From positions 1 to 64,000 of the forward strand of contig NZ_JSEE01000001.1 in assembly GCF_001625355.1 (NCBI RefSeq): DNA of 64,000 nt, read 5' to 3'. The position numbers and the translations under genes were made by a program. This document shows, piece after piece, positions 1 to 64,000 of the stretch (position 1 is its first letter; the number at the start of each line of letters is the position of its first letter). This DNA is from Marinomonas sp. TW1. Lineage in GTDB: Bacteria; Pseudomonadota; Gammaproteobacteria; Pseudomonadales; Marinomonadaceae. The notes under the pieces were generated by a model. It made no database searches. It was not told the DNA's origin and was given only the letters and a program-made list of their open reading frames with translations.

Positions 1-25
1 TGAGCCATGATCAAACTCTTCAGTT
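1..25 (-). rRNA. 5' end of a 16S rRNA gene (partial, leaves window)
   Basis: Read on the minus strand these 25 bases match the conserved start of bacterial 16S rRNA, including the GAGTTTGATCATGGCTCA core used for universal forward primers. The gene runs off the left edge, so only its first bases are present. The assignment is supported by the leader to its right, which carries a boxA-like element and a well-formed promoter. The rest of an rRNA operon should lie immediately to the left of the window. Confidence 0.95.
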
Positions 26-163
26 AAAAAGCTTGCTCACTCAAATTCGAAACACTCACAATTTTACTTAATAAAGCGAATTGACGTGTTTGACTCTCGT
101 AAGACTTCAATTTCTTTTTTGAAGCCCCAGCGAGCGCCCACACAAATTATCTGATTATCTATT

Positions 164-173
164 TTAAAGAGCG
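164..173 (-). promoter_or_regulatory. boxA-like antitermination element in the rRNA leader
   Basis: The minus strand reads CGCTCTTTAA, very close to the enterobacterial rRNA boxA (TGCTCTTTAACA). It lies about 140 bases before the 16S start and about 30 bases after the -10 box, where NusB/NusE antitermination signals sit in rRNA leaders. The leader between this site and base 26 shows no reading frame of note. Confidence 0.7.
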
Positions 174-201
174 TTGCCACTACATCGTGGCGAGGTCGTG
201 T

Positions 202-229
202 ATATTACGGTTTTCTATTTGAGATGCAA
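202..229 (-). promoter_or_regulatory. rRNA operon promoter
   Basis: On the minus strand a -35 box TTGCAT (224-229) and a -10 box TAATAT (202-207) are separated by 16 bases and followed by a C/G-containing discriminator, as expected of a growth-rate-controlled rRNA promoter. It lies between the fumarase terminator and the 16S gene, so the rRNA operon should be transcribed independently. No second promoter was resolved. Confidence 0.7.
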
Positions 230-245
230 GCACTTTTTACAACAA

Positions 246-277
246 AAATGCCGTTAATTTCATAACTAACGGCATTT
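246..277 (-). terminator. Rho-independent terminator of fumA
   Basis: A perfect 11-bp stem (246-256 with 267-277, core AAATGCCGTTA) encloses a 10-base loop. On the minus strand it is followed by a T-rich tail. It lies 39 bases past the fumarase stop codon and ends about 17 bases before the rRNA -35 box, separating the two units. Confidence 0.85.
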
Positions 278-315
278 CAATGAGTTAGCCAAATGGATCA
301 TTAAATAAAGCGTTT

Positions 316-1833
316 TTATTTAATCTCAATCGCTTGAGCTTCGATTTTAGACTTCCATTCTGCAGGGCCAGTAATGTGTACTGACGTACCTTGAGAATCA
401 ACGGCAACCGTGACAGGCATATCCACGACGTCAAATTCATAAATGGCTTCCATCCCTAATTCAGGGAAGGCAATCACATCTGCTTTTTTGATGGCTTTAG
501 AAACCAAGTACGCAGCGCCGCCAACAGCCATCAGATAAACCGCACCGAACTCTTTAATCGCTTCAATTGCAATCGGGCCACGTTCAGATTTACCTATCAT
601 GCCAAGTAGACCCGTTTCATCTAAGATTGTACGAGTAAATTTATCCATCCGAGTTGCTGTTGTTGGGCCAGCAGGACCAACCGCTTCATCTCTTACAGGA
701 TCCACAGGACCAACGTAATAGATAAAGCGACCCTTTAGATCCACGGGCAACTCTTCGCCATTCGCGATCATTTCTACCATTTTCTTATGAGCAGCATCTC
801 GACCTGTTAACATTTTGCCATTAAGCAAAACAGTCTCACCAGGTTGCCACTCTTTAACTTGCTCTGGCGTGATTTCATTAAGATTCACTCGACGAACACT
901 GTCACCCACTTCCCATGTAATTTCTGGCCAATCATCTAAAGATGGTGGCACCAAATCCGCAGGACCAGAACCATCTAACACAAAGTGCGCATGACGAGTC
1001 GCGGCACAGTTAGGAATCATAGCAACAGGCAAAGAAGCAGCATGCGTTGGGTAATCCATGATTTTAACGTCTAATACCGTCGTTAAACCGCCCAGACCTT
1101 GCGCACCGATACCTAAATTATTGACTTCTTCAAAGATGGCTAAGCGCAATTCTTCTACACGGTTTTGCGGGCCGCGTGCTTTTAGCTCATGAATATCGAT
1201 CGGCTCCATTAGAGATTCTTTTGCCATCACCATGGCTTTCTCTGCTGTCCCGCCAATACCTATGCCCAACATACCAGGTGGACACCAGCCCGCGCCCATT
1301 GTTGGTACTGTTTTTTTAACCCATTCTACAATGTCGTCCGATGGATTTAGCATAGCAAGTTTAGATTTATTTTCAGAACCGCCACCTTTCGCTGCCACAT
1401 GCACTTCTACTGTGTCACCTGGCACAATCTCCATATGAATTACGGCTGGCGTATTGTCTTTGGTGTTTTTGCGAGCACCAGCAGGATCATCTAGAATTGA
1501 CGCACGCAAAACATTATCAGGATGAAGATAAGCACGACGCACACCTTCGTTAATCATGTCAGCGACACTTTTCGTGCTTTCCCACTGCACGTTCATGCCG
1601 ACTTTAACAAACACGGTAACGATGCCGGTATCCTGACAAATAGGACGCTTACCTTCCGCACACATACGAGAGTTAATTAGAATCTGTGCCATGGCGTCTT
1701 TCGCCGCCTGACTCTCTTCGCGCTCGTAAGCTTCATGAACCGCATTAACGAAATCGAGTGGATGGTAATAAGAGATAAATTGCAGCGCGTCAGCTACGCT
1801 ATCAATCAAATCATCTTCTTTAATAATGCTCAT
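316..1833 (-). CDS. fumA: Class I fumarate hydratase (4Fe-4S, FumA type)
   Basis: The product interconverts fumarate and malate in the TCA cycle in the cytoplasm, using an oxygen-sensitive 4Fe-4S cluster. The 505-residue single chain carries both the N-terminal alpha and C-terminal beta regions of class I fumarases. Three cysteines with the spacing of E. coli FumA cluster ligands are visible: C66 in ICQDTG, C184 in GWCPPG and C276 in NCAATRH. Glycine-rich stretches follow (GIGIGGT; GPAGPTTATRMD in the beta part). The ATG has a strong AGGAG site 6 bases upstream. It is monocistronic: a terminator of the upstream gene lies before it and its own terminator follows. E. coli FumA is about 40 residues longer; this shorter form is like that of pseudomonads. 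Confidence 0.96.
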   Translation of the reverse strand: MSIIKEDDLIDSVADALQFISYYHPLDFVNAVHEAYEREESQAAKDAMAQILINSRMCAEGKRPICQDTGIVTVFVKVGMNVQWESTKSVADMINEGVRRAYLHPDNVLRASILDDPAGARKNTKDNTPAVIHMEIVPGDTVEVHVAAKGGGSENKSKLAMLNPSDDIVEWVKKTVPTMGAGWCPPGMLGIGIGGTAEKAMVMAKESLMEPIDIHELKARGPQNRVEELRLAIFEEVNNLGIGAQGLGGLTTVLDVKIMDYPTHAASLPVAMIPNCAATRHAHFVLDGSGPADLVPPSLDDWPEITWEVGDSVRRVNLNEITPEQVKEWQPGETVLLNGKMLTGRDAAHKKMVEMIANGEELPVDLKGRFIYYVGPVDPVRDEAVGPAGPTTATRMDKFTRTILDETGLLGMIGKSERGPIAIEAIKEFGAVYLMAVGGAAYLVSKAIKKADVIAFPELGMEAIYEFDVVDMPVTVAVDSQGTSVHITGPAEWKSKIEAQAIEIK

Positions 1834-1926
1834 GCTTCTCTCCTGCCGAGTATTATGAATGAATCAAAGATCGAAATGGTAAAAGATGCGGGGCCGCAAA
1901 GAAAGCTTTATGAAAGGTTTTGAAAA

Positions 1927-1965
1927 GATATACCCCTTATTATTGACATGAATAAGGGGTATATC
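1927..1965 (-). terminator. Terminator of the DUF2786-repeat gene
   Basis: A perfect 15-bp stem (1927-1941 with 1951-1965) has a 9-base loop. On the minus strand it is followed by TTTTC. It lies just past the stop codon at 1978 and before fumA, so it most likely ends the upstream gene's transcript. Confidence 0.75.
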
Positions 1966-1977
1966 CAGAAAAGATAA

Positions 1978-3639
1978 CTAATTGATTTTATGTTCTTTCG
2001 TTGAACTGGGCTTTTGCACAGAGTGCTGAATGTACTCTTCTAAGATTTTTGCAGTAAATTTTTCACGCTCAGGCAACGACACTATCTGCTCGGCTTCCCA
2101 GTTAATCAAACGAATGAACACAGAATACTTTTTGATATATTGATAGCCAATATCACGAACCCCAATGTCATTTGATTCCATCAAATAAAGCACTTGTTCC
2201 AAGCTCTTCTGAGCCTCAAACTGCCCACCTTCACTTGCTGCCACCAATAACCTTTGAATTTGCTGAACAGGGTTCTCGGATCTTTTCGATTCTTTTTTGC
2301 TGTAATTTGACGTTAAAAACTTATCCAACATCTCTTCTGTGTAACCTTCACGCTCCTGGACATCAGAAATAAGCGCTGACTCACGCTCTAGCAGACGAAT
2401 GAATAAACTCTTATTTTTAATATCAGAAAACTCAAGATCCTTTAGGGATAAGCCGTTTTCTTCCATGATATCAATCACTCGATCATAAGAAGCACTCGCT
2501 TCACTTCCAGTTGAAACAGATAACATTAACTGCCGACGCAACTCGTGCATAATCTTGGCCGCACGATAATCTTCTTTTCTCTGCAAATGCTGCTGAAAGG
2601 CATCTTTGTTTTGCTCAAGCGCCTTACTCACTGATTCATAACCCTGAATCGCTTCTTGCTCATCTCTTAGTCGATCCATGCGAATATTATTACAACTCGC
2701 CTCCCACGCCTCATAAGATCTCGCCCTAGCTTGAAAGGCACGCTCAATCGCCTCCTCAAAACTTTGCTCTATTCGAGCTCTTTCGGCACGCTCAAGCACT
2801 TCTTCCTGCTCATGCTCGTGACGCTTAGTTTTCTTTAACTGGAGATTTTCTTGAGCCAAAGTCAACTGGGTACTTAAATCTTCAATATCAGACTGAATTT
2901 TTGCTTCATCAAAATCCGCCAATTTTTCGTATACACCAGACCAGTACTCATCTTTTGAAAACGGCACACTGGGATCGCTAGTCGAATATTGGGTTTTAAG
3001 CGCTTCGCCAAAATTAGCATGAGCCGGACGGAATGCCTGCGCTGCATCAATGACGTTATCGTTAAATGCATTCGCTGAGGACATGCCCTCTACTTCGTCT
3101 TGCTTGCTGGAATTTTCAACATCATCAACAAAGCTTTCAGCAGCCATATCATCCATATCCTGATCATCTAAAATATAAGCATCGACATCCGAAACCGGAT
3201 CAAGTGTCTCGGTCGAAAAATCCGCCCCGAAAGCATCTTGATCACTTTCTTTTGAATTGAAAGGATGATCAGAATGAGCATCACCGCTCATACCGTCTTG
3301 CATGTCGTCTAAAATCGTTCTAACTGACTCATAAGCACGATTTGGATCCACCGTTGTTTTTTCACTAAAACGACGTTGGTATACAGAATCAGATTGCTCA
3401 TTTTTCGGAGAAGGTTCCTTTACAAACCTCGGCGCACTATTACCCCAACTCACTTTATAAAGCATAGATCGATCACACAGCTGCAATATCGGCAATTCTC
3501 GCTGTGCGATGCAATATTGTCGAATTAAAGACTCAGCATGTCGCAATGCTAAGTTAGACTCACTCAAGTTGCTCGATGTCGCAAGATTAAGCAGTTTAAC
3601 AACTTTCTGAATGGCCTTCTTTCTTCTGCGTGTGCTCAT
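1978..3639 (-). CDS. DUF2786-domain protein with two further C-terminal repeat modules
   Basis: Function unknown. The 553-residue product starts with a basic RRRKK segment, then a DUF2786-like helix pair (about 8-45, KLLNLATSSNLSESNLALRH). A long acidic, Ser/Asp-rich low-complexity stretch follows (about 70-260), then a charged coiled coil (about 260-365). Two ~82-residue repeats end the protein (about 364-445 and 458-540), each opening with a DUF2786-like helix pair and sharing an I-K-x3-S-x-FIRL motif and an ERE-x2-T segment. No signal peptide or membrane segment is seen, so it is probably cytoplasmic. I chose the ATG at 3639, which has GGAAG 8 bases upstream, over an in-frame TTG 15 bases earlier. 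The HIT gene ends 61 bases upstream, so the two may be cotranscribed. The mix suggests a scaffold or nucleic-acid-binding role, but nothing shows this directly. Confidence 0.75.
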   Translation of the reverse strand: MSTRRRKKAIQKVVKLLNLATSSNLSESNLALRHAESLIRQYCIAQRELPILQLCDRSMLYKVSWGNSAPRFVKEPSPKNEQSDSVYQRRFSEKTTVDPNRAYESVRTILDDMQDGMSGDAHSDHPFNSKESDQDAFGADFSTETLDPVSDVDAYILDDQDMDDMAAESFVDDVENSSKQDEVEGMSSANAFNDNVIDAAQAFRPAHANFGEALKTQYSTSDPSVPFSKDEYWSGVYEKLADFDEAKIQSDIEDLSTQLTLAQENLQLKKTKRHEHEQEEVLERAERARIEQSFEEAIERAFQARARSYEAWEASCNNIRMDRLRDEQEAIQGYESVSKALEQNKDAFQQHLQRKEDYRAAKIMHELRRQLMLSVSTGSEASASYDRVIDIMEENGLSLKDLEFSDIKNKSLFIRLLERESALISDVQEREGYTEEMLDKFLTSNYSKKESKRSENPVQQIQRLLVAASEGGQFEAQKSLEQVLYLMESNDIGVRDIGYQYIKKYSVFIRLINWEAEQIVSLPEREKFTAKILEEYIQHSVQKPSSTKEHKIN

Positions 3640-3700
3640 AAAACAGGCTTCCAAATGGGCTTAGTCAAATTAAAGACAAAAAATGAATTACACCAACAAC

Positions 3701-4144
3701 CTAATAATATAAATCGGCTTCATCACTAGGCAATTGCAAATCATCACTTAACAATACTTGAACCTTTTGCAAAATCTCAGCCAACTTTTCTTTAGAATAT
3801 GGAACCGCAGGAAATTTCCCCCAAATAGGCCCCGGCCAGCAAGAGTCCGTATCGTAACGAACAATATGGTGAATATGTAATTGTGGCACCTGATTCCCCA
3901 AAGCGGCAACATTTAGCTTAGTTGCGGTAAAAGCATCGTGCAGAGTTTCCGCCAGCAGGCAACTTTCTGCCATCAATTGTTGCTTATCCTCATCAACCAA
4001 CTGATAAATTTCAGTAATATTGTTACGCCTAGGCACCAAAATGAACCAAGGAAATTGAGCATCATTTATTAGACGCAATTCACACAAAGGCAAGTTTCCC
4101 ACCATAATGGAATCACGGCGCAACACAGGATCTAACTGAAACAT
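3701..4144 (-). CDS. HIT-family protein with Q-x-H-x-H active-site variant
   Basis: Histidine-triad proteins are small nucleotide hydrolases or transferases. This 147-residue product has the FILVPRR and NVAALGN segments of a HIT subfamily common in pseudomonads. Its motif is QLHIHHIV, so the first histidine of the H-x-H-x-H triad is replaced by glutamine. The substitution also occurs in the pseudomonad relatives I recall, so it is likely a subfamily trait rather than decay, but the substrate is unknown. I start at the ATG at 4144, preceded by GAAG and an AGGA 10 bases upstream; an in-frame GTG two codons earlier is the alternative. It is divergent from the SMP-30 gene, with about 84 bases between them for both promoters. 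Confidence 0.85.
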   Translation of the reverse strand: MFQLDPVLRRDSIMVGNLPLCELRLINDAQFPWFILVPRRNNITEIYQLVDEDKQQLMAESCLLAETLHDAFTATKLNVAALGNQVPQLHIHHIVRYDTDSCWPGPIWGKFPAVPYSKEKLAEILQKVQVLLSDDLQLPSDEADLYY

Positions 4145-4228
4145 CTTCACACATTCCTATTTACAAAAATCTCATTCATAAGCACTATAGCACCCTATTT
4201 CAAAAACACTCAGTGACTCGGAGCTTCC

Positions 4229-5098
4229 ATGACGGATATGCAATGTGCTGTGGACGCACAAGCAAAATTAGCAGAATGCCCACGTTGGGATGAACGTACA
4301 CAAACCTTGTATTTTGTCGATATAGACTCTTTTGTACTATACGCCTACGACACACAATCGAAAACCCTAAGCAATCGTAAATTTGATGAAGAAATTGGCT
4401 GCTTTTCATTAGCCGAAAACGGTGGATTCATTGCCGCTTTCCGCTCCGGGGTCTACACATTCGACCAATTCGATGCCGAACTAAAGTCATATTGGAAAGC
4501 CGATTACGACCAGCAAACCACTCGTTTCAATGATGGCCGCTGTGACGCAAAAGGACGCTTTCTAGCCGGCACCATGTATTCTCCGAAAGACGCTTTTAAA
4601 GGTGCGCTTTACCAATTTCGTCGTGGCCAACAAAAAGTGCTGGATCAAGCGGCTTGGACATCAAACGGTTTAGCTTTTTCTCCAGATCAAAGCATCATGT
4701 ACTACTCCGACACACCAAATCACGTGGTGTATCAGTTTGATTACGACATTGAGACAGGCGAAGCAACCAATAAACGTGAATTCATCCGTTTTCCACATGG
4801 CAACGGACGACCAGATGGCGCCGCCGTTGATACCGACGGAAACTATTGGTCGGCCTTATATCAAGGCCAAAGAGTTGTTAAAATAAGTCCAGCAGGTGAA
4901 ATCTTGGAAGAACACCCAGTACCAGCGACGTATCCCACCATGGTGGCCTTTGGTGGACCAAACATGAGCACCTTGTATGTCAGCACTTGTCGCGCTGCAC
5001 AAACAGCAGAAGAATTGCAAATTTTCCCGCAGGCTGGCGGTATCTTTGCACTAGAAACGTCCGTAACAGGACAGGTTGAGCCTCGCTTTGCAGGCTAA
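4229..5098 (+). CDS. SMP-30/gluconolactonase-family sugar lactonase
   Basis: This family comprises six-bladed beta-propeller lactonases that hydrolyse sugar lactones using a divalent metal. The 289-residue length is typical. The expected metal ligands are visible in order: Glu in AECPRWD, Asn in SNGLAFSPD and Asp in GRPDGAAVD, with FNDGRCD and AGTM blade motifs between. There is no signal peptide, so it is cytoplasmic. A GGAG lies 5 bases before the ATG. proS follows after 36 bases, so read-through is possible, but the link is probably incidental. The sugar cannot be inferred because no sugar dehydrogenase or transporter is nearby. Confidence 0.88.
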   Translation: MTDMQCAVDAQAKLAECPRWDERTQTLYFVDIDSFVLYAYDTQSKTLSNRKFDEEIGCFSLAENGGFIAAFRSGVYTFDQFDAELKSYWKADYDQQTTRFNDGRCDAKGRFLAGTMYSPKDAFKGALYQFRRGQQKVLDQAAWTSNGLAFSPDQSIMYYSDTPNHVVYQFDYDIETGEATNKREFIRFPHGNGRPDGAAVDTDGNYWSALYQGQRVVKISPAGEILEEHPVPATYPTMVAFGGPNMSTLYVSTCRAAQTAEELQIFPQAGGIFALETSVTGQVEPRFAG

Positions 5099-5134
5099 CC
5101 GTTACTCAAATTAATCTAAAGAACTTATATTACT

Positions 5135-6862
5135 ATGCGCGCTAGCAATTATTTATTTTCCACATTACGTGACGCCCCAACCGATGCGGTTGTAACAAGC
5201 CATCAACTTATGGTGCGAGCTGGCATGATTCGCCAGATATCTAAAGGTCTTTATACTTGGCTTCCCACTGGCGTAAAAGTATTTCGCAAAGTCGAAAGCA
5301 TTGTCCGTGACGAAATGCAAAAAGCCGGTGCACTTGAAGTCATCATGCCGGGGGTACAACCAGCAGAACTATGGCAAGAATCCGGCCGCTGGCAAAAATA
5401 CGGCCCAGAATTACTGCGCCTTAAAGACCGCCATGATCGCGACTATTGTGTTGGCCCTACTCATGAAGAGGTCATTACAGAATTAGCGCGTAATGAACTA
5501 ACCAGTTACAAGCAACTCCCCATTAGCTTCTTCCAAATTCAAACCAAATTTCGAGACGAAGTTCGCCCACGCTTTGGTGTCATGCGCTCACGTGAATTCA
5601 GTATGAAAGACGCTTACTCTTTCCACGTTAGCCCAGAATCACTGCAAGAAACCTATGATGTCATGCACCAAGCCTACTGCAATGTATTTGACCGCATTGG
5701 CTTGGATTATCGTCCAGTCCTCGCGGACACTGGGAGCATTGGTGGCGCCTATTCTCATGAGTTTCATGTACTAGCGGATTCCGGTGAAGATGACATTGCT
5801 TTTAGCGACAGCTCAAACTTCGCAGCCAATGTGGAATTAGCAGAAGCCATTTGCCTAAAAGAAAAGGCCAACCCAGCGACGCAAGAACTAGCAGAAGTAC
5901 TTACCCCTGATTGTAAAACCATTCAGAAAGTGGCTGAGTTTTTAAAATTAGACGTCACAAAAACAGTCAAAACCATGCTCATTAAGGGCATTGACGATAA
6001 CGAACAAGAAACCATCGTGGCACTTGTTCTGCGTGGTGATCACAATATTAATGAATTAAAAGTCGAAAAACTGGATGGGGTTGTTTCACCATTTGAGTTT
6101 GCCAGCGAAAGTGACATCATTAATAAAATTGGTTGCGCGCCAGGCTCCATCGGGCCAAAAGGCCTAAAAGAAAAAGGCATTCGCATTATCGCTGACCGAT
6201 CCGCCGCAGTGATGTCTGATTTCTGTGCGGGTGCTAACAAAGACGATTATCACTTTACCGGCATCAACTGGGAGCGCGACTGCCCCGAGTTTGAAGTGGC
6301 CGATTTGCGTAACGTAGTAGAAGGCGATCCTTCTCCGGACGGTCAAGGTACTATCGTGATCAAGCGCGGCATCGAAGTTGGCCATATTTTCCAACTTGGC
6401 CAACAATACGCTCAAGCCTTGAACGCCAGCGTTCTTGATGAAAACGGCAAAGCAAAAATCATGCACATGGGCTGTTACGGCATCGGCGTTTCTCGCATTG
6501 TTGCCGCAGCAATCGAGCAAAACTTCGATGATAAAGGCATTTTGTGGCCAGAAAGCATCGCACCGTTTGACGTGGCCATAGTGGCAATGAATTACGACAA
6601 ATCTGAAGCCGTTCGTGAAGCTTGCGAAACACTCTATCAAGAGTTGACGGCAAAAGGGCTGGACGTGCTACTGGACGATCGCAAAGAACGCCCAGGTGTT
6701 AAATTTGCGGACTGTGAACTGCTTGGCATCCCACATCGTTTTGTGATTGGTGACAAAGGTTTGGCGAACAATACCTTTGAATACAAGAATCGTATTCATG
6801 GCGAAAACCAAGACATCGCCATTGATCAGGCATGTGACTTCATACTGTCCACGAAGAAATAA
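5135..6862 (+). CDS. proS: Prolyl-tRNA synthetase (bacterial type with editing domain)
   Basis: The enzyme charges tRNA-Pro in the cytoplasm. At 575 residues it has the bacterial ProRS plan: class II catalytic core with motif 2 around [18 protein letters not shown], an inserted YbaK-like editing domain (about 230-400, with KTVKTMLIK and GSIGPKGL), the GCYGIGVSR motif 3, and an anticodon-binding C-terminus ending in [10 protein letters not shown] and LGIPHR. It is close in length to E. coli ProS (572). It begins 36 bases after the SMP-30 gene and has its own terminator. Confidence 0.97.
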
Positions 6863-6868
6863 CAAACC

Positions 6869-6898
6869 AAACGCCATTCTTTTGAGTGGCGTTTTTTC
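6869..6898 (+). terminator. Terminator of proS
   Basis: A stem of about 10 bp (AACGCCATTC pairing with GAGTGGCGTT, one G-T pair) with a short T-rich loop is followed by TTTTTTCTTT on the plus strand. It sits within 10 bases of the proS stop codon and separates proS from arsC. Confidence 0.88.
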
Positions 6899-6924
6899 TT
6901 TAAAGCAGATTAAGCGACTCAACT

Positions 6925-7266
6925 ATGACGACAATTTACCACAACCCACGCTGCTCTAAATCACGACAAACTTTGGCGCTGTTGGAAGAAAACGGCATTC
7001 AACCTGACATTCGCCTCTATCAAAAAGAGCCACTCAACAAGAGTGAACTTGAACAGCTTATTGCGCAACTAGACATTCAACCCATTGAGCTTATGCGTAC
7101 TAAAGAAGCGATCTACAAAGAACTTGGCTTGAACAAAGACAGCTCAGACGAAGAGCGCATTAAAGCCATGCTTAATAATCCAAGTCTAATTGAACGTCCT
7201 ATTGTTGTTCACAGCAACAAGGCTAAGCTGGGCAGACCACCAGAAAATGTATTGGATTTATTTTGA
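6925..7266 (+). CDS. arsC: Glutaredoxin-dependent arsenate reductase (ArsC family)
   Basis: ArsC reduces arsenate to arsenite using glutathione/glutaredoxin. The 113-residue thioredoxin-fold protein has the active-site segment IYHNPRCSKSR near the N-terminus. The arginines used by E. coli ArsC have counterparts in LMRTKE, ERPIVV and GRPPENVLDLF. No arsR, arsB or acr3 gene adjoins it, so it may be a housekeeping relative (YfgD-like) rather than part of a resistance operon. It is translationally coupled to the following flavoprotein gene through a TGATG overlap. Confidence 0.88.
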   Translation: MTTIYHNPRCSKSRQTLALLEENGIQPDIRLYQKEPLNKSELEQLIAQLDIQPIELMRTKEAIYKELGLNKDSSDEERIKAMLNNPSLIERPIVVHSNKAKLGRPPENVLDLF

Positions 7267-7865
7267 TGACTTCATCGCCTTATATCTTAATACTCTTCTA
7301 TAGCCGACATGGCTCCATTGCCGAGATGGCTAAGCACATTGCTCGTGGCGTCAATAAAGTCACTGGGGTGGAAGCTAAAATACGCCAAGTACCAAATGTC
7401 TCGAGTAATACGGAATCAACCGAGCCCGCTCTTCCAGATGAAGGCGCACCTTACTGCACCTTAGAAGAACTGAGTGGGTGCGCGGGTCTAGCAATGGGTT
7501 CACCGTCTTACTTTGGTAGCATGGCCGCCCCTCTCAAGCACTTTATCGATCAAACTTCGACTTTGTGGATGACAGGACAACTGATCGACAAACCCGCTTG
7601 CGGTTTTACCAGCGCCAGCACAATGCATGGTGGGCAAGAACAATGCCTACACAGCATGATGACGCCACTTATTCATCACGGCATGATTTGGCTTGGGCTT
7701 CCTTACAAAAATAAAGAATTGATCAGTACTACCAGCGGTGGCACTCCCTATGGCGCAAGCCACTTAGCCAGCAGCACACAGGAAAACACCCTGACTGCAG
7801 AGGAAAAGAAACTGTGTGAGGCTCAAGGTGAGCGAATTGCCATCATGGCACTTAAGCTTACCTAA
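7266..7865 (+). CDS. WrbA-like NAD(P)H:quinone oxidoreductase (flavodoxin fold)
   Basis: WrbA-type proteins bind FMN and perform two-electron quinone reduction. This 199-residue protein has the flavodoxin phosphate loop at its start (LFYSRHGSIAEMAKHI) and the later signatures MGSPSYFGSMAAPLKHFID, GFTSASTMHGGQE and PYGASHL. The start is the ATG at 7266 that overlaps the arsC stop by one base; a TTG one codon earlier is less likely. Coupling to arsC is common in pseudomonads. E. coli WrbA itself is 198 residues. Confidence 0.9.
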   Translation: MTSSPYILILFYSRHGSIAEMAKHIARGVNKVTGVEAKIRQVPNVSSNTESTEPALPDEGAPYCTLEELSGCAGLAMGSPSYFGSMAAPLKHFIDQTSTLWMTGQLIDKPACGFTSASTMHGGQEQCLHSMMTPLIHHGMIWLGLPYKNKELISTTSGGTPYGASHLASSTQENTLTAEEKKLCEAQGERIAIMALKLT

Positions 7866-7894
7866 AAGTACCCCGCATAATTCAGCAACAGCCA

Positions 7895-7934
7895 TAAAAA
7901 AAGCGCCGTTCATTTTCATGAAGGCGCTTTTTTT
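7895..7934. terminator. Bidirectional terminator between the flavoprotein gene and cysB
   Basis: A long stem with A-rich left and T-rich right flanks (AAAAAAGCGCC ... GGCGCTTTTTT) continues into TTCAT/ATGAA around a TTTC loop, with one bulged G. It can terminate both convergent transcripts. Confidence 0.88.
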
Positions 7935-7946
7935 ATGCAAGATTCG

Positions 7947-8924
<978 letters not shown>

Positions 8925-8961
8925 CTACCTTATTCTAAAAAGAGTTAAAAACATAAGAAAA

Positions 8962-8978
8962 TATTACTTTATAGAATA
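8962..8978 (+). promoter_or_regulatory. Candidate CysB operator upstream of the TauE/SafE gene
   Basis: The sequence TATTA-N7-GAATA is an imperfect LysR-style dyad 51 bases before the permease ATG. It closely matches TATTC-N7-GAATA, 56 bases before cysI. The same GAATA half-site, with a poor partner, lies next to the cysB start (8931-8935 read on the minus strand). Assignment to CysB is inferred from gene context only. Confidence 0.45.
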
Positions 8979-9029
8979 GTAAAAAAGCTCTAAGGTTGCC
9001 AGCTCAAATCATTTATTTACGGCAATTCG

Positions 9030-9791
9030 ATGGATTTTATTTGGTATATTTTTGCTGGTGCAGCCGTTGGCTTAGCCGTCGGCATCACTGGGGTTGGTGG
9101 CGGTTCATTGATGACGCCATTGCTGCTGCTTTTTGGCTTTCCGCCACACATCGCGGTTGGGACCGATCTGATGTATGCCGGCATTGCAAAAAGCACTGGT
9201 GTTGTGATGCACGCCAAACGTGGCAATGTAAATTGGAGCATCGTATTTGCCATGGCATCAGGCAGCGTCCCCGCTTCAATTTTAACCATTTGGCTGTTAT
9301 CGCAATTTGACAAACCGGATCACTATCAAGAAATTCTCACCACAAGTTTAGGCTTAATGCTCACACTGACGGCCATTGTTGTGCTATTTCGAAACAAACT
9401 TATTCAGTCACTCAAGCTCAATTTCACTGAACACAAAAGCCGAAAAATTATTATGGTTTGTGGCTTCATTCTGGGCATATTAGTGACACTGACGTCGGTC
9501 GGCGCTGGCGCGTTAGGCACCGCCATTATGATGCTCTTATTCCCACTAATGCGCGCCAAAAACATTGTTGGCACCGATCTCGCTCATGCTGTCCCGCTAA
9601 CACTTATCGCTGGCACAGGGCACATTTTTTTAGGCAATGTAGACTACGCGTTATTAGTCGCTTTATTGATTGGCTCAATTCCTAGCATCTATTTAGGGAC
9701 ACGCATTGCAACCCGTGTTCCCAACAAAATATTACAGCCTATTTTAGCGACCGCCCTACTTTCATTTGGCGTAAAATACCTTTTCTTCTAA
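9030..9791 (+). CDS. TauE/SafE-family sulfite/sulfonate exporter-like permease
   Basis: TauE/SafE (DUF81) proteins are inner-membrane transporters, several tied to export of sulfite or sulfoacetate or to sulfate uptake. This 253-residue, very hydrophobic protein has about eight membrane segments and the family's repeated glycine-rich motif, GVTGVGGGSLMTPLL-like near the N-terminus and LTSVGAGALGTAIM in the second half, with GTDL in both halves. Its position opposite cysB, with a candidate CysB site in front, suggests a role in sulfur handling such as sulfite efflux or sulfate uptake; that is inference. Confidence 0.88.
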   Translation: MDFIWYIFAGAAVGLAVGITGVGGGSLMTPLLLLFGFPPHIAVGTDLMYAGIAKSTGVVMHAKRGNVNWSIVFAMASGSVPASILTIWLLSQFDKPDHYQEILTTSLGLMLTLTAIVVLFRNKLIQSLKLNFTEHKSRKIIMVCGFILGILVTLTSVGAGALGTAIMMLLFPLMRAKNIVGTDLAHAVPLTLIAGTGHIFLGNVDYALLVALLIGSIPSIYLGTRIATRVPNKILQPILATALLSFGVKYLFF

Positions 9792-9898
9792 AAGGCCTAT
9801 AAATAGAGAAAAATCGCCCTCAAAGGTTCATTCGATTTAAAAAAAAGGATATGGTTGACCGCCATAACTAAAAAAGCAGCAAGCAGGAATCCCCCGCA

Positions 9899-10975
9899 AT
9901 GAGTAACAAGCGTCTTGAAGACCTAAACATCGCTTCTTTTGACTCCTTGGTAACCCCAAGTGAACTGAAACAAGCACTCCCAGTCAGCGACATTGTCAGC
10001 AATCACGTTGCCGAATCTCGTGACACGATCAAAAACATCATGGACGGCAAAGATCATCGCCTAGCGATCGTGATTGGCCCATGCTCCATCCATGACCCAG
10101 AAGCCGCTTTGGACTATGCGAAGCGCTTGAAATTGCTGTCAGAAAAATTAGACGACACGCTATACATCATCATGCGCGCTTATTTTGAAAAACCTCGTAC
10201 GACGGTAGGCTGGAAAGGCTTAATCAACGATCCAAATCTAGACGGCACGTTTGACATCGACAAAGGCATCCGCATTGGTCGTAAATTACTGATTGATCTA
10301 GCGGAACTGGGTCTACCACTCGCGACGGAAGCACTTGACCCCATTTCACCTCAGTACATTCAAGACCTTATTAGTTGGTCCGCCATTGGCGCACGTACAA
10401 CTGAATCACAAACTCACCGTGAAATGGCCTCCGGTTTATCTGGCCCAGTTGGCTTTAAAAATGGTACCGATGGCAGCATGACCGTCGCCGTAAATGCCAT
10501 GCAATCCGTTTCTCATGGTCATTCATTCCTTGGTATCAATGAAAACGGCAAAGTCAGCATCGTTAACACAAAAGGCAATGCATACGGACACTTAGTACTG
10601 CGAGGTGGAAATGGCAAACCAAACTATGATACCGCCAACGTTGCGTTGAGCGAAGCCGCGTTAACGAAAGCCAACCTAAAACACAACATCATGGTGGATT
10701 GTTCACACGAAAACTCGAACAAACAACCAGAACGCCAAATAACCGTAATGGAAGACTCAACCCAGCAAATTCTGGCGGGCAATCAATCCATTATGGGCTT
10801 AATGATCGAGAGTAATATCGGCTGGGGCAATCAAAAAGTCCCTGCCAATCTTAGCGATCTGGAATATGGCGTTTCAATTACCGATGCTTGTATTGACTGG
10901 GAAGCCACAGAAAAAGCCTTAACTCACATGGCAGACGAACTTCGCAGCACATTACCGAAACGCCAACGAAGCTAA
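9899..10975 (+). CDS. aroF: 3-deoxy-7-phosphoheptulonate synthase, class I (AroF-like)
   Basis: This enzyme condenses phosphoenolpyruvate and erythrose-4-phosphate in the first step of the shikimate pathway. The 358-residue protein contains VIGPCSIHDPEAA, YFEKPRTTVGWKGLINDP, SAIGARTTESQTHRE and GFKNGTDG, all active-site segments of the family. Recalled sequence features (TPSELKQALP, LPLATEALDP, HREMASGLS, MVDCSHENSNK, LMIESNI) are closer to the tyrosine-sensitive AroF than to AroG, so feedback by tyrosine is likely. No TyrR-like box was recognised upstream. A terminator follows. Confidence 0.93.
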   Translation: MSNKRLEDLNIASFDSLVTPSELKQALPVSDIVSNHVAESRDTIKNIMDGKDHRLAIVIGPCSIHDPEAALDYAKRLKLLSEKLDDTLYIIMRAYFEKPRTTVGWKGLINDPNLDGTFDIDKGIRIGRKLLIDLAELGLPLATEALDPISPQYIQDLISWSAIGARTTESQTHREMASGLSGPVGFKNGTDGSMTVAVNAMQSVSHGHSFLGINENGKVSIVNTKGNAYGHLVLRGGNGKPNYDTANVALSEAALTKANLKHNIMVDCSHENSNKQPERQITVMEDSTQQILAGNQSIMGLMIESNIGWGNQKVPANLSDLEYGVSITDACIDWEATEKALTHMADELRSTLPKRQRS

Positions 10976-11001
10976 TTCTTTTGGCGTTAGTGACTTAAAA
11001 C

Positions 11002-11031
11002 AAAAAACGCGAACCTAGGTTCGCGTTTTTA
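11002..11031. terminator. Bidirectional terminator between aroF and nfuA
   Basis: A perfect inverted repeat with AAAAACGCGAACC paired to GGTTCGCGTTTTT around TA. A- and T-tracts on both sides let it serve both convergent genes. Confidence 0.92.
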
Positions 11032-11084
11032 TTATCCTGAATTCTGTTTCGCTTTTATTATTGTTTAAATAAAAGTAAAACAAA

Positions 11085-11666
11085 TTACATAAAGGCGTTG
11101 TCTGTCACGGTATGATCGGTAGAGTCTTTTACTGCAGTCAAACCTGCAACCTTTTCAATTAAGGTTTTTTCGACACCTTCTTTTAAGGTCAGATCAACGG
11201 CACTACACCCTTGGCAGCCACCACCAAATTTCAACACAGCCACTTCACCATCAATCACTTCAATCAAACTAACTTCACCGCCATGAGCCGCCAAGCCAGG
11301 ATTGATTTCAGAATACAAAACATAATTGATCTGATCTTCAATCGGACTGTCTTCTGTTACTTTCGGCATTTTTGCATTAGGCGCTTTAATCGTAAGCTGG
11401 CCGCCCATTTTTTCAGTGGCATAATCCACGAAAGCCTCATCTAAAAAGTTAACTGAATTTTTCTCAATATAAACTTTTAATTTTGGCAGATTCAGAATTT
11501 CATCCGTTTCATTCACTTCATCAGGGCGACAATAAGCTAAACAAGTTTCTGCGTATGGTGTACCCGGTTGTTGGATAAAAATACGCACAGCCATACCTTC
11601 AACACCCTGTTTTTCTAATAAAGAAGCAAGGTATTCTTGAGCGGCATCGGTAATAGTAATGTTCAT
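11085..11666 (-). CDS. nfuA: Fe-S biogenesis protein NfuA
   Basis: NfuA carries a 4Fe-4S cluster and delivers it to client proteins, especially under iron or oxidative stress. The 193-residue protein has an N-terminal degenerate A-type domain ([13 protein letters not shown]..., with cysteines in [11 protein letters not shown]) and a C-terminal Nfu domain with the cluster-binding [11 protein letters not shown] CxxC. I start at the ATG at 11666, with AAGG 6-7 bases upstream, instead of a TTG two codons earlier. It is divergent from cysI, whose product needs both a 4Fe-4S cluster and siroheme. Confidence 0.95.
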
Positions 11667-11692
11667 ATACAACCTTAAATCTAGGTGACGAT

Positions 11693-11836
11693 TAATAAGG
11701 CTTATATTAACTCAGTTAAAGGATAAAACCAAAGACCCAGTAAAAAACTAAGGTATTTTTCCTCTTTTTACTGAGAGTGCTTATCAACAGCATTTAAGAG
11801 CCTTTCCCAACAAAAATATGCGAATAAGCCTTATTA
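11693..11836. repeat. Inverted pair of a 13-bp element between nfuA and cysI
   Basis: TAATAAGGCTTAT at 11693-11705 recurs exactly as its reverse complement at 11824-11836. Each copy is itself close to a palindrome (AATAAG and CTTATT arms). One lies 27 bases upstream of nfuA and the other upstream of the candidate CysB dyad of cysI, consistent with a shared regulator or divergent promoter elements. The 118 bases between the copies contain no gene. Confidence 0.5.
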
Positions 11837-11862
11837 GGAAAACCCCTAAAGATATAGATAAA

Positions 11863-11879
11863 TATTCATTTTTAGAATA
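11863..11879 (+). promoter_or_regulatory. Candidate CysB operator upstream of cysI
   Basis: TATTC-N7-GAATA is a perfect 5-bp half-site dyad, 56 bases before the cysI ATG. It resembles the site before the TauE/SafE gene. Position and context fit an activator of the sulfite reductase unit. Confidence 0.5.
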
Positions 11880-11935
11880 AAGAGTTTTTGCTAGTATTCG
11901 CTTACTTAATTTTATTAATCACGGTTCAATTCAAT

Positions 11936-13597
11936 ATGTATCAATACGACGCCATTGACCAACAGCTTGTTGAAGAGCGTGTTGCCCAGTTTCGCGACCA
12001 AACTCGTCGCTATCTAAACAAAGAACTAAGCGAGCAGGAATTCCTGCCATTGCGCTTACAAAATGGTTTATATGTACAGCGCTATGCGCCTATGCTACGT
12101 ATTGCCATCCCATACGGTATGCTGTCTAGTGTTCAGCTTCGTAAACTGGCTGACATCAGTCGTCGTTATGACCGAGCTTACGGTCACTTCAGTACCCGCC
12201 AGAACCTACAGTTAAACTGGCCGAAACTAGAAGATGTTCCAGACATTCTAGCTGAGTTGGCTGAAGTACAAATGCACGCGGTACAAACCAGTGGTAACTG
12301 TATCCGTAACACCACCACAGATCAGTATGCTGGTGTCATCTCAGACGAAGTGGTTGATCCTCGCCCATATTGCGAACTGATTCGTCAGTGGTCTACTTTC
12401 CATCCTGAATTTGCGTTCTTACCGCGTAAATTTAAAATTGCCGTCAATGCCACTGAGTCCGCTGACCGTGCAGCCACTCAAGTACACGACATTGGTTTGC
12501 ACATTAAAAAGAATGACGCAGGCGAAATTGGCTTCAAAGTCATTGTTGGTGGTGGCTTAGGTCGTACTCCAATGGTTGGCGTTACCATCAGTGAATTTGT
12601 TCCTCGTGAAGATTTATTGACTTACCTTGACGCCATTATCCGTGTCTACAATCAGCAAGGTCGCCGCGACAACAAATACAAAGCCCGTATCAAGATCTTA
12701 GTAAAGGCACTAGGCATTGAAGAGTTCCGCCGTCGCGTTGATGCGGAATGGGCGCACCTCCGAGGCAAAGAAAGCACGGTACCAATGAGTGAGTTTGAAC
12801 GTTTAGCGACTTTCTTTACAGAACCGGCTTATCAGACGTTGAGCAATCAACCCGCTGAACTAAGCAATAAGCTTGCAGAGAGTGCTGGCTTTGCACGTTG
12901 GTATGAGCGTAATACGTTTGATCACAAACAAGCCGGTTACCGCATCGTGACCCTCACACTGAAAAAAGCAGGACAAGCGCCAGGCGACGCAACATCAGAG
13001 CAAATGGAAAAAGCCGCCGACCTTGCTGATCGTTTCAGTTTCGGCGAATTGCGCGTCAGCCATGAACAAAACTTGGTCCTAGCGGATGTTCGTCAAGACC
13101 AATTAATTGAACTTTGGGAAGCCGCAAAAGAAGCAGGCTTTGCAACACCAACACTTGGCTTACTCACTGATATGATTTGCTGCCCAGGCGGTGATTTTTG
13201 CGCTTTGGCCAATGCCAAGTCCATTCCTATCGCGGCACAAATTCAAGACACATTCAGCGATCTAGATTACCTGTATGACCTAGGCAATATCGATCTAAAC
13301 ATTTCAGGCTGCATGAATGCTTGTGGACACCACCATGTAGGTAACATCGGTATTCTAGGCGTTGATAAGAAAGGCGAAGAGTTTTATCAAGTCTCTATTG
13401 GCGGTGCCTCTGGTCACGATGCCAGCATTGGTAAAATCTTAGGCCCTTCTTTTGCACAAGAAGAAATCAGCAGCGTCATTCAAAAACTGATGCAAGTCTA
13501 TGTCGATAACCGCTCTGCAGAGGAGCGTTTTATTGACACTTTCCGCCGTATCGGTATTGCTGCATTTAAGGAGGCTGCTTATGCCAAAACTAATTAA
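11936..13597 (+). CDS. cysI: Sulfite reductase, siroheme/4Fe-4S hemoprotein (CysI)
   Basis: Catalyses six-electron reduction of sulfite to sulfide for cysteine synthesis. The frame is open for 16 codons upstream, but the ATG at 11936 matches the MY-YD start of pseudomonad CysI proteins, giving 553 residues. The siroheme/cluster ligands are visible near the C-terminus as CCPGGDFC and GCMNACGHHH. The duplicated nitrite/sulfite reductase half-domains are also present (TSGNCIRNTTTDQYAG; GGGLGRTPMVG). No strong ribosome-binding site was seen. It overlaps the DUF934 gene by 17 bases. No cysJ flavoprotein adjoins, so electrons may come from a ferredoxin or a protein encoded elsewhere. Confidence 0.94.
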   Translation: MYQYDAIDQQLVEERVAQFRDQTRRYLNKELSEQEFLPLRLQNGLYVQRYAPMLRIAIPYGMLSSVQLRKLADISRRYDRAYGHFSTRQNLQLNWPKLEDVPDILAELAEVQMHAVQTSGNCIRNTTTDQYAGVISDEVVDPRPYCELIRQWSTFHPEFAFLPRKFKIAVNATESADRAATQVHDIGLHIKKNDAGEIGFKVIVGGGLGRTPMVGVTISEFVPREDLLTYLDAIIRVYNQQGRRDNKYKARIKILVKALGIEEFRRRVDAEWAHLRGKESTVPMSEFERLATFFTEPAYQTLSNQPAELSNKLAESAGFARWYERNTFDHKQAGYRIVTLTLKKAGQAPGDATSEQMEKAADLADRFSFGELRVSHEQNLVLADVRQDQLIELWEAAKEAGFATPTLGLLTDMICCPGGDFCALANAKSIPIAAQIQDTFSDLDYLYDLGNIDLNISGCMNACGHHHVGNIGILGVDKKGEEFYQVSIGGASGHDASIGKILGPSFAQEEISSVIQKLMQVYVDNRSAEERFIDTFRRIGIAAFKEAAYAKTN

Positions 13598-14057
13598 AGA
13601 TGGCGCCATTGTCGACAATCAGTACGAATGGCAACAAGACGCAGAAACCACCGCTAACGAAAACAGCATAGTGGCGGCTCAACAGTGGCTAGCAGAGAAA
13701 GACTCAATCGGCAAAGTAGCGGGCATCTGGCTGGAAGCTGGTGATGGTACTGATATCTTAGAAGGCATTGACCTGAACCAGTTTGATGTCATTGGGATCC
13801 ACTTCCCTGCTTTTGCTGATGGTCGCGGATTCAGCTATGCACGACTGTTAAGAGAACGCTTTAATTATCAAGGCGAAGTACGTGCTCTGGGCGGTTTCAT
13901 TCCGGATCAATTAGGCTATCTATTGCGTGTCGGCTTTAACAGCTTTCAATTTGCCGAAGAAGTGGATTTGGAAAAAGCCTTGTTACTGCACAAGCCTTTT
14001 TCAGTCGCCTACCAAGGTGATGTGGCAGATCCTAGACCGATATTTTTACGCCGCTAA
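13581..14057 (+). CDS. DUF934 protein, sulfite-reduction partner
   Basis: A 158-residue cytoplasmic protein of the DUF934 family, which is almost always paired with CysI and often annotated as an oxidoreductase probably involved in sulfite reduction. The start is fixed by AAGGAGG 6 bases before the ATG at 13581, inside the end of cysI, so translation is coupled. Family-like stretches are DVIGIHFPAFADGRGFSYARLLRERFNYQGEVRALGG (given here only to locate residues about 68-105) and LRVGFNSFQ. No cofactor motif is evident; the biochemical role is not established from sequence. Confidence 0.9.
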   Translation: MPKLIKDGAIVDNQYEWQQDAETTANENSIVAAQQWLAEKDSIGKVAGIWLEAGDGTDILEGIDLNQFDVIGIHFPAFADGRGFSYARLLRERFNYQGEVRALGGFIPDQLGYLLRVGFNSFQFAEEVDLEKALLLHKPFSVAYQGDVADPRPIFLRR

Positions 14058-14082
14058 GCCACTCATTAACTATTTGTCACAT

Positions 14083-14109
14083 AAAAGGCCATTTCGATGG
14101 CCTTTTTCT
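14083..14109 (+). terminator. Terminator of the cysI-DUF934 unit
   Basis: The stem AAAAGGCCAT/ATGGCCTTTTT is closed by a stable TTCG tetraloop and followed by T residues, 25 bases past the DUF934 stop. Confidence 0.9.
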
Positions 14110-14174
14110 ATTGCGTCTTGCCTAAGTCATGATTATCGTTGTAAAAGATCGATTCATTGTGAAAGGAATAACAC

Positions 14175-14840
14175 GTGACAAAGATGCACCTAATCAGCCT
14201 ATTGGTAGGCAGTGTTCTATCCGCTTCTGCTTCTGCAGTAACAGTATATGTTTCCGACATTCAGTTTGTAGCTATTCGAGAAGGACAAGACAATAGCACC
14301 AGAGCTGTCGAGCGAGGCATTAAAAGCGGCACGCCATTGGAGGTGTTGGAGCAATCCAATGGCTACAGTAAAGTACGCACACCAACTGGAGCAGAAGGCT
14401 GGGTAGCCGATTATTATCTATCCGACGATATGGTCACCCGTGATCAACTAGAGGAATTGCAAAGACGCCTCACCACCGCCATTCAGCGTCGTAACAACAT
14501 CAACAATGAGTTGAAAGAGAGCCAAGCAGAAGCTCAGGCATTACTCAACACTCAAACCGAACTGCAACAAGAAAACCAAGCGCTAAAAGCACAATTAGAA
14601 GATGTTCAATCTATTGCAGAAAAAGCAGAAATCATCGTATCGCAAAACGACACAGTTACGTATCAGATAGAAAGCCTAAAGCAACAAGCTAGCATTGCCG
14701 AGCAAGCCAGTCAGCAATTACAAAATAGTCACCAACAAAAGTGGTTCATGATAGGAGCCGCCACACTGTTCGGAGGGTTATTACTTGGCACCCTTCTCCC
14801 CTTGTTAAGACGAAAAAAAGCAGGCACCGGCAACTGGTAA
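14175..14840 (+). CDS. Exported SH3-domain/coiled-coil protein with C-terminal membrane anchor (YgiM type)
   Basis: The 221-residue product has a signal peptide (about 1-21, ending ASASA), a bacterial SH3 domain (about 22-90, with VAIREGQ and KVRTPTGAEGWV) and a long Gln/Glu-rich coiled coil (about 92-185). A single C-terminal membrane helix (about 193-213) ends in a basic RRKKAG tail. This is the TIGR04211/YgiM arrangement, likely periplasmic and held in the inner membrane. Translation probably starts at GTG 14175, with AGGA 7 bases upstream; ATG three codons later is possible. The antiporter gene follows after 14 bases, so they likely form an operon. Function is unknown; an envelope or cell-wall role is a guess. 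Confidence 0.85.
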   Translation: MTKMHLISLLVGSVLSASASAVTVYVSDIQFVAIREGQDNSTRAVERGIKSGTPLEVLEQSNGYSKVRTPTGAEGWVADYYLSDDMVTRDQLEELQRRLTTAIQRRNNINNELKESQAEAQALLNTQTELQQENQALKAQLEDVQSIAEKAEIIVSQNDTVTYQIESLKQQASIAEQASQQLQNSHQQKWFMIGAATLFGGLLLGTLLPLLRRKKAGTGNW

Positions 14841-14854
14841 GAGAGCATACATAA

Positions 14855-16027
14855 ATGGCTGACGTTTCGATTGTTCACTCCTTTTTTCTGATTTTTTCAG
14901 GAGCAGCAGTCGTTGCGACAGCCGCACTGTACACCCGTCAACCCATGATCATTGCCTACATAGCCCTCGGCATTCTACTGGGACCTTCCGCCCTATCTTT
15001 AATTAATGAACCCAAACTAATGGATGAAATGAGCCATATTGGCATCATTTTTCTGCTTTTCTTGCTAGGGCTGGATATGCAACCTAGCCACCTTCTTAAT
15101 ATGCTAAAGAAAGCGTCCTGGGTGGCACTTTTAAGCTCCGCCATATTCGCAGCGCTTGGTTATCTGGTTTCCTTCCTGTGCGGCTACAGCCAGACCGAAA
15201 GTCTTATTATTGGTGTGGCTATGATGTTCTCTAGCACCATAGTCTGCATCAAGCTGTTGCCTACGACCGTATTACACCACAAACACACAGGTGAACTCGT
15301 TGTCGGCTTATTACTGCTTCAGGACTTAATTGCTATTGCGGTATTACTTGTCTTATATAGCATGTCTGGCAATGACAGCGCTGGCGTGATGAACTACTTG
15401 AAACCTCTCATTGGTTTGCCCATTTTAATCTGCGCGTCTTTTTTATTCGTTAAATACGTGTTATTAAAATTGATTACTCGCTTTGATCGCTTTCACGAAT
15501 ACATTTTTCTCGTGTCCATCGGCTGGTGTTTATCCATGGCAGTACTCGCCGAGACGGCAGGACTGTCTGCTGAGATGGGGGCATTCATTGCCGGCGTGAG
15601 CTTAGCCACAAGTCCTATTTCACAATACATAGCAACCCATCTAAAACCCCTACGGGATTTCTTTTTAATACTTTTCTTCTTCTCCATTGGTGCCAGCTTC
15701 AATTTAGACTTACTAGGCGCCGTTATCGTACCGGCTTTGGTTTTAGCCATTGGCGCTATGCTTATTAAACCCGTTATCTTCCGCTATCTTCTAAAAGGCA
15801 TGAAAGAAGACTCAAGCACCGCCTGGGAAGCCGGCTTTCGTCTTGGACAAGTGAGTGAGTTTTCGTTATTAATTGCTTATTTAGCCGCCAACATTGGCTT
15901 ACTTGGACAAGAGGCCTCCCATGTTATTCAGGCCACAGCCATTTTTAGCTTTGCTTTCTCAACCTATGTTGTGATTCTCAATTACCCAACCCCTATCGCC
16001 ATCTCAGACAAACTTAGAAGAGATTAA
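14855..16027 (+). CDS. Cation:proton antiporter (CPA2/Kef type, membrane domain only)
   Basis: CPA2 proteins exchange Na+ or K+ for protons across the inner membrane. The 390-residue product is almost wholly membrane segments (about 12), with LGLDMQPSHLL, MMFSSTIVCIKLL and LAETAGLSAEMGAFIAGVSLA as family landmarks. Unlike KefB/KefC it ends after the membrane domain, lacking the cytosolic TrkA-N nucleotide-binding domain, so glutathione or NADH gating is not expected. It is probably cotranscribed with the SH3 gene upstream. The ion is not predictable. No terminator was seen in the 180 bases before fusA. Confidence 0.88.
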   Translation: MADVSIVHSFFLIFSGAAVVATAALYTRQPMIIAYIALGILLGPSALSLINEPKLMDEMSHIGIIFLLFLLGLDMQPSHLLNMLKKASWVALLSSAIFAALGYLVSFLCGYSQTESLIIGVAMMFSSTIVCIKLLPTTVLHHKHTGELVVGLLLLQDLIAIAVLLVLYSMSGNDSAGVMNYLKPLIGLPILICASFLFVKYVLLKLITRFDRFHEYIFLVSIGWCLSMAVLAETAGLSAEMGAFIAGVSLATSPISQYIATHLKPLRDFFLILFFFSIGASFNLDLLGAVIVPALVLAIGAMLIKPVIFRYLLKGMKEDSSTAWEAGFRLGQVSEFSLLIAYLAANIGLLGQEASHVIQATAIFSFAFSTYVVILNYPTPIAISDKLRRD

Positions 16028-16141
16028 CCCCAAGCACACTATTTTCTTAGGCTTAACAAAGACTAAACCAACAAATATCAATTGCTTCAATCTAACCCTT
16101 TCTTTAGTCACACAAAATATAATAGAATAGCGCGAAATACC

Positions 16142-16169
16142 TGACTCTTATCGAGAAGTCTTGTATAAT
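16142..16169 (+). promoter_or_regulatory. Likely promoter of fusA
   Basis: A perfect -10 box TATAAT (16164-16169) has a TGACTC element 16 bases upstream as -35. It lies about 40 bases before the EF-G start in a 180-base gap. Confidence 0.6.
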
Positions 16170-16208
16170 AACGCGCAAATTTCGTCCTCACTTATTTAGA
16201 GTAATGTA

Positions 16209-18293
16209 ATGGCTGACTTATCAAAATACAGAAACATCGGTATTTTTGCCCACGTAGACGCGGGTAAAACAACCACAACAGAACGTATTCTTAAACTTAC
16301 TGGTATTATCCATAAAATCGGTGAAGTTCATGAAGGTGAATCTACTACAGACTTCATGGAACAAGAAGCTGAGCGTGGTATTACCATCCAGTCTGCTGCG
16401 GTTAGTTGTTTCTGGAAAGACCACCGTTTCAACGTCATCGACACACCTGGACACGTTGACTTCACAGTAGAAGTATACCGTTCCCTTAAAGTTCTTGACG
16501 GTGGTGTTGGTGTATTCTGTGGTTCTGGTGGTGTTGAGCCACAATCAGAAACTAACTGGCGCTATGCGAACGAATCTGAAGTTGCACGTTTGATCTTTGT
16601 TAACAAACTAGACCGTCTAGGTGCAAGCTTCTACCGTGTTGTTGACCAAGTGAAAAACGTTCTTGGTGCAACGCCTCTAGTTATGGTTCTACCAATCGGC
16701 ACAGAAGACGAATTCGTTGGTGTTGTTGATTTGCTTACTCGCAAAGCTTACATCTGGGACGAAAGTGGACAACCTGAAAACTACAAAGTTGAAGACGTTC
16801 CTGCTGACATGGTTGATAAAGTTGAAGAATACCGTGAAGCATTGATTGAAACTGCGGTAGAGCAAGACGACGACCTAATGATGGCTTACATGGAAGGCGA
16901 AGAGCCATCTTTGGAAGACCTTAAACGTTGTATCCGTACTGGTACACGCGACCTTGCATTCTTCCCAACTTACTGTGGTTCTGCCTTCAAAAACAAAGGC
17001 ATGCAGCTTCTTCTTGATGCCGTAGTTGATTACCTACCTAGCCCAACTGACGTGGTCCCACAAGACCTAACAGATGAAGAAGGTAATGCAAACGGCGAAA
17101 AAGCCATTGTCTCTGCTGACGAACCATTTAAAGCGCTTGCGTTCAAAATCATGGATGACCGTTTCGGTGCCTTGACTTTCGTACGCGTATACTCTGGTGT
17201 AATCAACAAAGGCGACACGATTCTAAACAGCTTCACAGGCAAAACAGAACGTGTTGGTCGCATGGTTGAGATGCAAGCGGATGACCGTAAAGAAATTAGC
17301 CGTGCGCAAGCGGGTGATATCATGGCAATCGTAGGCATGAAAAACGTACAAACTGGTCACACTCTTTGTGATCCTAAACACCCTTGTACGCTTGAAGCCA
17401 TGGTTTTCCCAGAGCCAGTTATCTCCATCTCTGTAACACCGAAAGATAAAGGTGGTAACGAGAAAATGGGTATTGCAATCGGTAAAATGGTTGCTGAAGA
17501 TCCAACATTCCGTGTAGAAACTGACCAAGATTCTGGTGAAACCATCCTTCGTGGTATGGGTGAACTTCACCTAGACATCAAAGTAGACATCTTGAAGCGT
17601 ACTTACGGCGTAGACCTAGTTGTTGGTCAACCACAGGTTGCTTACCGTGAAACCATCACGAAAGAAGTTGAAGATACCTACACGCACAAGAAACAGTCTG
17701 GTGGTTCTGGTCAATTCGGTAAGATCGATTACCGCATCAAACCAGGTGAGCTAGGTTCTGGTTTCACATTCTCTTCTTCTGTTGTGGGTGGTAACGTACC
17801 AAAAGAATTCTTCCCAGCAGTTGAAAAAGGCTTTAAGTCTATGATGGAAGAAGGCGTTCTAGCAGGCTTCCCTGTACTAGACGTTGAAGTTGAGCTGTTC
17901 GACGGTGGTTTCCACGCAGTTGACTCCTCTGCTATTGCCTTCGAAATCGCTGCTAAAGGCGCTTTCCGTCAGTCTATCCCGAAAGCCGGTCCTCAGTTGA
18001 TCGAGCCTATCATGAAAGTTGACGTATTCACGCCAGACGATCACGTTGGTGACGTAATCGGTGACTTGAACCGTCGTCGCGGCATGATCAAAGACCAAGA
18101 GAAAGGCGCAACTGGCGTTCGCATTAAAGCCGACGTTCCTCTTTCTGAAATGTTTGGTTACATCAGCACACTACGTACAATGACATCAGGTCGTGGTCAG
18201 TTCTCTATGGAGTTCTCTCACTACCTACCATGTCCATCAAACGTAGCAGAAACTGTTATTGCTGCGCAAAAAGAGAAGAAAAGCCAAGACTAA
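16209..18293 (+). CDS. fusA: Elongation factor G (stand-alone copy)
   Basis: EF-G is the GTPase that drives ribosomal translocation and recycling. The 694-residue product has G1 [10 protein letters not shown]2 around RGITI, G3 DTPGH and G4 NKLD (most EF-Gs have NKMD), then domains II-V ending in [11 protein letters not shown]. The gene stands alone with its own promoter and terminator, away from rpsL-rpsG-tuf, so it is likely the second copy (FusA2 type) that many marine gammaproteobacteria carry. Codon choice looks strongly biased (GGT, CGT, AAC, GTT), more so than neighbours, which suggests high expression. Whether it works mainly in elongation or recycling cannot be told here. Confidence 0.93.
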
Positions 18294-18308
18294 TCTTTCT
18301 TGAGCGAA

Positions 18309-18341
18309 TAAAAAAACCGATGCTTGCATCGGTTTTTTTTT
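18309..18341 (+). terminator. Terminator of fusA
   Basis: AAAACCGATGC and GCATCGGTTTT pair around TT, followed by a run of nine or so T residues, 16 bases past the stop. Confidence 0.93.
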
Positions 18342-18377
18342 GCCCTATTGGTTGGCTTTAATGAAACCAGGCAATAA

Positions 18378-18410
18378 AAAAGCCGGGCGCATAACATGCG
18401 GCCAGCTTTT
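18378..18410 (-). terminator. Terminator of the Tas-like gene
   Basis: 15-base arms (18378-18392 and 18396-18410) pair at 13 positions around AAC. Read on the minus strand the hairpin ends in TTTTTT. It lies 29 bases past the aldo/keto reductase stop. Confidence 0.75.
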
Positions 18411-18438
18411 CATAAGTCACAAAAGATAGAGTAAAGCC

Positions 18439-19494
18439 TTAGAAAGGAACTGGGTACTCTTTAAAGACCGTCATAATGTCTTTCAATGACTGATCACTAA
18501 GCGTCATATCAAAGGCTGCCATATCTTCTTTCAACTGATCTAACGAAGTAGCACCGATGATGGTCGACGTGACACCATCCACTTGGTCACACCAAGCCAA
18601 TGCCAGTTGCGCTGGCGTCATATTATATGTATGAGCCACCTCTAAATACGCTGACACAGCTTTATCCACTAACGGCGTATCACGAAAAATACCATTCCGT
18701 TGTGCGTAGCTCCAACGACTCCCTTCAGGGCGGGCACCACCAAGATATTTACCTGTTAACGCTCCAGCAGCGAGGGGAGACCATGGCAAATAAGCCACAT
18801 CTTCATGGACACAGTTTTCAATCAAGTATGGCCAATCTTTGGTATGCAATAGACTGAACTCATTTTGAATGGATGCCACTCTTGGCAAGTTATGCTTTTC
18901 ACTCAAACGAAGATATTCATTAATGCCCCACGTAGTATCATCAGACAATCCAAAGTGGCGAATTTTGCCTGCTTTTATACACGCATCAATGCCTTGTAAG
19001 ATATCTAACATCTGATTGGAGTGCTCAACACCATCCACATCAGTGAAACGAATGTGATTCGGAAAGTGCTTGGCAAAATGAGGAGATGTACGATTAGGCC
19101 AGTGCAATTGATACAAGTCGATGTAATCCGTCTGCAAACGCTTCAGAGACGCATCCACTGCCTCAATTACAGCCTGCCCAGTAATCGGACCGCCATCACG
19201 AACGTACTTCAATCCAGCCCCAGCTATTTTAGTAGCCAGCACAAAATCCTCTCGCTTAGAAGGATGTCGCGATAACCAATCACCAATAATCGTTTCAGTC
19301 TTACCATAAGATTCTGGGGTTGGCGGAACCGAATACATTTCCGCCGTATCCATAAAATTAACGCCGTTGTCTAACGCATATTCAATCTGCTCATCTGCGT
19401 CCGCCTGCGTGTTTTGAGTCCCCCAAGTCATGGTCCCTAGACAGACCCTAGAAACCTCTAAACCTGTTCGACCTAATGGCACATATTTCATCAT
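18439..19494 (-). CDS. tas: NADP(H)-dependent aldo/keto reductase, Tas family
   Basis: A cytoplasmic TIM-barrel oxidoreductase reducing aldehydes or ketones. The 351-residue protein shows the catalytic tetrad of the family: Asp and Tyr in DTAEMYS, Lys in VLATKIAG and His in LYQLHWPNR. The start LGRTGLEVSRVCLGTMTWG and the segment VPPTPESYGKTE are typical of E. coli Tas (346 residues), a protein named for suppressing tyrosine auxotrophy; its natural substrate is unclear. AGGA precedes the tandem ATGs. It is monocistronic. Confidence 0.88.
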   Translation of the reverse strand: MMKYVPLGRTGLEVSRVCLGTMTWGTQNTQADADEQIEYALDNGVNFMDTAEMYSVPPTPESYGKTETIIGDWLSRHPSKREDFVLATKIAGAGLKYVRDGGPITGQAVIEAVDASLKRLQTDYIDLYQLHWPNRTSPHFAKHFPNHIRFTDVDGVEHSNQMLDILQGIDACIKAGKIRHFGLSDDTTWGINEYLRLSEKHNLPRVASIQNEFSLLHTKDWPYLIENCVHEDVAYLPWSPLAAGALTGKYLGGARPEGSRWSYAQRNGIFRDTPLVDKAVSAYLEVAHTYNMTPAQLALAWCDQVDGVTSTIIGATSLDQLKEDMAAFDMTLSDQSLKDIMTVFKEYPVPF

Positions 19495-19593
19495 TCATAT
19501 CCTTCTTAGGAAAAAGAAAGTATCCATGAAAACAAAAAACTGGTCATCAGACCAGTTTTATCAATGAAAACAATGAGGACGTGAAATAAAAAG

Positions 19594-20817
19594 CTAGTCG
19601 CCTACGGCAGCGGAATCGTCCAATAGAGGCTCATAACGCTGATCTGTTAGCGTTTTTAGAAAAGCGACAATGGCATCCACTCGCTGATCGGGCAATGCCG
19701 GCCCTTTTTCCAATTCGACAAAATCAATATTCTCAGACACTTCCGGTTCTGCCCAAGGTTTGCCTGTTTCTGGGTTAATTGTGCGAGTTGGGTTGTTATA
19801 TTTGTCATAGAACAAGACCACAGTCCGCAAATCTTTAAATACGCCATTGTGCATGTAAGGCCCAGTAACCGCGACGTTTCGCAAAGAAGGAACTTTGAAC
19901 TTACCCGCCTGCTTAGGATCATTAATATCAGGATTATCCAACAACCCTCGATCAATAACACCGCCACTCTGTGCCACTAAAGCCGGATTAGCAGGCACAC
20001 CAATGTTTCTGTATTCGTAATTTGTAAACGTCTCTTGCGAATTAAATGGCGAACTATTTAATTGGTGGCAAGCATTACAGTTGGTAAATTGTTGTGAGAA
20101 AAACAAGGTTTTTCCTAACTCTTCTTGTGACGTTAATGTCACCTCTCCGCGTAACGCTCTGTCATACTTCGAGTCAAATGGCATAAAGAGTTCGGTTTTT
20201 TCAAAGCTAGCAATGGCGTCAGCAATGGCGTCATAACCCGCTTTAGGGTCATCCAATATCCCGTCACCATACAACGCATTGAACGTCTGCTGATACTGTG
20301 GGTTTTCCTTCACTCGCTGAACCACCGCATCGCCATCTGACAACGCCATTTCAACAGGATTTACAAATGGACCTTGAGCCTGCTCCGCTAACCCTGAAGC
20401 CCGACCATCTAAGAACTGCCCACCACGATATTCGCCATTAGACATTTTATGAAAAGCGGGAGAGAAGGCAGCATAACCCGCCGCTGGTGTATTACGCCCA
20501 CCCATTGAATGCCCATCACTGCCCAACGAAACAGCCCCACCAACCGCATCTAAGCGTTTATCGACAAACGCCGTGGCAATCGCATGACAGGTCGCACAAG
20601 ACTGATTTCGCTCTTTGGATAAGTTGGTATCAAAAAACAACAGCGATCCCAACAAAGCTTTAGGATCGGTTAGGGGAATTGGTAACTCGTTTGACGCCTG
20701 AGACTGAGACGTTTTGGCGTGATTTACCGCTTTAGTTTGACTGGCAACCTGATTTGACTCGCCACAAGCAGCCAAAACAATAGCAGCGGTGATGCCCAAA
20801 GAAATTCGTAATATCAT
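19594..20817 (-). CDS. Di-haem cytochrome c peroxidase/MauG-family lipoprotein
   Basis: These periplasmic enzymes reduce hydrogen peroxide or perform MauG-like oxidations with two c-type haems. The 407-residue product begins with a lipoprotein signal (VLAAC, lipidated Cys18). It carries two haem sites, CATCH (C74-C77-H78) and CNACH (about 245-249), with the family segments GRNTPA, GGQFLDGRA and GPYMHNGVF. A near-consensus Fur box 63-81 bases upstream suggests iron repression. The C-terminal DQRVDAIVAFLKTLTD is typical. The usual soluble signal peptide is here a lipid anchor. Confidence 0.9.
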   Translation of the reverse strand: MILRISLGITAAIVLAACGESNQVASQTKAVNHAKTSQSQASNELPIPLTDPKALLGSLLFFDTNLSKERNQSCATCHAIATAFVDKRLDAVGGAVSLGSDGHSMGGRNTPAAGYAAFSPAFHKMSNGEYRGGQFLDGRASGLAEQAQGPFVNPVEMALSDGDAVVQRVKENPQYQQTFNALYGDGILDDPKAGYDAIADAIASFEKTELFMPFDSKYDRALRGEVTLTSQEELGKTLFFSQQFTNCNACHQLNSSPFNSQETFTNYEYRNIGVPANPALVAQSGGVIDRGLLDNPDINDPKQAGKFKVPSLRNVAVTGPYMHNGVFKDLRTVVLFYDKYNNPTRTINPETGKPWAEPEVSENIDFVELEKGPALPDQRVDAIVAFLKTLTDQRYEPLLDDSAAVGD

Positions 20818-20879
20818 TGACTACTCAGCACTCTGTTTCCATTGTGAGGGCATAATACACCCAAGACAAATATCAGTAA

Positions 20880-20898
20880 AACAATGACAATCATTATT
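20880..20898 (-). promoter_or_regulatory. Fur box upstream of the di-haem peroxidase gene
   Basis: The plus-strand 19-mer matches the consensus GATAATGATAATCATTATC at 15 of 19 positions, including an uninterrupted AATCATTAT. It lies 63-81 bases before the peroxidase ATG. minE ends on the other side, so the peroxidase is the only gene it can control. Confidence 0.7.
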
Positions 20899-20986
20899 AT
20901 CCAATTTCCTCCAAAGAAAGCATTTACCACGATGTAAATCAAACAAGGTAACAAATGCCCTTACACTGGTATGGATTACATACGCA

Positions 20987-21241
20987 TTATTGGTCGGGAA
21001 GGGTCACATTTAATTCTAAAACAGAACATTCATCTGTATTGTCTAATTGAATCTGTACATCTTCACTGCCAATTTGCACATACTTGCGAATGACATCAAT
21101 AATTTCTTGCTGCATTTGTGGCAAATAATCTGGCTGTTGTCGCTTAGTGCGTTCATGCGCTACGATTATTTGCAGCCGATCTTTTGCTACAGAAGCCGAA
21201 CTTGGTTCAGCTTTGCTCTTAAAATAATCAAAAATCCCCAC
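20987..21241 (-). CDS. minE: Cell division topological factor MinE
   Basis: MinE stimulates the MinD ATPase and drives pole-to-pole oscillation that places FtsZ at mid-cell. The 84-residue length is typical. The N-terminal membrane-targeting segment MGIFDYF, the MinD-contact helix ([12 protein letters not shown]) and the C-terminal topological domain ([12 protein letters not shown]) are recognisable. It is last in minC-minD-minE, one base after minD. Confidence 0.96.
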
Positions 21242-21242
21242 A

Positions 21243-22052
21243 CTAACCTCCTAACAGGCGCTTGATAAAGCCTTTCTTTTGAACTTCTAAAAAGCGAAAT
21301 GGTTTTTCTTCACCCATTAAGCGATCAACCGCATCAGTATAGGCTAAGCCCGCTTCGGACTCAGTCTCTAAAATCACTGGCGTACCTTGATTTGATGCTT
21401 TTAAGACGGCTTCAGATTCCGGAATAACACCCAATAGAGGAATCGCCAAAATGTCTTCCACATCAGACACACTCAACATTTCACCCAGCGCAACACGTTC
21501 TGGATGGTAACGAGTTAAAAGCAGGTGCTCTTCGATTGGCTCTTTACCCTCTTCAGCGCGTTTTGACTTACTTTGTAAAATACCCAAAATACGATCCGAG
21601 TCTCGGACCGAAGACACTTCAGGGTTTGTCACAACAATCGCCGCATCAGCAAAATACAAGGCCATCTGAGCCCCTTTCTCAATACCGGCTGGGGAATCAC
21701 AAATAATGTAATCAAACTCTTTAGAAAGCGCTTCCAGAACTTCTTGAACCCCTTCGATTGTTAATGCATCTTTGTCTCTGGTTTGAGACGCCGGCAGAAT
21801 AAACAAATCTTTGGTACGTTTGTCTTTAATTAATGTCTGTGACAGGGTTGCTTCTTTATTGATGACATTAACAAAGTCATATACCACTCGACGCTCACAA
21901 CCCATAATCAAATCAAGATTACGCAACCCCACATCAAAGTCGATGATGACGGTTTTATGCCCTTTCATTGCAATGCCAGTACCAATTGCTGCACTAGACG
22001 TTGTTTTCCCAACACCACCCTTACCCGAGGTAACGACAATAATCTTTGCCAA
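21243..22052 (-). CDS. minD: Septum site-determining ATPase MinD (TTG start)
   Basis: MinD is a membrane-bound ParA-type ATPase that recruits MinC and oscillates with MinE. The deviant Walker A KGGVGKTT lies at the N-terminus, [11 protein letters not shown] and [11 protein letters not shown] follow, and the amphipathic membrane-targeting helix FIKRLLGG ends the 269-residue protein. The start is TTG at 22052: GGAGG lies 8 bases before it, and translation there gives the canonical [16 protein letters not shown]-terminus. An in-frame ATG 11 codons upstream would add a non-conserved extension. Confidence 0.95.
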
Positions 22053-22103
22053 TGTTTTATCCTCCAATGACTCGAAATGAACCATTTTAATTAATCTATC
22101 AAT

Positions 22104-22829
22104 CTACAACGGAACCACTTCTAATTGTTCGTCCGTTAAATATACTTGAGCGCTGTCTTTCCATACGATCTTCTGCAATGCATCACTCAGCATAAAATTA
22201 CCCGCTATCGAGACCAACTCGGCCTCCATACTTTTGCAAAAAATACGTGCTTCCGTATCCCCTTTCACGCCCGCCAAAGCACGGCCACGCAATGCACCAT
22301 AAACATGAATATTGCCATCAGCTAACACTTCAGCACCGGCACTGACTTGGGTTAATACAATCAAATCCCCTTCCGCATACACTTGCTGACCTGAACGAAT
22401 CGGCTTAGTAATGACTTTTGTGGCTTGCGGAACCCGCTTTTCTTCCACAACCGTTTTGACCACAACATCTGGGCTGACCTCGTCTGACGACACTGGCGCC
22501 ATATTGATCGCACGGGCTTTACTGGCAGGCAACAAAGCAATCGACACCTGCGCATGCCATACCGGCAGCGCTTCAGGATCACATCGCCAACCGATGACAC
22601 TTAGTCCAAGCGTCGAAATAGCTTGTATTAATGCCTCAAACTCTTCGATACGAATGCCACGCTTCATCTTCGACAGATCTATGATAATCGGTGCTTGATT
22701 GAAGAAATTCGGCACTTGTGCAATTTTTTGCTCTAATTGAGTAACAATCCCCTCTAATGAAAATGAGCGAATCTCCAACAAAATAGTAGTAACCACACTT
22801 CCTTTTAATTGGAAGCCAGAATCAGTCAT
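22104..22829 (-). CDS. minC: Septum site-determining protein MinC
   Basis: MinC inhibits FtsZ polymerisation away from mid-cell when recruited by MinD. The 241-residue protein has an N-terminal FtsZ-inhibiting domain (about 8-105) and a C-terminal beta-helical MinD-binding domain (about 135-230) with RSGQQVYAEGDLIV, GNIHVYGALRGRALAG and ARIFCKSMEAELVSIAG. A Pro/Val-rich linker joins them. It is first in the min operon. The 282-base gap upstream holds the presumed promoter region but no clear consensus pair. Confidence 0.95.
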   Translation of the reverse strand: MTDSGFQLKGSVVTTILLEIRSFSLEGIVTQLEQKIAQVPNFFNQAPIIIDLSKMKRGIRIEEFEALIQAISTLGLSVIGWRCDPEALPVWHAQVSIALLPASKARAINMAPVSSDEVSPDVVVKTVVEEKRVPQATKVITKPIRSGQQVYAEGDLIVLTQVSAGAEVLADGNIHVYGALRGRALAGVKGDTEARIFCKSMEAELVSIAGNFMLSDALQKIVWKDSAQVYLTDEQLEVVPL

Positions 22830-23005
22830 CTACATTATCCTTATTAAACAGTCTAAACAGGGCCACATACACAAGAAATAGCACACAACCTTAATACCGC
22901 AGCATTCTACCAAGGCCGTCAACGAAAGAAACGCTAATAAACCGTATTTTTACAATAAAGAAACACAATAATTTGCTCCCTTATAGTGCCTCATGCAGCT
23001 TGAGT

Positions 23006-23019
23006 GCTCAATATTGAGC
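23006..23019. repeat. 14-bp perfect palindrome in the sbcC-minC gap
   Basis: GCTCAATATTGAGC is fully self-complementary. It lies about 90 bases beyond the sbcC stop and 180 bases upstream of minC. It has no typical terminator tail on the minus strand, so it may be a protein-binding site or only a weak terminator. Nothing else identifiable lies in 22830-23111. Confidence 0.35.
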
Positions 23020-23111
23020 GATATTTTAACCTTTTGATTCCATTAGTTTTTTACAAGTTACTTACATACTTGTTCCCATTAAACTGGGGAAAACTTTTGC
23101 ACCATAGAGAA

Positions 23112-26100
23112 TCAATCTGCAACGAAAAATTCAGAGCCCAATCGACTCACACCCAAACCACTTTGTTTCGTTAACTTAATTTGCACCGGAATTCGTTCTT
23201 TCAGTGCACTAATATGGCTGATGATGCCAATGGTCTTACCCGAAGAATGCAAATTGTCTAATGCGTCCAAAGCCGATTCCAGCGTTTCACTATCCAGCGT
23301 GCCAAACCCTTCATCAAGAAACAAAGAATCAATGCTGGTTTTATGAGACACCAAATCAGAAAGTGCCAACGCCAATGCCAAACTCACCAAGAAAGACTCG
23401 CCACCGGACAAGGTTTTGGTGTCTCGACTGGCATCCGCCTGCCAAGTATCAACAACCTCAAGGGAAAGAGTATCTTGCTCACGACGTTTTAGTTGATAAC
23501 GACGATGCAATACCTGCAAATGTTGGTTGGCCAAATACACCAAATGATCCAGCGTTAAGCTTTGCGCAAAACGTCTGAACTTAGCACCATCTGCCGAACC
23601 AATAACATAATTGAGACGCTCTAAATGAACAAAATCAGCTCGTTTTTTCTCCAGCGCCTCAAGCAAACTCGCCACCTGCTTGCTGCGCTGCGCTTCTTGT
23701 TTCAACTGTTCAGTGACCACGCCCCATTCGCGATGCAAGGCTTGTTGTTGAGCTTGCAGCTCATCACGTTTTGCTTTTAATGCGTCCAAATTAATCGATA
23801 ACAAAGATGGATCGGCTATTTTTTCTTGCGTTTCTTGGTGCTGCTGCAAGTTCTGCTGTGCTTGAGTGAGCAAAGTTTGATGCTCAGCAAAGCGAGTCTG
23901 TAAGGTTTTATCCGTTGCTTGCCAATCTTGCCGCTGCTGCTCTGAAACACGCGCCGCTTGCCAGCTTTGTTCATCCATAAAGCCGGTCTGTTCAAGGCTT
24001 GCCAACCATTTAGGTTGCAAAATTTGTTCTTTTTCCACCTGTTTTTCGATATTAGCTTGCATGGATTTAAGCTGGGTAGTCAGAGCCAATAAGGCATCCT
24101 GCAAGTCCTGCCACTGAGTTTGCTGCGTTTGTTGCTCCTGCTCAGCGTTTGCTAATTTCTCGTTCATAGCCAGCTGTAGGGAGTCAATCGACTCTCCCCC
24201 AAGCAAATCAGATAAGGCAGCATGAAGCGTCGTACTCTGCTGATTTAGTTCACTCAGCTTGTCCTCGGCTTTTTTCACATTACTCTGACCTTCTTCTAGG
24301 ACAGATTTTAGTTTGGCCAGCTCGAACTGCGCCTGCTCTCGAGTTTGAATAAGCTTATCCTGTGACGCTTTAACCGCTTTCCACGCCATAACATCTTGCT
24401 GTAAACATGTGATCGCTTGAGTCATAGGTCGATCAAACAAAGACGGCGGCACACCAGCCTGCTGCATGGCTTGCTGAAGCGCTTGCTCTGCTTGAGCGAT
24501 GTTCTTCATCACCTCTTTCTGTCGGCTTTGCTCTGTTTCTAACGCTTGTTTGGCTAACTGCAGATGGGCATCCAATTCGGCGAATCGAGCATCATAGTTT
24601 TGACGCTGCTCTTGCAAAGCTTGTCGCTCTTTTTCGAGCTGCATCACAACATTGTACTTTTCTTGAACACTAGCTTGTGTTTGCTGAACCGTTTGCCAAG
24701 CTTGCATAAAAGGTAAGATCTGTTGCTGATTGCCCACAACATCAAGTCGATCATTTTGGCTATTTTCTAGATAATGAGGTGACAAACCTAAGTTAGACAA
24801 CAAAGGCAAAACTTGTTGTTTTCTTTGCTCTTGTTGTTCTTGCAAAGCCACTAACTGCTGACCGAGTAAGACCACCTCTTTTGCTAACAGTTTCTCATCT
24901 GCCGCTAACGTTTGACCTTGTTGCTTCGCTTCTTCTAAAGACTGGTTCAAAGCCATCAACTGCTGTTGATGACCGGAATCTTGCTGGTACAAGGCTTGAT
25001 GCAAATAGTGTTGTTGAGAGCCACACAATGGACAAGCTTGCTCTTCCTGAAGTTGATCTCGAAGCGTGGTTAACGCGGTAATATGACGTTCCGCTTCAAC
25101 CAATTGCTCAAGAGTTTTCTGATGCGCTGCTTTTTCTTTATAAGACTGTCGCGCCTTCACCAACTGTTGTTCTATGCTTGCTATTTGATGGTTTAATTGA
25201 CGGATCTTTTCTTCAAGCTGATTTTGCTCAAGGTCGTTAGACTGATAGTCCTGCAATAATTGCTCTATCTGCCGACTAATTTGCGCTTGCCTTTCTACCT
25301 GCAAAGCCTGATCCGACCAAGTCTGCCAATCTTGTCCGTCAGTAAGCTCATGAAAGGCTAGCAAAGCTTCTGCATGCTGTTGTTGGTTGACTTGCCAGGC
25401 ATGACTTGAGGTCTCACCAAGCATCACATGCTGTTGTTGCTGACCCAGTGCATCTTCATAGGCTTGCTGCTTTTCCTGCACCAAGGATGACGATTGCGCT
25501 AATGTCTGATGATTTGCAGACAGACTCTCTAATTGATGTTGCCAATTGGCCAACTCCGCCTCAATCTTTTCCATACCTTGGTATTGGTCAAGCTGTTGCA
25601 GGTTATGCTCAATAGAAGCCTTGGTTTGAGCGAAGACATTTTCTCGTTGCGTTTCTTCATCTAACAGCAATTGATGCTTCTGATGAGCTTGCTCAACTAA
25701 AGCCTTTTGCTCTTCTAACTGGCTAGATAACGTTTGCTCTTGCAAGACCAATGGCTGAATTCTATGCTGGATCTGTTGCTGTAATTGCTCAGCTTCCTTC
25801 TTGATCGCCACCAAATTCTCTGTACTGACCTCAAGATTTTTGGTGACCTCTTGTTGTGTTTCAAACGTTTCTTGTTTGCTCTTTTCCAGTGAAACTTGCT
25901 CTTCTTTGAGCTGAGACAACGCATCACGAACATCCACCAGCTTGGTAAAATCTGCCTCAAGACTTTGCGCTTTTTGAGCTTGTTCCAACGCTTTTTTCTG
26001 ATCGGCAAAGGCCTGCACTGAGGCTTCTGTGTCGGCCAATGACCGTACCGCATTGTGCTCTTGTTGTTTGAGCTCTGCTTGCTTTCGTTGCCACTCAAAA

Positions 26101-26828
26101 GCCGTTTGATGAAGCGCCACTTGCTTGGTATAAGTCGTGTCTTGTTCGGTAAACTCTGTCTCTTTTTGCTGTAAAGCTTGCAGATCATCGGCTGACATTA
26201 GAGGTGTTTGTTGACTGGCCAGTTCTAAAGCCGCAATGGCTTGTTTCTCTTGCTTGTGCTTGTCAAACACCCATTTCGATACTTGCCCATAAATTTCCGT
26301 GCCGGTGAGCTCTTCCAATAATTCAGCACGCTCATTGGCCTTGGCATTCAAGAAAGCCGAAAAACCACCTTGTGCCAGCAGCATAGACTTAGTAAAACGC
26401 GCAAAATCCAGCCCTGTTATTTCAGCAATTTTGTCGATTTTATCGTTTATCTTGGTCGTAATGATGCTGCCATCGATCTCACTCAGTTCACAGCTCATGG
26501 GTTGCAGCTTACCATCACTGACATTGCGTGCTCGTCTTTGCGACCAAAAAGCCCGATAGCCTTTACCTTTTACTTCAAATTCCACTTCTGCCAGACATTC
26601 CGCAGTATGGCGAGTCATAACATCATTTTGACTGGGCGAGACCTTTAATCTAGGTGTTTCATGATACAAGGCCAAACAAATGGCATCCAATAAGGTGGAT
26701 TTGCCTGCACCAGTGGGCCCGACAATGGCAAACACACCCGCGTCGTCAAATGGGCTTTTGGTAAAATCAATTTGCCATTCGCCTTTTAGAGAATTGAGGT
26801 TCTTGAGTCGTAACTTACAAATTTTCAT
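23112..26828 (-). CDS. sbcC: Exonuclease subunit SbcC (Rad50-like)
   Basis: SbcC and SbcD form a Mre11/Rad50-type nuclease that opens DNA hairpins and cleans protein-blocked ends. The 1238-residue product has an N-terminal Walker A ([14 protein letters not shown]) and two Gln-rich coiled-coil arms flanking a zinc hook CPLC near residue 600. The C-terminus carries the signature [20 protein letters not shown] and Walker [13 protein letters not shown]. The arms are unusually glutamine-rich. It overlaps sbcD by 4 bases. Confidence 0.96.
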
Positions 26829-28132
26829 TCGACCGCTTCCTCTTGCGCCTTGCCATGGCCTTCCGTGTGCTCATTCACGTCTTCTAAGCATTGTTGAAAG
26901 AGTTGCGACAAAGCGGTTTTTTCCTCGTCTTTTAAATCTAAGCTGGCAGTAACACTGCGATCAAAAACCTCTTCAACCGATAACTCAGATAAGGTTTGTC
27001 GCTCAATAAATGCCATTGATGTTTCGCCTTGCGTTCGCCTACGCATTACCCTTAACAACTCAATGGGCTTTCCTTCCACCGCTTGTAATAATTGCTTATG
27101 CAAGTCGCTTAAATATTCGTCCGCTAAGACAGACACTTCCAGCCAAATGGTTTTGCCTTCTTCACAGGACAGACCTTCTATCTGAGACAGCAGACTTTGT
27201 AGATCCCCTTGTAAGCTGACCATGGGTTGAAAACACGGAATCGGTTTTAACACCACAGGCTCTTCTTGCTCGGCAAACAGGTCCGTCATGACATTGCTGT
27301 CTTTAGAAAGCATGGCCGTAGACAGTAACTCCGTATCAAGGATAACCACCGACTTGTCACGCCCCAGTTCATCAAAACTCAGTGCGATGGGCGAGCCGGA
27401 ATAACGAAAACAACCATTATTACCGATCGCTTGTGGGCGATGAATATGGCCTAACGCAAGATAATCAAAAGGTGGGAAAACCGAGGTGGGTAAGGTATCC
27501 AAAGTGCCCACATACAAGTCACGCACCGATTCGCTTAACTGACTACCAAACGCAGTAAGATGACCCGTTCCAATGATGGGCAATTGCTTTTTTCTATCGG
27601 CATTACGCTGTGTTGCTCGCTGATAAAGGCTAAGATAAAAATCTTTAATTTGCTGCAGCAAGCCTTCTTTCTTGTCTTGCTCTGATTGCCCTGATTGGCT
27701 TTGCATCATGTCTTTTGGACGCAAATATGGCACAGCACAAAGCCAAGCCGCTTCATTGCCTTGACGATCCTTTAGAGGCACGACGTGTGAATCCAAGTCA
27801 GTTAAATCCGCTTGAGAAATGACTTGAACATCCAGATAGGCCAATAAACTCTTCGACTCGTTGAGCATACTCACTGAGTCATGATTGCCCGCTATCACCA
27901 CCAGCTGACACTCTCTAGCACGCATCTCCAACACCAATTGATGGTATATTTCACGGGCATAACTTGGTGGTGAGCCGGTATCAAACACGTCACCGGCGAT
28001 AATAACCGCCTCAATAGACTCTCGCTCTACCACAGTCAAAAGCCACTCAATAAATGCCTTATGCTCTTCACGACGGGATTTACCCATGAAATGCTGCCCC
28101 AAATGCCAATCTGAGGTGTGTAAAATCTTCAT
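26825..28132 (-). CDS. sbcD: Exonuclease subunit SbcD (Mre11-like)
   Basis: The metallophosphoesterase nuclease partner of SbcC. The 435 residues include all phosphoesterase motifs: [21 protein letters not shown] and GHIH. The C-terminal part, about 300-435, is the SbcC-binding region. First gene of sbcD-sbcC; the 2Fe-2S gene ends 21 bases upstream, so all three may share a transcript. Confidence 0.96.
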
Positions 28133-28153
28133 CTGGTAACCTAATTTGATTGT

Positions 28154-28984
28154 TCAGCGCACGAAATGCAGCTGATGAGTTCGAATACGTAATGGTCTTA
28201 AATAGTCTTCCCACTGTTGCAGGGAACGTTTTTGACCATGATACAGAATGTTTAAATCAGTCGAGTTAGTTTTACTCAAAACTTGCGAAAAGGCTTCTTT
28301 TAAAACAACCTGCTCCGCTAGGTTGTCAGACTCATCAGATAACGTACAACAGGCTAATAGATCGCAGTTTTCGTTAGCAAGCACCTCTCGCCAATGCTTT
28401 TCATAAGCGATATTTTCCGCAGCCAAAACCACCAGCCAAGGTCCTTGATCTACCCTTAATTCATACAACAAACGGCCTTTTCGAACGCCCTGTTGAAGCT
28501 GTAAAAAAACACGATCCGCAGGGACAAGATTCAAAGCCAATAGCCAGTCCGCAGCCGATAACTGAGACTTTAATAACACCAGCGTCAAGGCTTGCCCTGC
28601 CGCATTTAAAGCCATGAATTCTTCAGCCAAACCCTCTTGATCAAATGATAAACGCAGACGATCCCCAAAGGATTCATCGCTTGGCCCCATCAAGGTTAAT
28701 TCAATGCTGGCTTCATCTAGCCGCTTTTTGGAAATTAAGGAGAAAGGAATGCTTGTTGACACAGGTTGCGTGGTCAATGATAAGGAAGAAACAAGCTGAG
28801 TTTGGCAAGCCAAGATCGACTCACCATTATTTTGATCGTACAAACGGCATGCGCCACAAGCCCCAGCACGACAGCCATAGTGAACGTCGAATTGATTCGC
28901 AAGCAGCGCCGTCAGTAAATTCTCACCCGACGCTACGCCAACCTTCTTACCATTCAGACTTATCGTCAGTCCTTGCGACCCCAT
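28154..28984 (-). CDS. 2Fe-2S ferredoxin-domain protein with degenerate reductase-like C-terminus
   Basis: The first ~75 residues are a plant-type ferredoxin domain with the cluster motif C-x4-C-x2-C (GCRAGACGACRL; C38, C43, C46) and a fourth cysteine in ILACQT (C60). The remaining ~200 residues resemble the FAD/NAD domains of ferredoxin-NAD(P)H reductases only in outline, and I see no clear FAD-binding RxYS or GG-type NAD motif. It may therefore be a fusion with a worn reductase module. I start at ATG 28984, with AGG 7 bases upstream, rather than a TTG two codons earlier. It lies 21 bases upstream of sbcD. Electron partner unknown. Confidence 0.7.
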   Translation of the reverse strand: MGSQGLTISLNGKKVGVASGENLLTALLANQFDVHYGCRAGACGACRLYDQNNGESILACQTQLVSSLSLTTQPVSTSIPFSLISKKRLDEASIELTLMGPSDESFGDRLRLSFDQEGLAEEFMALNAAGQALTLVLLKSQLSAADWLLALNLVPADRVFLQLQQGVRKGRLLYELRVDQGPWLVVLAAENIAYEKHWREVLANENCDLLACCTLSDESDNLAEQVVLKEAFSQVLSKTNSTDLNILYHGQKRSLQQWEDYLRPLRIRTHQLHFVR

Positions 28985-29198
28985 GATCAAACCTAACCGA
29001 ATTGAAAGCTAAGATTATGACACAGTTTATAAGGGGAAGCTTGGATCCTATTCTCAGGATATCACGCCAATTTCATTTTACTGTCACTTGCTTTATACGC
29101 CTAAATCACTAATCTGTAAGAGTAATCAAATCCCATCCATCGCGCTTACAAACAAACCGTCGGAGGTTGTTATCCAATATAGTAAAGCCATCTACAGT

Positions 29199-29702
29199 AT
29201 GATTGTGACGCTAACCTGTTTTGGTATTAGCAACCTAGCCGCGACGAATCATCAGGTTAAATACGAAGATTCGCCTAAAGTACACCATGATCATTTCGGC
29301 CGTCTTATGTTTGGCGAGCCACTCACGGACACCCAATTAGCGTTTACCGTCCAATCAAGGCTTGTTGATGATTGCCAATATATTCGCTTCGACGCCTACC
29401 CAAATGTGTCCGTCATGGTCGTTAACCATGTTATTGAACGCATTGATAGCAACCAACTCAATGTCATTGATACAGATAGCCCTTTCTATGAATTGGCGTC
29501 AAAATCACTTAGCTTGACTGACTTTTCTAGCAAATACCCTGACATTGAAGTAGAACCTCATGAATATGAAAATGGTGTATATTTACGCTGGTATAATCCA
29601 AACAAAACCAAGGCCATCGTCGTGGATTACATTAATAATCAAATAGATGTCATCAAGGCTGGGCTTGTGCCAAGCGTGTTATACATCGAAGGCTGTGCAT
29701 AA
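29199..29702 (+). CDS. Hypothetical, possibly exported protein
   Basis: Not recognised. From the ATG at 29199 the product is 167 residues, with a short hydrophobic start (MIVTLTCFGISNLA). The frame is open upstream to a TTG at 29088, and a longer N-terminus would put a lysine before the hydrophobic stretch, making a better signal peptide, so the true start is uncertain. No good ribosome-binding site is seen at either. The body is mixed alpha/beta with two cysteines (DDCQY, EGCA). It overlaps the next gene by one base and is the first of three adjacent, apparently cotranscribed envelope-type genes. Confidence 0.55.
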   Translation: MIVTLTCFGISNLAATNHQVKYEDSPKVHHDHFGRLMFGEPLTDTQLAFTVQSRLVDDCQYIRFDAYPNVSVMVVNHVIERIDSNQLNVIDTDSPFYELASKSLSLTDFSSKYPDIEVEPHEYENGVYLRWYNPNKTKAIVVDYINNQIDVIKAGLVPSVLYIEGCA

Positions 29703-30457
29703 TGACAAAATCAAACCATTCTTTCTCACGCCTCTGTTTGCGATCTCTCCACACTGGCCTAATCGCCTTCGTGCTCTCTATATTGCTACTTTTAATATCG
29801 GCTTGCGTTCCCGTGTTTCGAACTGAATTCGTATCGCCGAGCTGGACTGGCACCCTGATTGATATGGAAACGGGAAAACCGTTATCTGGCATTAAGGTCA
29901 CCGACTTAACCTCTCTTAACTCAACACTGACTGATTCAGATGGTTTCTTTAAGTTGCCTGCCACAACACAAGAATTCAGTTTCAAACTGCCCGCGGCCAG
30001 CATGGCTAAAACCTATCACATGGACATTTCGTTAGAGCAGAGAACGCTGCGTTTCAGCGGCCGACATTTGGCTTTTGACGACCAAGACCCGGACTTTCAT
30101 CTCGGTCTTTTTCCCATTGAAACACACTATAAAAAAGCACCATTCATGCTGGGCAAGGATTTACAAACTGCGCTGCCAATAACGCTTATAGAAGATTGCG
30201 GGATGCCTCTAAAAAATGCCATCAGCCTAAGTCGAGCAGCACGTCTTAGCCAATCCCTCGCTGAGCAAAAGCACACATTTGCTGGACTCGAAGTTAGCCA
30301 AAATCAGGTCTCATTAACGTATTACTGGGCATCGCAAGCATGGGAAAACGTCAGTCAACAATGCTTTAAACAAGATCACAAGCAGGCTATGGCGTTTAGC
30401 ACACTACATGAGATGTTTTTTGAAGAGGCCTATCCTTACTTTGAACCACTTATCTGA
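29702..30457 (+). CDS. Putative lipoprotein with carboxypeptidase-regulatory-like domain
   Basis: The 251-residue product starts with a long signal ending in a lipobox (LLISAC), so it should be lipid-anchored. A beta-sandwich of the carboxypeptidase-regulatory type follows (about 48-90: GTLIDMETGKPLSGIKV, then TDSDGFFKLPA), a fold used for binding or structure rather than catalysis. The C-terminal half is helical and unrecognised, with two cysteines (EDCGMP, QQCF) that could form a disulfide. Coupled to the upstream gene by a TAATG overlap. Function unknown. Confidence 0.65.
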   Translation: MTKSNHSFSRLCLRSLHTGLIAFVLSILLLLISACVPVFRTEFVSPSWTGTLIDMETGKPLSGIKVTDLTSLNSTLTDSDGFFKLPATTQEFSFKLPAASMAKTYHMDISLEQRTLRFSGRHLAFDDQDPDFHLGLFPIETHYKKAPFMLGKDLQTALPITLIEDCGMPLKNAISLSRAARLSQSLAEQKHTFAGLEVSQNQVSLTYYWASQAWENVSQQCFKQDHKQAMAFSTLHEMFFEEAYPYFEPLI

Positions 30458-30494
30458 CGCGTATTAAGCCATTTCACTAAAGGATATAAAATCG

Positions 30495-30800
30495 ATGTGC
30501 CAAATACAGATACCTACTCTGAGCATTTGCTTTACAACACTACTATTAATGACCGCTTGTGAAGCAAAAGTAGGTGGCGCTTGCCAGTACATTAATGGCG
30601 CTGAGCAAGCAACCGTCTCGCATGTCGATAAGAGTTATGTAATGTTAAGCAATGAGCATAACCAGTTTGAAACAGCGCACAATCTATTTTCTTCACCCCC
30701 CATAAAGGGGCAGAAATACACAGTCCATTATCAACACATTTCTAAAGGTAGCTGTACCCCAATGCTAATTGAGTCCGTACGTTTAGAAACAATGCCTTAA
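30495..30800 (+). CDS. Small putative lipoprotein
   Basis: Unrecognised 101-residue protein with a signal peptide ending in LLLMTAC, a good lipobox. The mature part is about 80 residues with two cysteines (GGACQY, KGSCTP) that may pair, and is predicted mostly beta. AAAGGA lies 10 bases upstream of the ATG. It follows the previous lipoprotein gene by 37 bases and probably shares its transcript. Confidence 0.65.
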   Translation: MCQIQIPTLSICFTTLLLMTACEAKVGGACQYINGAEQATVSHVDKSYVMLSNEHNQFETAHNLFSSPPIKGQKYTVHYQHISKGSCTPMLIESVRLETMP

Positions 30801-30836
30801 TCAATTTTCTAATCTTGATTAAGCTTCTCTCCTGAG

Positions 30837-30867
30837 TGCCACCCTTTAAATCCATTAAAGATGGCAC
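30837..30867. terminator. Imperfect hairpin between the lipoprotein gene and pepD
   Basis: GTGCCA...TGGCAC arms enclose an inner TTTAA/TTAAA pairing. It sits between two convergent stops. There is no strong T-run, so its role as a terminator is uncertain. Confidence 0.35.
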
Positions 30868-30879
30868 TATAACAGCGCC

Positions 30880-32352
30880 TTACGCTTTTGGCGTTGACGC
30901 TAATAAGGCCATCAATAAACCCCAAAAATCCGAGACGGAATCAATTTCCATTCGCTCCGTTGGCGAATGCGCACCACGTATATTGGGACCAAAAGATACC
31001 ATTTCCATACCGGCATACTTTGCCCCAATGATGCCGCATTCTAAACCCGCATGGATGACTTTAACGTTCGCCTCATAGCCCATGACCTCTTTATGCACTT
31101 GCAAAAACGCTTTCAGTAAGCCGGCATTCGGATCTGGTCGCCAACCAGGATAACCATTTACCATACGAACTTGAGCATCAATCAAAGAAAATGCCGACTT
31201 GGCAACATGAGCTTGATGTTCCACAGCTGAATCGACTAATGAACGGACCAACAAACAGGCATCAAATTTCTTTTTCCCTGATGCCGCGTGACTGAGGTTG
31301 ATGACGCCTAAATTGCACGATGTTTCTGTCACCCCTTCTAACTCGGTGCTCATTCTATGAACCCCATGAGGCGCACAGTATAAGGCATTTAATAGACGGT
31401 CTGTGGTCGCAGCATCCAGCTCAGAGTCGAGTGTCGCTGGCGTTAAGCCCACTTTTAAATCTGGCTCAATGACCGAAAATTCAAGTTTGCAGCGTTTCTC
31501 AAATGTTTCAATAAAGCGAAATAAGATGGCTTCGTCTCTGGCTTCCAGATTAATTGTCGCCTTGGCATCACGCGCAATGGCATTACGAAGGGTGCCACCA
31601 GAAAACGCGCTTAGCCCAAAATCACATTGTTCTTTCAACAAGGTTAGCAGCCTGACAATTAATACATTGGCACTGGCACGCCCTTTTTGAATGTCCAAGC
31701 CTGAGTGACCGCCGCGTAAGCCGGAAACCCTAATTTCATACGCCTTCTTGTCTGCTGTCGCCGGAATCGGCGTATAAAGCTTATCGATGTTGATATCGAC
31801 CCCACCAGCACAACCAATGTATACATCGCCTCGATCTTCGGAATCCAAATTAAGTAGGATTTTACCCTTTAAGATCCCTTCCTCGAGCTGCAAAGCACCT
31901 CGTAGGCTGGTTTCTTCTTCTATGGTAAACAAGGCTTCGATTGGCCCATGGGCAACGTCAGTAGACTCCAATACCGCCAAGGCGGCTGCAACGCCAATAC
32001 CATTATCCGCTCCCAGAGTCGTACCTTTTGCCGACACCCAACCGTCGATAATTTGGGTTTGAATTGGATCCTTGGTGAAATCATGTTCAAGATCCGCTTC
32101 TTTTTGCGCCACCATGTCCAAATGACCTTGTAACACGACGGTTTGTCTGTCTTCCATTCCCTTACTAGCAGACTTACGAATCAACAAATTACCCACTGGA
32201 TCGACATAAGTCGTCAAACCAAGTTGCTCTGCCCAAGAAATCAAATGATCTCGTAACTGAGCTTCATGAAAAGATGGCCTTGGAATATTACAAAGCGTTT
32301 GAAAGTGCCGCCAAATGGCCTCAGGTTGCAAAGTGCTTAATACTTGATTCAT
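30880..32352 (-). CDS. pepD: Aminoacyl-histidine dipeptidase (peptidase D)
   Basis: PepD is a cytosolic zinc M20-family dipeptidase that cleaves Xaa-His dipeptides such as carnosine and many others. The 490-residue protein (E. coli 485) has the metal-site segments LQGHLDMVAQ, LGADNGIGVA, FTIEEETSLRG and LNLDSEDRGDVYIGCAGG, plus the C-terminal HAGLECGI and SFGPNIRGAHSPTER. The M20 dimerisation domain lies in the middle. Monocistronic by context. Confidence 0.95.
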   Translation of the reverse strand: MNQVLSTLQPEAIWRHFQTLCNIPRPSFHEAQLRDHLISWAEQLGLTTYVDPVGNLLIRKSASKGMEDRQTVVLQGHLDMVAQKEADLEHDFTKDPIQTQIIDGWVSAKGTTLGADNGIGVAAALAVLESTDVAHGPIEALFTIEEETSLRGALQLEEGILKGKILLNLDSEDRGDVYIGCAGGVDINIDKLYTPIPATADKKAYEIRVSGLRGGHSGLDIQKGRASANVLIVRLLTLLKEQCDFGLSAFSGGTLRNAIARDAKATINLEARDEAILFRFIETFEKRCKLEFSVIEPDLKVGLTPATLDSELDAATTDRLLNALYCAPHGVHRMSTELEGVTETSCNLGVINLSHAASGKKKFDACLLVRSLVDSAVEHQAHVAKSAFSLIDAQVRMVNGYPGWRPDPNAGLLKAFLQVHKEVMGYEANVKVIHAGLECGIIGAKYAGMEMVSFGPNIRGAHSPTERMEIDSVSDFWGLLMALLASTPKA

Positions 32353-32588
32353 TAGATACTCTTACAATGGTCGATTTTCCACTAGGGTAAAGAAGCCTCA
32401 CTACTGAGGCAATCGAAATTAAGACTAGCCCTATACAGAAAACGCATGCGACCAAACTTGCCCAATCTAACCAAGAATAAATATGAAATGGCGTTTTATT
32501 TTATGGAATCGCATTTGATATTTCGCTAGTATGAATACTCAACACCGTCTCTCAAATAATACAAATAAAGAAAAAACAGGACGTCATT

Positions 32589-34247
32589 ATGCAAGTTGTA
32601 CTGGACTATCTTACTCAATACGCGGAGACTCTTTTGCGCGATTATCGCGACCCTTATCATGGCACGCCTTTGTTTTTTGATGGTTGTGAGCTTCACAGCA
32701 AACAAGCCGTTGCTTGGAAAAATACCGATGGTCGAATTTGGCAACCTTCCAATATTGCCAGTCAACAAAACCTATTTCGTTTTTTTGTTGGTCTATCCAA
32801 TATCACTCAAGACCCCAAGTACAAACAAGCCGCTCAACGCGTCATTCAATGGCATTTTGATCATGCCGATTCCAGTGGTTTGATCCGCTGGGGGGGGCAC
32901 TCTTTTATTGATTTGAAAACCCTAGACTCAGTCGGTCCTGAAAACAAAAACATGGTGCATGAACTCAAACACCATTGCCCATTTTATGAACTCATGTACG
33001 AAACCGATGCGCCAGCGACTCGCAAACTCATCAAAGCCATCTGGAACACCCACGTCACCGATTGGCAACAGATGGCAATGTCCCGTCATGGTCAATACGG
33101 CTTGGAATTCGATGAATTAAGCGTTTGGGACAAACCAAAGCAAGCCAACTTATCACCGTTACGAGAAATGAAAGGCTTGTCCTTCGTGAATATTGGCAAT
33201 GATCTGGTGTTCAGTGCTGGCTTGCTATACGCCATGGATGGTGATGAAAAAGCCTTATCTTGGGCGGAACATTTGATGAGTCAGTATGTTAACAGTCGCC
33301 ACCCTGACACTCAGCTTGGTTGTTATCAATATAACCAACCCCTTAAAACCGGCGACGCACCAATCGATGAACACCACCCTCAATACACTTTTTCGTTTTG
33401 GGGCGACAGAGCACAAAGACAATTTGGACCAGAATATGGCGATGTCGCCAAAGAAGCCTGGGTGCTATTCAAAGCGGACGAAGACGCGCTCAATGGACCT
33501 GAAGGCATTTACGGAGATTCCGCACTGGCTCAAACCTTATTGGCTCGCGATCTAGGAACAAAAGGTGTCGACGCAAAAGGGAAGCAACTACTGGATTGGA
33601 CCACACAAGGCCTAGAAACGTGGGCGAAATACGCTTACGATCACCAAACCAATGAAATCAAACCCATGTTTGCCGATGGCAAAGACCTCACTGGGCACAG
33701 GATCCCTCGCTTTGGTTACTATGGTCAAAAAGGCCAAGAACTAATCCGCCGCCCTCTGCCAGTTCACGTATTCCTTGCCTATGTTACTAACTGGTGTGAG
33801 TCAAAAAGCGAAGCACTCTGGCCGAGCATTTGCGCCATGGCCCAACATTTTGGTCTAGGGAATTGGCAAACACGACAAGATGCCAAATTTGATGGACAAA
33901 GCGATCCGCTTTTACTCTTTGCCAGCTTAGAAATGTACCGCACAACGCAGCAAGCGTTCTTTTTAGCACTGGCGGATCAATTGGCAAACAAACTGTTCGA
34001 ACAAACAGCCCATCAAGGGTTATTTACTCCTTCATCGGAGCACATTTATTGCCGCTTTGATGATGTAACCCCCCTCGCCCTGCTTACTTGGATCGCCCAT
34101 AAAAACGGGACATATAACCAAATACCGGTTTATCGCAGCCGCGGTGGCTACATTCATGGGGACATATTGCTTGATAATGGAGAGGTGAAAAACATCATGG
34201 ACGTGAAGTTTATTTATGAACAGAAAACAACAAAAAAGACGCACTAG
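32589..34247 (+). CDS. pelW: Family PL2 pectate disaccharide-lyase (PelW-like, cytoplasmic)
   Basis: PL2 enzymes cleave oligogalacturonides exolytically by beta-elimination, usually inside the cell. The 552-residue protein has no signal peptide. Recalled PL2 landmarks are present: SQQNL, IRWGGHSFIDLKTL, HELK, SRHGQYG, GDRAQRQFGPEYG and GYYGQKGQE. By comparison with the characterised Yersinia PL2A, the catalytic Arg and metal ligands correspond to R166, H104, E125 and H167, with identical spacing (21, 41 and 1). CAGGA lies 7 bases before the ATG. No oligogalacturonate transporter, kdgR or hexuronate gene adjoins it. The terminator stem overlaps its last codons. Confidence 0.88.
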   Translation: MQVVLDYLTQYAETLLRDYRDPYHGTPLFFDGCELHSKQAVAWKNTDGRIWQPSNIASQQNLFRFFVGLSNITQDPKYKQAAQRVIQWHFDHADSSGLIRWGGHSFIDLKTLDSVGPENKNMVHELKHHCPFYELMYETDAPATRKLIKAIWNTHVTDWQQMAMSRHGQYGLEFDELSVWDKPKQANLSPLREMKGLSFVNIGNDLVFSAGLLYAMDGDEKALSWAEHLMSQYVNSRHPDTQLGCYQYNQPLKTGDAPIDEHHPQYTFSFWGDRAQRQFGPEYGDVAKEAWVLFKADEDALNGPEGIYGDSALAQTLLARDLGTKGVDAKGKQLLDWTTQGLETWAKYAYDHQTNEIKPMFADGKDLTGHRIPRFGYYGQKGQELIRRPLPVHVFLAYVTNWCESKSEALWPSICAMAQHFGLGNWQTRQDAKFDGQSDPLLLFASLEMYRTTQQAFFLALADQLANKLFEQTAHQGLFTPSSEHIYCRFDDVTPLALLTWIAHKNGTYNQIPVYRSRGGYIHGDILLDNGEVKNIMDVKFIYEQKTTKKTH

Positions 34248-34257
34248 GCGTCTTTTT
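34233..34257. terminator. Bidirectional terminator overlapping the end of pelW
   Basis: AAAAAGACGC (34233-34242) pairs perfectly with GCGTCTTTTT (34248-34257) around ACTAG. The loop contains the pelW stop codon. A- and T-tracts allow it to serve both pelW and gor. Confidence 0.88.
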
Positions 34258-34287
34258 AGAGGTGGTTATTTATAACTTACGATTCGA

Positions 34288-35664
34288 TTAATCACGCTTT
34301 TTCAACGAGCCTTCCGAGAAAGTCACAAATTCTTCTGCGCTGGTAGGGTGAACCCCAACTGTTGCATCAAAATCGGCTTTGGTCGCACCCGCTTTAATGG
34401 CAATGCCCAGACCTTGAATGATTTCACCGGCATAATCCCCTACCATGTGAGCACCAATCACTTTGTCGTTCGCATTGTTTACCAAAAGCTTCATTAATGA
34501 CCGAGAGGTGCTGGCGCTTAACGTGTGTTTCATTGGACGGAAATCCGTTTGATAAACGCGGAAATCTAAACCTCTGGCTTCGGCTTCTTGCTCACTCAAG
34601 CCCACAGTACCAATCGCCGGCTGACTGAATACCGCAGTCGGAATATTGTCATAATCGAACTTAACGGGTGTACCTTCAAACCAGTAATCAATCAAGGCCA
34701 TGGCTTCTTTGATGGCCACAGGTGTTAATTGAATATTGTCGGTCACATCGCCAAGTGCGAAGACACTTGACGCAGAGGTGGTGAAGTTACTATCAATGAC
34801 TACCGCACCATTTTTACCTGTGATGATATTGGCGTTATCAAGTTCTAAAGAGTCCACATTGGGCACTCGGCCCGTCGCATATAAAACCAAACCAAATTCT
34901 TCACTGCGTCCATCTTTAAAGTGCACTAAACGTGACCCCTTTGGTTGCTTAGGATCAACCAACTCAATACGCTCCACATCCGTGTTTAATTGCACATCAA
35001 TGCCAGATTTCTCGTATTCGACGCTGGCAAAGTTGCGTACATCTTCATCAAAACCACGAAGCAGTTGATCACCACGATACGCTAATGTGGTTTTTACCCC
35101 CAAGCCATTCAAAATACCGGCAAACTCAACGGCAATGTAACCACCGCCGACAACCAATACGTTACTTGGAAGGGATTCTAAATAAAACATGTCATTGGAA
35201 CTGACCACCAGATCATTGCCGTCAAAGTTAGGAATAAATGGCTTCGCACCAACAGCAATCAAAATACGCTCGGCCGTATAAGTTTGGCCATTTACTTCGA
35301 CGGTATTAGCATCAACAAAGCGCGCATAGCCTTTGATCAAATCCACACCCGCATTGTTTAATAAGTTACCGTAGATGCCATTGAGTCGTTCAATTTCCTT
35401 GCTCTTGTTATCACGCAACACAGACCAATCAAATGATACGCCTTCGTGCTGCCAACCAAAGCCCGCCGCCTCTTCGAACCCATGACCAAACTCTGAGCCA
35501 TAGACAAAGAGTTTCTTGGGCACACAACCAATGTTCACACACGTTCCGCCTAATGCGCTGCCTTCCGCAACCGCGACTTTGTAACCTTTTGACGCCGCCA
35601 CTCGGCTTGCTCTTACACCACCTGAGCCAGCACCGATAACAAATAAATCGTATTGATAAGCCAT
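34288..35664 (-). CDS. gor: Glutathione-disulfide reductase
   Basis: An FAD flavoenzyme that reduces GSSG with NADPH. The 458-residue chain has the FAD site GAGSGGVRASR, the redox disulfide in GGTCVNIGCVPKK (C42 and C47, the E. coli numbering), an NADPH-binding VVGGGYIAVEFAG and the C-terminal catalytic HPTSAEEFVTF. I start at ATG 35664, which has GGAG upstream, rather than an ATG pair seven codons earlier. It is divergent from xthA, with about 185 bases between them; both fit oxidative defence. Confidence 0.95.
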   Translation of the reverse strand: MAYQYDLFVIGAGSGGVRASRVAASKGYKVAVAEGSALGGTCVNIGCVPKKLFVYGSEFGHGFEEAAGFGWQHEGVSFDWSVLRDNKSKEIERLNGIYGNLLNNAGVDLIKGYARFVDANTVEVNGQTYTAERILIAVGAKPFIPNFDGNDLVVSSNDMFYLESLPSNVLVVGGGYIAVEFAGILNGLGVKTTLAYRGDQLLRGFDEDVRNFASVEYEKSGIDVQLNTDVERIELVDPKQPKGSRLVHFKDGRSEEFGLVLYATGRVPNVDSLELDNANIITGKNGAVVIDSNFTTSASSVFALGDVTDNIQLTPVAIKEAMALIDYWFEGTPVKFDYDNIPTAVFSQPAIGTVGLSEQEAEARGLDFRVYQTDFRPMKHTLSASTSRSLMKLLVNNANDKVIGAHMVGDYAGEIIQGLGIAIKAGATKADFDATVGVHPTSAEEFVTFSEGSLKKRD

Positions 35665-35848
35665 TGTGTATTTCTCCAACATCATGCTTTATAAATCTAT
35701 CTCGCCAGTGTAGCAGGGCTAGGCAAAAAAGTTCAAAAGAATCATTCTATTAGGGCGATCGAAAAAAGCATTTAAATGTGCAAGGCAAAGACAAGATTGA
35801 CGTAGCCACATCTGCTATTATTGGCAAAAATACAGTTGGAAGCCTGCT

Positions 35849-36661
35849 ATGAAATTTGTCTCTTTTAATATTAATGGTCTGCGCGCTCGACCACACCAAA
35901 TTGATGCTTTAGTGGAAAAACATCAACCTGATGTCATTGGTTTACAAGAAATCAAAGTCCACGACGACGCTTTTCCTCATGAAATCCCTCAAGCCGTTGG
36001 CTATCATGCTTACTATTATGGTCAAAAATCTCATTACGGAGTCGCCATATTCAGCAAGCAACAAGCCACTCAAGTTGAATACGGCTTTCCAGGTGATGAT
36101 GAAGACGCGCAACGCCGTATGATCATTGCCACTTTTGACACGCCTCACGGACCAGTCAAGGTTTTGAATGGGTATTTTCCACAAGGTGAAAATCGCGATC
36201 ATGAGACAAAATTCCCCGCGAAACGCAAGTTCTACGCCGACTTAATGAACTACCTTGAAAACCATACTGCGGATGAAAAAATCATTGTCATGGGTGACAT
36301 TAATATCTCACCAACGGATCTCGACATAGGCATTGGTGAAAATAACGCTAAGCGCTGGTTAAAGACAGGGAAATGCAGCTTCTTACCAGAAGAAAGAGAA
36401 TGGTTTAAAACCTTACTAGATTGGGGATTCACAGACACCTACCGTCATCTGAACCCCTCTAAAAATGACCGATTCAGCTGGTTTGACTACCGTTCGAAAG
36501 GCTTTGATGATGACCCAAAACGAGGTCTTCGAATTGATGTTATCTTATCCTCAGCTGGCTTAACGCCTTATGTGGCCGACGCTGACGTCGACTATGAATT
36601 GCGAGGTCTGGAAAAACCATCAGACCACGCACCTATTTGGACACGTTTCGACTTTAAATAA
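35849..36661 (+). CDS. xthA: Exodeoxyribonuclease III
   Basis: The AP endonuclease and 3'-phosphatase/exonuclease of base-excision repair. At 270 residues it matches E. coli Xth (268). Active-site residues are visible: the N-terminal [10 protein letters not shown]34 in GLQEIK, the [15 protein letters not shown] loop, LRIDVILS and the catalytic SDHAPIW near the end. GGAAG precedes the ATG by 6 bases. Confidence 0.95.
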
Positions 36662-36674
36662 TCAAGATTCCACA

Positions 36675-36716
36675 ACGGCCACTGTTTGTTTTTTAAACAA
36701 ATCAGACAGAGGCCGT
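36675..36716. repeat. Hairpin in the xthA-arsR gap
   Basis: ACGGCC and GGCCGT form the outer arms, and TTTGTTT/AAACAAA around TTT forms an inner perfect 7-bp stem (36685-36701). It is just past the xthA stop and may act as its terminator, though no T-run follows on the plus strand. Confidence 0.4.
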
Positions 36717-36761
36717 CTTACTTGATGAGAATATATAGTAACTAACACTACCCCCAGATTT

Positions 36762-36809
36762 ATCCACAGACATTGTGGATGACTTTGCACCTTATGAAAC
36801 AATGCAAAG
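36762..36809 (+). promoter_or_regulatory. Two tandem dyads upstream of the ArsR-family gene
   Basis: ATCCACA-GACAT-TGTGGAT (36762-36780) and CTTTGCA-N13-TGCAAAG (36783-36809) lie 25-72 bases before the regulator's ATG. Either could be its autoregulatory operator. They share no sequence with each other, so at most one is likely to be the specific site. Confidence 0.4.
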
Positions 36810-36833
36810 TAATGCGACAGAAAGGAAAGATGT

Positions 36834-37148
36834 ATGGCCAACAATTCAATGACAATGCAGGAGATGATCACACAATCGTCTCAAGCTGCCGTGTTTTTAA
36901 AAGCACTAAGCAATGAAAACCGATTGTTAATTTTATGCCATTTGCTGGAAGGGGAAATGTCAGTAACGGCCTTGAATGAAAAACTACCGCTGAGCCAATC
37001 GGCCTTATCGCAACACCTTGCAGTGCTTCGAAAAGACAATCTGGTCGCTACTCGTCGCGAATCCCAAACCATCTATTACAGCTTAGGCGACCAGCGAGTA
37101 AAAACCTTGATTGAAACCATGCACAGTTTGTTTTGTCCAACATTGTAA
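36834..37148 (+). CDS. ArsR-family regulator with BigR/YgaV-type cysteine pair
   Basis: A 104-residue winged-helix repressor: ALSNENRLLILCHLL, the recognition helix LSQSALSQHLAVLRKD and the wing ATRRESQTIYYSL. It has exactly two cysteines in the positions typical of persulfide sensors: C35 in LLILC and C101 in LFCPTL, 66 residues apart as in BigR and SqrR (42/108, 41/107). A role in sensing sulfide or persulfide is therefore likely. No sulfide-oxidising gene adjoins it; the neighbours are xthA and a convergent alpha/beta hydrolase, so its targets lie elsewhere or include only itself. AGGA lies 7 bases upstream of the ATG. Confidence 0.88.
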   Translation: MANNSMTMQEMITQSSQAAVFLKALSNENRLLILCHLLEGEMSVTALNEKLPLSQSALSQHLAVLRKDNLVATRRESQTIYYSLGDQRVKTLIETMHSLFCPTL

Positions 37149-37195
37149 AAGCCACCAGCGAATCTCGTGAAGCGTTAGTTCAATCGGCATGACCG

Positions 37196-37888
37196 CTATT
37201 CGACAAAACACGCCCGCACGTATTTGGCAAACAGCGGAGGTTGCTCTATCGGTATCATATGACCACAATCATCGATATCAACCCATTCTGCGGTTTGACT
37301 GTCCTTAAACCTTTGTCGATCCGATGCTGACAACAAACCATCTTCCGTTCCAACCAAGACATGAACAGGTATCGTTAATTCTTTAAGAAGAGCAATTAAA
37401 TCCGGTCGTTCTAAACTGGCTGTTAACTGTTGCACCAAAGATGCTTCACCCAAAGTTTCATCCATCGCCTGTATCAGAGCAATTAAATGCTCATTATTTT
37501 GACAAGACAGCCCCAGCATCGACTGCGCTTTCTTTCTTGGTATACCAGAATAACCTTGCTTGGCCACCCAATTGAGCGCCACTCGCCTTTGTTGACGTTC
37601 TGCTTCTGGCAACCCTGTTGCAAGATTAGAAACCAGCATCAAACGTTTGACTCTATGTGGGTGTTTTACCGTCAATGCCGCTGCCAAGTACGCCCCCATC
37701 GAAAACCCCAGTAAATTCACTGGCGATTCAGGCAATCGCGTTAACAAACAAGCCACCATGTCATCCAATGAATTTTCTAATGGAATCGCTTGATGAGTTA
37801 AAACCGTACTCTGATCCAGATATCGACTGGCTTGCTGCCAGAGTCGATCATCGCACATCGTGCCAGGTAAACAATGTATTTCCGTCAC
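37196..37888 (-). CDS. Alpha/beta-fold hydrolase
   Basis: A 230-residue cytoplasmic hydrolase with nucleophile elbow GFSMG (S63), an acid in GTEDGLL and a catalytic histidine in CGHMIPIEQP. The N-terminal HCLPGTMCD oxyanion region and the short cap resemble BioH/menaquinone-type enzymes in layout, but no specific match is claimed. It ends 47 bases from the convergent regulator gene and begins 18 bases after the ligase stop, so it may be cotranscribed with the ligase. Substrate unknown. Confidence 0.8.
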   Translation of the reverse strand: MTEIHCLPGTMCDDRLWQQASRYLDQSTVLTHQAIPLENSLDDMVACLLTRLPESPVNLLGFSMGAYLAAALTVKHPHRVKRLMLVSNLATGLPEAERQQRRVALNWVAKQGYSGIPRKKAQSMLGLSCQNNEHLIALIQAMDETLGEASLVQQLTASLERPDLIALLKELTIPVHVLVGTEDGLLSASDRQRFKDSQTAEWVDIDDCGHMIPIEQPPLFAKYVRACFVE

Positions 37889-37906
37889 GGTTCACTCTTT
37901 ATTCAC

Positions 37907-38746
37907 TTAATAGATGGGGTATCTTAACCTTTGAAAGACCGCAAAACGAGGAATACCTCGCAGGGTGAAACCACTGTGCTTGAAGATAACGGTCGAGCCC
38001 ACTTTGGGAGGATTTTCTCTTTCTTGATCACTAAAGCCACTGCCAATTTTAAAACGCACACCAGACGGCATTTCAACCAAAATCGCCCCCATTTTATGCT
38101 CATATTTGCCCTGACCGGGCAACACAGCAACCACTTTTGCTTCTTTTTCCTCATAAGGTTTGAGCTTCAATAAATTGTCAGTTCGGCCACTTTCAAACAC
38201 CGCCATTTTACGATGTAGCATCAAACCTTCTGCGCCGGATGCAACATACTCATTAAGTCGATCATACAACTCAGACAAACTCGCTACCGAAAATTGTTTT
38301 ACTGGAATCACATGAGACAAACCAAGATGCTCTAAGATACGTTTATAACGAGCATACCTCTGTTCAAACGTCATGCTTCGCTCTTGGTCTGGTGCATCAA
38401 AGATCATGTATTTTATCTGTCGCCACTCTTGGTCAACGGGCTGTTTCTTTCGCACAATGGACATAACCTTGGCAAAGTCATTCCGCTGAGTCCAAAGCTC
38501 ACCATCCAACCAAATATTGGGCAATTTTTCCGTGAACCATTGCGGTGAATTAATTTCGTTGCCCTTGCGAGTAATCAGCTTAGATCCAGTCCAGATCGCT
38601 CGAATGCCATCGTATTTTTCACTGATAAGGTAATCTTGAACGCGAGCTTCGTCACTAAATTGAGTCGCTAATTGCACGTCTATCTGCGCAATGCTTAAGG
38701 CGGGAAGGGTTAGCAAAAACCCAATCAAAAAAAATCTAATCCACAT
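37907..38746 (-). CDS. ligE: Periplasmic ATP-dependent DNA ligase (LigE type)
   Basis: Small bacterial ATP-dependent ligases seal nicks without accessory domains. The 279-residue product begins with a clear signal peptide (cleavage about 20, LSIA|QID), so it is expected in the periplasm. The nucleotidyltransferase motif I is SEKYDGIRA with K44 as the adenylated lysine. Other motifs follow: LDGELW (III), MIFDAP (IIIa), EGLMLH (IV) and LLKLKPYEEKEA (V), then an OB-fold (about 190-275). The replicative NAD-dependent ligase must be elsewhere. A role in competence or extracellular DNA processing is suspected for this family. Confidence 0.92.
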   Translation of the reverse strand: MWIRFFLIGFLLTLPALSIAQIDVQLATQFSDEARVQDYLISEKYDGIRAIWTGSKLITRKGNEINSPQWFTEKLPNIWLDGELWTQRNDFAKVMSIVRKKQPVDQEWRQIKYMIFDAPDQERSMTFEQRYARYKRILEHLGLSHVIPVKQFSVASLSELYDRLNEYVASGAEGLMLHRKMAVFESGRTDNLLKLKPYEEKEAKVVAVLPGQGKYEHKMGAILVEMPSGVRFKIGSGFSDQERENPPKVGSTVIFKHSGFTLRGIPRFAVFQRLRYPIY

Positions 38747-38862
38747 ATCTCACTCCTTGAGATCATTTCAACCTTGTCTATTCCTACAGACAAAACTAAA
38801 GTATTTGACGCTGTTTAGCAATTTTTGAGCAAAAACTGTCTCTCTGTTAAACGCGCGCACAA

Positions 38863-38888
38863 AAAAGCCAAGCAATTGCTTGGCTTTT
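38863..38888 (-). terminator. Terminator of the DUF1127 gene
   Basis: A perfect 26-base palindrome (AAAAGCCAAGCAA and TTGCTTGGCTTTT) with A/T flanks lies 20 bases past the DUF1127 stop. In principle it works in both directions. Confidence 0.85.
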
Positions 38889-38908
38889 AGACATAAAAAG
38901 ATTCGGGG

Positions 38909-39091
38909 TTACACAGCGGACTGACGGCCATACTGAACCGCATCTTTAATGTTAAATCGAGAAATACCCAACTCAGCCAATTCGCGATCTGAGTAAGATT
39001 TCAATTCATTAATCGCTTGTTTCGTTTCACAATGATTTTTTGTGCTAAAAAGAGAAACAAGGGATGCGAAAAAAGTCGTTAGTTTAGTCAT
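38909..39091 (-). CDS. DUF1127 (YjiS-like) small protein
   Basis: A 60-residue basic protein. The C-terminal half is the DUF1127 helix-turn-helix-like motif, ELKSYSDRELAELGISRFNI, preceded by a hydrophobic N-terminal segment (TTFFASLVSLFS). The ATG at 39091 has GAGG 6 bases upstream; an extension of 25 codons is open but unlikely. In other bacteria such proteins take part in RNA binding, phosphate and carbon control, but nothing here shows that. The 257-base gap upstream contains small inverted repeats and no gene. Confidence 0.82.
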   Translation of the reverse strand: MTKLTTFFASLVSLFSTKNHCETKQAINELKSYSDRELAELGISRFNIKDAVQYGRQSAV

Positions 39092-39348
39092 ATTGAGCCT
39101 CATATGAATGATTGAATTAAACAATCTTGACCCCAATTGCATCTTGAAAGGTTGCTTCAAATGCATGACAAGGTTCGTTTTAGGCTGCCGAGCGGCAATT
39201 GTTATTTTTCTGAGGCTTTATCGAACGTCTTGACAATGGAATGTGGTAAAATCACCACTTGATCAAGTTGGGTGTAGATTAAATTCTAACCAGTTTAATG
39301 TCTAGTCTTTTACCGCTTAAAACACACTTTTTTCATACTTTTTGGTCA

Positions 39349-40239
39349 TTAACTCGTCTGCATTTTACAACCAACAGATCGATAGACCTCGCTCATCAAA
39401 TGTTTCACCCGATTGGGTTGTAAACGACCTTTTCTCTGTACTAAATACAAGGGCTCAGTCACACGATTAGACAGACTATGAACACGGATTAAATCCTGTT
39501 TTGCGAACGCTTTTACCGCATAATTAGGCAAAACCGCAAAACCAATTCCTCGACTAACGGGTTCTAAAATCAAACTGATTTGATTAGAGAATGCTTTTTG
39601 GGGAATTTGTCCGACATGTTGAAAGTCCTCAAAGTTCGCCGACAGCAATAGACTGGTATGATGCTTACCATCAGGATGATCCACCAAACCCAGTGACAAT
39701 AAGTTTTGCCAAGTCACCTCACAACATTCAGCCGGTGTTACCAATAGCAAGGCTTCTTCTGCTAATTGACTTGAAACGACATCAAGACTTTTCGCCGGGT
39801 ATGTCATCAAACCAAAATCTATGCTGTCTTCCAAAACCGCCGTCTCAACATCCTCGTTTGAAGAAAAGCGGTACTCTAACACCAATTCTTTATGGGACTG
39901 CTGTAGATCCAGTAGTTGAGGATATAACTTTAATCCAACACTGCCTGGGGACATGATACTCACCACCCCTTCATAAGGCGGATCGGCAATAACTTTACGC
40001 TCAAGGTTATTCAACGACTCTAATAACAGCTTCGCCTCTTGATAAAGTTTTTGCCCCTTGTCTGTTAGGCTGAAACGCTTACCTTCCCGCATTAACAATT
40101 CAACAGACAAATGATCCTCTAGCTTTTTCACTTGCTGGCTGACTCCAGACTGCGTCATATGCAAACTGTCCGCCGCTTTCGTGAAATGCCCAACGTCCAC
40201 CAAGGTAACAAATGTTTTAAGCCAAACCGGATTAATCAT
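39349..40239 (-). CDS. LysR-family transcriptional regulator
   Basis: A 296-residue regulator: N-terminal winged helix (about 1-60, GHFTKAADSLHMTQSGVSQQVKKLEDHL) and a co-inducer domain (about 90-290). Ligand unknown. It is divergent from the VOC-family dioxygenase/lyase-like gene, with 92 bases between, the usual layout for a LysR regulator and its target. The C-terminal part carries SRGIGFAVLPNY, a common effector-domain segment. Confidence 0.9.
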   Translation of the reverse strand: MINPVWLKTFVTLVDVGHFTKAADSLHMTQSGVSQQVKKLEDHLSVELLMREGKRFSLTDKGQKLYQEAKLLLESLNNLERKVIADPPYEGVVSIMSPGSVGLKLYPQLLDLQQSHKELVLEYRFSSNEDVETAVLEDSIDFGLMTYPAKSLDVVSSQLAEEALLLVTPAECCEVTWQNLLSLGLVDHPDGKHHTSLLLSANFEDFQHVGQIPQKAFSNQISLILEPVSRGIGFAVLPNYAVKAFAKQDLIRVHSLSNRVTEPLYLVQRKGRLQPNRVKHLMSEVYRSVGCKMQTS

Positions 40240-40331
40240 TACAAAATATACTCAAATACATCATTTTTAATAATTTTACAGAATTAAAGTGGGGTTGTAA
40301 CCTGCCTTCCATCAAACGAAGGAGATCATTA

Positions 40332-40832
40332 ATGCAAAAGCAATATCCAAGAAGTTTCTCTCACATCGGCGTTTCCGTTCCAGATCTAGAAAAAGCCGTT
40401 GAATTTTATACTCAAGTATTGGGTTGGTATCTCATCATGGAGCCAACAAACATTACGGAAGATGACAGCGCCATAGGGGAAATGTGTACTGATGTGTTTG
40501 GCGCTGGCTGGCATTCATTTCGCATCGCCCACCTTTCCACAGGTGATCGTATCGGGGTGGAACTTTTCCAATTTGAAAACCAACAAAACCCTGAGAACAA
40601 TTTTGAATATTGGAAAACCGGCATCTTCCATTTTTGTGTGCAAGATCCCAATGTAGAAGAATTAGCCGATAAAATCGTCGCGGCAGGCGGTAAAAAACGC
40701 ATGCCAGAACCAAGATACTATTACCCAGGAGAAAAACCTTATCGCATGATTTACATGGAAGACCCATTTGGTAATATTTTGGAAATTTATAGCCACAGCT
40801 ACGAATTAATCTACAGTGCTGGTGCTTACTAA
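40332..40832 (+). CDS. VOC-superfamily (glyoxalase/dioxygenase-like) metalloprotein
   Basis: A 166-residue vicinal-oxygen-chelate protein with one pair of beta-alpha-beta-beta-beta modules. A metal site of the expected type can be picked out: H11 (FSHIGV), E77 (GVELFQF), H100 (GIFHFCV) and E151 (NILEIYSH). That is the glyoxalase I pattern (His-Glu-His-Glu), so a lyase or isomerase on a glutathione or aldehyde adduct is possible, but no substrate can be named. AAGGAG precedes the ATG. Divergent from the LysR regulator. A 10-bp hairpin follows. Confidence 0.85.
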   Translation: MQKQYPRSFSHIGVSVPDLEKAVEFYTQVLGWYLIMEPTNITEDDSAIGEMCTDVFGAGWHSFRIAHLSTGDRIGVELFQFENQQNPENNFEYWKTGIFHFCVQDPNVEELADKIVAAGGKKRMPEPRYYYPGEKPYRMIYMEDPFGNILEIYSHSYELIYSAGAY

Positions 40833-40843
40833 TACTCCACAAC

Positions 40844-40868
40844 CGAACAGGCTGCCCTAGCCTGTTCG
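40844..40868 (+). terminator. Hairpin after the VOC gene
   Basis: CGAACAGGCT pairs with AGCCTGTTCG around GCCCT, 12 bases past the stop. The tail is only moderately T-rich, so termination is likely but not certain. Confidence 0.6.
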
Positions 40869-40923
40869 ATCAAGTGATTTTCACGTAAGCTTGACCTTTA
40901 TTAATTGAGAATGAAACAAGCTG

Positions 40924-41808
40924 ATGCGTGTCGTAATACTGCTTTCCATTGTACTGATCAGTGCCTTTAATCCAGCACTGGCCGAACCTGACTTTGTCCA
41001 CATAAAACACATGGCACAACTTTCTTCTGATACCTATGAAGCGGCTCAGCAAGAAGACCTCAACACCACCGCTTTAGCCAATAGGCTAGCACAACAAGAC
41101 GAAGTCTTATTACACGATTCCGTCATACCCAATTCGGATGTGCTGTATTTTTTATCGGAAAATGACCAATACCAAACCATCGCGATTCGTGGCACCGCAA
41201 ACCTAAATAATGTCATTGTGGATTTGACGGTTTCTCTGCAACCCAATAAAGCACTGGGCATTCTTCTACATCAAGGGTTTGCCACAGCCGCTCAACAGGT
41301 GCTAGAAGACGTTCGACCCTACTTAAAAAACAACAAACCGATTCGTATTACAGGCCATAGTTTAGGTGGCGCGATTGCGGTGGTATTAGGCATGTTGGTG
41401 CAACAGGAGTCCCTACCGCTTGCCCAAATTACGACATTTGGGCAACCTAAAGTAACCAATGTCGGTGGCGCAAAACAGTTTGCAGACTTGCCTCTGATCC
41501 GTGTCGTAACCCAAGACGACATTGTCCCCTTAGTGCCGCCCATCAGCCCATTACAAATTCGGAATTTGGACATTTTTTGGCACATAGGCGAAGAAATCAT
41601 CTTACTCTCGCCTCACCAATATGCCATTACCCGTGGTCTAAAAAGCGCCATGAGAGCAACCAAATTCACCCATAAATTACCAAGTGACGCTAACTTGCTC
41701 GCCCATACCATGGCGCAATATTTGAGCTTATTAGACCAATTACAGCAGAGCAGACAGGCCATTCCCTATCGCATGGACATCAAGCTATTTGGCATCTCCA
41801 TTGACTAA
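40924..41808 (+). CDS. Secreted class 3-type lipase
   Basis: A 294-residue protein with a signal peptide (about 1-20, NPALA|EP) and the lipase elbow GHSLGGA (S146). An acid and histidine are expected downstream, probably D179 in VTQDDIVPLVPP and a histidine in the last third. The fold and the AIRGT oxyanion segment fit the fungal-type class 3 lipases of bacteria. Likely extracellular or periplasmic; fatty-ester hydrolysis is inferred from family. Its stop overlaps that of the convergent Hsp70 gene by 4 bases, with no terminator between. Confidence 0.85.
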   Translation: MRVVILLSIVLISAFNPALAEPDFVHIKHMAQLSSDTYEAAQQEDLNTTALANRLAQQDEVLLHDSVIPNSDVLYFLSENDQYQTIAIRGTANLNNVIVDLTVSLQPNKALGILLHQGFATAAQQVLEDVRPYLKNNKPIRITGHSLGGAIAVVLGMLVQQESLPLAQITTFGQPKVTNVGGAKQFADLPLIRVVTQDDIVPLVPPISPLQIRNLDIFWHIGEEIILLSPHQYAITRGLKSAMRATKFTHKLPSDANLLAHTMAQYLSLLDQLQQSRQAIPYRMDIKLFGISID

Positions 41809-44504
41809 TCAGAAGATAAGCGTAAACCAATGGGTAAACTCTCGCCCACTAACGAATTTAGCTCTTCCGAGCTGATTTCGACCAGACTATCAAGACGACT
41901 TGCCCATTGTGATGGGCATTTGTCTTTCACTAACTTTTTAGACACTTTCTGACGATAGTCAGACAGCCAATCCGTTTCTCCAGCGGATATCTGACACATT
42001 AATACCGCGGCCAAGCCAGCTTGCTTACGCTTCTTCCAATCTTCTTTTAGTGCTCGATCCAAAATGACCGGCAAATCTGACTCAGGCAGCCGATCAGACG
42101 CTTGCCCAGACAATAGACGGCGAGAAGCAATTCGTCCTAGCGTCCACCAAGCGGTATCAGGCTCAGACGATTTCGCCAAGCGCTTCAACAACCACTCAAC
42201 CAACGTTTGTTTTTCTGACAGTGGCAAACTTTCCAACGCGCCCATCAATCGGATTAGATCATCACTAGAACGGGTTGCCAGCGCTTTCATCTTCTCTCTT
42301 GAACGCTGCCCAGCAGGCGAGTAAAACTGACTAAATTGCTTAAACAAGGTCATTTGTTGATCTAAAGACAAGCCGCCCGCAACACGACGGTATAACGTCC
42401 AATATTGCCCCCAAACGGCCGCACTATCGAACTGAGTACCTGCTTTGGTTAAGTTAATGACTTGCTGAACTCGGTTTTCATCACCTTCGGCACCATAACC
42501 TGGTCGTAAACAGTAGCCTAACAACTGAAGCCACTGGCGTTCATGTTGGGCACTTTTCAGTCGACCGGACTTTAATACCAGTAATTTATCCACCACCCGG
42601 CGAGACGTCGCCAAACTCCAATCATCACGAGCACCAAGCAATTGATCCAAATCTTGTTTTAACGATTTCACCAAATCCGGCGATTGCTTTTGGCCGGCAT
42701 TGGAAAAGCATCGTGCCAAATGCTCTTCTGCTTCACCCATTTTGGCAGCGAGCAGACCTTCACTTTGACGGCTATCACTGTCTTCTGATGCTTGTGTTGA
42801 AAAATCTAACTGCCATTTGTCAGCTGAGCCAACGCCAACCAATTCCAACTGTAAAACACCGACTTCCGTCATTTGTGCCGCGACATTGACCAAGACTTCT
42901 TTACTGTCTTGCTGAGCATCCAACTCAGTGGCCAAGGTAGAAATATAATGCAGACCGGACTCGTCACGCACCTCACCAAGACTGGCTATAATATGGTCAT
43001 CCGCACGATAAAGAGGAAATTGCACTTCCTCTCCCAAGGTCACCATAAAATCCCGTGGCAAAGACAGGCTTTCAGCCGTCAATGTGCCTTTCGGTAAGAT
43101 ACAAACAAACTGCTGTTCTGCCAGTTTTAAATACAAGCTATGCGCTACACCACTCTCAATCCGATGACCTTCTCCAGCCAATGCCTTCAGGTACCAAGCC
43201 GCCCCTTTGGCCACCGCTTCGTTCGGCGCGTCCGCATGACATTCTAAAATCGGCTGTTCAGTCCAGGTATTTAACTGCTTAAGCAACTGATTTTTTAGAA
43301 GCTCACTGTTAAATAAACCACCATTAAAGAGCACCGCATCCGGCATAGATGACTGAGTCGCCTGTTGAATATCCGCTTGGTGTTGTCGAACAAAATCCGC
43401 AACATGACGCGTAAAAGCGGGATCAGATTCATAGGCTAAACCCAGAGTATGCATTGCATATGCGCTTTTATGCACGCTATCGTCCAATGCGACCATAGGG
43501 AAGAAGCCAGAATGAATTTGATCTAATAATGCGGCACGGGAGACATCAAATTTTTGTGCGCCACCAATCAATCGACTGCCACCGCCTAGTACCGTAATGC
43601 TCAAGGAATCAGGGGCGTTATCACTGAGCAAGGTTTCTTTTGCTCGACGGGTTTGCTGCACCAAGGCTGCTAATCGGGAGGCTGATAAAGCAGAGATTTG
43701 CTTCGGGTCCAACTGAAAGGCCAAGGCTTGATCAAGATTATCACCACCCAATAACAGGTGCTCACCAACGGCAATTCGCTTTAAGGCAAGGTGATTTTTC
43801 TTTGTGCCAGGTAAAATTGAGACCAAACTAAAGTCACTGGTACCACCACCAATATCAACCACCAGCAACATCTTTTTATCGGCTAGGCCAGCACGTTTTT
43901 GATCGTCGCTAATATAGTGGTAACACGCCGCTTGCGGTTCTTCTAGTAAAAACAGTTCGTTCAAACCAGCGTTCTTAGCCGCTTCTAGCGTCAATGCTCT
44001 GGCTTCTTCATCGAACGATGCCGGTAAGGTTAACGCCACTTGCTGCTGCTCTAAAGGCGCATCGGAAAATTGCTGATTCCAACTTTGACGAATGTGCTGC
44101 AACAAGAGCTCGCTGGCTTTGAGTGGACTGATTTTATTTTTCAGTTCACTTCCCCACGGCAAAATACCCGCACGGCGATCCACTTGACGATGACTGAGCC
44201 AACTTTTTGCACTTTGCACCAATTGTCCAGCCCGACGCTGACCTAATGCCAAGGCGCCTACACCAACAATGTAGTGTTTCTCTTGGCTATTATGCCAAGG
44301 TAAAACAGGGTCAATTTTACCCTGTTCATCGTCGGCTAAAAGGTAGATGGCACTGGGCAGATAGTCGAACGCTTGTACCGAGGCATCTGCCATAAATTGC
44401 GGCATGGATAATAACAAGGGAGCGGACGAGTCTGGGGCTAAATAAGACACCACACAGTTTGTCGTCCCTAGATCAATACCAACTCGATAAGCGCCTTTTG
44501 ACAT
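41805..44504 (-). CDS. Hsp70-like protein with DUF3731-type C-terminus
   Basis: An 899-residue chaperone-like ATPase. The nucleotide domain (about 1-450) has phosphate 1 GIDLGTTNC, phosphate 2 VVDIGGGTSDFSL and the adenosine-site equivalent LFNGGLFNSELL, replacing DnaK's GGSTRIP. A short beta domain (about 460-590) resembles a reduced substrate-binding domain. A large helical C-terminal region of about 300 residues corresponds to the DUF3731 (DnaK-related) domain in this subfamily; it is rich in W, R and L. No J-domain or GrpE partner adjoins. It is the last gene of the uup-DUF2760-Hsp70-Hsp70 unit, overlapping the previous gene by one base. Client unknown. Confidence 0.9.
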   Translation of the reverse strand: MSKGAYRVGIDLGTTNCVVSYLAPDSSAPLLLSMPQFMADASVQAFDYLPSAIYLLADDEQGKIDPVLPWHNSQEKHYIVGVGALALGQRRAGQLVQSAKSWLSHRQVDRRAGILPWGSELKNKISPLKASELLLQHIRQSWNQQFSDAPLEQQQVALTLPASFDEEARALTLEAAKNAGLNELFLLEEPQAACYHYISDDQKRAGLADKKMLLVVDIGGGTSDFSLVSILPGTKKNHLALKRIAVGEHLLLGGDNLDQALAFQLDPKQISALSASRLAALVQQTRRAKETLLSDNAPDSLSITVLGGGSRLIGGAQKFDVSRAALLDQIHSGFFPMVALDDSVHKSAYAMHTLGLAYESDPAFTRHVADFVRQHQADIQQATQSSMPDAVLFNGGLFNSELLKNQLLKQLNTWTEQPILECHADAPNEAVAKGAAWYLKALAGEGHRIESGVAHSLYLKLAEQQFVCILPKGTLTAESLSLPRDFMVTLGEEVQFPLYRADDHIIASLGEVRDESGLHYISTLATELDAQQDSKEVLVNVAAQMTEVGVLQLELVGVGSADKWQLDFSTQASEDSDSRQSEGLLAAKMGEAEEHLARCFSNAGQKQSPDLVKSLKQDLDQLLGARDDWSLATSRRVVDKLLVLKSGRLKSAQHERQWLQLLGYCLRPGYGAEGDENRVQQVINLTKAGTQFDSAAVWGQYWTLYRRVAGGLSLDQQMTLFKQFSQFYSPAGQRSREKMKALATRSSDDLIRLMGALESLPLSEKQTLVEWLLKRLAKSSEPDTAWWTLGRIASRRLLSGQASDRLPESDLPVILDRALKEDWKKRKQAGLAAVLMCQISAGETDWLSDYRQKVSKKLVKDKCPSQWASRLDSLVEISSEELNSLVGESLPIGLRLSSD

Positions 44505-46249
44505 TAACCTTCCCTCACCTGAAACTCAATTTTCCACTGCAAATCCGAACGAGTATCGTGAGCTTGTAACAGCAACAAACCTAAGTCCGTCACTTGCGCG
44601 GTAACGTAAACACGCACCATCTCACCTTTGTCATAATGCCCCTCATTCAGTTGAATGCTTAATCGGTTCAATTCGTTTAGCTGCGCCAAGGAGAAAGAAG
44701 AAATGACCTTACCCAAGGGTTCGGCTTCACTTTTTGGCGATTGAAAGAAGCGAAAATGAACGGGCTCACCCACAACCAATGAAAACTCATTTGGCAGCAT
44801 TTGTTCATCACTGCCTTCTTCCAACCCAAAAGGTGCCACACAGATAGCATCCACTGGAGGTGGCATACCCGGTATCGCCGGCATGGGACTGGCAACCCCT
44901 ATGTAATAGTTTGCCGCTAAACCGCTTTTTACTTTGACGCCACCATTGGCTTGCACCTGAGCATAATAAGTCGCGCCCTTCGCCACCGCATGATCTAGGT
45001 GAGCAGGCGTCAACATAGTAAATTCAGCGCCGTCAAGCAGCTCACTCAGTCGAGAAGACAAACTTGTCACCATAGGCGAGGCGTTAAACACACCACCGTT
45101 TAGCAAGACTTTGCCCGGTTTCGCCTGATGTTGACCTAGGAACTCACTGATATGCCGAGTAATCGCAGGATCACTTTCGTAATCCAAATTGATTGTACTG
45201 ATACCAGATCGAGCTACTTTTTGAGCTTGCTCACCCGCACTCACCGCAGGGAAAAAGCCGTCAATTAATAACTGCTGAACATCCGTTTGCGTTAACGTCG
45301 CTTTGATGCTTTTGTTGAAAATACTGCGCCCACGACTTGGTACCACAACCGAAGTCTCCGTTAACTCTGGATTGGCTAACAGACGCTCTTTCGCATCGCG
45401 ACATGCTTGAGTCAAACCGCTAATTTGCCACGCCTCAAACTGGGTTCCTTGTTGCGCCAATTGCCCAGCCAAATGGTAAGTTAAGGTCATGTCCATATTA
45501 TCGCCGCCAAGTAAAATATGACGACCAACGGCAATGCGCTCTAAGCCCAACGAACCAGACTCTTCAGTCACTTGAATCAAAGATAAGTCAGTGGTGCCCC
45601 CACCGACATCAACCACAAGAATTTGTTCGCCTAGCGTTAACTGACTTTGCCAATCCTGCTGATCCGCTAACCAAGCGTAAAAGGCCGCCAAAGGCTCTTC
45701 GATGAGTCGCGCCCTTAACCCGACTTTCTCGGCCGCTTGCTCAGTGACGGTGCGAGCCGCTGGGTCGAATGATGCAGGAACCGTGATGACGACCTCTTGC
45801 TGTGACATAGGTGCCATTGGAAAAGCCTGATTCCAAGCAGACACTAAATGATCAAGCAAGCTCTCAGTCACCTGTGCTGGTGACACCTTGTCGACTTCGT
45901 CCAAAGCATCGATTGGCAATACCGCTTCGTCAGGCCCAACTTGCGAATGGCATAACCAACTTTTCGAACTTTGCACCATACGACCAGATGACTTTGCCCC
46001 TAACTCACGAGCCAGTTGACCAAGAATGCTTGAAGTTTTCCCCCATGGTAACTGTAAGTCACTTTCAAGAAATTCCGTGGCATGGGGGTAATACACAAAG
46101 GACGGCAATAATGGACGTTCTACCACCTGCCCTGCGGCACTTAATTGAGGAATCAGTAATTGTTGTAAGCCTAGCGCCTTCTTTTTCTCTGAAAAGTAGA
46201 CAGCCGAATGCGTGGTACCTAAATCGATACCAATGACATAGTCACTCAT
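44504..46249 (-). CDS. Hsp70-like protein, short form without lid
   Basis: A 581-residue Hsp70 relative. The ATPase domain has GIDLGTTHS, VVDVGGGTTDLSL and LLNGGVFNASP in place of GGSTRIP, as in its partner. After about residue 435 it holds only a beta-type substrate-domain remnant, with a proline-rich MPAIPGMPPPV stretch near 460, and ends at VREG without the helical lid or a DnaJ-binding EEVD tail. It lies 2 bases after DUF2760 and overlaps the long Hsp70 start by one base, so the two Hsp70s are likely made in step and may act together. Not DnaK, HscA or HscC by domain layout. Confidence 0.9.
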   Translation of the reverse strand: MSDYVIGIDLGTTHSAVYFSEKKKALGLQQLLIPQLSAAGQVVERPLLPSFVYYPHATEFLESDLQLPWGKTSSILGQLARELGAKSSGRMVQSSKSWLCHSQVGPDEAVLPIDALDEVDKVSPAQVTESLLDHLVSAWNQAFPMAPMSQQEVVITVPASFDPAARTVTEQAAEKVGLRARLIEEPLAAFYAWLADQQDWQSQLTLGEQILVVDVGGGTTDLSLIQVTEESGSLGLERIAVGRHILLGGDNMDMTLTYHLAGQLAQQGTQFEAWQISGLTQACRDAKERLLANPELTETSVVVPSRGRSIFNKSIKATLTQTDVQQLLIDGFFPAVSAGEQAQKVARSGISTINLDYESDPAITRHISEFLGQHQAKPGKVLLNGGVFNASPMVTSLSSRLSELLDGAEFTMLTPAHLDHAVAKGATYYAQVQANGGVKVKSGLAANYYIGVASPMPAIPGMPPPVDAICVAPFGLEEGSDEQMLPNEFSLVVGEPVHFRFFQSPKSEAEPLGKVISSFSLAQLNELNRLSIQLNEGHYDKGEMVRVYVTAQVTDLGLLLLQAHDTRSDLQWKIEFQVREG

Positions 46250-46251
46250 GA

Positions 46252-46845
46252 TTACACCTCGACTTCAGCAGGCGCCAGAATAGATAAGGTTTGGGTTTGG
46301 CTGACCTTAGGCAAGCGTACGTCTGTCACTTGCCAGCCTGGGTGAATCAAACTCCCCGTATATGGCCCCATTCCTTCGACACGACCTTCCAGCTTAATTT
46401 GCTGGGCATCATAATCCACAGGGACAGTCACCGAGGTATTTTCAGGGGCTGAATTGACCACTTCTATAGTAAAGTTTTGCGCCAAAACCTTGTGGCTAGC
46501 AGCGTGAATTTGACGCGCTGCAGCCCCCACTTCTTCATCAGAATAGGCGTCGATGCTTTCCTGTATGAAGTCGATAAAACGCGCTTCTTGCTGTAAAAGT
46601 TGCAGCAATTGCAATGCGCCATCGGTATTAACCGATGCGAGAGTCGGTGGTGCTACCTCGATCTCGCGAATCACTTCCACCTCTTCGGTAATGACTTTCG
46701 GTTCGACTTCAAAGGCCAACTTTTCGCCTTGCCCAATGGCAAGACAACGCGCCGCGTAATCACCATTGCTCAAATATTTAAAAAACTGACCAAAGGCGCC
46801 AAATAAGCGCGGAATAAAAGACACTTTTGTTAATGTTTGACTCAT
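46252..46845 (-). CDS. DUF2760 protein
   Basis: A 197-residue cytoplasmic protein of unknown function. It starts with an amphipathic, aromatic helix (FIPRLFGAFGQFFKYL) that could touch a membrane or partner, then an acidic linker. The DUF2760 core follows (about 75-190), with the landmarks GALQLLQLLQQEARFIDFIQE, DEEVGAAARQIHA and GSLIHPGWQV. The family is repeatedly found beside Hsp70-like genes, as here. It starts 3 bases past the uup stop, with GGA inside the end of uup, and ends 2 bases before the short Hsp70. Confidence 0.88.
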   Translation of the reverse strand: MSQTLTKVSFIPRLFGAFGQFFKYLSNGDYAARCLAIGQGEKLAFEVEPKVITEEVEVIREIEVAPPTLASVNTDGALQLLQLLQQEARFIDFIQESIDAYSDEEVGAAARQIHAASHKVLAQNFTIEVVNSAPENTSVTVPVDYDAQQIKLEGRVEGMGPYTGSLIHPGWQVTDVRLPKVSQTQTLSILAPAEVEV

Positions 46846-46848
46846 GTT

Positions 46849-48765
46849 TTATCCGTTCTGCATTTCTTCTAACTCAAGCCAACGCTCCATTGTTGTCTCC
46901 AGTTCTTGTTCTTTTTCGGCCATTTTCGCTAAGGTGTCCTGTACCTTTTGCGCATCGCCGCTGTAAAAATCTGCTGCGCCGGTTATTTGCTGAAAGGTTT
47001 CCAGCTCAGCTTCTAACTTAGCAATGGCATCTGGCATGCCATCAAACTCTCGTTGTAATTTATAGCTCAGTTTGTTTTTTACTTTGCTGACCTCAGCTGG
47101 TTTGTTGACATCACCAGTCGATGTATCCGCTTTTTGTTTGGGCTTTGTCTCCGTCGTCTGTGACGTTGATTCTGTTGGGAACTTACCGCCCTGACGAATC
47201 CAATCTTGATAACCGCCCACGTATTCTCGTACTCGCCCTTCACCCTCAAAGGCAATAACGCTGGTCACCACATTGTCTAGAAAAGCACGATCGTGACTCA
47301 CCAATAACAAGGTACCATCGTAGTTCATTAATAACTCTTCCAGTAACTCAAGAGTTTCAACGTCTAGGTCATTGGTCGGTTCGTCCATCACCAAAAGGTT
47401 CGCAGGCTTAGTAAAGAGTTTCGCCAGCAAGACGCGGTTTCGCTCACCACCGGATAACGCTTTCACCGGAGTACGTGCTCGCTCTGGCGGAAACAGGAAG
47501 TCCCCTAGGTAACCAATGACGTGTTTATTCTGGCCATTGATTTCAATGGTTTCTTTGCCTTCACCGACGTTTTCCGCCACGGTTTGTTCTGGGTTAAGCT
47601 GCTCTCGTAACTGATCAAAATACGCAACGTTGAGTTTCGTACCTTGGCGCACTGTGCCTGAACTCGGCTCTAAATCCCCTAACAGGATTTTTAAGAAAGT
47701 ACTCTTACCACAACCGTTCGGACCGATTAAACCAATGCGATCACCGCGATTAACCATGAAGTCCATTGGCTGCAGAATCACTTTGTCTTCGAATGCATGA
47801 CCGACTTGCGCAAACTCAGCGACCAACTTACCGGATTTCTCTTTGGTCTCAATCGACATTTTAGCGTTGCCTTGACGATCAATGCGCTCTGAACGCTCAA
47901 CTCGCAAGGCCTTCAATGCTCTGACTCGACCTTCATTACGAGTTCGACGAGCTTTGATCCCCTGTCGAATCCAAACTTCTTCTTCGGCCAAACGTTTATC
48001 GAATAAGGCATTGGCACGCTCTTCTTCTTCCAAGAGCTTTTCTTTGAAGACTAAAAATTCATTAATATTGCCAGTAAAAGACAACAAATTACCGCGATCT
48101 AATTCGACAATACGATTGGCCAATTTTTCAAGGAAGCGTCTATCGTGGGTAATAAACAGAATTAAACCGCGAAACTGTAATAGCTGCTGCTCCATCCATT
48201 CGATGGTCGGTACATCCAAATGGTTGGTTGGCTCATCCAGTAGTAAGACGTCTGGTGCCGAAATCAAAGCTTGCGCTAAAATGACTCGACGACGCCAACC
48301 GCCAGACAATTCAGACATCAACTTATCTGCCGGTAACGCCAAACGCTGAATCATGTGATTGACGCGCTGCTCTAAATCCCAACCTTGTAAACGATCGAGA
48401 TCATTTTGAATGTGGCCCAGTTCATCAGAATGATCCTGTTCGAAGTCTTCTAGCAACTTAAAATATCGCGTCATCAATTGATGTATTTCGCCCGCGCCTT
48501 CACTGACTACTTCGCGTACCGTTTTACCATTTGCTTCTGGTAGCTCTTGTGGCAATTGCGCAATGCGCATTCCACCCTCAAGACGCACCACACCTTCATC
48601 TGGAATTTGTTCGCCAGATACCACTTTTAAAAAGGTTGATTTGCCAGCGCCATTACGACCAATGATTGCAACACGTTCACCCGCTTCGGCGGAAAAACTG
48701 ATTTTTGATAACAGCGGGTTATGCCCAAATGCAACACTTACCTGCTCTAAAGACAATAGACTCAT
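46849..48765 (-). CDS. uup: ABC-F ATPase Uup
   Basis: Soluble ABC-F proteins bind ribosomes or, in Uup's case, act on ribosome assembly and DNA tandem-repeat stability. The 638 residues contain two nucleotide-binding domains, with Walker A GRNGAGKST and GPNGCGKST, signatures LSGGWRRRV and LSGGERNRV, and Walker B LLLDEPTNHLDV and LVMDEPTNDLDV. A C-terminal coiled coil (about 555-635) distinguishes Uup from EttA and YheS. No membrane segment. GGA lies 5 bases before the ATG. It is first in the four-gene unit with DUF2760 and the two Hsp70s. Confidence 0.93.
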   Translation of the reverse strand: MSLLSLEQVSVAFGHNPLLSKISFSAEAGERVAIIGRNGAGKSTFLKVVSGEQIPDEGVVRLEGGMRIAQLPQELPEANGKTVREVVSEGAGEIHQLMTRYFKLLEDFEQDHSDELGHIQNDLDRLQGWDLEQRVNHMIQRLALPADKLMSELSGGWRRRVILAQALISAPDVLLLDEPTNHLDVPTIEWMEQQLLQFRGLILFITHDRRFLEKLANRIVELDRGNLLSFTGNINEFLVFKEKLLEEEERANALFDKRLAEEEVWIRQGIKARRTRNEGRVRALKALRVERSERIDRQGNAKMSIETKEKSGKLVAEFAQVGHAFEDKVILQPMDFMVNRGDRIGLIGPNGCGKSTFLKILLGDLEPSSGTVRQGTKLNVAYFDQLREQLNPEQTVAENVGEGKETIEINGQNKHVIGYLGDFLFPPERARTPVKALSGGERNRVLLAKLFTKPANLLVMDEPTNDLDVETLELLEELLMNYDGTLLLVSHDRAFLDNVVTSVIAFEGEGRVREYVGGYQDWIRQGGKFPTESTSQTTETKPKQKADTSTGDVNKPAEVSKVKNKLSYKLQREFDGMPDAIAKLEAELETFQQITGAADFYSGDAQKVQDTLAKMAEKEQELETTMERWLELEEMQNG

Positions 48766-48943
48766 ATCTATCCAGTTATAATAGGGAAAATTTGTGGCGC
48801 TATCATATCACTCTTCCTTTGGAAGGTTTAGCTTAGAGCTTGCCTTTAAGTAAGAACTTAAGATTAAAAAGTTTTTTAGCCGACATTAAGAGTGTGTTGG
48901 GAGCAATTTCAGACATGCGGAAAAAATAAATAACTGATATAAC

Positions 48944-48991
48944 GACATTCTATATGTCTAAAACAGTTTTTCTTTATATTATTTAATATAA
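48944..48991 (+). promoter_or_regulatory. Two dyads in the efflux operon promoter region
   Basis: GACAT-TCTAT-ATGTC (48944-48958) and TTATATTA-TT-TAATATAA (48974-48991) lie 44-91 bases before the adaptor start. A -10-like TATAAC follows at about 49010. Such dyads are typical binding sites of TetR-type efflux regulators, but no regulator gene lies beside the operon. Nothing else was seen in 48766-49034. Confidence 0.45.
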
Positions 48992-49034
48992 TTATTTCGT
49001 TATAACTACACATTTAAAATTCACGGAGTGGTAG

Positions 49035-50135
49035 ATGGAATTAAAAAGTAAGACGGGGATGATTACGGCAATCGGTTTAACCTGTGCCGCTGTCGCTTGG
49101 ATGGTACTTGGCGGAAACGGCATTACTGTCAGTCCAACTAACACAAACAATGCACCGCAAGAGAAGACCCTTGTCACTCAAACCAACGAAAGCCAACCCG
49201 CTTACTCGGTACAAGCCAAAACACTGAGCGCGCAAATCATCGAAGTCCATCTACCATTAAGTGGCCAAACAGCCGCCAATGAGACCCTAACCCTCGTTAA
49301 CAACTACCAAGGCAAAGTGACTAAGTTAGCCATTGAAAAAGGCGATTCGGTCAAACAAGGTCAAGCCATTCTCGCCATCGACACACGAACCTTAAAAACC
49401 CAGATCGAGCAAGCTCAACTCTTAGTTAAGCAACGAGCATTGGAATTAGACGGCATCAAGAAATTGAACGCGGGCAATTTCAGTTCAAAAGTAAATTTAG
49501 CCCAAGCTGAAACCGATCTCGCTTCCGCAAAATCGGCTCTAAAAGCACTAGAAATTGATCTTGAAAATGCCACTCTAACGGCACCATTTAGCGGCATTGT
49601 GAACAGCTTAGATGTGAAACAAGGGCAAGTATTGTCTGTCGGAACACAGGTTGGCAGTTTGGTGTCATTAAATCCGATTAAAATCAGCGTGAACATTCCA
49701 CAGAATAAAATCCAACAAATTCAGCTCGGAACCCTTGGTCACGTCACACTAGAATCAGGCTACGAAGCCGAAGGCGCTGTGTCTTTTATCAACACGACCG
49801 CCAACACATCAAGCCGTACCATCCAAGTTGAAATGGAAGTGGATAATCCTGACAACAAAATCGCCGCTGGGTTAACCGCCAGCGTGGACTTTATTTTGGA
49901 AGCACAGAAAGCGCATGCTTTTTCACCCGCCCTTCTTACGCTAGATGATTCGGGCCATACAGCTGTAAAAACCATCGACATTGATAATAAAGTAAACACC
50001 ATGCCAGTCGTTATCGTCAAATCAGAACGCGATCAAATATGGGTCAAAGGCCTACCAAATAATGTGAATATCATCACCGTCGGTCAGGGCTTTGTGTCCG
50101 AAGGCGATACCGTTAACGCACATTACCAGGATTAA
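49035..50135 (+). CDS. RND efflux periplasmic adaptor (membrane fusion protein)
   Basis: This 366-residue protein links an inner-membrane RND pump to an outer-membrane channel. It has an N-terminal membrane anchor (about 8-27, no lipobox), a barrel-sandwich/lipoyl half (TKLAIEKGDSVKQGQAIL), an alpha-helical hairpin (about 110-175) and a second lipoyl half (ATLTAPFSGIVNSLDV). Beta-barrel and membrane-proximal domains complete it. GGAG lies 7 bases before the ATG. The pump gene follows after 15 bases. Confidence 0.93.
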   Translation: MELKSKTGMITAIGLTCAAVAWMVLGGNGITVSPTNTNNAPQEKTLVTQTNESQPAYSVQAKTLSAQIIEVHLPLSGQTAANETLTLVNNYQGKVTKLAIEKGDSVKQGQAILAIDTRTLKTQIEQAQLLVKQRALELDGIKKLNAGNFSSKVNLAQAETDLASAKSALKALEIDLENATLTAPFSGIVNSLDVKQGQVLSVGTQVGSLVSLNPIKISVNIPQNKIQQIQLGTLGHVTLESGYEAEGAVSFINTTANTSSRTIQVEMEVDNPDNKIAAGLTASVDFILEAQKAHAFSPALLTLDDSGHTAVKTIDIDNKVNTMPVVIVKSERDQIWVKGLPNNVNIITVGQGFVSEGDTVNAHYQD

Positions 50136-50150
50136 CGAGGCTTTTACCCT

Positions 50151-53100
50151 ATGCAAACATTAATTGAAGCCGCTTTAGCCCGCTCTAGAACCGTTATGAT
50201 GTTCTTTGTGTTGGTGCTGATTATGGGCACCGTTTCCTACATTGAAATCCCTAAAGAAAATGACCCAGACATCACCATCCCAATGGCCTACGTTTCAGTA
50301 ACATTGGATGGCATTTCACCGGAAGACGCCGATAGCTTATTAGTCCATCCACTTGAAAAAGAACTACAAGGTCTAGAAGGCTTAAAAGAACTCAAATCCA
50401 CCGCATCTGAAAGTCACGCTTCAATTATGCTGGAGTTTGAATCCGGCGTGGACATCGATCAGGCCATAAGCGACACTCGAGACAAGGTCGATCGTGCAAA
50501 AAGCGAACTGCCTGATGATGCCGAAGAACCTACCGTCACCGAAATCAATCTCTCCACCTTTCCTGTCATTCGAGTCAATTTGTCTGGTAACGTTGATTTC
50601 GCCACGCTCAGTCAAACAGCACAACACTTACAAGACGCCATTGAAGCCATTGATGGTGTCTTGGAAGCCGATATCAGTGGTGATCGTGACCAACAAGCAC
50701 AAATTATTGTCCGACCTGAACAGCTTGAAACCTATAATTTGTCCTTGACCGAAGTCGCCAACTTTGTGGCGGGAAACAACCGTCTTGTGGCAGCGGGCAA
50801 TCTGGACACGGGCGCAGGTCGTTTTTCTCTGAAAGTCCCAGGCTTGCTTAAAACCAAAGAAGACATTCTCAATCTGCCCGTCAAAGTAGACGGAGATCAG
50901 GTCGTTTTATTAGGCGACATCGCAACCGGTGAACTGACGTTTGAAGACCCAAACAGCTATGCTCGTGTGAATGGTAAGCGCAGCATTACGCTTGGCGTTT
51001 CTAAGCGTGTTGGTGTCAACATCATTGAAACCATCGAAGCCGTCAAAGCCGTAGTTGAAAAGGAAAGTGAGTCTTGGCCTGATGGGGTGCAATACAGCTT
51101 AACGGGTGATAAGTCGGTTGATATTAAGACGTCACTCAATGACCTATTCAATAATGTTCTGGCCGCCACCTTACTCGTGATGATCGTTATTGTTTGGGCG
51201 CTGGGCATACGCAGCTCAATTTTAGTCGGCCTAGCCATTCCTGGAGCCTTTCTAGCAGGCATTCTATTGCTCAACTTACAAGGATTCACCATCAACATGG
51301 TGGTCTTGTTTGCTTTGATTTTGAGCGTTGGGATGTTAGTAGATGGCGCTATCGTCGTGACGGAATACGCTGATCGTAAACTCGCAGAAGGGGCATCTAA
51401 ACGTCAAGCTTACAGTGAAGCCGCGAAACGCATGGCCTGGCCTATTACGGCATCGACGGCCACAACCTTGGCTGTGTTTATGCCGTTGTTGTTCTGGCCA
51501 GACATCGTTGGTGAATTTATGCGCTTTATGCCCATCACCATTATTGCTACGCTCGCCTCTTCCCTTGTGATGGCCTTGATTGTGCTACCAACCATTGGCT
51601 CAATCATTGGCAAAAAAGGCGCTTACAGCCAAAAAACCATGAACACGTTGCGCATCACCGAAACCGGTGATCTTAGCCAACTAAGTGGTTTTACAGGTGC
51701 ATATGGTCGCATGCTCACTCGTCTAGTAGAGCACCCAATCTGGGTTTTGCTCTTCACTATCACGCTACTGATTTGTGTGCTCGCCGGTTACGGGAAATTC
51801 GGTAAAGGCGTGGAGTTCTTTCCTAATGTAGAACCGGTGTCAGCAAACTTAGACATTCGCGCCCGCGGCGATTTATCTCTGGATGAAAAAGACGCGTTAG
51901 TCAGACAAGTAGAAGCACAAGTACTTGGCACACCAGAATTAAAGAGTGTTGTGGTAAGGTCCTATGCCACACCGGGTAACAGTTCAGCACCAGACAGCAT
52001 TGGTTCCATCAGCATGGAATTTGTTGATTGGTATGATCGACCTTCCGCCAGCCAGATTTTGGACAAAATACGCGAAAAAACCAAGCAAATCCCAGGCATT
52101 GAAGTCAGTGCTGAAAAAGAACAAGGTGGCCCACAATCAGGTGCCGATATTCAGTTACAGCTTAGCTCCAATTACAGTGAAGCGTTGAATATGGCTGCTG
52201 ACCAAATCACCAAAGAGCTGTTGCAACGGAATGAAATCGTCACCGTTAGTGATGACCGCTCCTTGCCCGGAATCGAATGGCGAATTGATATTAACCGTGA
52301 GGAAGCAAGCCGCTACGGTGTCGACGTAAACAGTTTAGGCAATGTCGTTAAACTGGTGACCACAGGCATTACATTAAGTGACTTCTTGCCAGAAGGCGCG
52401 GACGATAAAATTGACATCGTCTTACGCTACCCGGTTAACCAACGCAGCCTAGATCAACTAGATCAACTGCAAATACCGACCAACCAAGGCAGCATTCCTG
52501 CCAGTAACTTTATCCATCGTTATGCCGCACCGAAACAAGGAGTGGTAAACCGTACCGATGGAAAGAAAACCATTGCCATTGATGCTGACGTGGTCGACGG
52601 ACTGGTTGTGGATGAAGTCATCAAGAAAATTAAAGCCAAGCTGGACGCCTCAGATCTGGATCAAACGGTGACGTATGAATTCCGAGGAAACACCGAAGAA
52701 CAACAAAAATCGATGATTTTCTTGGCCAAAGCCTTTGGCGTGGCCTTTTTCATCATGGCTATTATCTTGGTGACCCAGTTCAATAACTTCTTCCAATGTC
52801 TACTTATCCTCAGTGCGGTGGTGTTTTCAACCATGGGGGTTTTCATCGGCTTAATGGTGAAAGGGCAACCTTTCGGCGTGGTGATGAGTGGCGTTGGCGT
52901 CATTGCCTTAGCCGGCATTGTGGTGAACAATAACATTGTCCTGATCGACACCTTCAATGGCTTACGCAAACAAGGCATGAAGGTAAGAGAAGCCGCCATT
53001 CGCACAGGTGTTCAGCGTTTGCGCCCTGTCATTTTGACGACCATTACTACCATTCTTGGTTTAGTACCTATGGTATTCCAATTAAACATCGATTTGGTTC

Positions 53101-53345
53101 ATCAGTCACTGAGTGTTGGCGCACCTTCCGCTCAATGGTGGACACAACTGTCGACAGCCATTGCTGGCGGCTTAACGTTCGCGACACCGCTGACTTTGAT
53201 CCTGACACCTTGTCTTTTGGTATTAGGCTATCGCCGTAAGGAACGCAAACAGCTTGAAGCCTTGCAAGCGGCAGACGAAGCTGACAACAGCGACATAGAC
53301 ATAGACATGACACCCACTGAGTCGACCACACCTCAGTCAACTTAA
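50151..53345 (+). CDS. RND-family efflux permease (AcrB-like)
   Basis: A 1064-residue inner-membrane antiporter with 12 membrane segments and two large periplasmic loops. The TM4 proton-relay motif reads LVDGAIVV (D398-G399) where AcrB has two aspartates. The TM10 segment has NNN (926-928) near the place of AcrB's key lysine, so proton coupling may differ. The adaptor precedes it; no outer-membrane channel gene follows, so a TolC-like protein must be shared. The C-terminal tail is acidic (DNSDIDIDM). Substrate unpredictable. Confidence 0.92.
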   Translation: MQTLIEAALARSRTVMMFFVLVLIMGTVSYIEIPKENDPDITIPMAYVSVTLDGISPEDADSLLVHPLEKELQGLEGLKELKSTASESHASIMLEFESGVDIDQAISDTRDKVDRAKSELPDDAEEPTVTEINLSTFPVIRVNLSGNVDFATLSQTAQHLQDAIEAIDGVLEADISGDRDQQAQIIVRPEQLETYNLSLTEVANFVAGNNRLVAAGNLDTGAGRFSLKVPGLLKTKEDILNLPVKVDGDQVVLLGDIATGELTFEDPNSYARVNGKRSITLGVSKRVGVNIIETIEAVKAVVEKESESWPDGVQYSLTGDKSVDIKTSLNDLFNNVLAATLLVMIVIVWALGIRSSILVGLAIPGAFLAGILLLNLQGFTINMVVLFALILSVGMLVDGAIVVTEYADRKLAEGASKRQAYSEAAKRMAWPITASTATTLAVFMPLLFWPDIVGEFMRFMPITIIATLASSLVMALIVLPTIGSIIGKKGAYSQKTMNTLRITETGDLSQLSGFTGAYGRMLTRLVEHPIWVLLFTITLLICVLAGYGKFGKGVEFFPNVEPVSANLDIRARGDLSLDEKDALVRQVEAQVLGTPELKSVVVRSYATPGNSSAPDSIGSISMEFVDWYDRPSASQILDKIREKTKQIPGIEVSAEKEQGGPQSGADIQLQLSSNYSEALNMAADQITKELLQRNEIVTVSDDRSLPGIEWRIDINREEASRYGVDVNSLGNVVKLVTTGITLSDFLPEGADDKIDIVLRYPVNQRSLDQLDQLQIPTNQGSIPASNFIHRYAAPKQGVVNRTDGKKTIAIDADVVDGLVVDEVIKKIKAKLDASDLDQTVTYEFRGNTEEQQKSMIFLAKAFGVAFFIMAIILVTQFNNFFQCLLILSAVVFSTMGVFIGLMVKGQPFGVVMSGVGVIALAGIVVNNNIVLIDTFNGLRKQGMKVREAAIRTGVQRLRPVILTTITTILGLVPMVFQLNIDLVHQSLSVGAPSAQWWTQLSTAIAGGLTFATPLTLILTPCLLVLGYRRKERKQLEALQAADEADNSDIDIDMTPTESTTPQST

Positions 53346-53360
53346 CCATGGTCCTTACTG

Positions 53361-53393
53361 TGTGGGTTTCAATCACGGCGATTGAAACCCACA
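53361..53393 (+). terminator. First of two hairpins after the efflux operon
   Basis: A perfect 14-bp stem (TGTGGGTTTCAATC with its complement) around ACGGC, 16 bases past the permease stop. There is no T-run, but it stands directly before the next, stronger terminator. Confidence 0.6.
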
Positions 53394-53403
53394 GGACAGA
53401 CAC

Positions 53404-53443
53404 AAAAAAAACGGGCTTAGAAAATTCTAAGCCCGTTTTTTTT
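53404..53443. terminator. Bidirectional terminator between the efflux operon and metZ
   Basis: A perfect 19-bp inverted repeat (core ACGGGCTTAGAA) with eight A's on one side and eight T's on the other. It serves both convergent units; metZ stops 12 bases further on. Confidence 0.93.
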
Positions 53444-53454
53444 ACTTTATGCCA

Positions 53455-54630
53455 TTAAGCCAGTTGTGATAATGCGGCTTCAACATCGGCAATAATGTCT
53501 TCTATGTCTTCCAGTCCCACCGAAACACGAACCAGACCTTCAGCAATGCCTGCTTTGGCCTTTTCCTCATCGCTTAGACGACCATGAGTGGTCGTCGCCG
53601 GATGCGTTACCAGCGTCTTACTGTCACCTAGGTTGCCTGTGATTGACATTAACTTGGTGCCATTAATAAATGCCCAAGCAGAATCACGCCCACCGTCTAA
53701 TTCAAAAGACAACAAACCGCCAAAGTCTTTTTGTTGCTGCTTCGCCAGCTCATGATATTTATGGCTGGGCAAACCGCCATAATTTACCTTGAGTACTTTA
53801 GGATGCGCTTCAAGGTATTCCGCCAATTGTAACGCACTGGCGGAATGGGCTTTCATTCGCAAAGATAAGGTTTCAAGACCATTCAGCAACACCCAAGCAT
53901 TAAAAGGGCTCATACAAGGCCCAGCACTGCGCATAAAGGCAGTGAAGACATCCACAATCTCTTGGCTGGCAATTAACGCGCCACCTAAGCAACGACCTTG
54001 TCCATCAATAAATTTTGTCGCTGACTGCATGACAATATCCGCACCCTGCGTCAACGGATTTTGCAACGCAGGCGTGGCCAACACAGTATCGACACACAGC
54101 AAAGCATTTTTCGCATGAGCAAATTCCGCCACCTTGGCCACATCAACAACCTCATACAATGGGTTCGATGGTGTCTCAAAATAACATAAGCGAGTTTTGT
54201 CATTGATCGCTGCTTGCCATGCGTCATAATCTGTGGCGTCAACATACACCACTTCCACTCCGAACTTGGTCGTGTAAGTGTTAAAGAACTTCACAGTAGA
54301 GCCAAAAATGTTACGGGAGCAAACCACTCTATCGCCCGCGCTCAACAAACTGTATGCCAAGGTCATTAACGCCGCCATACCAGAACTGGTGGCAATCGCT
54401 GCTTCGCCCTTCTCTAACGTTGCTAAACGCTTCTCAAACAGCTCTACCGTTGGGTTGGTAAAACGTGAATAAACATTACCGTCCTCATCACCCGAAAATT
54501 TGCCTGCCGCTTCTTCTGCACTGGCATAAGCAAAACTGGAAGTGACAAAAATGGCCTCACTGTTTTCTTGCTCTTGAGTTTGACGCGTAGCCGCATGAAT
54601 CGCATTCGTTGCGTCTTTATAAGCCGACAT
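53455..54630 (-). CDS. metZ: O-succinylhomoserine sulfhydrylase
   Basis: MetZ is a PLP enzyme that makes homocysteine directly from O-succinylhomoserine and sulfide, a route typical of pseudomonads. The 391-residue protein of the Cys/Met metabolism family shows SRFTNPTVELFEKRLA, the PLP contact region ATSSGMAALMTL and the PLP lysine in QSATKFIDGQGR. GGAG precedes ATG 54630 by 6 bases; a GTG five codons upstream is less likely. It follows purF, as in Pseudomonas, but a terminator lies between. Direct sulfhydrylation links it to the cysI sulfide supply elsewhere in the window. Confidence 0.94.
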   Translation of the reverse strand: MSAYKDATNAIHAATRQTQEQENSEAIFVTSSFAYASAEEAAGKFSGDEDGNVYSRFTNPTVELFEKRLATLEKGEAAIATSSGMAALMTLAYSLLSAGDRVVCSRNIFGSTVKFFNTYTTKFGVEVVYVDATDYDAWQAAINDKTRLCYFETPSNPLYEVVDVAKVAEFAHAKNALLCVDTVLATPALQNPLTQGADIVMQSATKFIDGQGRCLGGALIASQEIVDVFTAFMRSAGPCMSPFNAWVLLNGLETLSLRMKAHSASALQLAEYLEAHPKVLKVNYGGLPSHKYHELAKQQQKDFGGLLSFELDGGRDSAWAFINGTKLMSITGNLGDSKTLVTHPATTTHGRLSDEEKAKAGIAEGLVRVSVGLEDIEDIIADVEAALSQLA

Positions 54631-54684
54631 TTTGTTCTCCACCAAACAATCTAAAACACTTTATTAATAACGCTTTCAAAAAAA

Positions 54685-54709
54685 CTAAGCCAGGTTAGAC
54701 CTGGCTTAG
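54685..54709 (-). terminator. Terminator of purF
   Basis: A perfect 11-bp stem CTAAGCCAGGT/ACCTGGCTTAG with a 3-base loop, followed on the minus strand by seven T's. It separates purF from metZ. Confidence 0.92.
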
Positions 54710-54736
54710 AATGTACACTAATTGGCCCAATGACTA

Positions 54737-56245
54737 TTACATAGGATGCATCATATCATTAGCTTGCACAGTTTCAACAGAAGCCTTGTTTTCATCATTA
54801 CGGCTACCTTCTAACTTAGCCAAATACTCTAAGTCAATGTCGCCGGTAATGTAAGTCGCGTCAAATACCGAGGTATCAAACTCTCTTACGTCTGAATGCT
54901 TCTCATCGATGCACGCTTCGATCAAATCCTGTAAGTCTTGGAAAATCAATTTATCCGCGCCAATTAACTCACAAATCTCATCGACATTACGGTTGTGAGC
55001 AATCAGCTCTTTCGCCGCGGGCATATCGATACCGTACACATTCGGGTAACGGACTTCCGGGGCTGCCGAGGCGATGTAAACTTTTTTCGCTCCGGCTTCC
55101 CTTGCCATCTCGATGATTTCTTTACTAGTGGTACCACGCACAATGGAATCGTCGACCAATAGAACCGTTTTGTCTTTGAATTCAAATGGCACTGGGTTCA
55201 ATTTCTGACGAACCGATTTTTTACGAACCGATTGACCCGGCATAATAAAAGTACGACCAATATAACGGTTCTTCACCAAGCCTTCACGAAATGGGATATT
55301 CAATGTCTGCGCAATTTGTAACGCAGCGGTGCGACTGGTGTCTGGAATCGGAATCACCACATCAATGTCGTGATCCAGCCACTCGCGACGGATCTTTTCA
55401 GCCAAACGATCCCCCATGTTCATGCGTGCTTTGTAAACCGAAATACGATCAATCACCGTGTCGGGGCGAGCAAAATAGACGTATTCAAACAAACAAGGAC
55501 GTGGCGCTTTTTTCGGTGTGCACTGACGAACATGCACATTATGATTAACATCAAAAAAGATGGCTTCGCCTGGCTCTATGTCACGCTCTAGCTTGAAACC
55601 AGCCGCGTCCAGCGCCACACTTTCAGACGCCACCATGTATTCGATACCATTCTCCGTCTGGCGTGAACCATAAATCAAAGGACGGATGCCGTCTGGGTCA
55701 CGGAAAGCGAGAATACCATAGCCAGTAATCAATGCGACGACTGCATAACCGCCTTCAATACGATGATAAACACGCTCCAAAGCATTAAAAATATCATCAG
55801 GTTTGGGCACTAACTTGCCTTCTTCATGAAGTTCATGAGCAAGAACATTGACCAAAACTTCTGAATCCGACGTCGTGTTGATATGACGCAAATCAGACTC
55901 AAACACTTCCTGCTTCAACTTAGCCGTATTGGTTAAATTACCGTTGTGCGCCAACGAAATACCGTAAGGTGAGTTTACATAGAATGGCTGAGCTTCTGCT
56001 GAACTAGAGGTACCAGCGGTTGGGTAACGCACATGGCCAATACCAATGTTACCCAATAATTTTTTCATATGACGAGTGCGAAATACTTCACTCACCGGAC
56101 CATTGTCTTTGCGCAAACATAAACGTCCATTATGGCTAGTCACCATACCTGCAGCATCCTGCCCACGATGCTGAAGAAGAGTTAACGCATCAAAAATTGA
56201 CTGGTTAACCACCGACGTGCCTACGACACCAACGATACCACACAT
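54737..56245 (-). CDS. purF: Amidophosphoribosyltransferase
   Basis: PurF makes 5-phosphoribosylamine, the committed step of purine synthesis. The 502-residue protein starts MCGIVGVVG, with C2 as the glutaminase nucleophile with no propeptide to remove. It has the RGQDAAGM and VRYPTAG glutaminase segments and the PRPP motif [16 protein letters not shown]. It follows cvpA by 81 bases, as in E. coli (where the two are cotranscribed under PurR). No PurR site was recognised. Confidence 0.97.
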
Positions 56246-56271
56246 TATCTAGATCCTCGTGTTGGGGAATT

Positions 56272-56288
56272 GCGGCTTGATAAGCCGC
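56272..56288 (-). other. Small hairpin in the cvpA-purF gap
   Basis: GCGGCTT-GAT-AAGCCGC forms a 7-bp stem 27 bases before the purF ATG. It lacks a T-run, so it is more likely an mRNA structure near the purF leader than a terminator. Confidence 0.4.
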
Positions 56289-56326
56289 ACGATTTTCTCT
56301 CTAATTTTTAATCACTTATTAAGCGA

Positions 56327-56842
56327 TCAATTACCTAGGGCGCGCTCAATGAGAGCCGGATCAATCAGTTCCGAACTCTTGCCTAACATATCACGCGTCC
56401 AATCATTCAACTGCCCTAATTGAGGGATCAATTGCGATGTTTTCCAAAAATCTGTTTCTTGAATGGCTGGACTCAAACTGAACAAGGAGACAAACGCCAC
56501 GACAATTAAACTACCGCGCGCAAAACCAAACAACATACCCATGACTCGATCGGTACTGGATAATCCCGTCACCTGAATCAATGAGCCTAATAAAAAGCTC
56601 ACCAAAGCACCAACCACTAAGGAAGCGACGAACAAAGAAACAAAGGCGACGATATACCGAATCTGATCATTTTGTACCTGCTCAACCAGCAGAGATTGCA
56701 TCTGATCCGAAAACTTCACGGCCACCACAAAGGCAATCACCCAAGTTAATAAGGACAACACCTCTTTGACAAAGCCTCTTTTCAAACTTAACAAAGAAGA
56801 CATCACCACTACTGCAATGATCAACCAATCAACTGTTGCCAT
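56327..56842 (-). CDS. cvpA: Colicin V production protein homologue CvpA
   Basis: A 171-residue inner-membrane protein with four hydrophobic segments (about 3-22, 27-45, 62-88 and 104-124). The N-terminal DWLIIAVVVMSSLLSLKRGFVKE is characteristic. CvpA is needed for colicin V export and envelope tolerance in enterics; its biochemical role is unknown. It lies between the SPOR gene (89 bases) and purF (81 bases), the ancestral order. Confidence 0.92.
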   Translation of the reverse strand: MATVDWLIIAVVVMSSLLSLKRGFVKEVLSLLTWVIAFVVAVKFSDQMQSLLVEQVQNDQIRYIVAFVSLFVASLVVGALVSFLLGSLIQVTGLSSTDRVMGMLFGFARGSLIVVAFVSLFSLSPAIQETDFWKTSQLIPQLGQLNDWTRDMLGKSSELIDPALIERALGN

Positions 56843-56931
56843 TAATTACCTTGCTCCATGAACATGCTTAAATCGCGAGGGAGTGTATCAGATGATCACT
56901 TGATTCCAAATACCGTTAAAGACAAGTGACA

Positions 56932-57495
56932 TTAATTCACTGAATACTTCACCACAAGACCGGCTAAACCAAATTCTTTTTTGATGTCATCACGAATTTT
57001 TTTCGACGTATCTCGTTTGAACTCAGGCCCTACAAAGACCTTGTATAAGGCGTTAGTCGTCATACTGTAGGCGTCATAATTAGCTTTTTTTAACTTCTCA
57101 ACCAAACGCGTCGCATTACTTTTACTTTTAAAGGTGGCAATTTGAACCGCCCATCGATCCGCGACTTTTTTAGGCTCAACCTTTGCCGCTTTTTTCACCG
57201 GCACGGGGGCTTTCACTTCTTGTTTAGGCTGAGTCGTTGAAGACGAAACCGACTTAGCCAGAGGAATAAGCTGAATGTCTTGCGGGGCTTTTTCGGCTTC
57301 TTCTGCAGCAATCTCTTGAGCCGACTTAACTGGCGCAATCTCTACCACTTCAAACGCCGGAGGTTCAGAAACCGCCACTTGCATATCCAGCTCAGGTGGT
57401 CGCTCGCCATCCAAGACTAATGGCAACACGATGGCAGCAGACACTACCATCAAGCCTGCGCCAATCAAACGATAAGTTAAACGTCTGTCAATCAT
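56932..57495 (-). CDS. dedD: SPOR-domain protein (DedD-like)
   Basis: A 187-residue single-pass inner-membrane protein: short cytoplasmic start (MIDRRLTYR), membrane helix (about 10-28), a Pro/Lys/Glu-rich periplasmic linker (about 30-110) and a C-terminal SPOR domain (about 112-186, DRWAVQIATFKSKSNATRLVEKL...). SPOR domains bind denuded peptidoglycan at the septum; DedD supports division. It overlaps folC by 4 bases and lies in the usual folC-dedD-cvpA order. Confidence 0.9.
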   Translation of the reverse strand: MIDRRLTYRLIGAGLMVVSAAIVLPLVLDGERPPELDMQVAVSEPPAFEVVEIAPVKSAQEIAAEEAEKAPQDIQLIPLAKSVSSSTTQPKQEVKAPVPVKKAAKVEPKKVADRWAVQIATFKSKSNATRLVEKLKKANYDAYSMTTNALYKVFVGPEFKRDTSKKIRDDIKKEFGLAGLVVKYSVN

Positions 57496-58742
57496 AAATC
57501 ATTCTTTCCCTTGGCGAATTGCAGATAGTCAGAAACCGTTACAAAAGACCCAAATACGACTAACGGACGCCCTTCTTGCTTTGCTTGCTCAATCGCACCA
57601 AGCAAAGCCAGGGCAATACTAGAGTAACACTGAGTGTTGATATCAAGCGGGGCTAAATATGCCACTAAGTCTTGCGCTTTCGCCCCTCTAGGTCCGGCTA
57701 AGTCGGCACAATGCCAAGTCTCAAAAGAATCCGCAAGAATAGACATCACGGAGCCGATGTCTTTGTCATGCAACATACCACACACCGCAATGGGCTGCGC
57801 ATCCAACACTGCCAATCGTTGTTGTAACTCAATAGCGGCCTCTGGATTATGGGCCACATCAATATACACATCAGGCTGCTGAGACACTTTTTGAAAACGC
57901 CCCGTCAACTCTGCGCTGGCAAACAACTCAATTAAAGCGGATGTTTGGGGTTCTAATCCCATGTAGGTCAACACAGCCACGACGGTCGCGGCATTCTGCA
58001 AAGGTAATGATGGAATCGGTAAGGCTTCAAATCGATGCTCTTCATTCTGCCAAGACCATGTCTTTTGCTGAGCTGAAAATTGGAAATCAACGCCTTTTTG
58101 CTTTAGCACAGCACCTATATCAGCGGCGGTATCTGCAATCCCCTGAGGTGGGTTCACGACACCACTGACTAACAATTTCCCTTCACGTGCGATGCCTGTT
58201 TTTTCGCAAGCAATGACATTAATATCATCCCCCAGCCAATCAACATGATCTAGTGCAATGGAGGTCACCACCGCCACATCCGCATCAATCATGTTTACCG
58301 AATCCAGTCGTCCACCTAAGCCCACTTCCAATACCCAGTAATCCAGTTCAGATTGGTCAAACACCCAAAGGGCAGCTAACGTACTAAACTCAAAATAGGT
58401 TAAGGGAATATCAGCACGCACCTGCTCGATCAACTCAAACGCTTGGCAAATCAAAGCGTCTTCACAAGGCTGGTTGTTCAGAGCGATACGCTCATTGAAA
58501 TGCAGAAAGTGCGGGGAAGTATAAGTACCGACAGAATGCCCTTGAGACACCAAATACTGGGTCAGCATGGCACAAGTGGAACCTTTGCCATTGGTGCCAG
58601 CAACGGTAATAACATTATGCTTAGGACGTTTTAAGCCCAGTTTTGCTAAGACTTTATTCCCTCTTTCTAGACCCAATTCGATCTCAGAGGGGTGTTGGCT
58701 CTCAATGTATGAGAGCCAATCCGCTAATGACGTTGGCGTCAT
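57492..58742 (-). CDS. folC: Dihydrofolate/folylpolyglutamate synthase
   Basis: FolC adds glutamates to dihydropteroate and to tetrahydrofolates. The 416-residue protein has the P-loop TVAGTNGKGSTCAML and the Mur-ligase segments TSPHFLHFNERI, LGGRLDSVN, TSIALDHVDWLG and DVAHNPEA. It starts 4 bases past the accD stop and overlaps the SPOR gene by 4, a tight operon also seen in E. coli and Pseudomonas. Confidence 0.95.
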   Translation of the reverse strand: MTPTSLADWLSYIESQHPSEIELGLERGNKVLAKLGLKRPKHNVITVAGTNGKGSTCAMLTQYLVSQGHSVGTYTSPHFLHFNERIALNNQPCEDALICQAFELIEQVRADIPLTYFEFSTLAALWVFDQSELDYWVLEVGLGGRLDSVNMIDADVAVVTSIALDHVDWLGDDINVIACEKTGIAREGKLLVSGVVNPPQGIADTAADIGAVLKQKGVDFQFSAQQKTWSWQNEEHRFEALPIPSLPLQNAATVVAVLTYMGLEPQTSALIELFASAELTGRFQKVSQQPDVYIDVAHNPEAAIELQQRLAVLDAQPIAVCGMLHDKDIGSVMSILADSFETWHCADLAGPRGAKAQDLVAYLAPLDINTQCYSSIALALLGAIEQAKQEGRPLVVFGSFVTVSDYLQFAKGKNDL

Positions 58743-58746
58743 TTAA

Positions 58747-59616
58747 TTATGCAACCTTGTGTTTGGTCAACAACGACAATACATTAAACAGGCGATCACG
58801 CATTTCCTCACGCTTGATGATGGTATCCAACGCCCCTTTGTCCAATAGGAATTCACTGCGCTGGAAACCTTCTGGCAACTTCTCACGAACCGTTTGTTCG
58901 ATAACGCGAGGACCAGCAAAGCCGATCAAGGCATTGGGTTCAGCCACGTTCAAATCACCCAACATGGCCAACGAAGCCGATACACCACCGAATACAGGGT
59001 CTGTCATCACAGAAATGTAAGGGATACCTTCTTGCTTCATGCGCTCAAGACCAGCACTGGTTTTGGCCATCTGCATCAAAGAAATCAAGGCTTCTTGCAT
59101 ACGTGCACCACCACTGGCAGAAAAACACACCAATGGAATACGCTTTTCAAGACAAACATTTACCGCTTGAATAAAGCGCTCGCCCACGATGGCGCCCATG
59201 GAGCCGCCAAGGAAACTGAATTCAAACGCCACCGCCACAACAGGCATGCCGTTCAATTCACCTTGCATCGCGACCAAAGCGTCTTTTTCGCCCGTTGCTT
59301 TTTGAGCATCAGCGATACGATCTTTGTAGCGCTTAGAGTCCTTGAATTTCAATTTATCTTCTGGCTCTAGGTGCGCACCAATTTCAGTACGACCTTCTTT
59401 ATCTAAAAAGATGTCCAAACGACGACGCGCATTGACACGCAAATGATGATTACACTTAGGGCAAACATCCAAATTTTTCTCTAACTCTGGGCGATACAAA
59501 ACGTTTTCACATTTTGGGCACTTCTTCCAAAGACCTTCTGGCACAGAACCAGATGATGTACGTCGTGATTCACTACGCACAATAGAAGGTACAAACTTAT
59601 CTAACCAGCTACTCAT
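58747..59616 (-). CDS. accD: Acetyl-CoA carboxylase carboxyltransferase subunit beta
   Basis: AccD pairs with AccA to carboxylate acetyl-CoA, the first step of fatty acid synthesis. The 289 residues start with a zinc ribbon (C33, C36, C52, C55: CPKC ... CPKC), which can also bind mRNA in E. coli, followed by the carboxyltransferase core ([47 protein letters not shown]). It lies 32 bases after trpA and 4 before folC. Confidence 0.97.
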
Positions 59617-59648
59617 TTACTTCTCCATACTTCTGTATTTGCTGCCAC

Positions 59649-60455
59649 TCAGGCGTCCATTTCACTACGCATGGGAGTCAAAATACCCCCCAGAGCGTCA
59701 GCTATATATTCTTTTGGTTGATCTTTATTTTCAGCAATGCAATTCACTAATACGCTGCCAACAATGACACCATCAGAGCAACGACTTACGGCCGCTGCGG
59801 TTTTGGCATCACGAATACCAAAACCTACCCCGATGGGTAAAGATGTCACAGTACGTAGGGTATCCACATGCTGTTTAACACTGTCTACATCCAATTCACT
59901 AGAACCTGTTACGCCTTTTACTGAAACGTAATACACATAGCCAGACGCTAAGTCACAAATTTTCTTTGCTCGTTCAAGTGTGGTGGTCGGTGACAATAAG
60001 TAAATTAGATCAATCTCATTTTGTCGGAAGCATTCTACTACATCTGTCGCCTCTTCTGGAGTCAGATCTACTAATAAAACGCCATCTACCCCAGCTTCTT
60101 TTGCTGCATCGGCAAATTTTTGATAACCAAAAAACTCAATTGGGTTTAAATACCCCATCAAAACAATGGGTGTCGTGCTATTGCCTTGTCTAAACTCAGC
60201 AATGATGTCCAATACTTTTCGAACGCTGGTACCCGCTGCCAAGCTGCGCTCACAAGCCAGCTGGATAACAGGACCATCCGCCATCGGATCAGAGAATGGC
60301 ATACCAATCTCGATCACATCTGCACCCGCATCCACCAAAGCATTCATAATGGTTACTGTGTGCTTAGGAGATGGATCGCCTGCCGTGATGTATGGAATGA
60401 GCGCCTTTTTACCAGATTTTTCTAAATTTTCAAAACATTGCTTTATGCGACTCAT
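59649..60455 (-). CDS. trpA: Tryptophan synthase alpha subunit
   Basis: Releases indole from indole-3-glycerol phosphate. The 268-residue TIM barrel has the catalytic Glu in [11 protein letters not shown] and the Asp in SDPMADGPV, plus loop 6 and phosphate-binding segments ([18 protein letters not shown]). Overlaps trpB by 4 bases. Together with trpB it sits between trpF and accD; in P. aeruginosa the trpBA pair is elsewhere. Confidence 0.97.
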
Positions 60456-61663
60456 ACTTCAATTCCATCCAATTCAGCAACCGTCAAAATATCTTTATCG
60501 CCACGCCCAGACAAATTCACAACGACCACTTGATCTGCAGACATGGTTGCCGCGAGTTTCATACCATAAGCCACGGCATGACTGGACTCTAATGCTGGCA
60601 TAATGCCTTCAAGGCGCGTTAAATCACGGAACGCGTCCATGGCTTCATCATCATTAATGGCCACATAATTGGCACGCCCTACGTCTTTCAACCAGGCATG
60701 TTCAGGCCCTACGCCAGGGTAATCCAATCCAGCCGAGATAGAGTGGGTACCGATAATTTGCCCATCATCATCCGCCATGACATAAGTTCGATTACCATGC
60801 AGGACACCAGGACGACCAGCAGATAGCGGCGCAGCGTGACGCCCCGTCTCAAGACCATCTCCGCCAGCTTCAACACCGTACATGGCCACAGACTCATCCT
60901 CAATGAAAGGATGAAACATACCGATTGCATTGGAACCGCCACCGACACAGGCGACAAGCGCATCTGGTAAACGCCCTTCATGCTCAATACATTGCTGTTT
61001 TGTCTCACGACCAATAATGGCCTGAAAATCGCGCACCAACTTAGGATAAGGGTGAGGGCCAGCGGCCGTACCTATGATGTAAAAGGTATCATCCACATTA
61101 CCAACCCAGTAACGCATGGCTTCATTCAAAGCATCTTTCAGCGTTTGCGTACCAGATTCAACCGAAATCACCTCTGCGCCCAATAGTTTCATACGATAGA
61201 CGTTTAGCGACTGACGACGAATGTCCTCGGCCCCCATAAACACCTTACATTTTAAGCCAAGACGAGCAGCAACCGTTGCCGAAGCGACACCATGCTGCCC
61301 AGCCCCAGTTTCTGCAATAATATTGGGCTTACCCATATGTTTCGCCAACAAGGCTTGACCTATGGTGTTGTTAATTTTGTGCGCACCTGTGTGGTTCAAG
61401 TCTTCACGTTTTAAATAAATTTTCGCGCCACCGGCTTTTTGTGTCAGACGCTCAGCAAAGTACAAAGGAGAAGGCCGCCCCACGTAATGAGCCAAATCGT
61501 AATCAAACGCGGCTTGGAAAGCCGCATCCTTTGATAAGGTTTCATACATTTCTGACAAATCATCCAATGCCGACATCAGTGTTTCGGAAACAAACACACC
61601 ACCATAATCACCAAAACGCCCGTGCTCATCTGGCAAATTGATATGATCTTTCTTGCTATCCAC
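60452..61663 (-). CDS. trpB: Tryptophan synthase beta subunit
   Basis: Condenses indole and serine with PLP. The 403-residue protein has the PLP lysine in [10 protein letters not shown] (K96), [11 protein letters not shown], the catalytic LKREDL and [10 protein letters not shown] phosphate loop, and [13 protein letters not shown]. It overlaps trpF by 8 bases at its start and trpA by 4 at its end. The long N-terminal extension of some homologues is absent. No trp attenuator or TrpI site was seen. Confidence 0.97.
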
Positions 61664-62273
61664 GTTTTGCTCCCGTTATAAACTCTGTCACTTTCATATT
61701 ATTTTTGATGCCTTTTGATTGCTCAACACCACCACTCACATCAACTGCATAAGGCACCACTTGGGCCACCGCTTGAGTAACGTTATCCGGTGTTAAGCCA
61801 CCCGCTAATACAATAGGTTTAGGCAAATCACTTGGTATCAAAGACCAATTAAAGGTTTCACCTGTGCCACCTGGAACCCCTTTCTTATAAGCATCCAACA
61901 GAATGGCACTTGCACTGGGGTATTGTGACACACTGTGGGCAATGTCATCACCCTCTTTCACCCGTAAGGCTTTCATATAGTGACGCTGATAAGACACACA
62001 TTCCGCCTCAGATTCATTACCATGAAACTGAATCATCCAACGAGCACTGGCGCTAATAACCGACTCAATCAAACTTTTTTCAGCGTCAACGAACAACGCC
62101 ACTGGCACCACGAATGGCGGCAACTGAGCAACAATGTCGTTCGCCACATCAGGACTCACATAACGTGGACTTTTTTCATAAAACACAAAGCCCAAAGCAT
62201 CCGCACCCGCTTCGCAAGCCGACAGCGCATCCGCTAAATTGGTTATTCCACAGATTTTAACTCGACAACTCAT
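61656..62273 (-). CDS. trpF: Phosphoribosylanthranilate isomerase
   Basis: Monofunctional PRAI of tryptophan synthesis: 205 residues, catalytic Cys in VKICGITN and Asp in AVDVSGGVE, phosphate loop LAGGLTPDN. In E. coli it is fused to TrpC; here it is a separate gene, as in Pseudomonas. It overlaps truA by 17 bases and trpB by 8, so translation is coupled. Confidence 0.96.
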
Positions 62274-63081
62274 AACAGGACTCGTCTACAAAGGGTAAAA
62301 AATGAGGGCCTAATTTGCACACAGGCACATTAAAATGTTTTGGGTATTCCGCATCGACAAAATACAAACCATAAGGCGATGCAGTAATGCCACCTTTTGT
62401 CCTGTCTTTAGCGTCCAATACTTGTTGCGCCCATTCCAACGGCTGCTCACCAGCACCAATCGTCATCAACACGCCAGCAAAATTTCGTATCATGTGATGC
62501 AGAAACGCATTCGCTCGTACATCCAAAACGATGTACTGACCGAGTTGATGAACATCAAAATTTAAAATAGTTCGAACTGGCGTTTTGGCTTGGCAACCAA
62601 CCGCACGAAAAGACGTAAAATCATGAGTACCAATAAAGGTCGCAGCGGCTTGCCGCATGACATTGACATCAAGTGACTTGTAACTCCAAGTAACACCTTT
62701 CGCCAAAATAGCGGGACAAAAATCCGCTTGATAAATTACATAACGATAGCGACGACTTAATGCACTGAATCGAGCATGAAAGTCATCGTCTACGTGACGA
62801 GCTGCCACAACGCTAATATCTTCAGGAAGGTAGGTGTTAACACCCAGAGTCCAAGATCGCTCATTTCGCTCTGCTTGGGTCTCAAAATGCACAACTTGTG
62901 CACTAGCATGAACACCCGAGTCTGTGCGCCCTGCACATACTACTTTTACCGTATGATTGGCGATCACAGACAAGGCTTTTTCTAATTTTTCTTGAACACT
63001 TGGAACATCAAACTTTTGGGCTTGCCAGCCCTTATACGCTGAGCCGTTATACTCAACGACCAATACCACTTTCTTAGTCAC
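62257..63081 (-). CDS. truA: tRNA pseudouridine(38-40) synthase
   Basis: Makes pseudouridine at positions 38-40 of many tRNAs. The 274-residue protein has the catalytic Asp in CAGRTDSGVHA (D54), RYRYVIYQ, FIGTHDFTSFRAVGC and FLHHMIRNFAGVL. It overlaps fimV by 8 bases, continuing the conserved fimV-truA-trpF order. Confidence 0.96.
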   Translation of the reverse strand: MTKKVVLVVEYNGSAYKGWQAQKFDVPSVQEKLEKALSVIANHTVKVVCAGRTDSGVHASAQVVHFETQAERNERSWTLGVNTYLPEDISVVAARHVDDDFHARFSALSRRYRYVIYQADFCPAILAKGVTWSYKSLDVNVMRQAAATFIGTHDFTSFRAVGCQAKTPVRTILNFDVHQLGQYIVLDVRANAFLHHMIRNFAGVLMTIGAGEQPLEWAQQVLDAKDRTKGGITASPYGLYFVDAEYPKHFNVPVCKLGPHFLPFVDESCYELSS

Positions 63082-64000
63082 TTGGGAACATCCGCTCCAT
63101 CATACTTTGCGCTTCGGCAATTTGCTGTTCATTACCGGATTCAACCACATCTTCTAAAATCACACGAGCACCCTCTTCGTCACCCATATCCATATAGGCT
63201 CTGGCTAGGTCAAGCTTGGTCGCAACTTCATCACCACTGGCATCAAAGAAATCAAATTCCTCTTCGTCATCACTGATTTCTTCATCCGAAGCCGCTTCGG
63301 CCTCGCCAAATGCGGGCACATCGATCTCTTCGACATCGTCCTGCATTTCAGCCAGCGTTTCTTCAATCGAATTTTCAACACTGTCGTCTGGCACACCATT
63401 AAAGATCGCAGATTCATCGACATCTTCTTGCTCAGTGTCTTCTAACAAATTTGAAACAAACGATTCTTCTTCACTGTCAATTTGCAGATCGTCTGGTGCC
63501 GTGAATTCAGATAAATCGTCTTCCGCTTCTGCCTCTGGTTCATCTAACGCATCAAACTCATCCAGTTCAGGCTCCATGGTTGGAATATCATCAAACGCTT
63601 CTTCAGCAGCACTCTCTTCATCGGCCAAATCCAATACAGGATCAGGCAAATCGTCTATGTCTTCGAAACCTGGGAACTCTTCTTCTGGCTCATCAGCATT
63701 TTCAAGAATGTCTTCGGCTGCTGTCTCGTCCTCAAAGCCCATATCCATGTCATCGGCCACTTCTGGGAAATCAGTTGAAGCAACCTCTTCGTCAAAAGCA
63801 TTAAAATCCTCAGGCTCTTCTTCTGGCGTATCAAAGTCGAATGCAAAAGGGTCTTCTTCCGCTAACTCTTCGTTTGCTTCTGCCTCATCCATTGATTCAT
63901 CTAACGCCACTGCCGCCGCAACCGGTGTGGCTACCGCTGCTGCAGTAGACAAATCAAATTCATCCTTTTTTGCGCTGTCGACATCCTCATTTTGCTTTTT
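63074..64000 (-). CDS. fimV: FimV/HubP-family polar protein, C-terminal part (5' truncated)
   Basis: The frame is open to the right edge, so only the C-terminal ~308 residues are in the window. It is a very acidic, low-complexity Glu/Asp/Ala stretch (typical of FimV/HubP), ending in the conserved C-terminal domain ATKLDLARAYMDMGDEEGAR with a TPR-like helix pair and QSMMERM. FimV-type proteins organise the pole and support type IV pili or flagella. The missing part should hold the LysM and membrane segment. It overlaps truA by 8 bases; fimV-truA-trpF is the usual pseudomonad order. Confidence 0.92.
   Translation of the reverse strand, partial: KKQNEDVDSAKKDEFDLSTAAAVATPVAAAVALDESMDEAEANEELAEEDPFAFDFDTPEEEPEDFNAFDEEVASTDFPEVADDMDMGFEDETAAEDILENADEPEEEFPGFEDIDDLPDPVLDLADEESAAEEAFDDIPTMEPELDEFDALDEPEAEAEDDLSEFTAPDDLQIDSEEESFVSNLLEDTEQEDVDESAIFNGVPDDSVENSIEETLAEMQDDVEEIDVPAFGEAEAASDEEISDDEEEFDFFDASGDEVATKLDLARAYMDMGDEEGARVILEDVVESGNEQQIAEAQSMMERMFPSD

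Follow-up and report, generated by a model that had tools for sequence, protein, structure and literature searches.

The Hsp70 proteins of bacteria are usually described as DnaK, HscA and HscC, each of which has J-protein partners (PMC8215388). The same account describes HscC as a specialised bacterial Hsp70 that is thought to be GrpE-independent and whose gene is linked to those of the membrane-anchored DjlB/DjlC, a gene neighbourhood that we also saw directly. Here we analyze a window of 64,000 nucleotides from Marinomonas sp. TW1, the whole stretch lying on contig C1, in which uup, a DUF2760 gene and two Hsp70-like genes, hspA and hspB, form a minus-strand run (Table 1). An earlier note on this DNA had described spacings of +3 and +2 nt and a 1-nt overlap along the run, with no dnaJ or grpE gene nearby. 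The coordinates bear out the spacing, and dnaK, dnaJ and grpE are found on contig C12, with none of them on the window contig; the remaining three J-domain matches of the genome fall on contigs C8, C2 and C5. A lipase-like gene on the plus strand (40924-41808) converges on the run and overlaps hspB by 4 nt.

Table 1. Features of the uup-DUF2760-hspA-hspB run in the window from Marinomonas sp. TW1.
Feature	Coordinates	Strand	Support
hspB (899 aa)	41805-44504	-	PF12531 (DUF3731) E 2.8e-73; PF00012 (HSP70) E 4.1e-17
hspA (581 aa), lidless Hsp70	44504-46249	-	PF00012 E 2.8e-22
DUF2760 gene (197 aa)	46252-46845	-	PF10816 E 2.5e-47, 160.2 bits (cut-off 25)
uup (638 aa), ABC-F ATPase, first gene in the run	46849-48765	-	NCBIfam Uup model
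Intergenic stretch 5′ of uup, presumed operon promoter	48766-49034		prediction

To define the unit to which the two Hsp70 genes belong, we surveyed the occurrence of DUF2760 and of DUF3731, the C-terminal domain of HspB. Among 369 genomes of the class, DUF2760 was found in 13, DUF3731 in 14 and both in 13; among 398 genomes of the phylum the corresponding numbers were 28, 27 and 27, and all five further members of the order carried both. Altogether, 43 of the 45 distinct genomes with either family had both, and in the two exceptions (G228 and G442) the remaining genes reach a contig end or come within 82 bases of it. Furthermore, one genome of the same genus (G012) lacks DUF2760, DUF3731 and HspA throughout. 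The order of the genes is similarly conserved. In loci outside the genus, the 69 named ones being from the best 80 of 567, hspA lies directly 3′ of DUF2760 in 103 of 103, the two genes overlap by 1 or 4 nt in 76 of these, and hspB lies downstream in 83 of the 92 that have 3 kb of room, within 600 nt in 80 of the 83 (a short cross-match at L207 is not counted). In the other nine of the 92, hspB was not found in the flank examined; four genomes with room and no adjacent hspB were checked (G253, G357, G464 and G052), and all four carry it elsewhere. Because the sample is heavy in Vibrio and Massilia, these 103 loci, like the 97 considered below for uup, are not independent. The trio ranges over at least Marinomonas, Vibrio, Massilia and relatives, Burkholderia, Comamonas and Methylococcales, and is also found in some MAGs labelled as other groups. 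No constant neighbour of the trio emerged in other clades, the 25 largest clusters being clade-local, and inspection by eye of the ORFs at 21 unusual loci revealed no recognisable J-protein gene between or beside the three genes. Two HPD strings near such loci lie in distant ORFs, apparently out of frame. This near all-or-none inheritance, mostly in adjacent positions across many bacteria, upholds the earlier proposal of a dedicated gene set, and the co-occurrence and adjacency of DUF2760 with hspA and hspB make it a likely co-factor of the Hsp70s, as had also been suggested. Judged by its conservation, the real unit is DUF2760-hspA-hspB; its mechanism, set out below, we infer.

HspA and HspB can be placed in the Hsp70 superfamily by their Pfam HSP70 scores (79.1 and 62.1 bits, cut-off 20.6) and by conserved ATP-site residues: in 45 HspA and 39 HspB rows, picked for diversity and intact ends, D8, T11, K70, E171, D194, T199 and D201 are invariant (45/45 and 39/39). 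The two align with each other over 597 columns (E 1.4e-168) and are full-length paralogues. HspA consists of an ATPase domain and a beta substrate-binding domain with an inserted Pro-rich loop, MPAxPGMxPP, which is near the peptide cleft and is conserved rather than variable. The absence of a lid that the earlier note had seen in one of the proteins is confirmed for HspA, because its chain stops just past the beta domain, and 43 of 45 homologues end in the same way. HspB has an ATPase domain (residues ~4-446), a beta domain (~457-568) and a helical C-terminus (~589-886), in which the DUF3731 domain already suspected there was located at residues 651-896. The structure model of HspB (m02f8d603afa1; pLDDT 82.6, pTM 0.61) resembles DnaK, with 4b9q as the top Foldseek match (E 1.6e-24) and a Z of 36.4 against 2v7y in VIA-align. 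Replacement of the adenosine motif GGSTRIP by NGGxFN had been noted for both proteins. The change is real and its NGG part is family-wide, N replacing DnaK V340 in 45/45 HspA and 38/39 HspB, but the trailing FN is not: the DnaK R345 position is K in 38/45 and N in 6/45 HspA, and N in 12/39 HspB.

The N-terminus of the TW1 DUF2760 protein is a helical, amphipathic-looking segment. In its structure model (m2c478f76b728; pLDDT 80.2, pTM 0.54) a helical hairpin is predicted at residues 74-124, followed by short strands; the hairpin carries the invariant residues R89, D92, F93, E96, D103, R111 and H114, and the conserved C-terminal tail ends in EVEV or EVEL. Foldseek gave no fold relative at E <= 0.001 (best 0.24), VIA-align gave a best Z of 4.7 among 434 chains compared, PDB sequences searched by profile yielded a single row (E 0.51), and a single-sequence search gave no relatives in viral contigs. 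A hidden GrpE, suggested by a similar helix-then-strand order, found little support, with an hhalign probability of 0.1% from shallow profiles (Neff ~3) and a single weak Foldseek row (3a6m, E 4.2). A J-domain protein was rejected, with no HPD in a 22-row alignment and an hhalign probability of 0.2%. The idea of a membrane anchor fits 21 of 58 DUF2760 sequences, which have a membrane-type N-terminus (many homologue starts reflecting automatic start choice), but not TW1's own protein, in which no TM segment was found (best 19-residue mean hydropathy 0.82).

We then considered regulation. Between positions 41500 and 49200, three promoter-like sites were found against a shuffle mean of 9.3, which is not above chance. 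A heat-shock promoter before uup was rejected in TW1 (score 9/15, shuffle p 0.99); the regions upstream of TW1's own grpE and dnaK gave sigma32-like scores of 14/15 (shuffle p 0.005) and 13/15 (0/200 shuffles). For the trio, a sigma32-like score at p 0.05 was reached in 5 of 34 upstream regions, four of the five being Vibrio-type (27 loci are of this type, L162, L163 and L169 having been assigned by gene content). The trio may be heat-induced, a sigma32-like promoter being predicted in Vibrio only; reports on likely orthologues in V. cholerae concern HapR activation, a polymyxin study and biofilm repression, and not classic heat shock.

A hydrophobic VLLLD-type interdomain linker, as expected of a canonical Hsp70, is missing from both proteins: L390-L392 and D393 (DnaK numbering) are kept in 0 of 84, and I or V stands at V389 in all 84. 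The absence of LLLD from every row, loss of the HspA lid and the conserved loop near the peptide cleft together suggest one fixed partner, for example at a membrane, so that HspA and HspB might be ATP-driven switches or scaffolds for regulated assembly and not general chaperones. The membrane-type N-terminus of DUF2760 in some species agrees with this; the retention of a beta substrate-binding domain in both proteins and the sigma32-like element at Vibrio loci argue against it, and we regard it as rather unlikely. A role of the trio as an auxiliary of DnaK that uses ordinary DnaJ and GrpE, for instance a holdase role in the DnaK system, would be in keeping with the presence of all three proteins in the TW1 genome and with R167, which is kept in 25/84 (20/39 HspB and 5/45 HspA, that of TW1 among them). 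Such a role is nevertheless improbable, as N170 is kept in 0/84 (E in all 84), T173 in 0/84 (Q in 76) and V218 in 0/84 (R in all 84), and D393 and L390-L392 are likewise replaced in every row. We take N170, T173, V218 and D393 to be J-contact residues of DnaK and assume the LLLD residues to serve as its linker.

The earlier note had tied the Hsp70s to the ribosome through uup. The Uup protein scores 871 bits over its full length against the NCBIfam Uup equivalog model (cut-off 900), 839 against PRK11147 (cut-off 936) and 476 against the EttA model. Its gene precedes the trio in 34/34 trio-bearing genomes of the genus, taken to be Marinomonas; the 44 genus loci are those of 33 genomes and 11 named loci, and because the latter overlap the 33 genomes in species, we count 34 with the window. 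Gaps of 3-32 nt separate uup from DUF2760 in all 34, and co-transcription within the genus is therefore likely. Outside the genus, uup lies upstream of the trio in 0/97 loci with 2.5 kb of room (the named loci again being from the best 80 of 567), so the uup-DUF2760-hsp70 survey that the note had proposed shows the trio without uup elsewhere. At the level of the genus, this is the outcome that the note had itself named as refuting its proposal. Furthermore, G012, in which the trio is absent, retains uup between the same flanking genes. Its Uup groups with that of TW1 at 92/96, a support below the tool's star, and both fall in a group of 27 rows (99/96), of which all 26 apart from G012 carry the trio. 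A chaperone system tied to this ABC-F protein and acting at the ribosome or on nascent chains is, despite the short gaps, very improbable; the ribosome link is unsupported because it was based on an adjacency that is genus-local, and we judge Uup to be a bystander.

Other identities were also rejected. For anti-phage defence, PADLOC matched just the Hsp70 part, at 24-27 bits, and gave nothing for DUF2760; PHROGs gave 72 bits for HspA and 61 for HspB against phrog_22485 (unknown function), again on the Hsp70 part, and no DUF2760 match. The 'DnaK-related protein' of the Thiodictyon/Photobacterium literature could not be linked to the trio, and in the literature searched no mention of DUF2760, DUF3731, PF10816 or PF12531 was found.

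We return to the trio as a self-contained, specialised Hsp70 machine beside the DnaK system, with Uup a chance neighbour in Marinomonas, which is the reading towards which we lean. HspA and HspB would both bind and hydrolyse ATP, as their invariant active site suggests, and would work together, the two paralogues forming an unequal pair. In this pair HspA would be the lidless, client-gripping subunit, with a tailored Pro-rich loop by the peptide cleft; in HspB the helical DUF3731 would replace the lid and may serve in client holding or partner contact, or make HspB an Hsp110-like exchange factor. DUF2760 would be a dedicated co-chaperone and localiser, in the role that a J-protein and GrpE have in the DnaK system, and would sit at the membrane in many species. 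Complex formation, the direction of the cycle and the membrane site are likewise what we infer. More tentatively, the machine could be possible as one independent of J-proteins and GrpE, in which the lidless and helical-arm Hsp70s alternate as a heteromer and the structurally new, often membrane-tethered DUF2760 drives the cycle, its invariant hairpin docking at the replaced E170/R218 surface where J-domains dock on DnaK. The trio is a further widespread Hsp70 set, in which the ATPase site is intact and the usual linker is missing along with most of the J-contact residues; if it folds clients, it offers a second, directly testable solution for Hsp70 allostery and co-chaperone control.

Among known systems, DnaK-DnaJ-GrpE shares with the trio the Hsp70 ATPase fold, the active-site residues and the beta substrate-binding domain, but the trio has two unequal Hsp70s, a lidless HspA, DUF3731 on HspB and no LLLD linker, and carries DUF2760 where a linked DnaJ or GrpE would be. 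HspA and HspB score 53-76 bits against the DnaK models TIGR02350 and PRK00290 (cut-offs 822.55 and 648; 53 and 71 for TIGR02350 alone) and 87-93 bits against the HscA models TIGR01991 and PRK05183 (cut-offs 708.55 and 620; 90 and 92 for TIGR01991 alone), and by these equivalog and subfamily scores they are neither DnaK nor HscA. The HscA models are nonetheless the top-scoring NCBIfam models for both, and the models listed included no HscC equivalog. HscA-HscB, too, joins a dedicated Hsp70 to a gene partner of its own; in contrast, the window contig has no J-domain gene, and the N170, T173, V218 and D393 kept by E. coli HscA are replaced. In a tree, HspA and HspB split from DnaK, HscA and HscC with support of 100/100; neither is cleanly a single group, and a YegD-like row falls on their side, on a long branch that leaves its placement unsure. 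The pairing of a larger with a smaller Hsp70 homologue recalls Hsp110/Sse1 and Hsp70; Foldseek also lists Sse1 (2qxl) and Hsp110:Hsc70 (3c7n) for the HspB model, which reflects the shared Hsp70 fold. HscC-DjlB/DjlC, as described in the account cited above (PMC8215388), is similar in being a specialised Hsp70 gene-linked to membrane-anchored partners. E. coli HscC groups with DnaK and HscA (long branch), and its own linker is divergent (VILTD) with D393 kept; all three E. coli proteins keep R167, N170, T173, V218 and D393. By grouping and J-contact residues HspA and HspB are thus not HscC, which has J-proteins as partners, whereas those of the trio are a paralogous Hsp70 and DUF2760.

The four-gene run described in the earlier note, tightly packed on one strand, is present as claimed. 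The spacing is 3 nt between uup and the DUF2760 gene and 2 nt between the DUF2760 gene and hspA, with a 1-nt overlap of hspA and hspB, and the names of Uup, DUF2760 and the Hsp70s are backed by Pfam and NCBIfam. At their 3′ ends hspB and the lipase-like gene that converges on it share 4 nt (41805-41808). A search of relatives found DUF2760 in 39 of 56 genomes, the window's own counted (34 of 35 in the genus, 5 of 21 in the order), and the order uup-DUF2760-hspA-hspB is shared by all 34 DUF2760-bearing genus genomes (33 others and the window).

Coordinates of the gene run, its flanks and related features
Feature	Sequence	Position	Strand	Remark
uup, DUF2760 gene, hspA (581 aa), hspB (899 aa)	window	41805-48765	minus	gene calls
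Conserved EVEV/EVEL tail of DUF2760	window	about 46255-46275	minus	
Efflux adaptor and RND-type pump gene	window	from 49035	plus	flank; pump assigned by eye
Lipase-like gene	window	ends 41808		flank; convergent to hspB
Divergent GGDEF-motif gene	L240	7888-9468		example locus
Divergent GGDEF-motif gene	L254	7920-9488		example locus

Outside the genus we examined 105 loci, 103 of them with DUF2760; those named include Vibrio, Massilia, Duganella, Burkholderia, Comamonas, Methylococcales and Accumulibacter, as well as MAGs labelled Myxococcales, Deltaproteobacteria and Riflebacteria. Among these loci, the named ones being drawn from the best 80 of 567 matches, hspA came next after DUF2760 in 103/103, and in 76 of these the two genes share 1 or 4 nt; hspB lay downstream in 83 of the 92 with 3 kb of room, at 600 nt or less in 80 of those 83; and uup was found 5′ of DUF2760 in none of the 97 with 2.5 kb of room. 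Unrelated genes follow hspA in L093 (11361-14281), L217 (12610-16226) and L209 (from 12640), among them a porin-like gene (assigned by eye), on the opposite strand, in two of the loci, L093 and L209; hspB appears 2.9 kb (L093) and 3.6 kb (L217) further on, and none was seen in L209. At another locus (L095, 6804-9403) a 503-aa protein and, by eye, a MoxR-looking AAA ATPase occupy the place of hspB, which sits on another contig, and in the fragmented genome G047 (L035, 11442-14169) hspB is seemingly in two pieces in different frames, apparently through a frameshift or an assembly error.

Uup had been proposed to belong to this unit, as part of a chaperone system acting at the ribosome or on nascent chains. 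Its absence upstream of DUF2760 in the 97 loci outside the genus speaks against membership, as does one genome of the same genus (G012) that keeps uup without the trio. Genome searches of G012 found neither DUF2760 nor DUF3731, and HspA gave a best match of only 28%, to that genome's own DnaK; its uup stands alone between lipase and efflux genes (L159, C1:590000-609000). In the Uup tree, the G012 protein groups with the window's clade (92/96, just below the tool's star) and is nested in a 27-row group (99/96), the other 26 rows of which are trio-bearing. The simplest reading is that G012 lost the trio and retained uup. We judge uup to be a neighbour in one genus and do not count it as part of the unit; what still speaks for a ribosome role is the likely co-transcription of uup with the trio in that genus, nothing more. 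L159, where the trio is cleanly missing from its place next to uup, before the lipase gene, offers a ready natural deletion.

Inheritance of the trio itself is close to all-or-none. DUF2760 and DUF3731 were found in 13 and 14 of 369 genomes in a class survey (both in 13), in 28 and 27 of 398 in a phylum survey (both in 27), and together in five order members. Two genomes are common to the class and phylum surveys, so that the pooled count is 45 distinct genomes, 43 of which have both. Both exceptions are truncated by their contigs: in G228 the contig breaks off at hspA, on the side facing the expected DUF2760, and in G442 there are 82 bases between the 3′ end of hspA and the edge, in the direction in which hspB is expected. 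In four genomes (G253, G357, G464 and G052) hspB is non-adjacent yet present elsewhere in the same genome.

With 32% identity over 597 aligned columns (E 1.4e-168), HspA and HspB are paralogues, HspB having DUF3731 in addition at its C-terminus. Both features first ascribed to them, a missing lid in one and a DUF3731-type helical end in the other, were borne out: HspA stops just past the beta domain in 43 of 45 rows (the other two have a longer tail), and the HspB model (pLDDT 82.6) comprises a DnaK-like ATPase domain and a beta domain and ends in a long helical stretch. The model's ATPase domain matches 2v7y over 347 residues (Z 36.4), and the model aligns with the DnaK model 9a5j over 461 residues (Z 36.1). 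HspA carries an insertion as well: close to where its beta domain begins there is a loop with a near-invariant Met-Pro...Pro-Gly, at what we take to be the position where DnaK forms an arch over the peptide. Seven ATP-site residues are invariant in all 84 HspA and HspB sequences. In DnaK, J-domain action and allostery involve R167, N170, T173, V218 and linker residues, and E. coli DnaK, HscA and HscC retain these four residues and D393. In contrast, HspA and HspB have N170 replaced by E and V218 by R in 84/84 and T173 by Q in 76/84 (T in none), retain R167 in 25/84 and keep the linker L390-L392 with D393 in 0/84. Because several replacements are themselves invariant, we infer from these alignments that the replaced J-contact surface would meet another conserved partner.

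DUF2760, modelled from 22 sequences (pLDDT 80.2, pTM 0.54), opens with helices, which a low-confidence linker joins to a helical hairpin (residues 74-95 and 103-124); there are also short strands. Structure searches and a profile search of PDB sequences found no close solved structure, and profile comparison gave no support for a relation to GrpE or to a J-domain. Across 58 sequences Q85, R89, D92, F93, E96, D103, R111, H114, G154, G158, P161, G164, H168, G170, W171, P179 and E196 are invariant, and the C-terminus is EVEL, EVEV or a near variant. Eukaryotic Hsp70 and Hsp90 end in EEVD tails, which this terminus loosely resembles; by analogy, it may be a docking tail. The suggestion that DUF2760 is a membrane anchor suits the 21 of 58 proteins with a membrane-type N-terminus (mean hydropathy at least 1.6), whereas the window's protein has the other, less hydrophobic kind.

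An upstream element, CTTGAATATGCTAGTATCC(G/A)CCCCAATTT, recurs across 27 Vibrio-type loci, with TTGA(A/T) in 24 and the second-box CCC in 18, all within those 24. It resembles a sigma32 promoter and could possibly be read as an extended -10 instead; in the window such an element was looked for and not found. Of 9 Vibrio-type loci inspected, 8 have a divergent GGDEF-motif gene upstream of DUF2760, next to a 176-aa exonuclease-like gene (by eye). In V. cholerae, VC1376 is a GGDEF gene. VC1375-VC1374-VC1373 are likely orthologues of the trio because, beside the divergent GGDEF gene, two papers list VC1373-1375 as an operon with 'DnaK-related' names (PMC9201469, PMC5816637). The promoter of VC1375 is reported to be activated by HapR both in vitro and in vivo (PMC10328515). 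VC1374 is among the in-biofilm repressed genes of a screen (PMC9201469), and a polymyxin B study that compared a vc1639 mutant with wild type has it among the differing transcripts, at log2 -2.68 (PMC5636140). For VC1373 a study of riboflavin and iron lists -1.039 (PMC5816637). All this hints weakly at control by growth phase or envelope stress.

The trio is best read as a dedicated Hsp70 machine: the data show that the three genes form a unit and how they are inherited, that the ATPase site is intact and that the control surfaces have changed. For its complex, cycle and clients we infer a scheme in which HspA would grip the client, HspB would hold or exchange it, and DUF2760 would drive and place both. 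Our literature search, with most subscription journals outside its reach, found no published account of the trio, DUF2760, DUF3731, PF10816 or PF12531. The window's own genome has DnaK as its sole strong HSP70 match beyond the trio and no HscA-like match; weak matches look, by eye, like YegD (contig C58) and MreB (C3). In a 27-row tree HspA and HspB split from DnaK, HscA and HscC (100/100). The YegD-like row, whose branch is very long, is placed on the side of HspA and HspB; the window's HspB is also long-branched, and the HspA and HspB families do not each form one clean group. By these sequence-based tests the trio's Hsp70s lie outside the DnaK, HscA and HscC families, and DUF2760-hspA-hspB, whose Pfam families are already known, is a further form of Hsp70 system.
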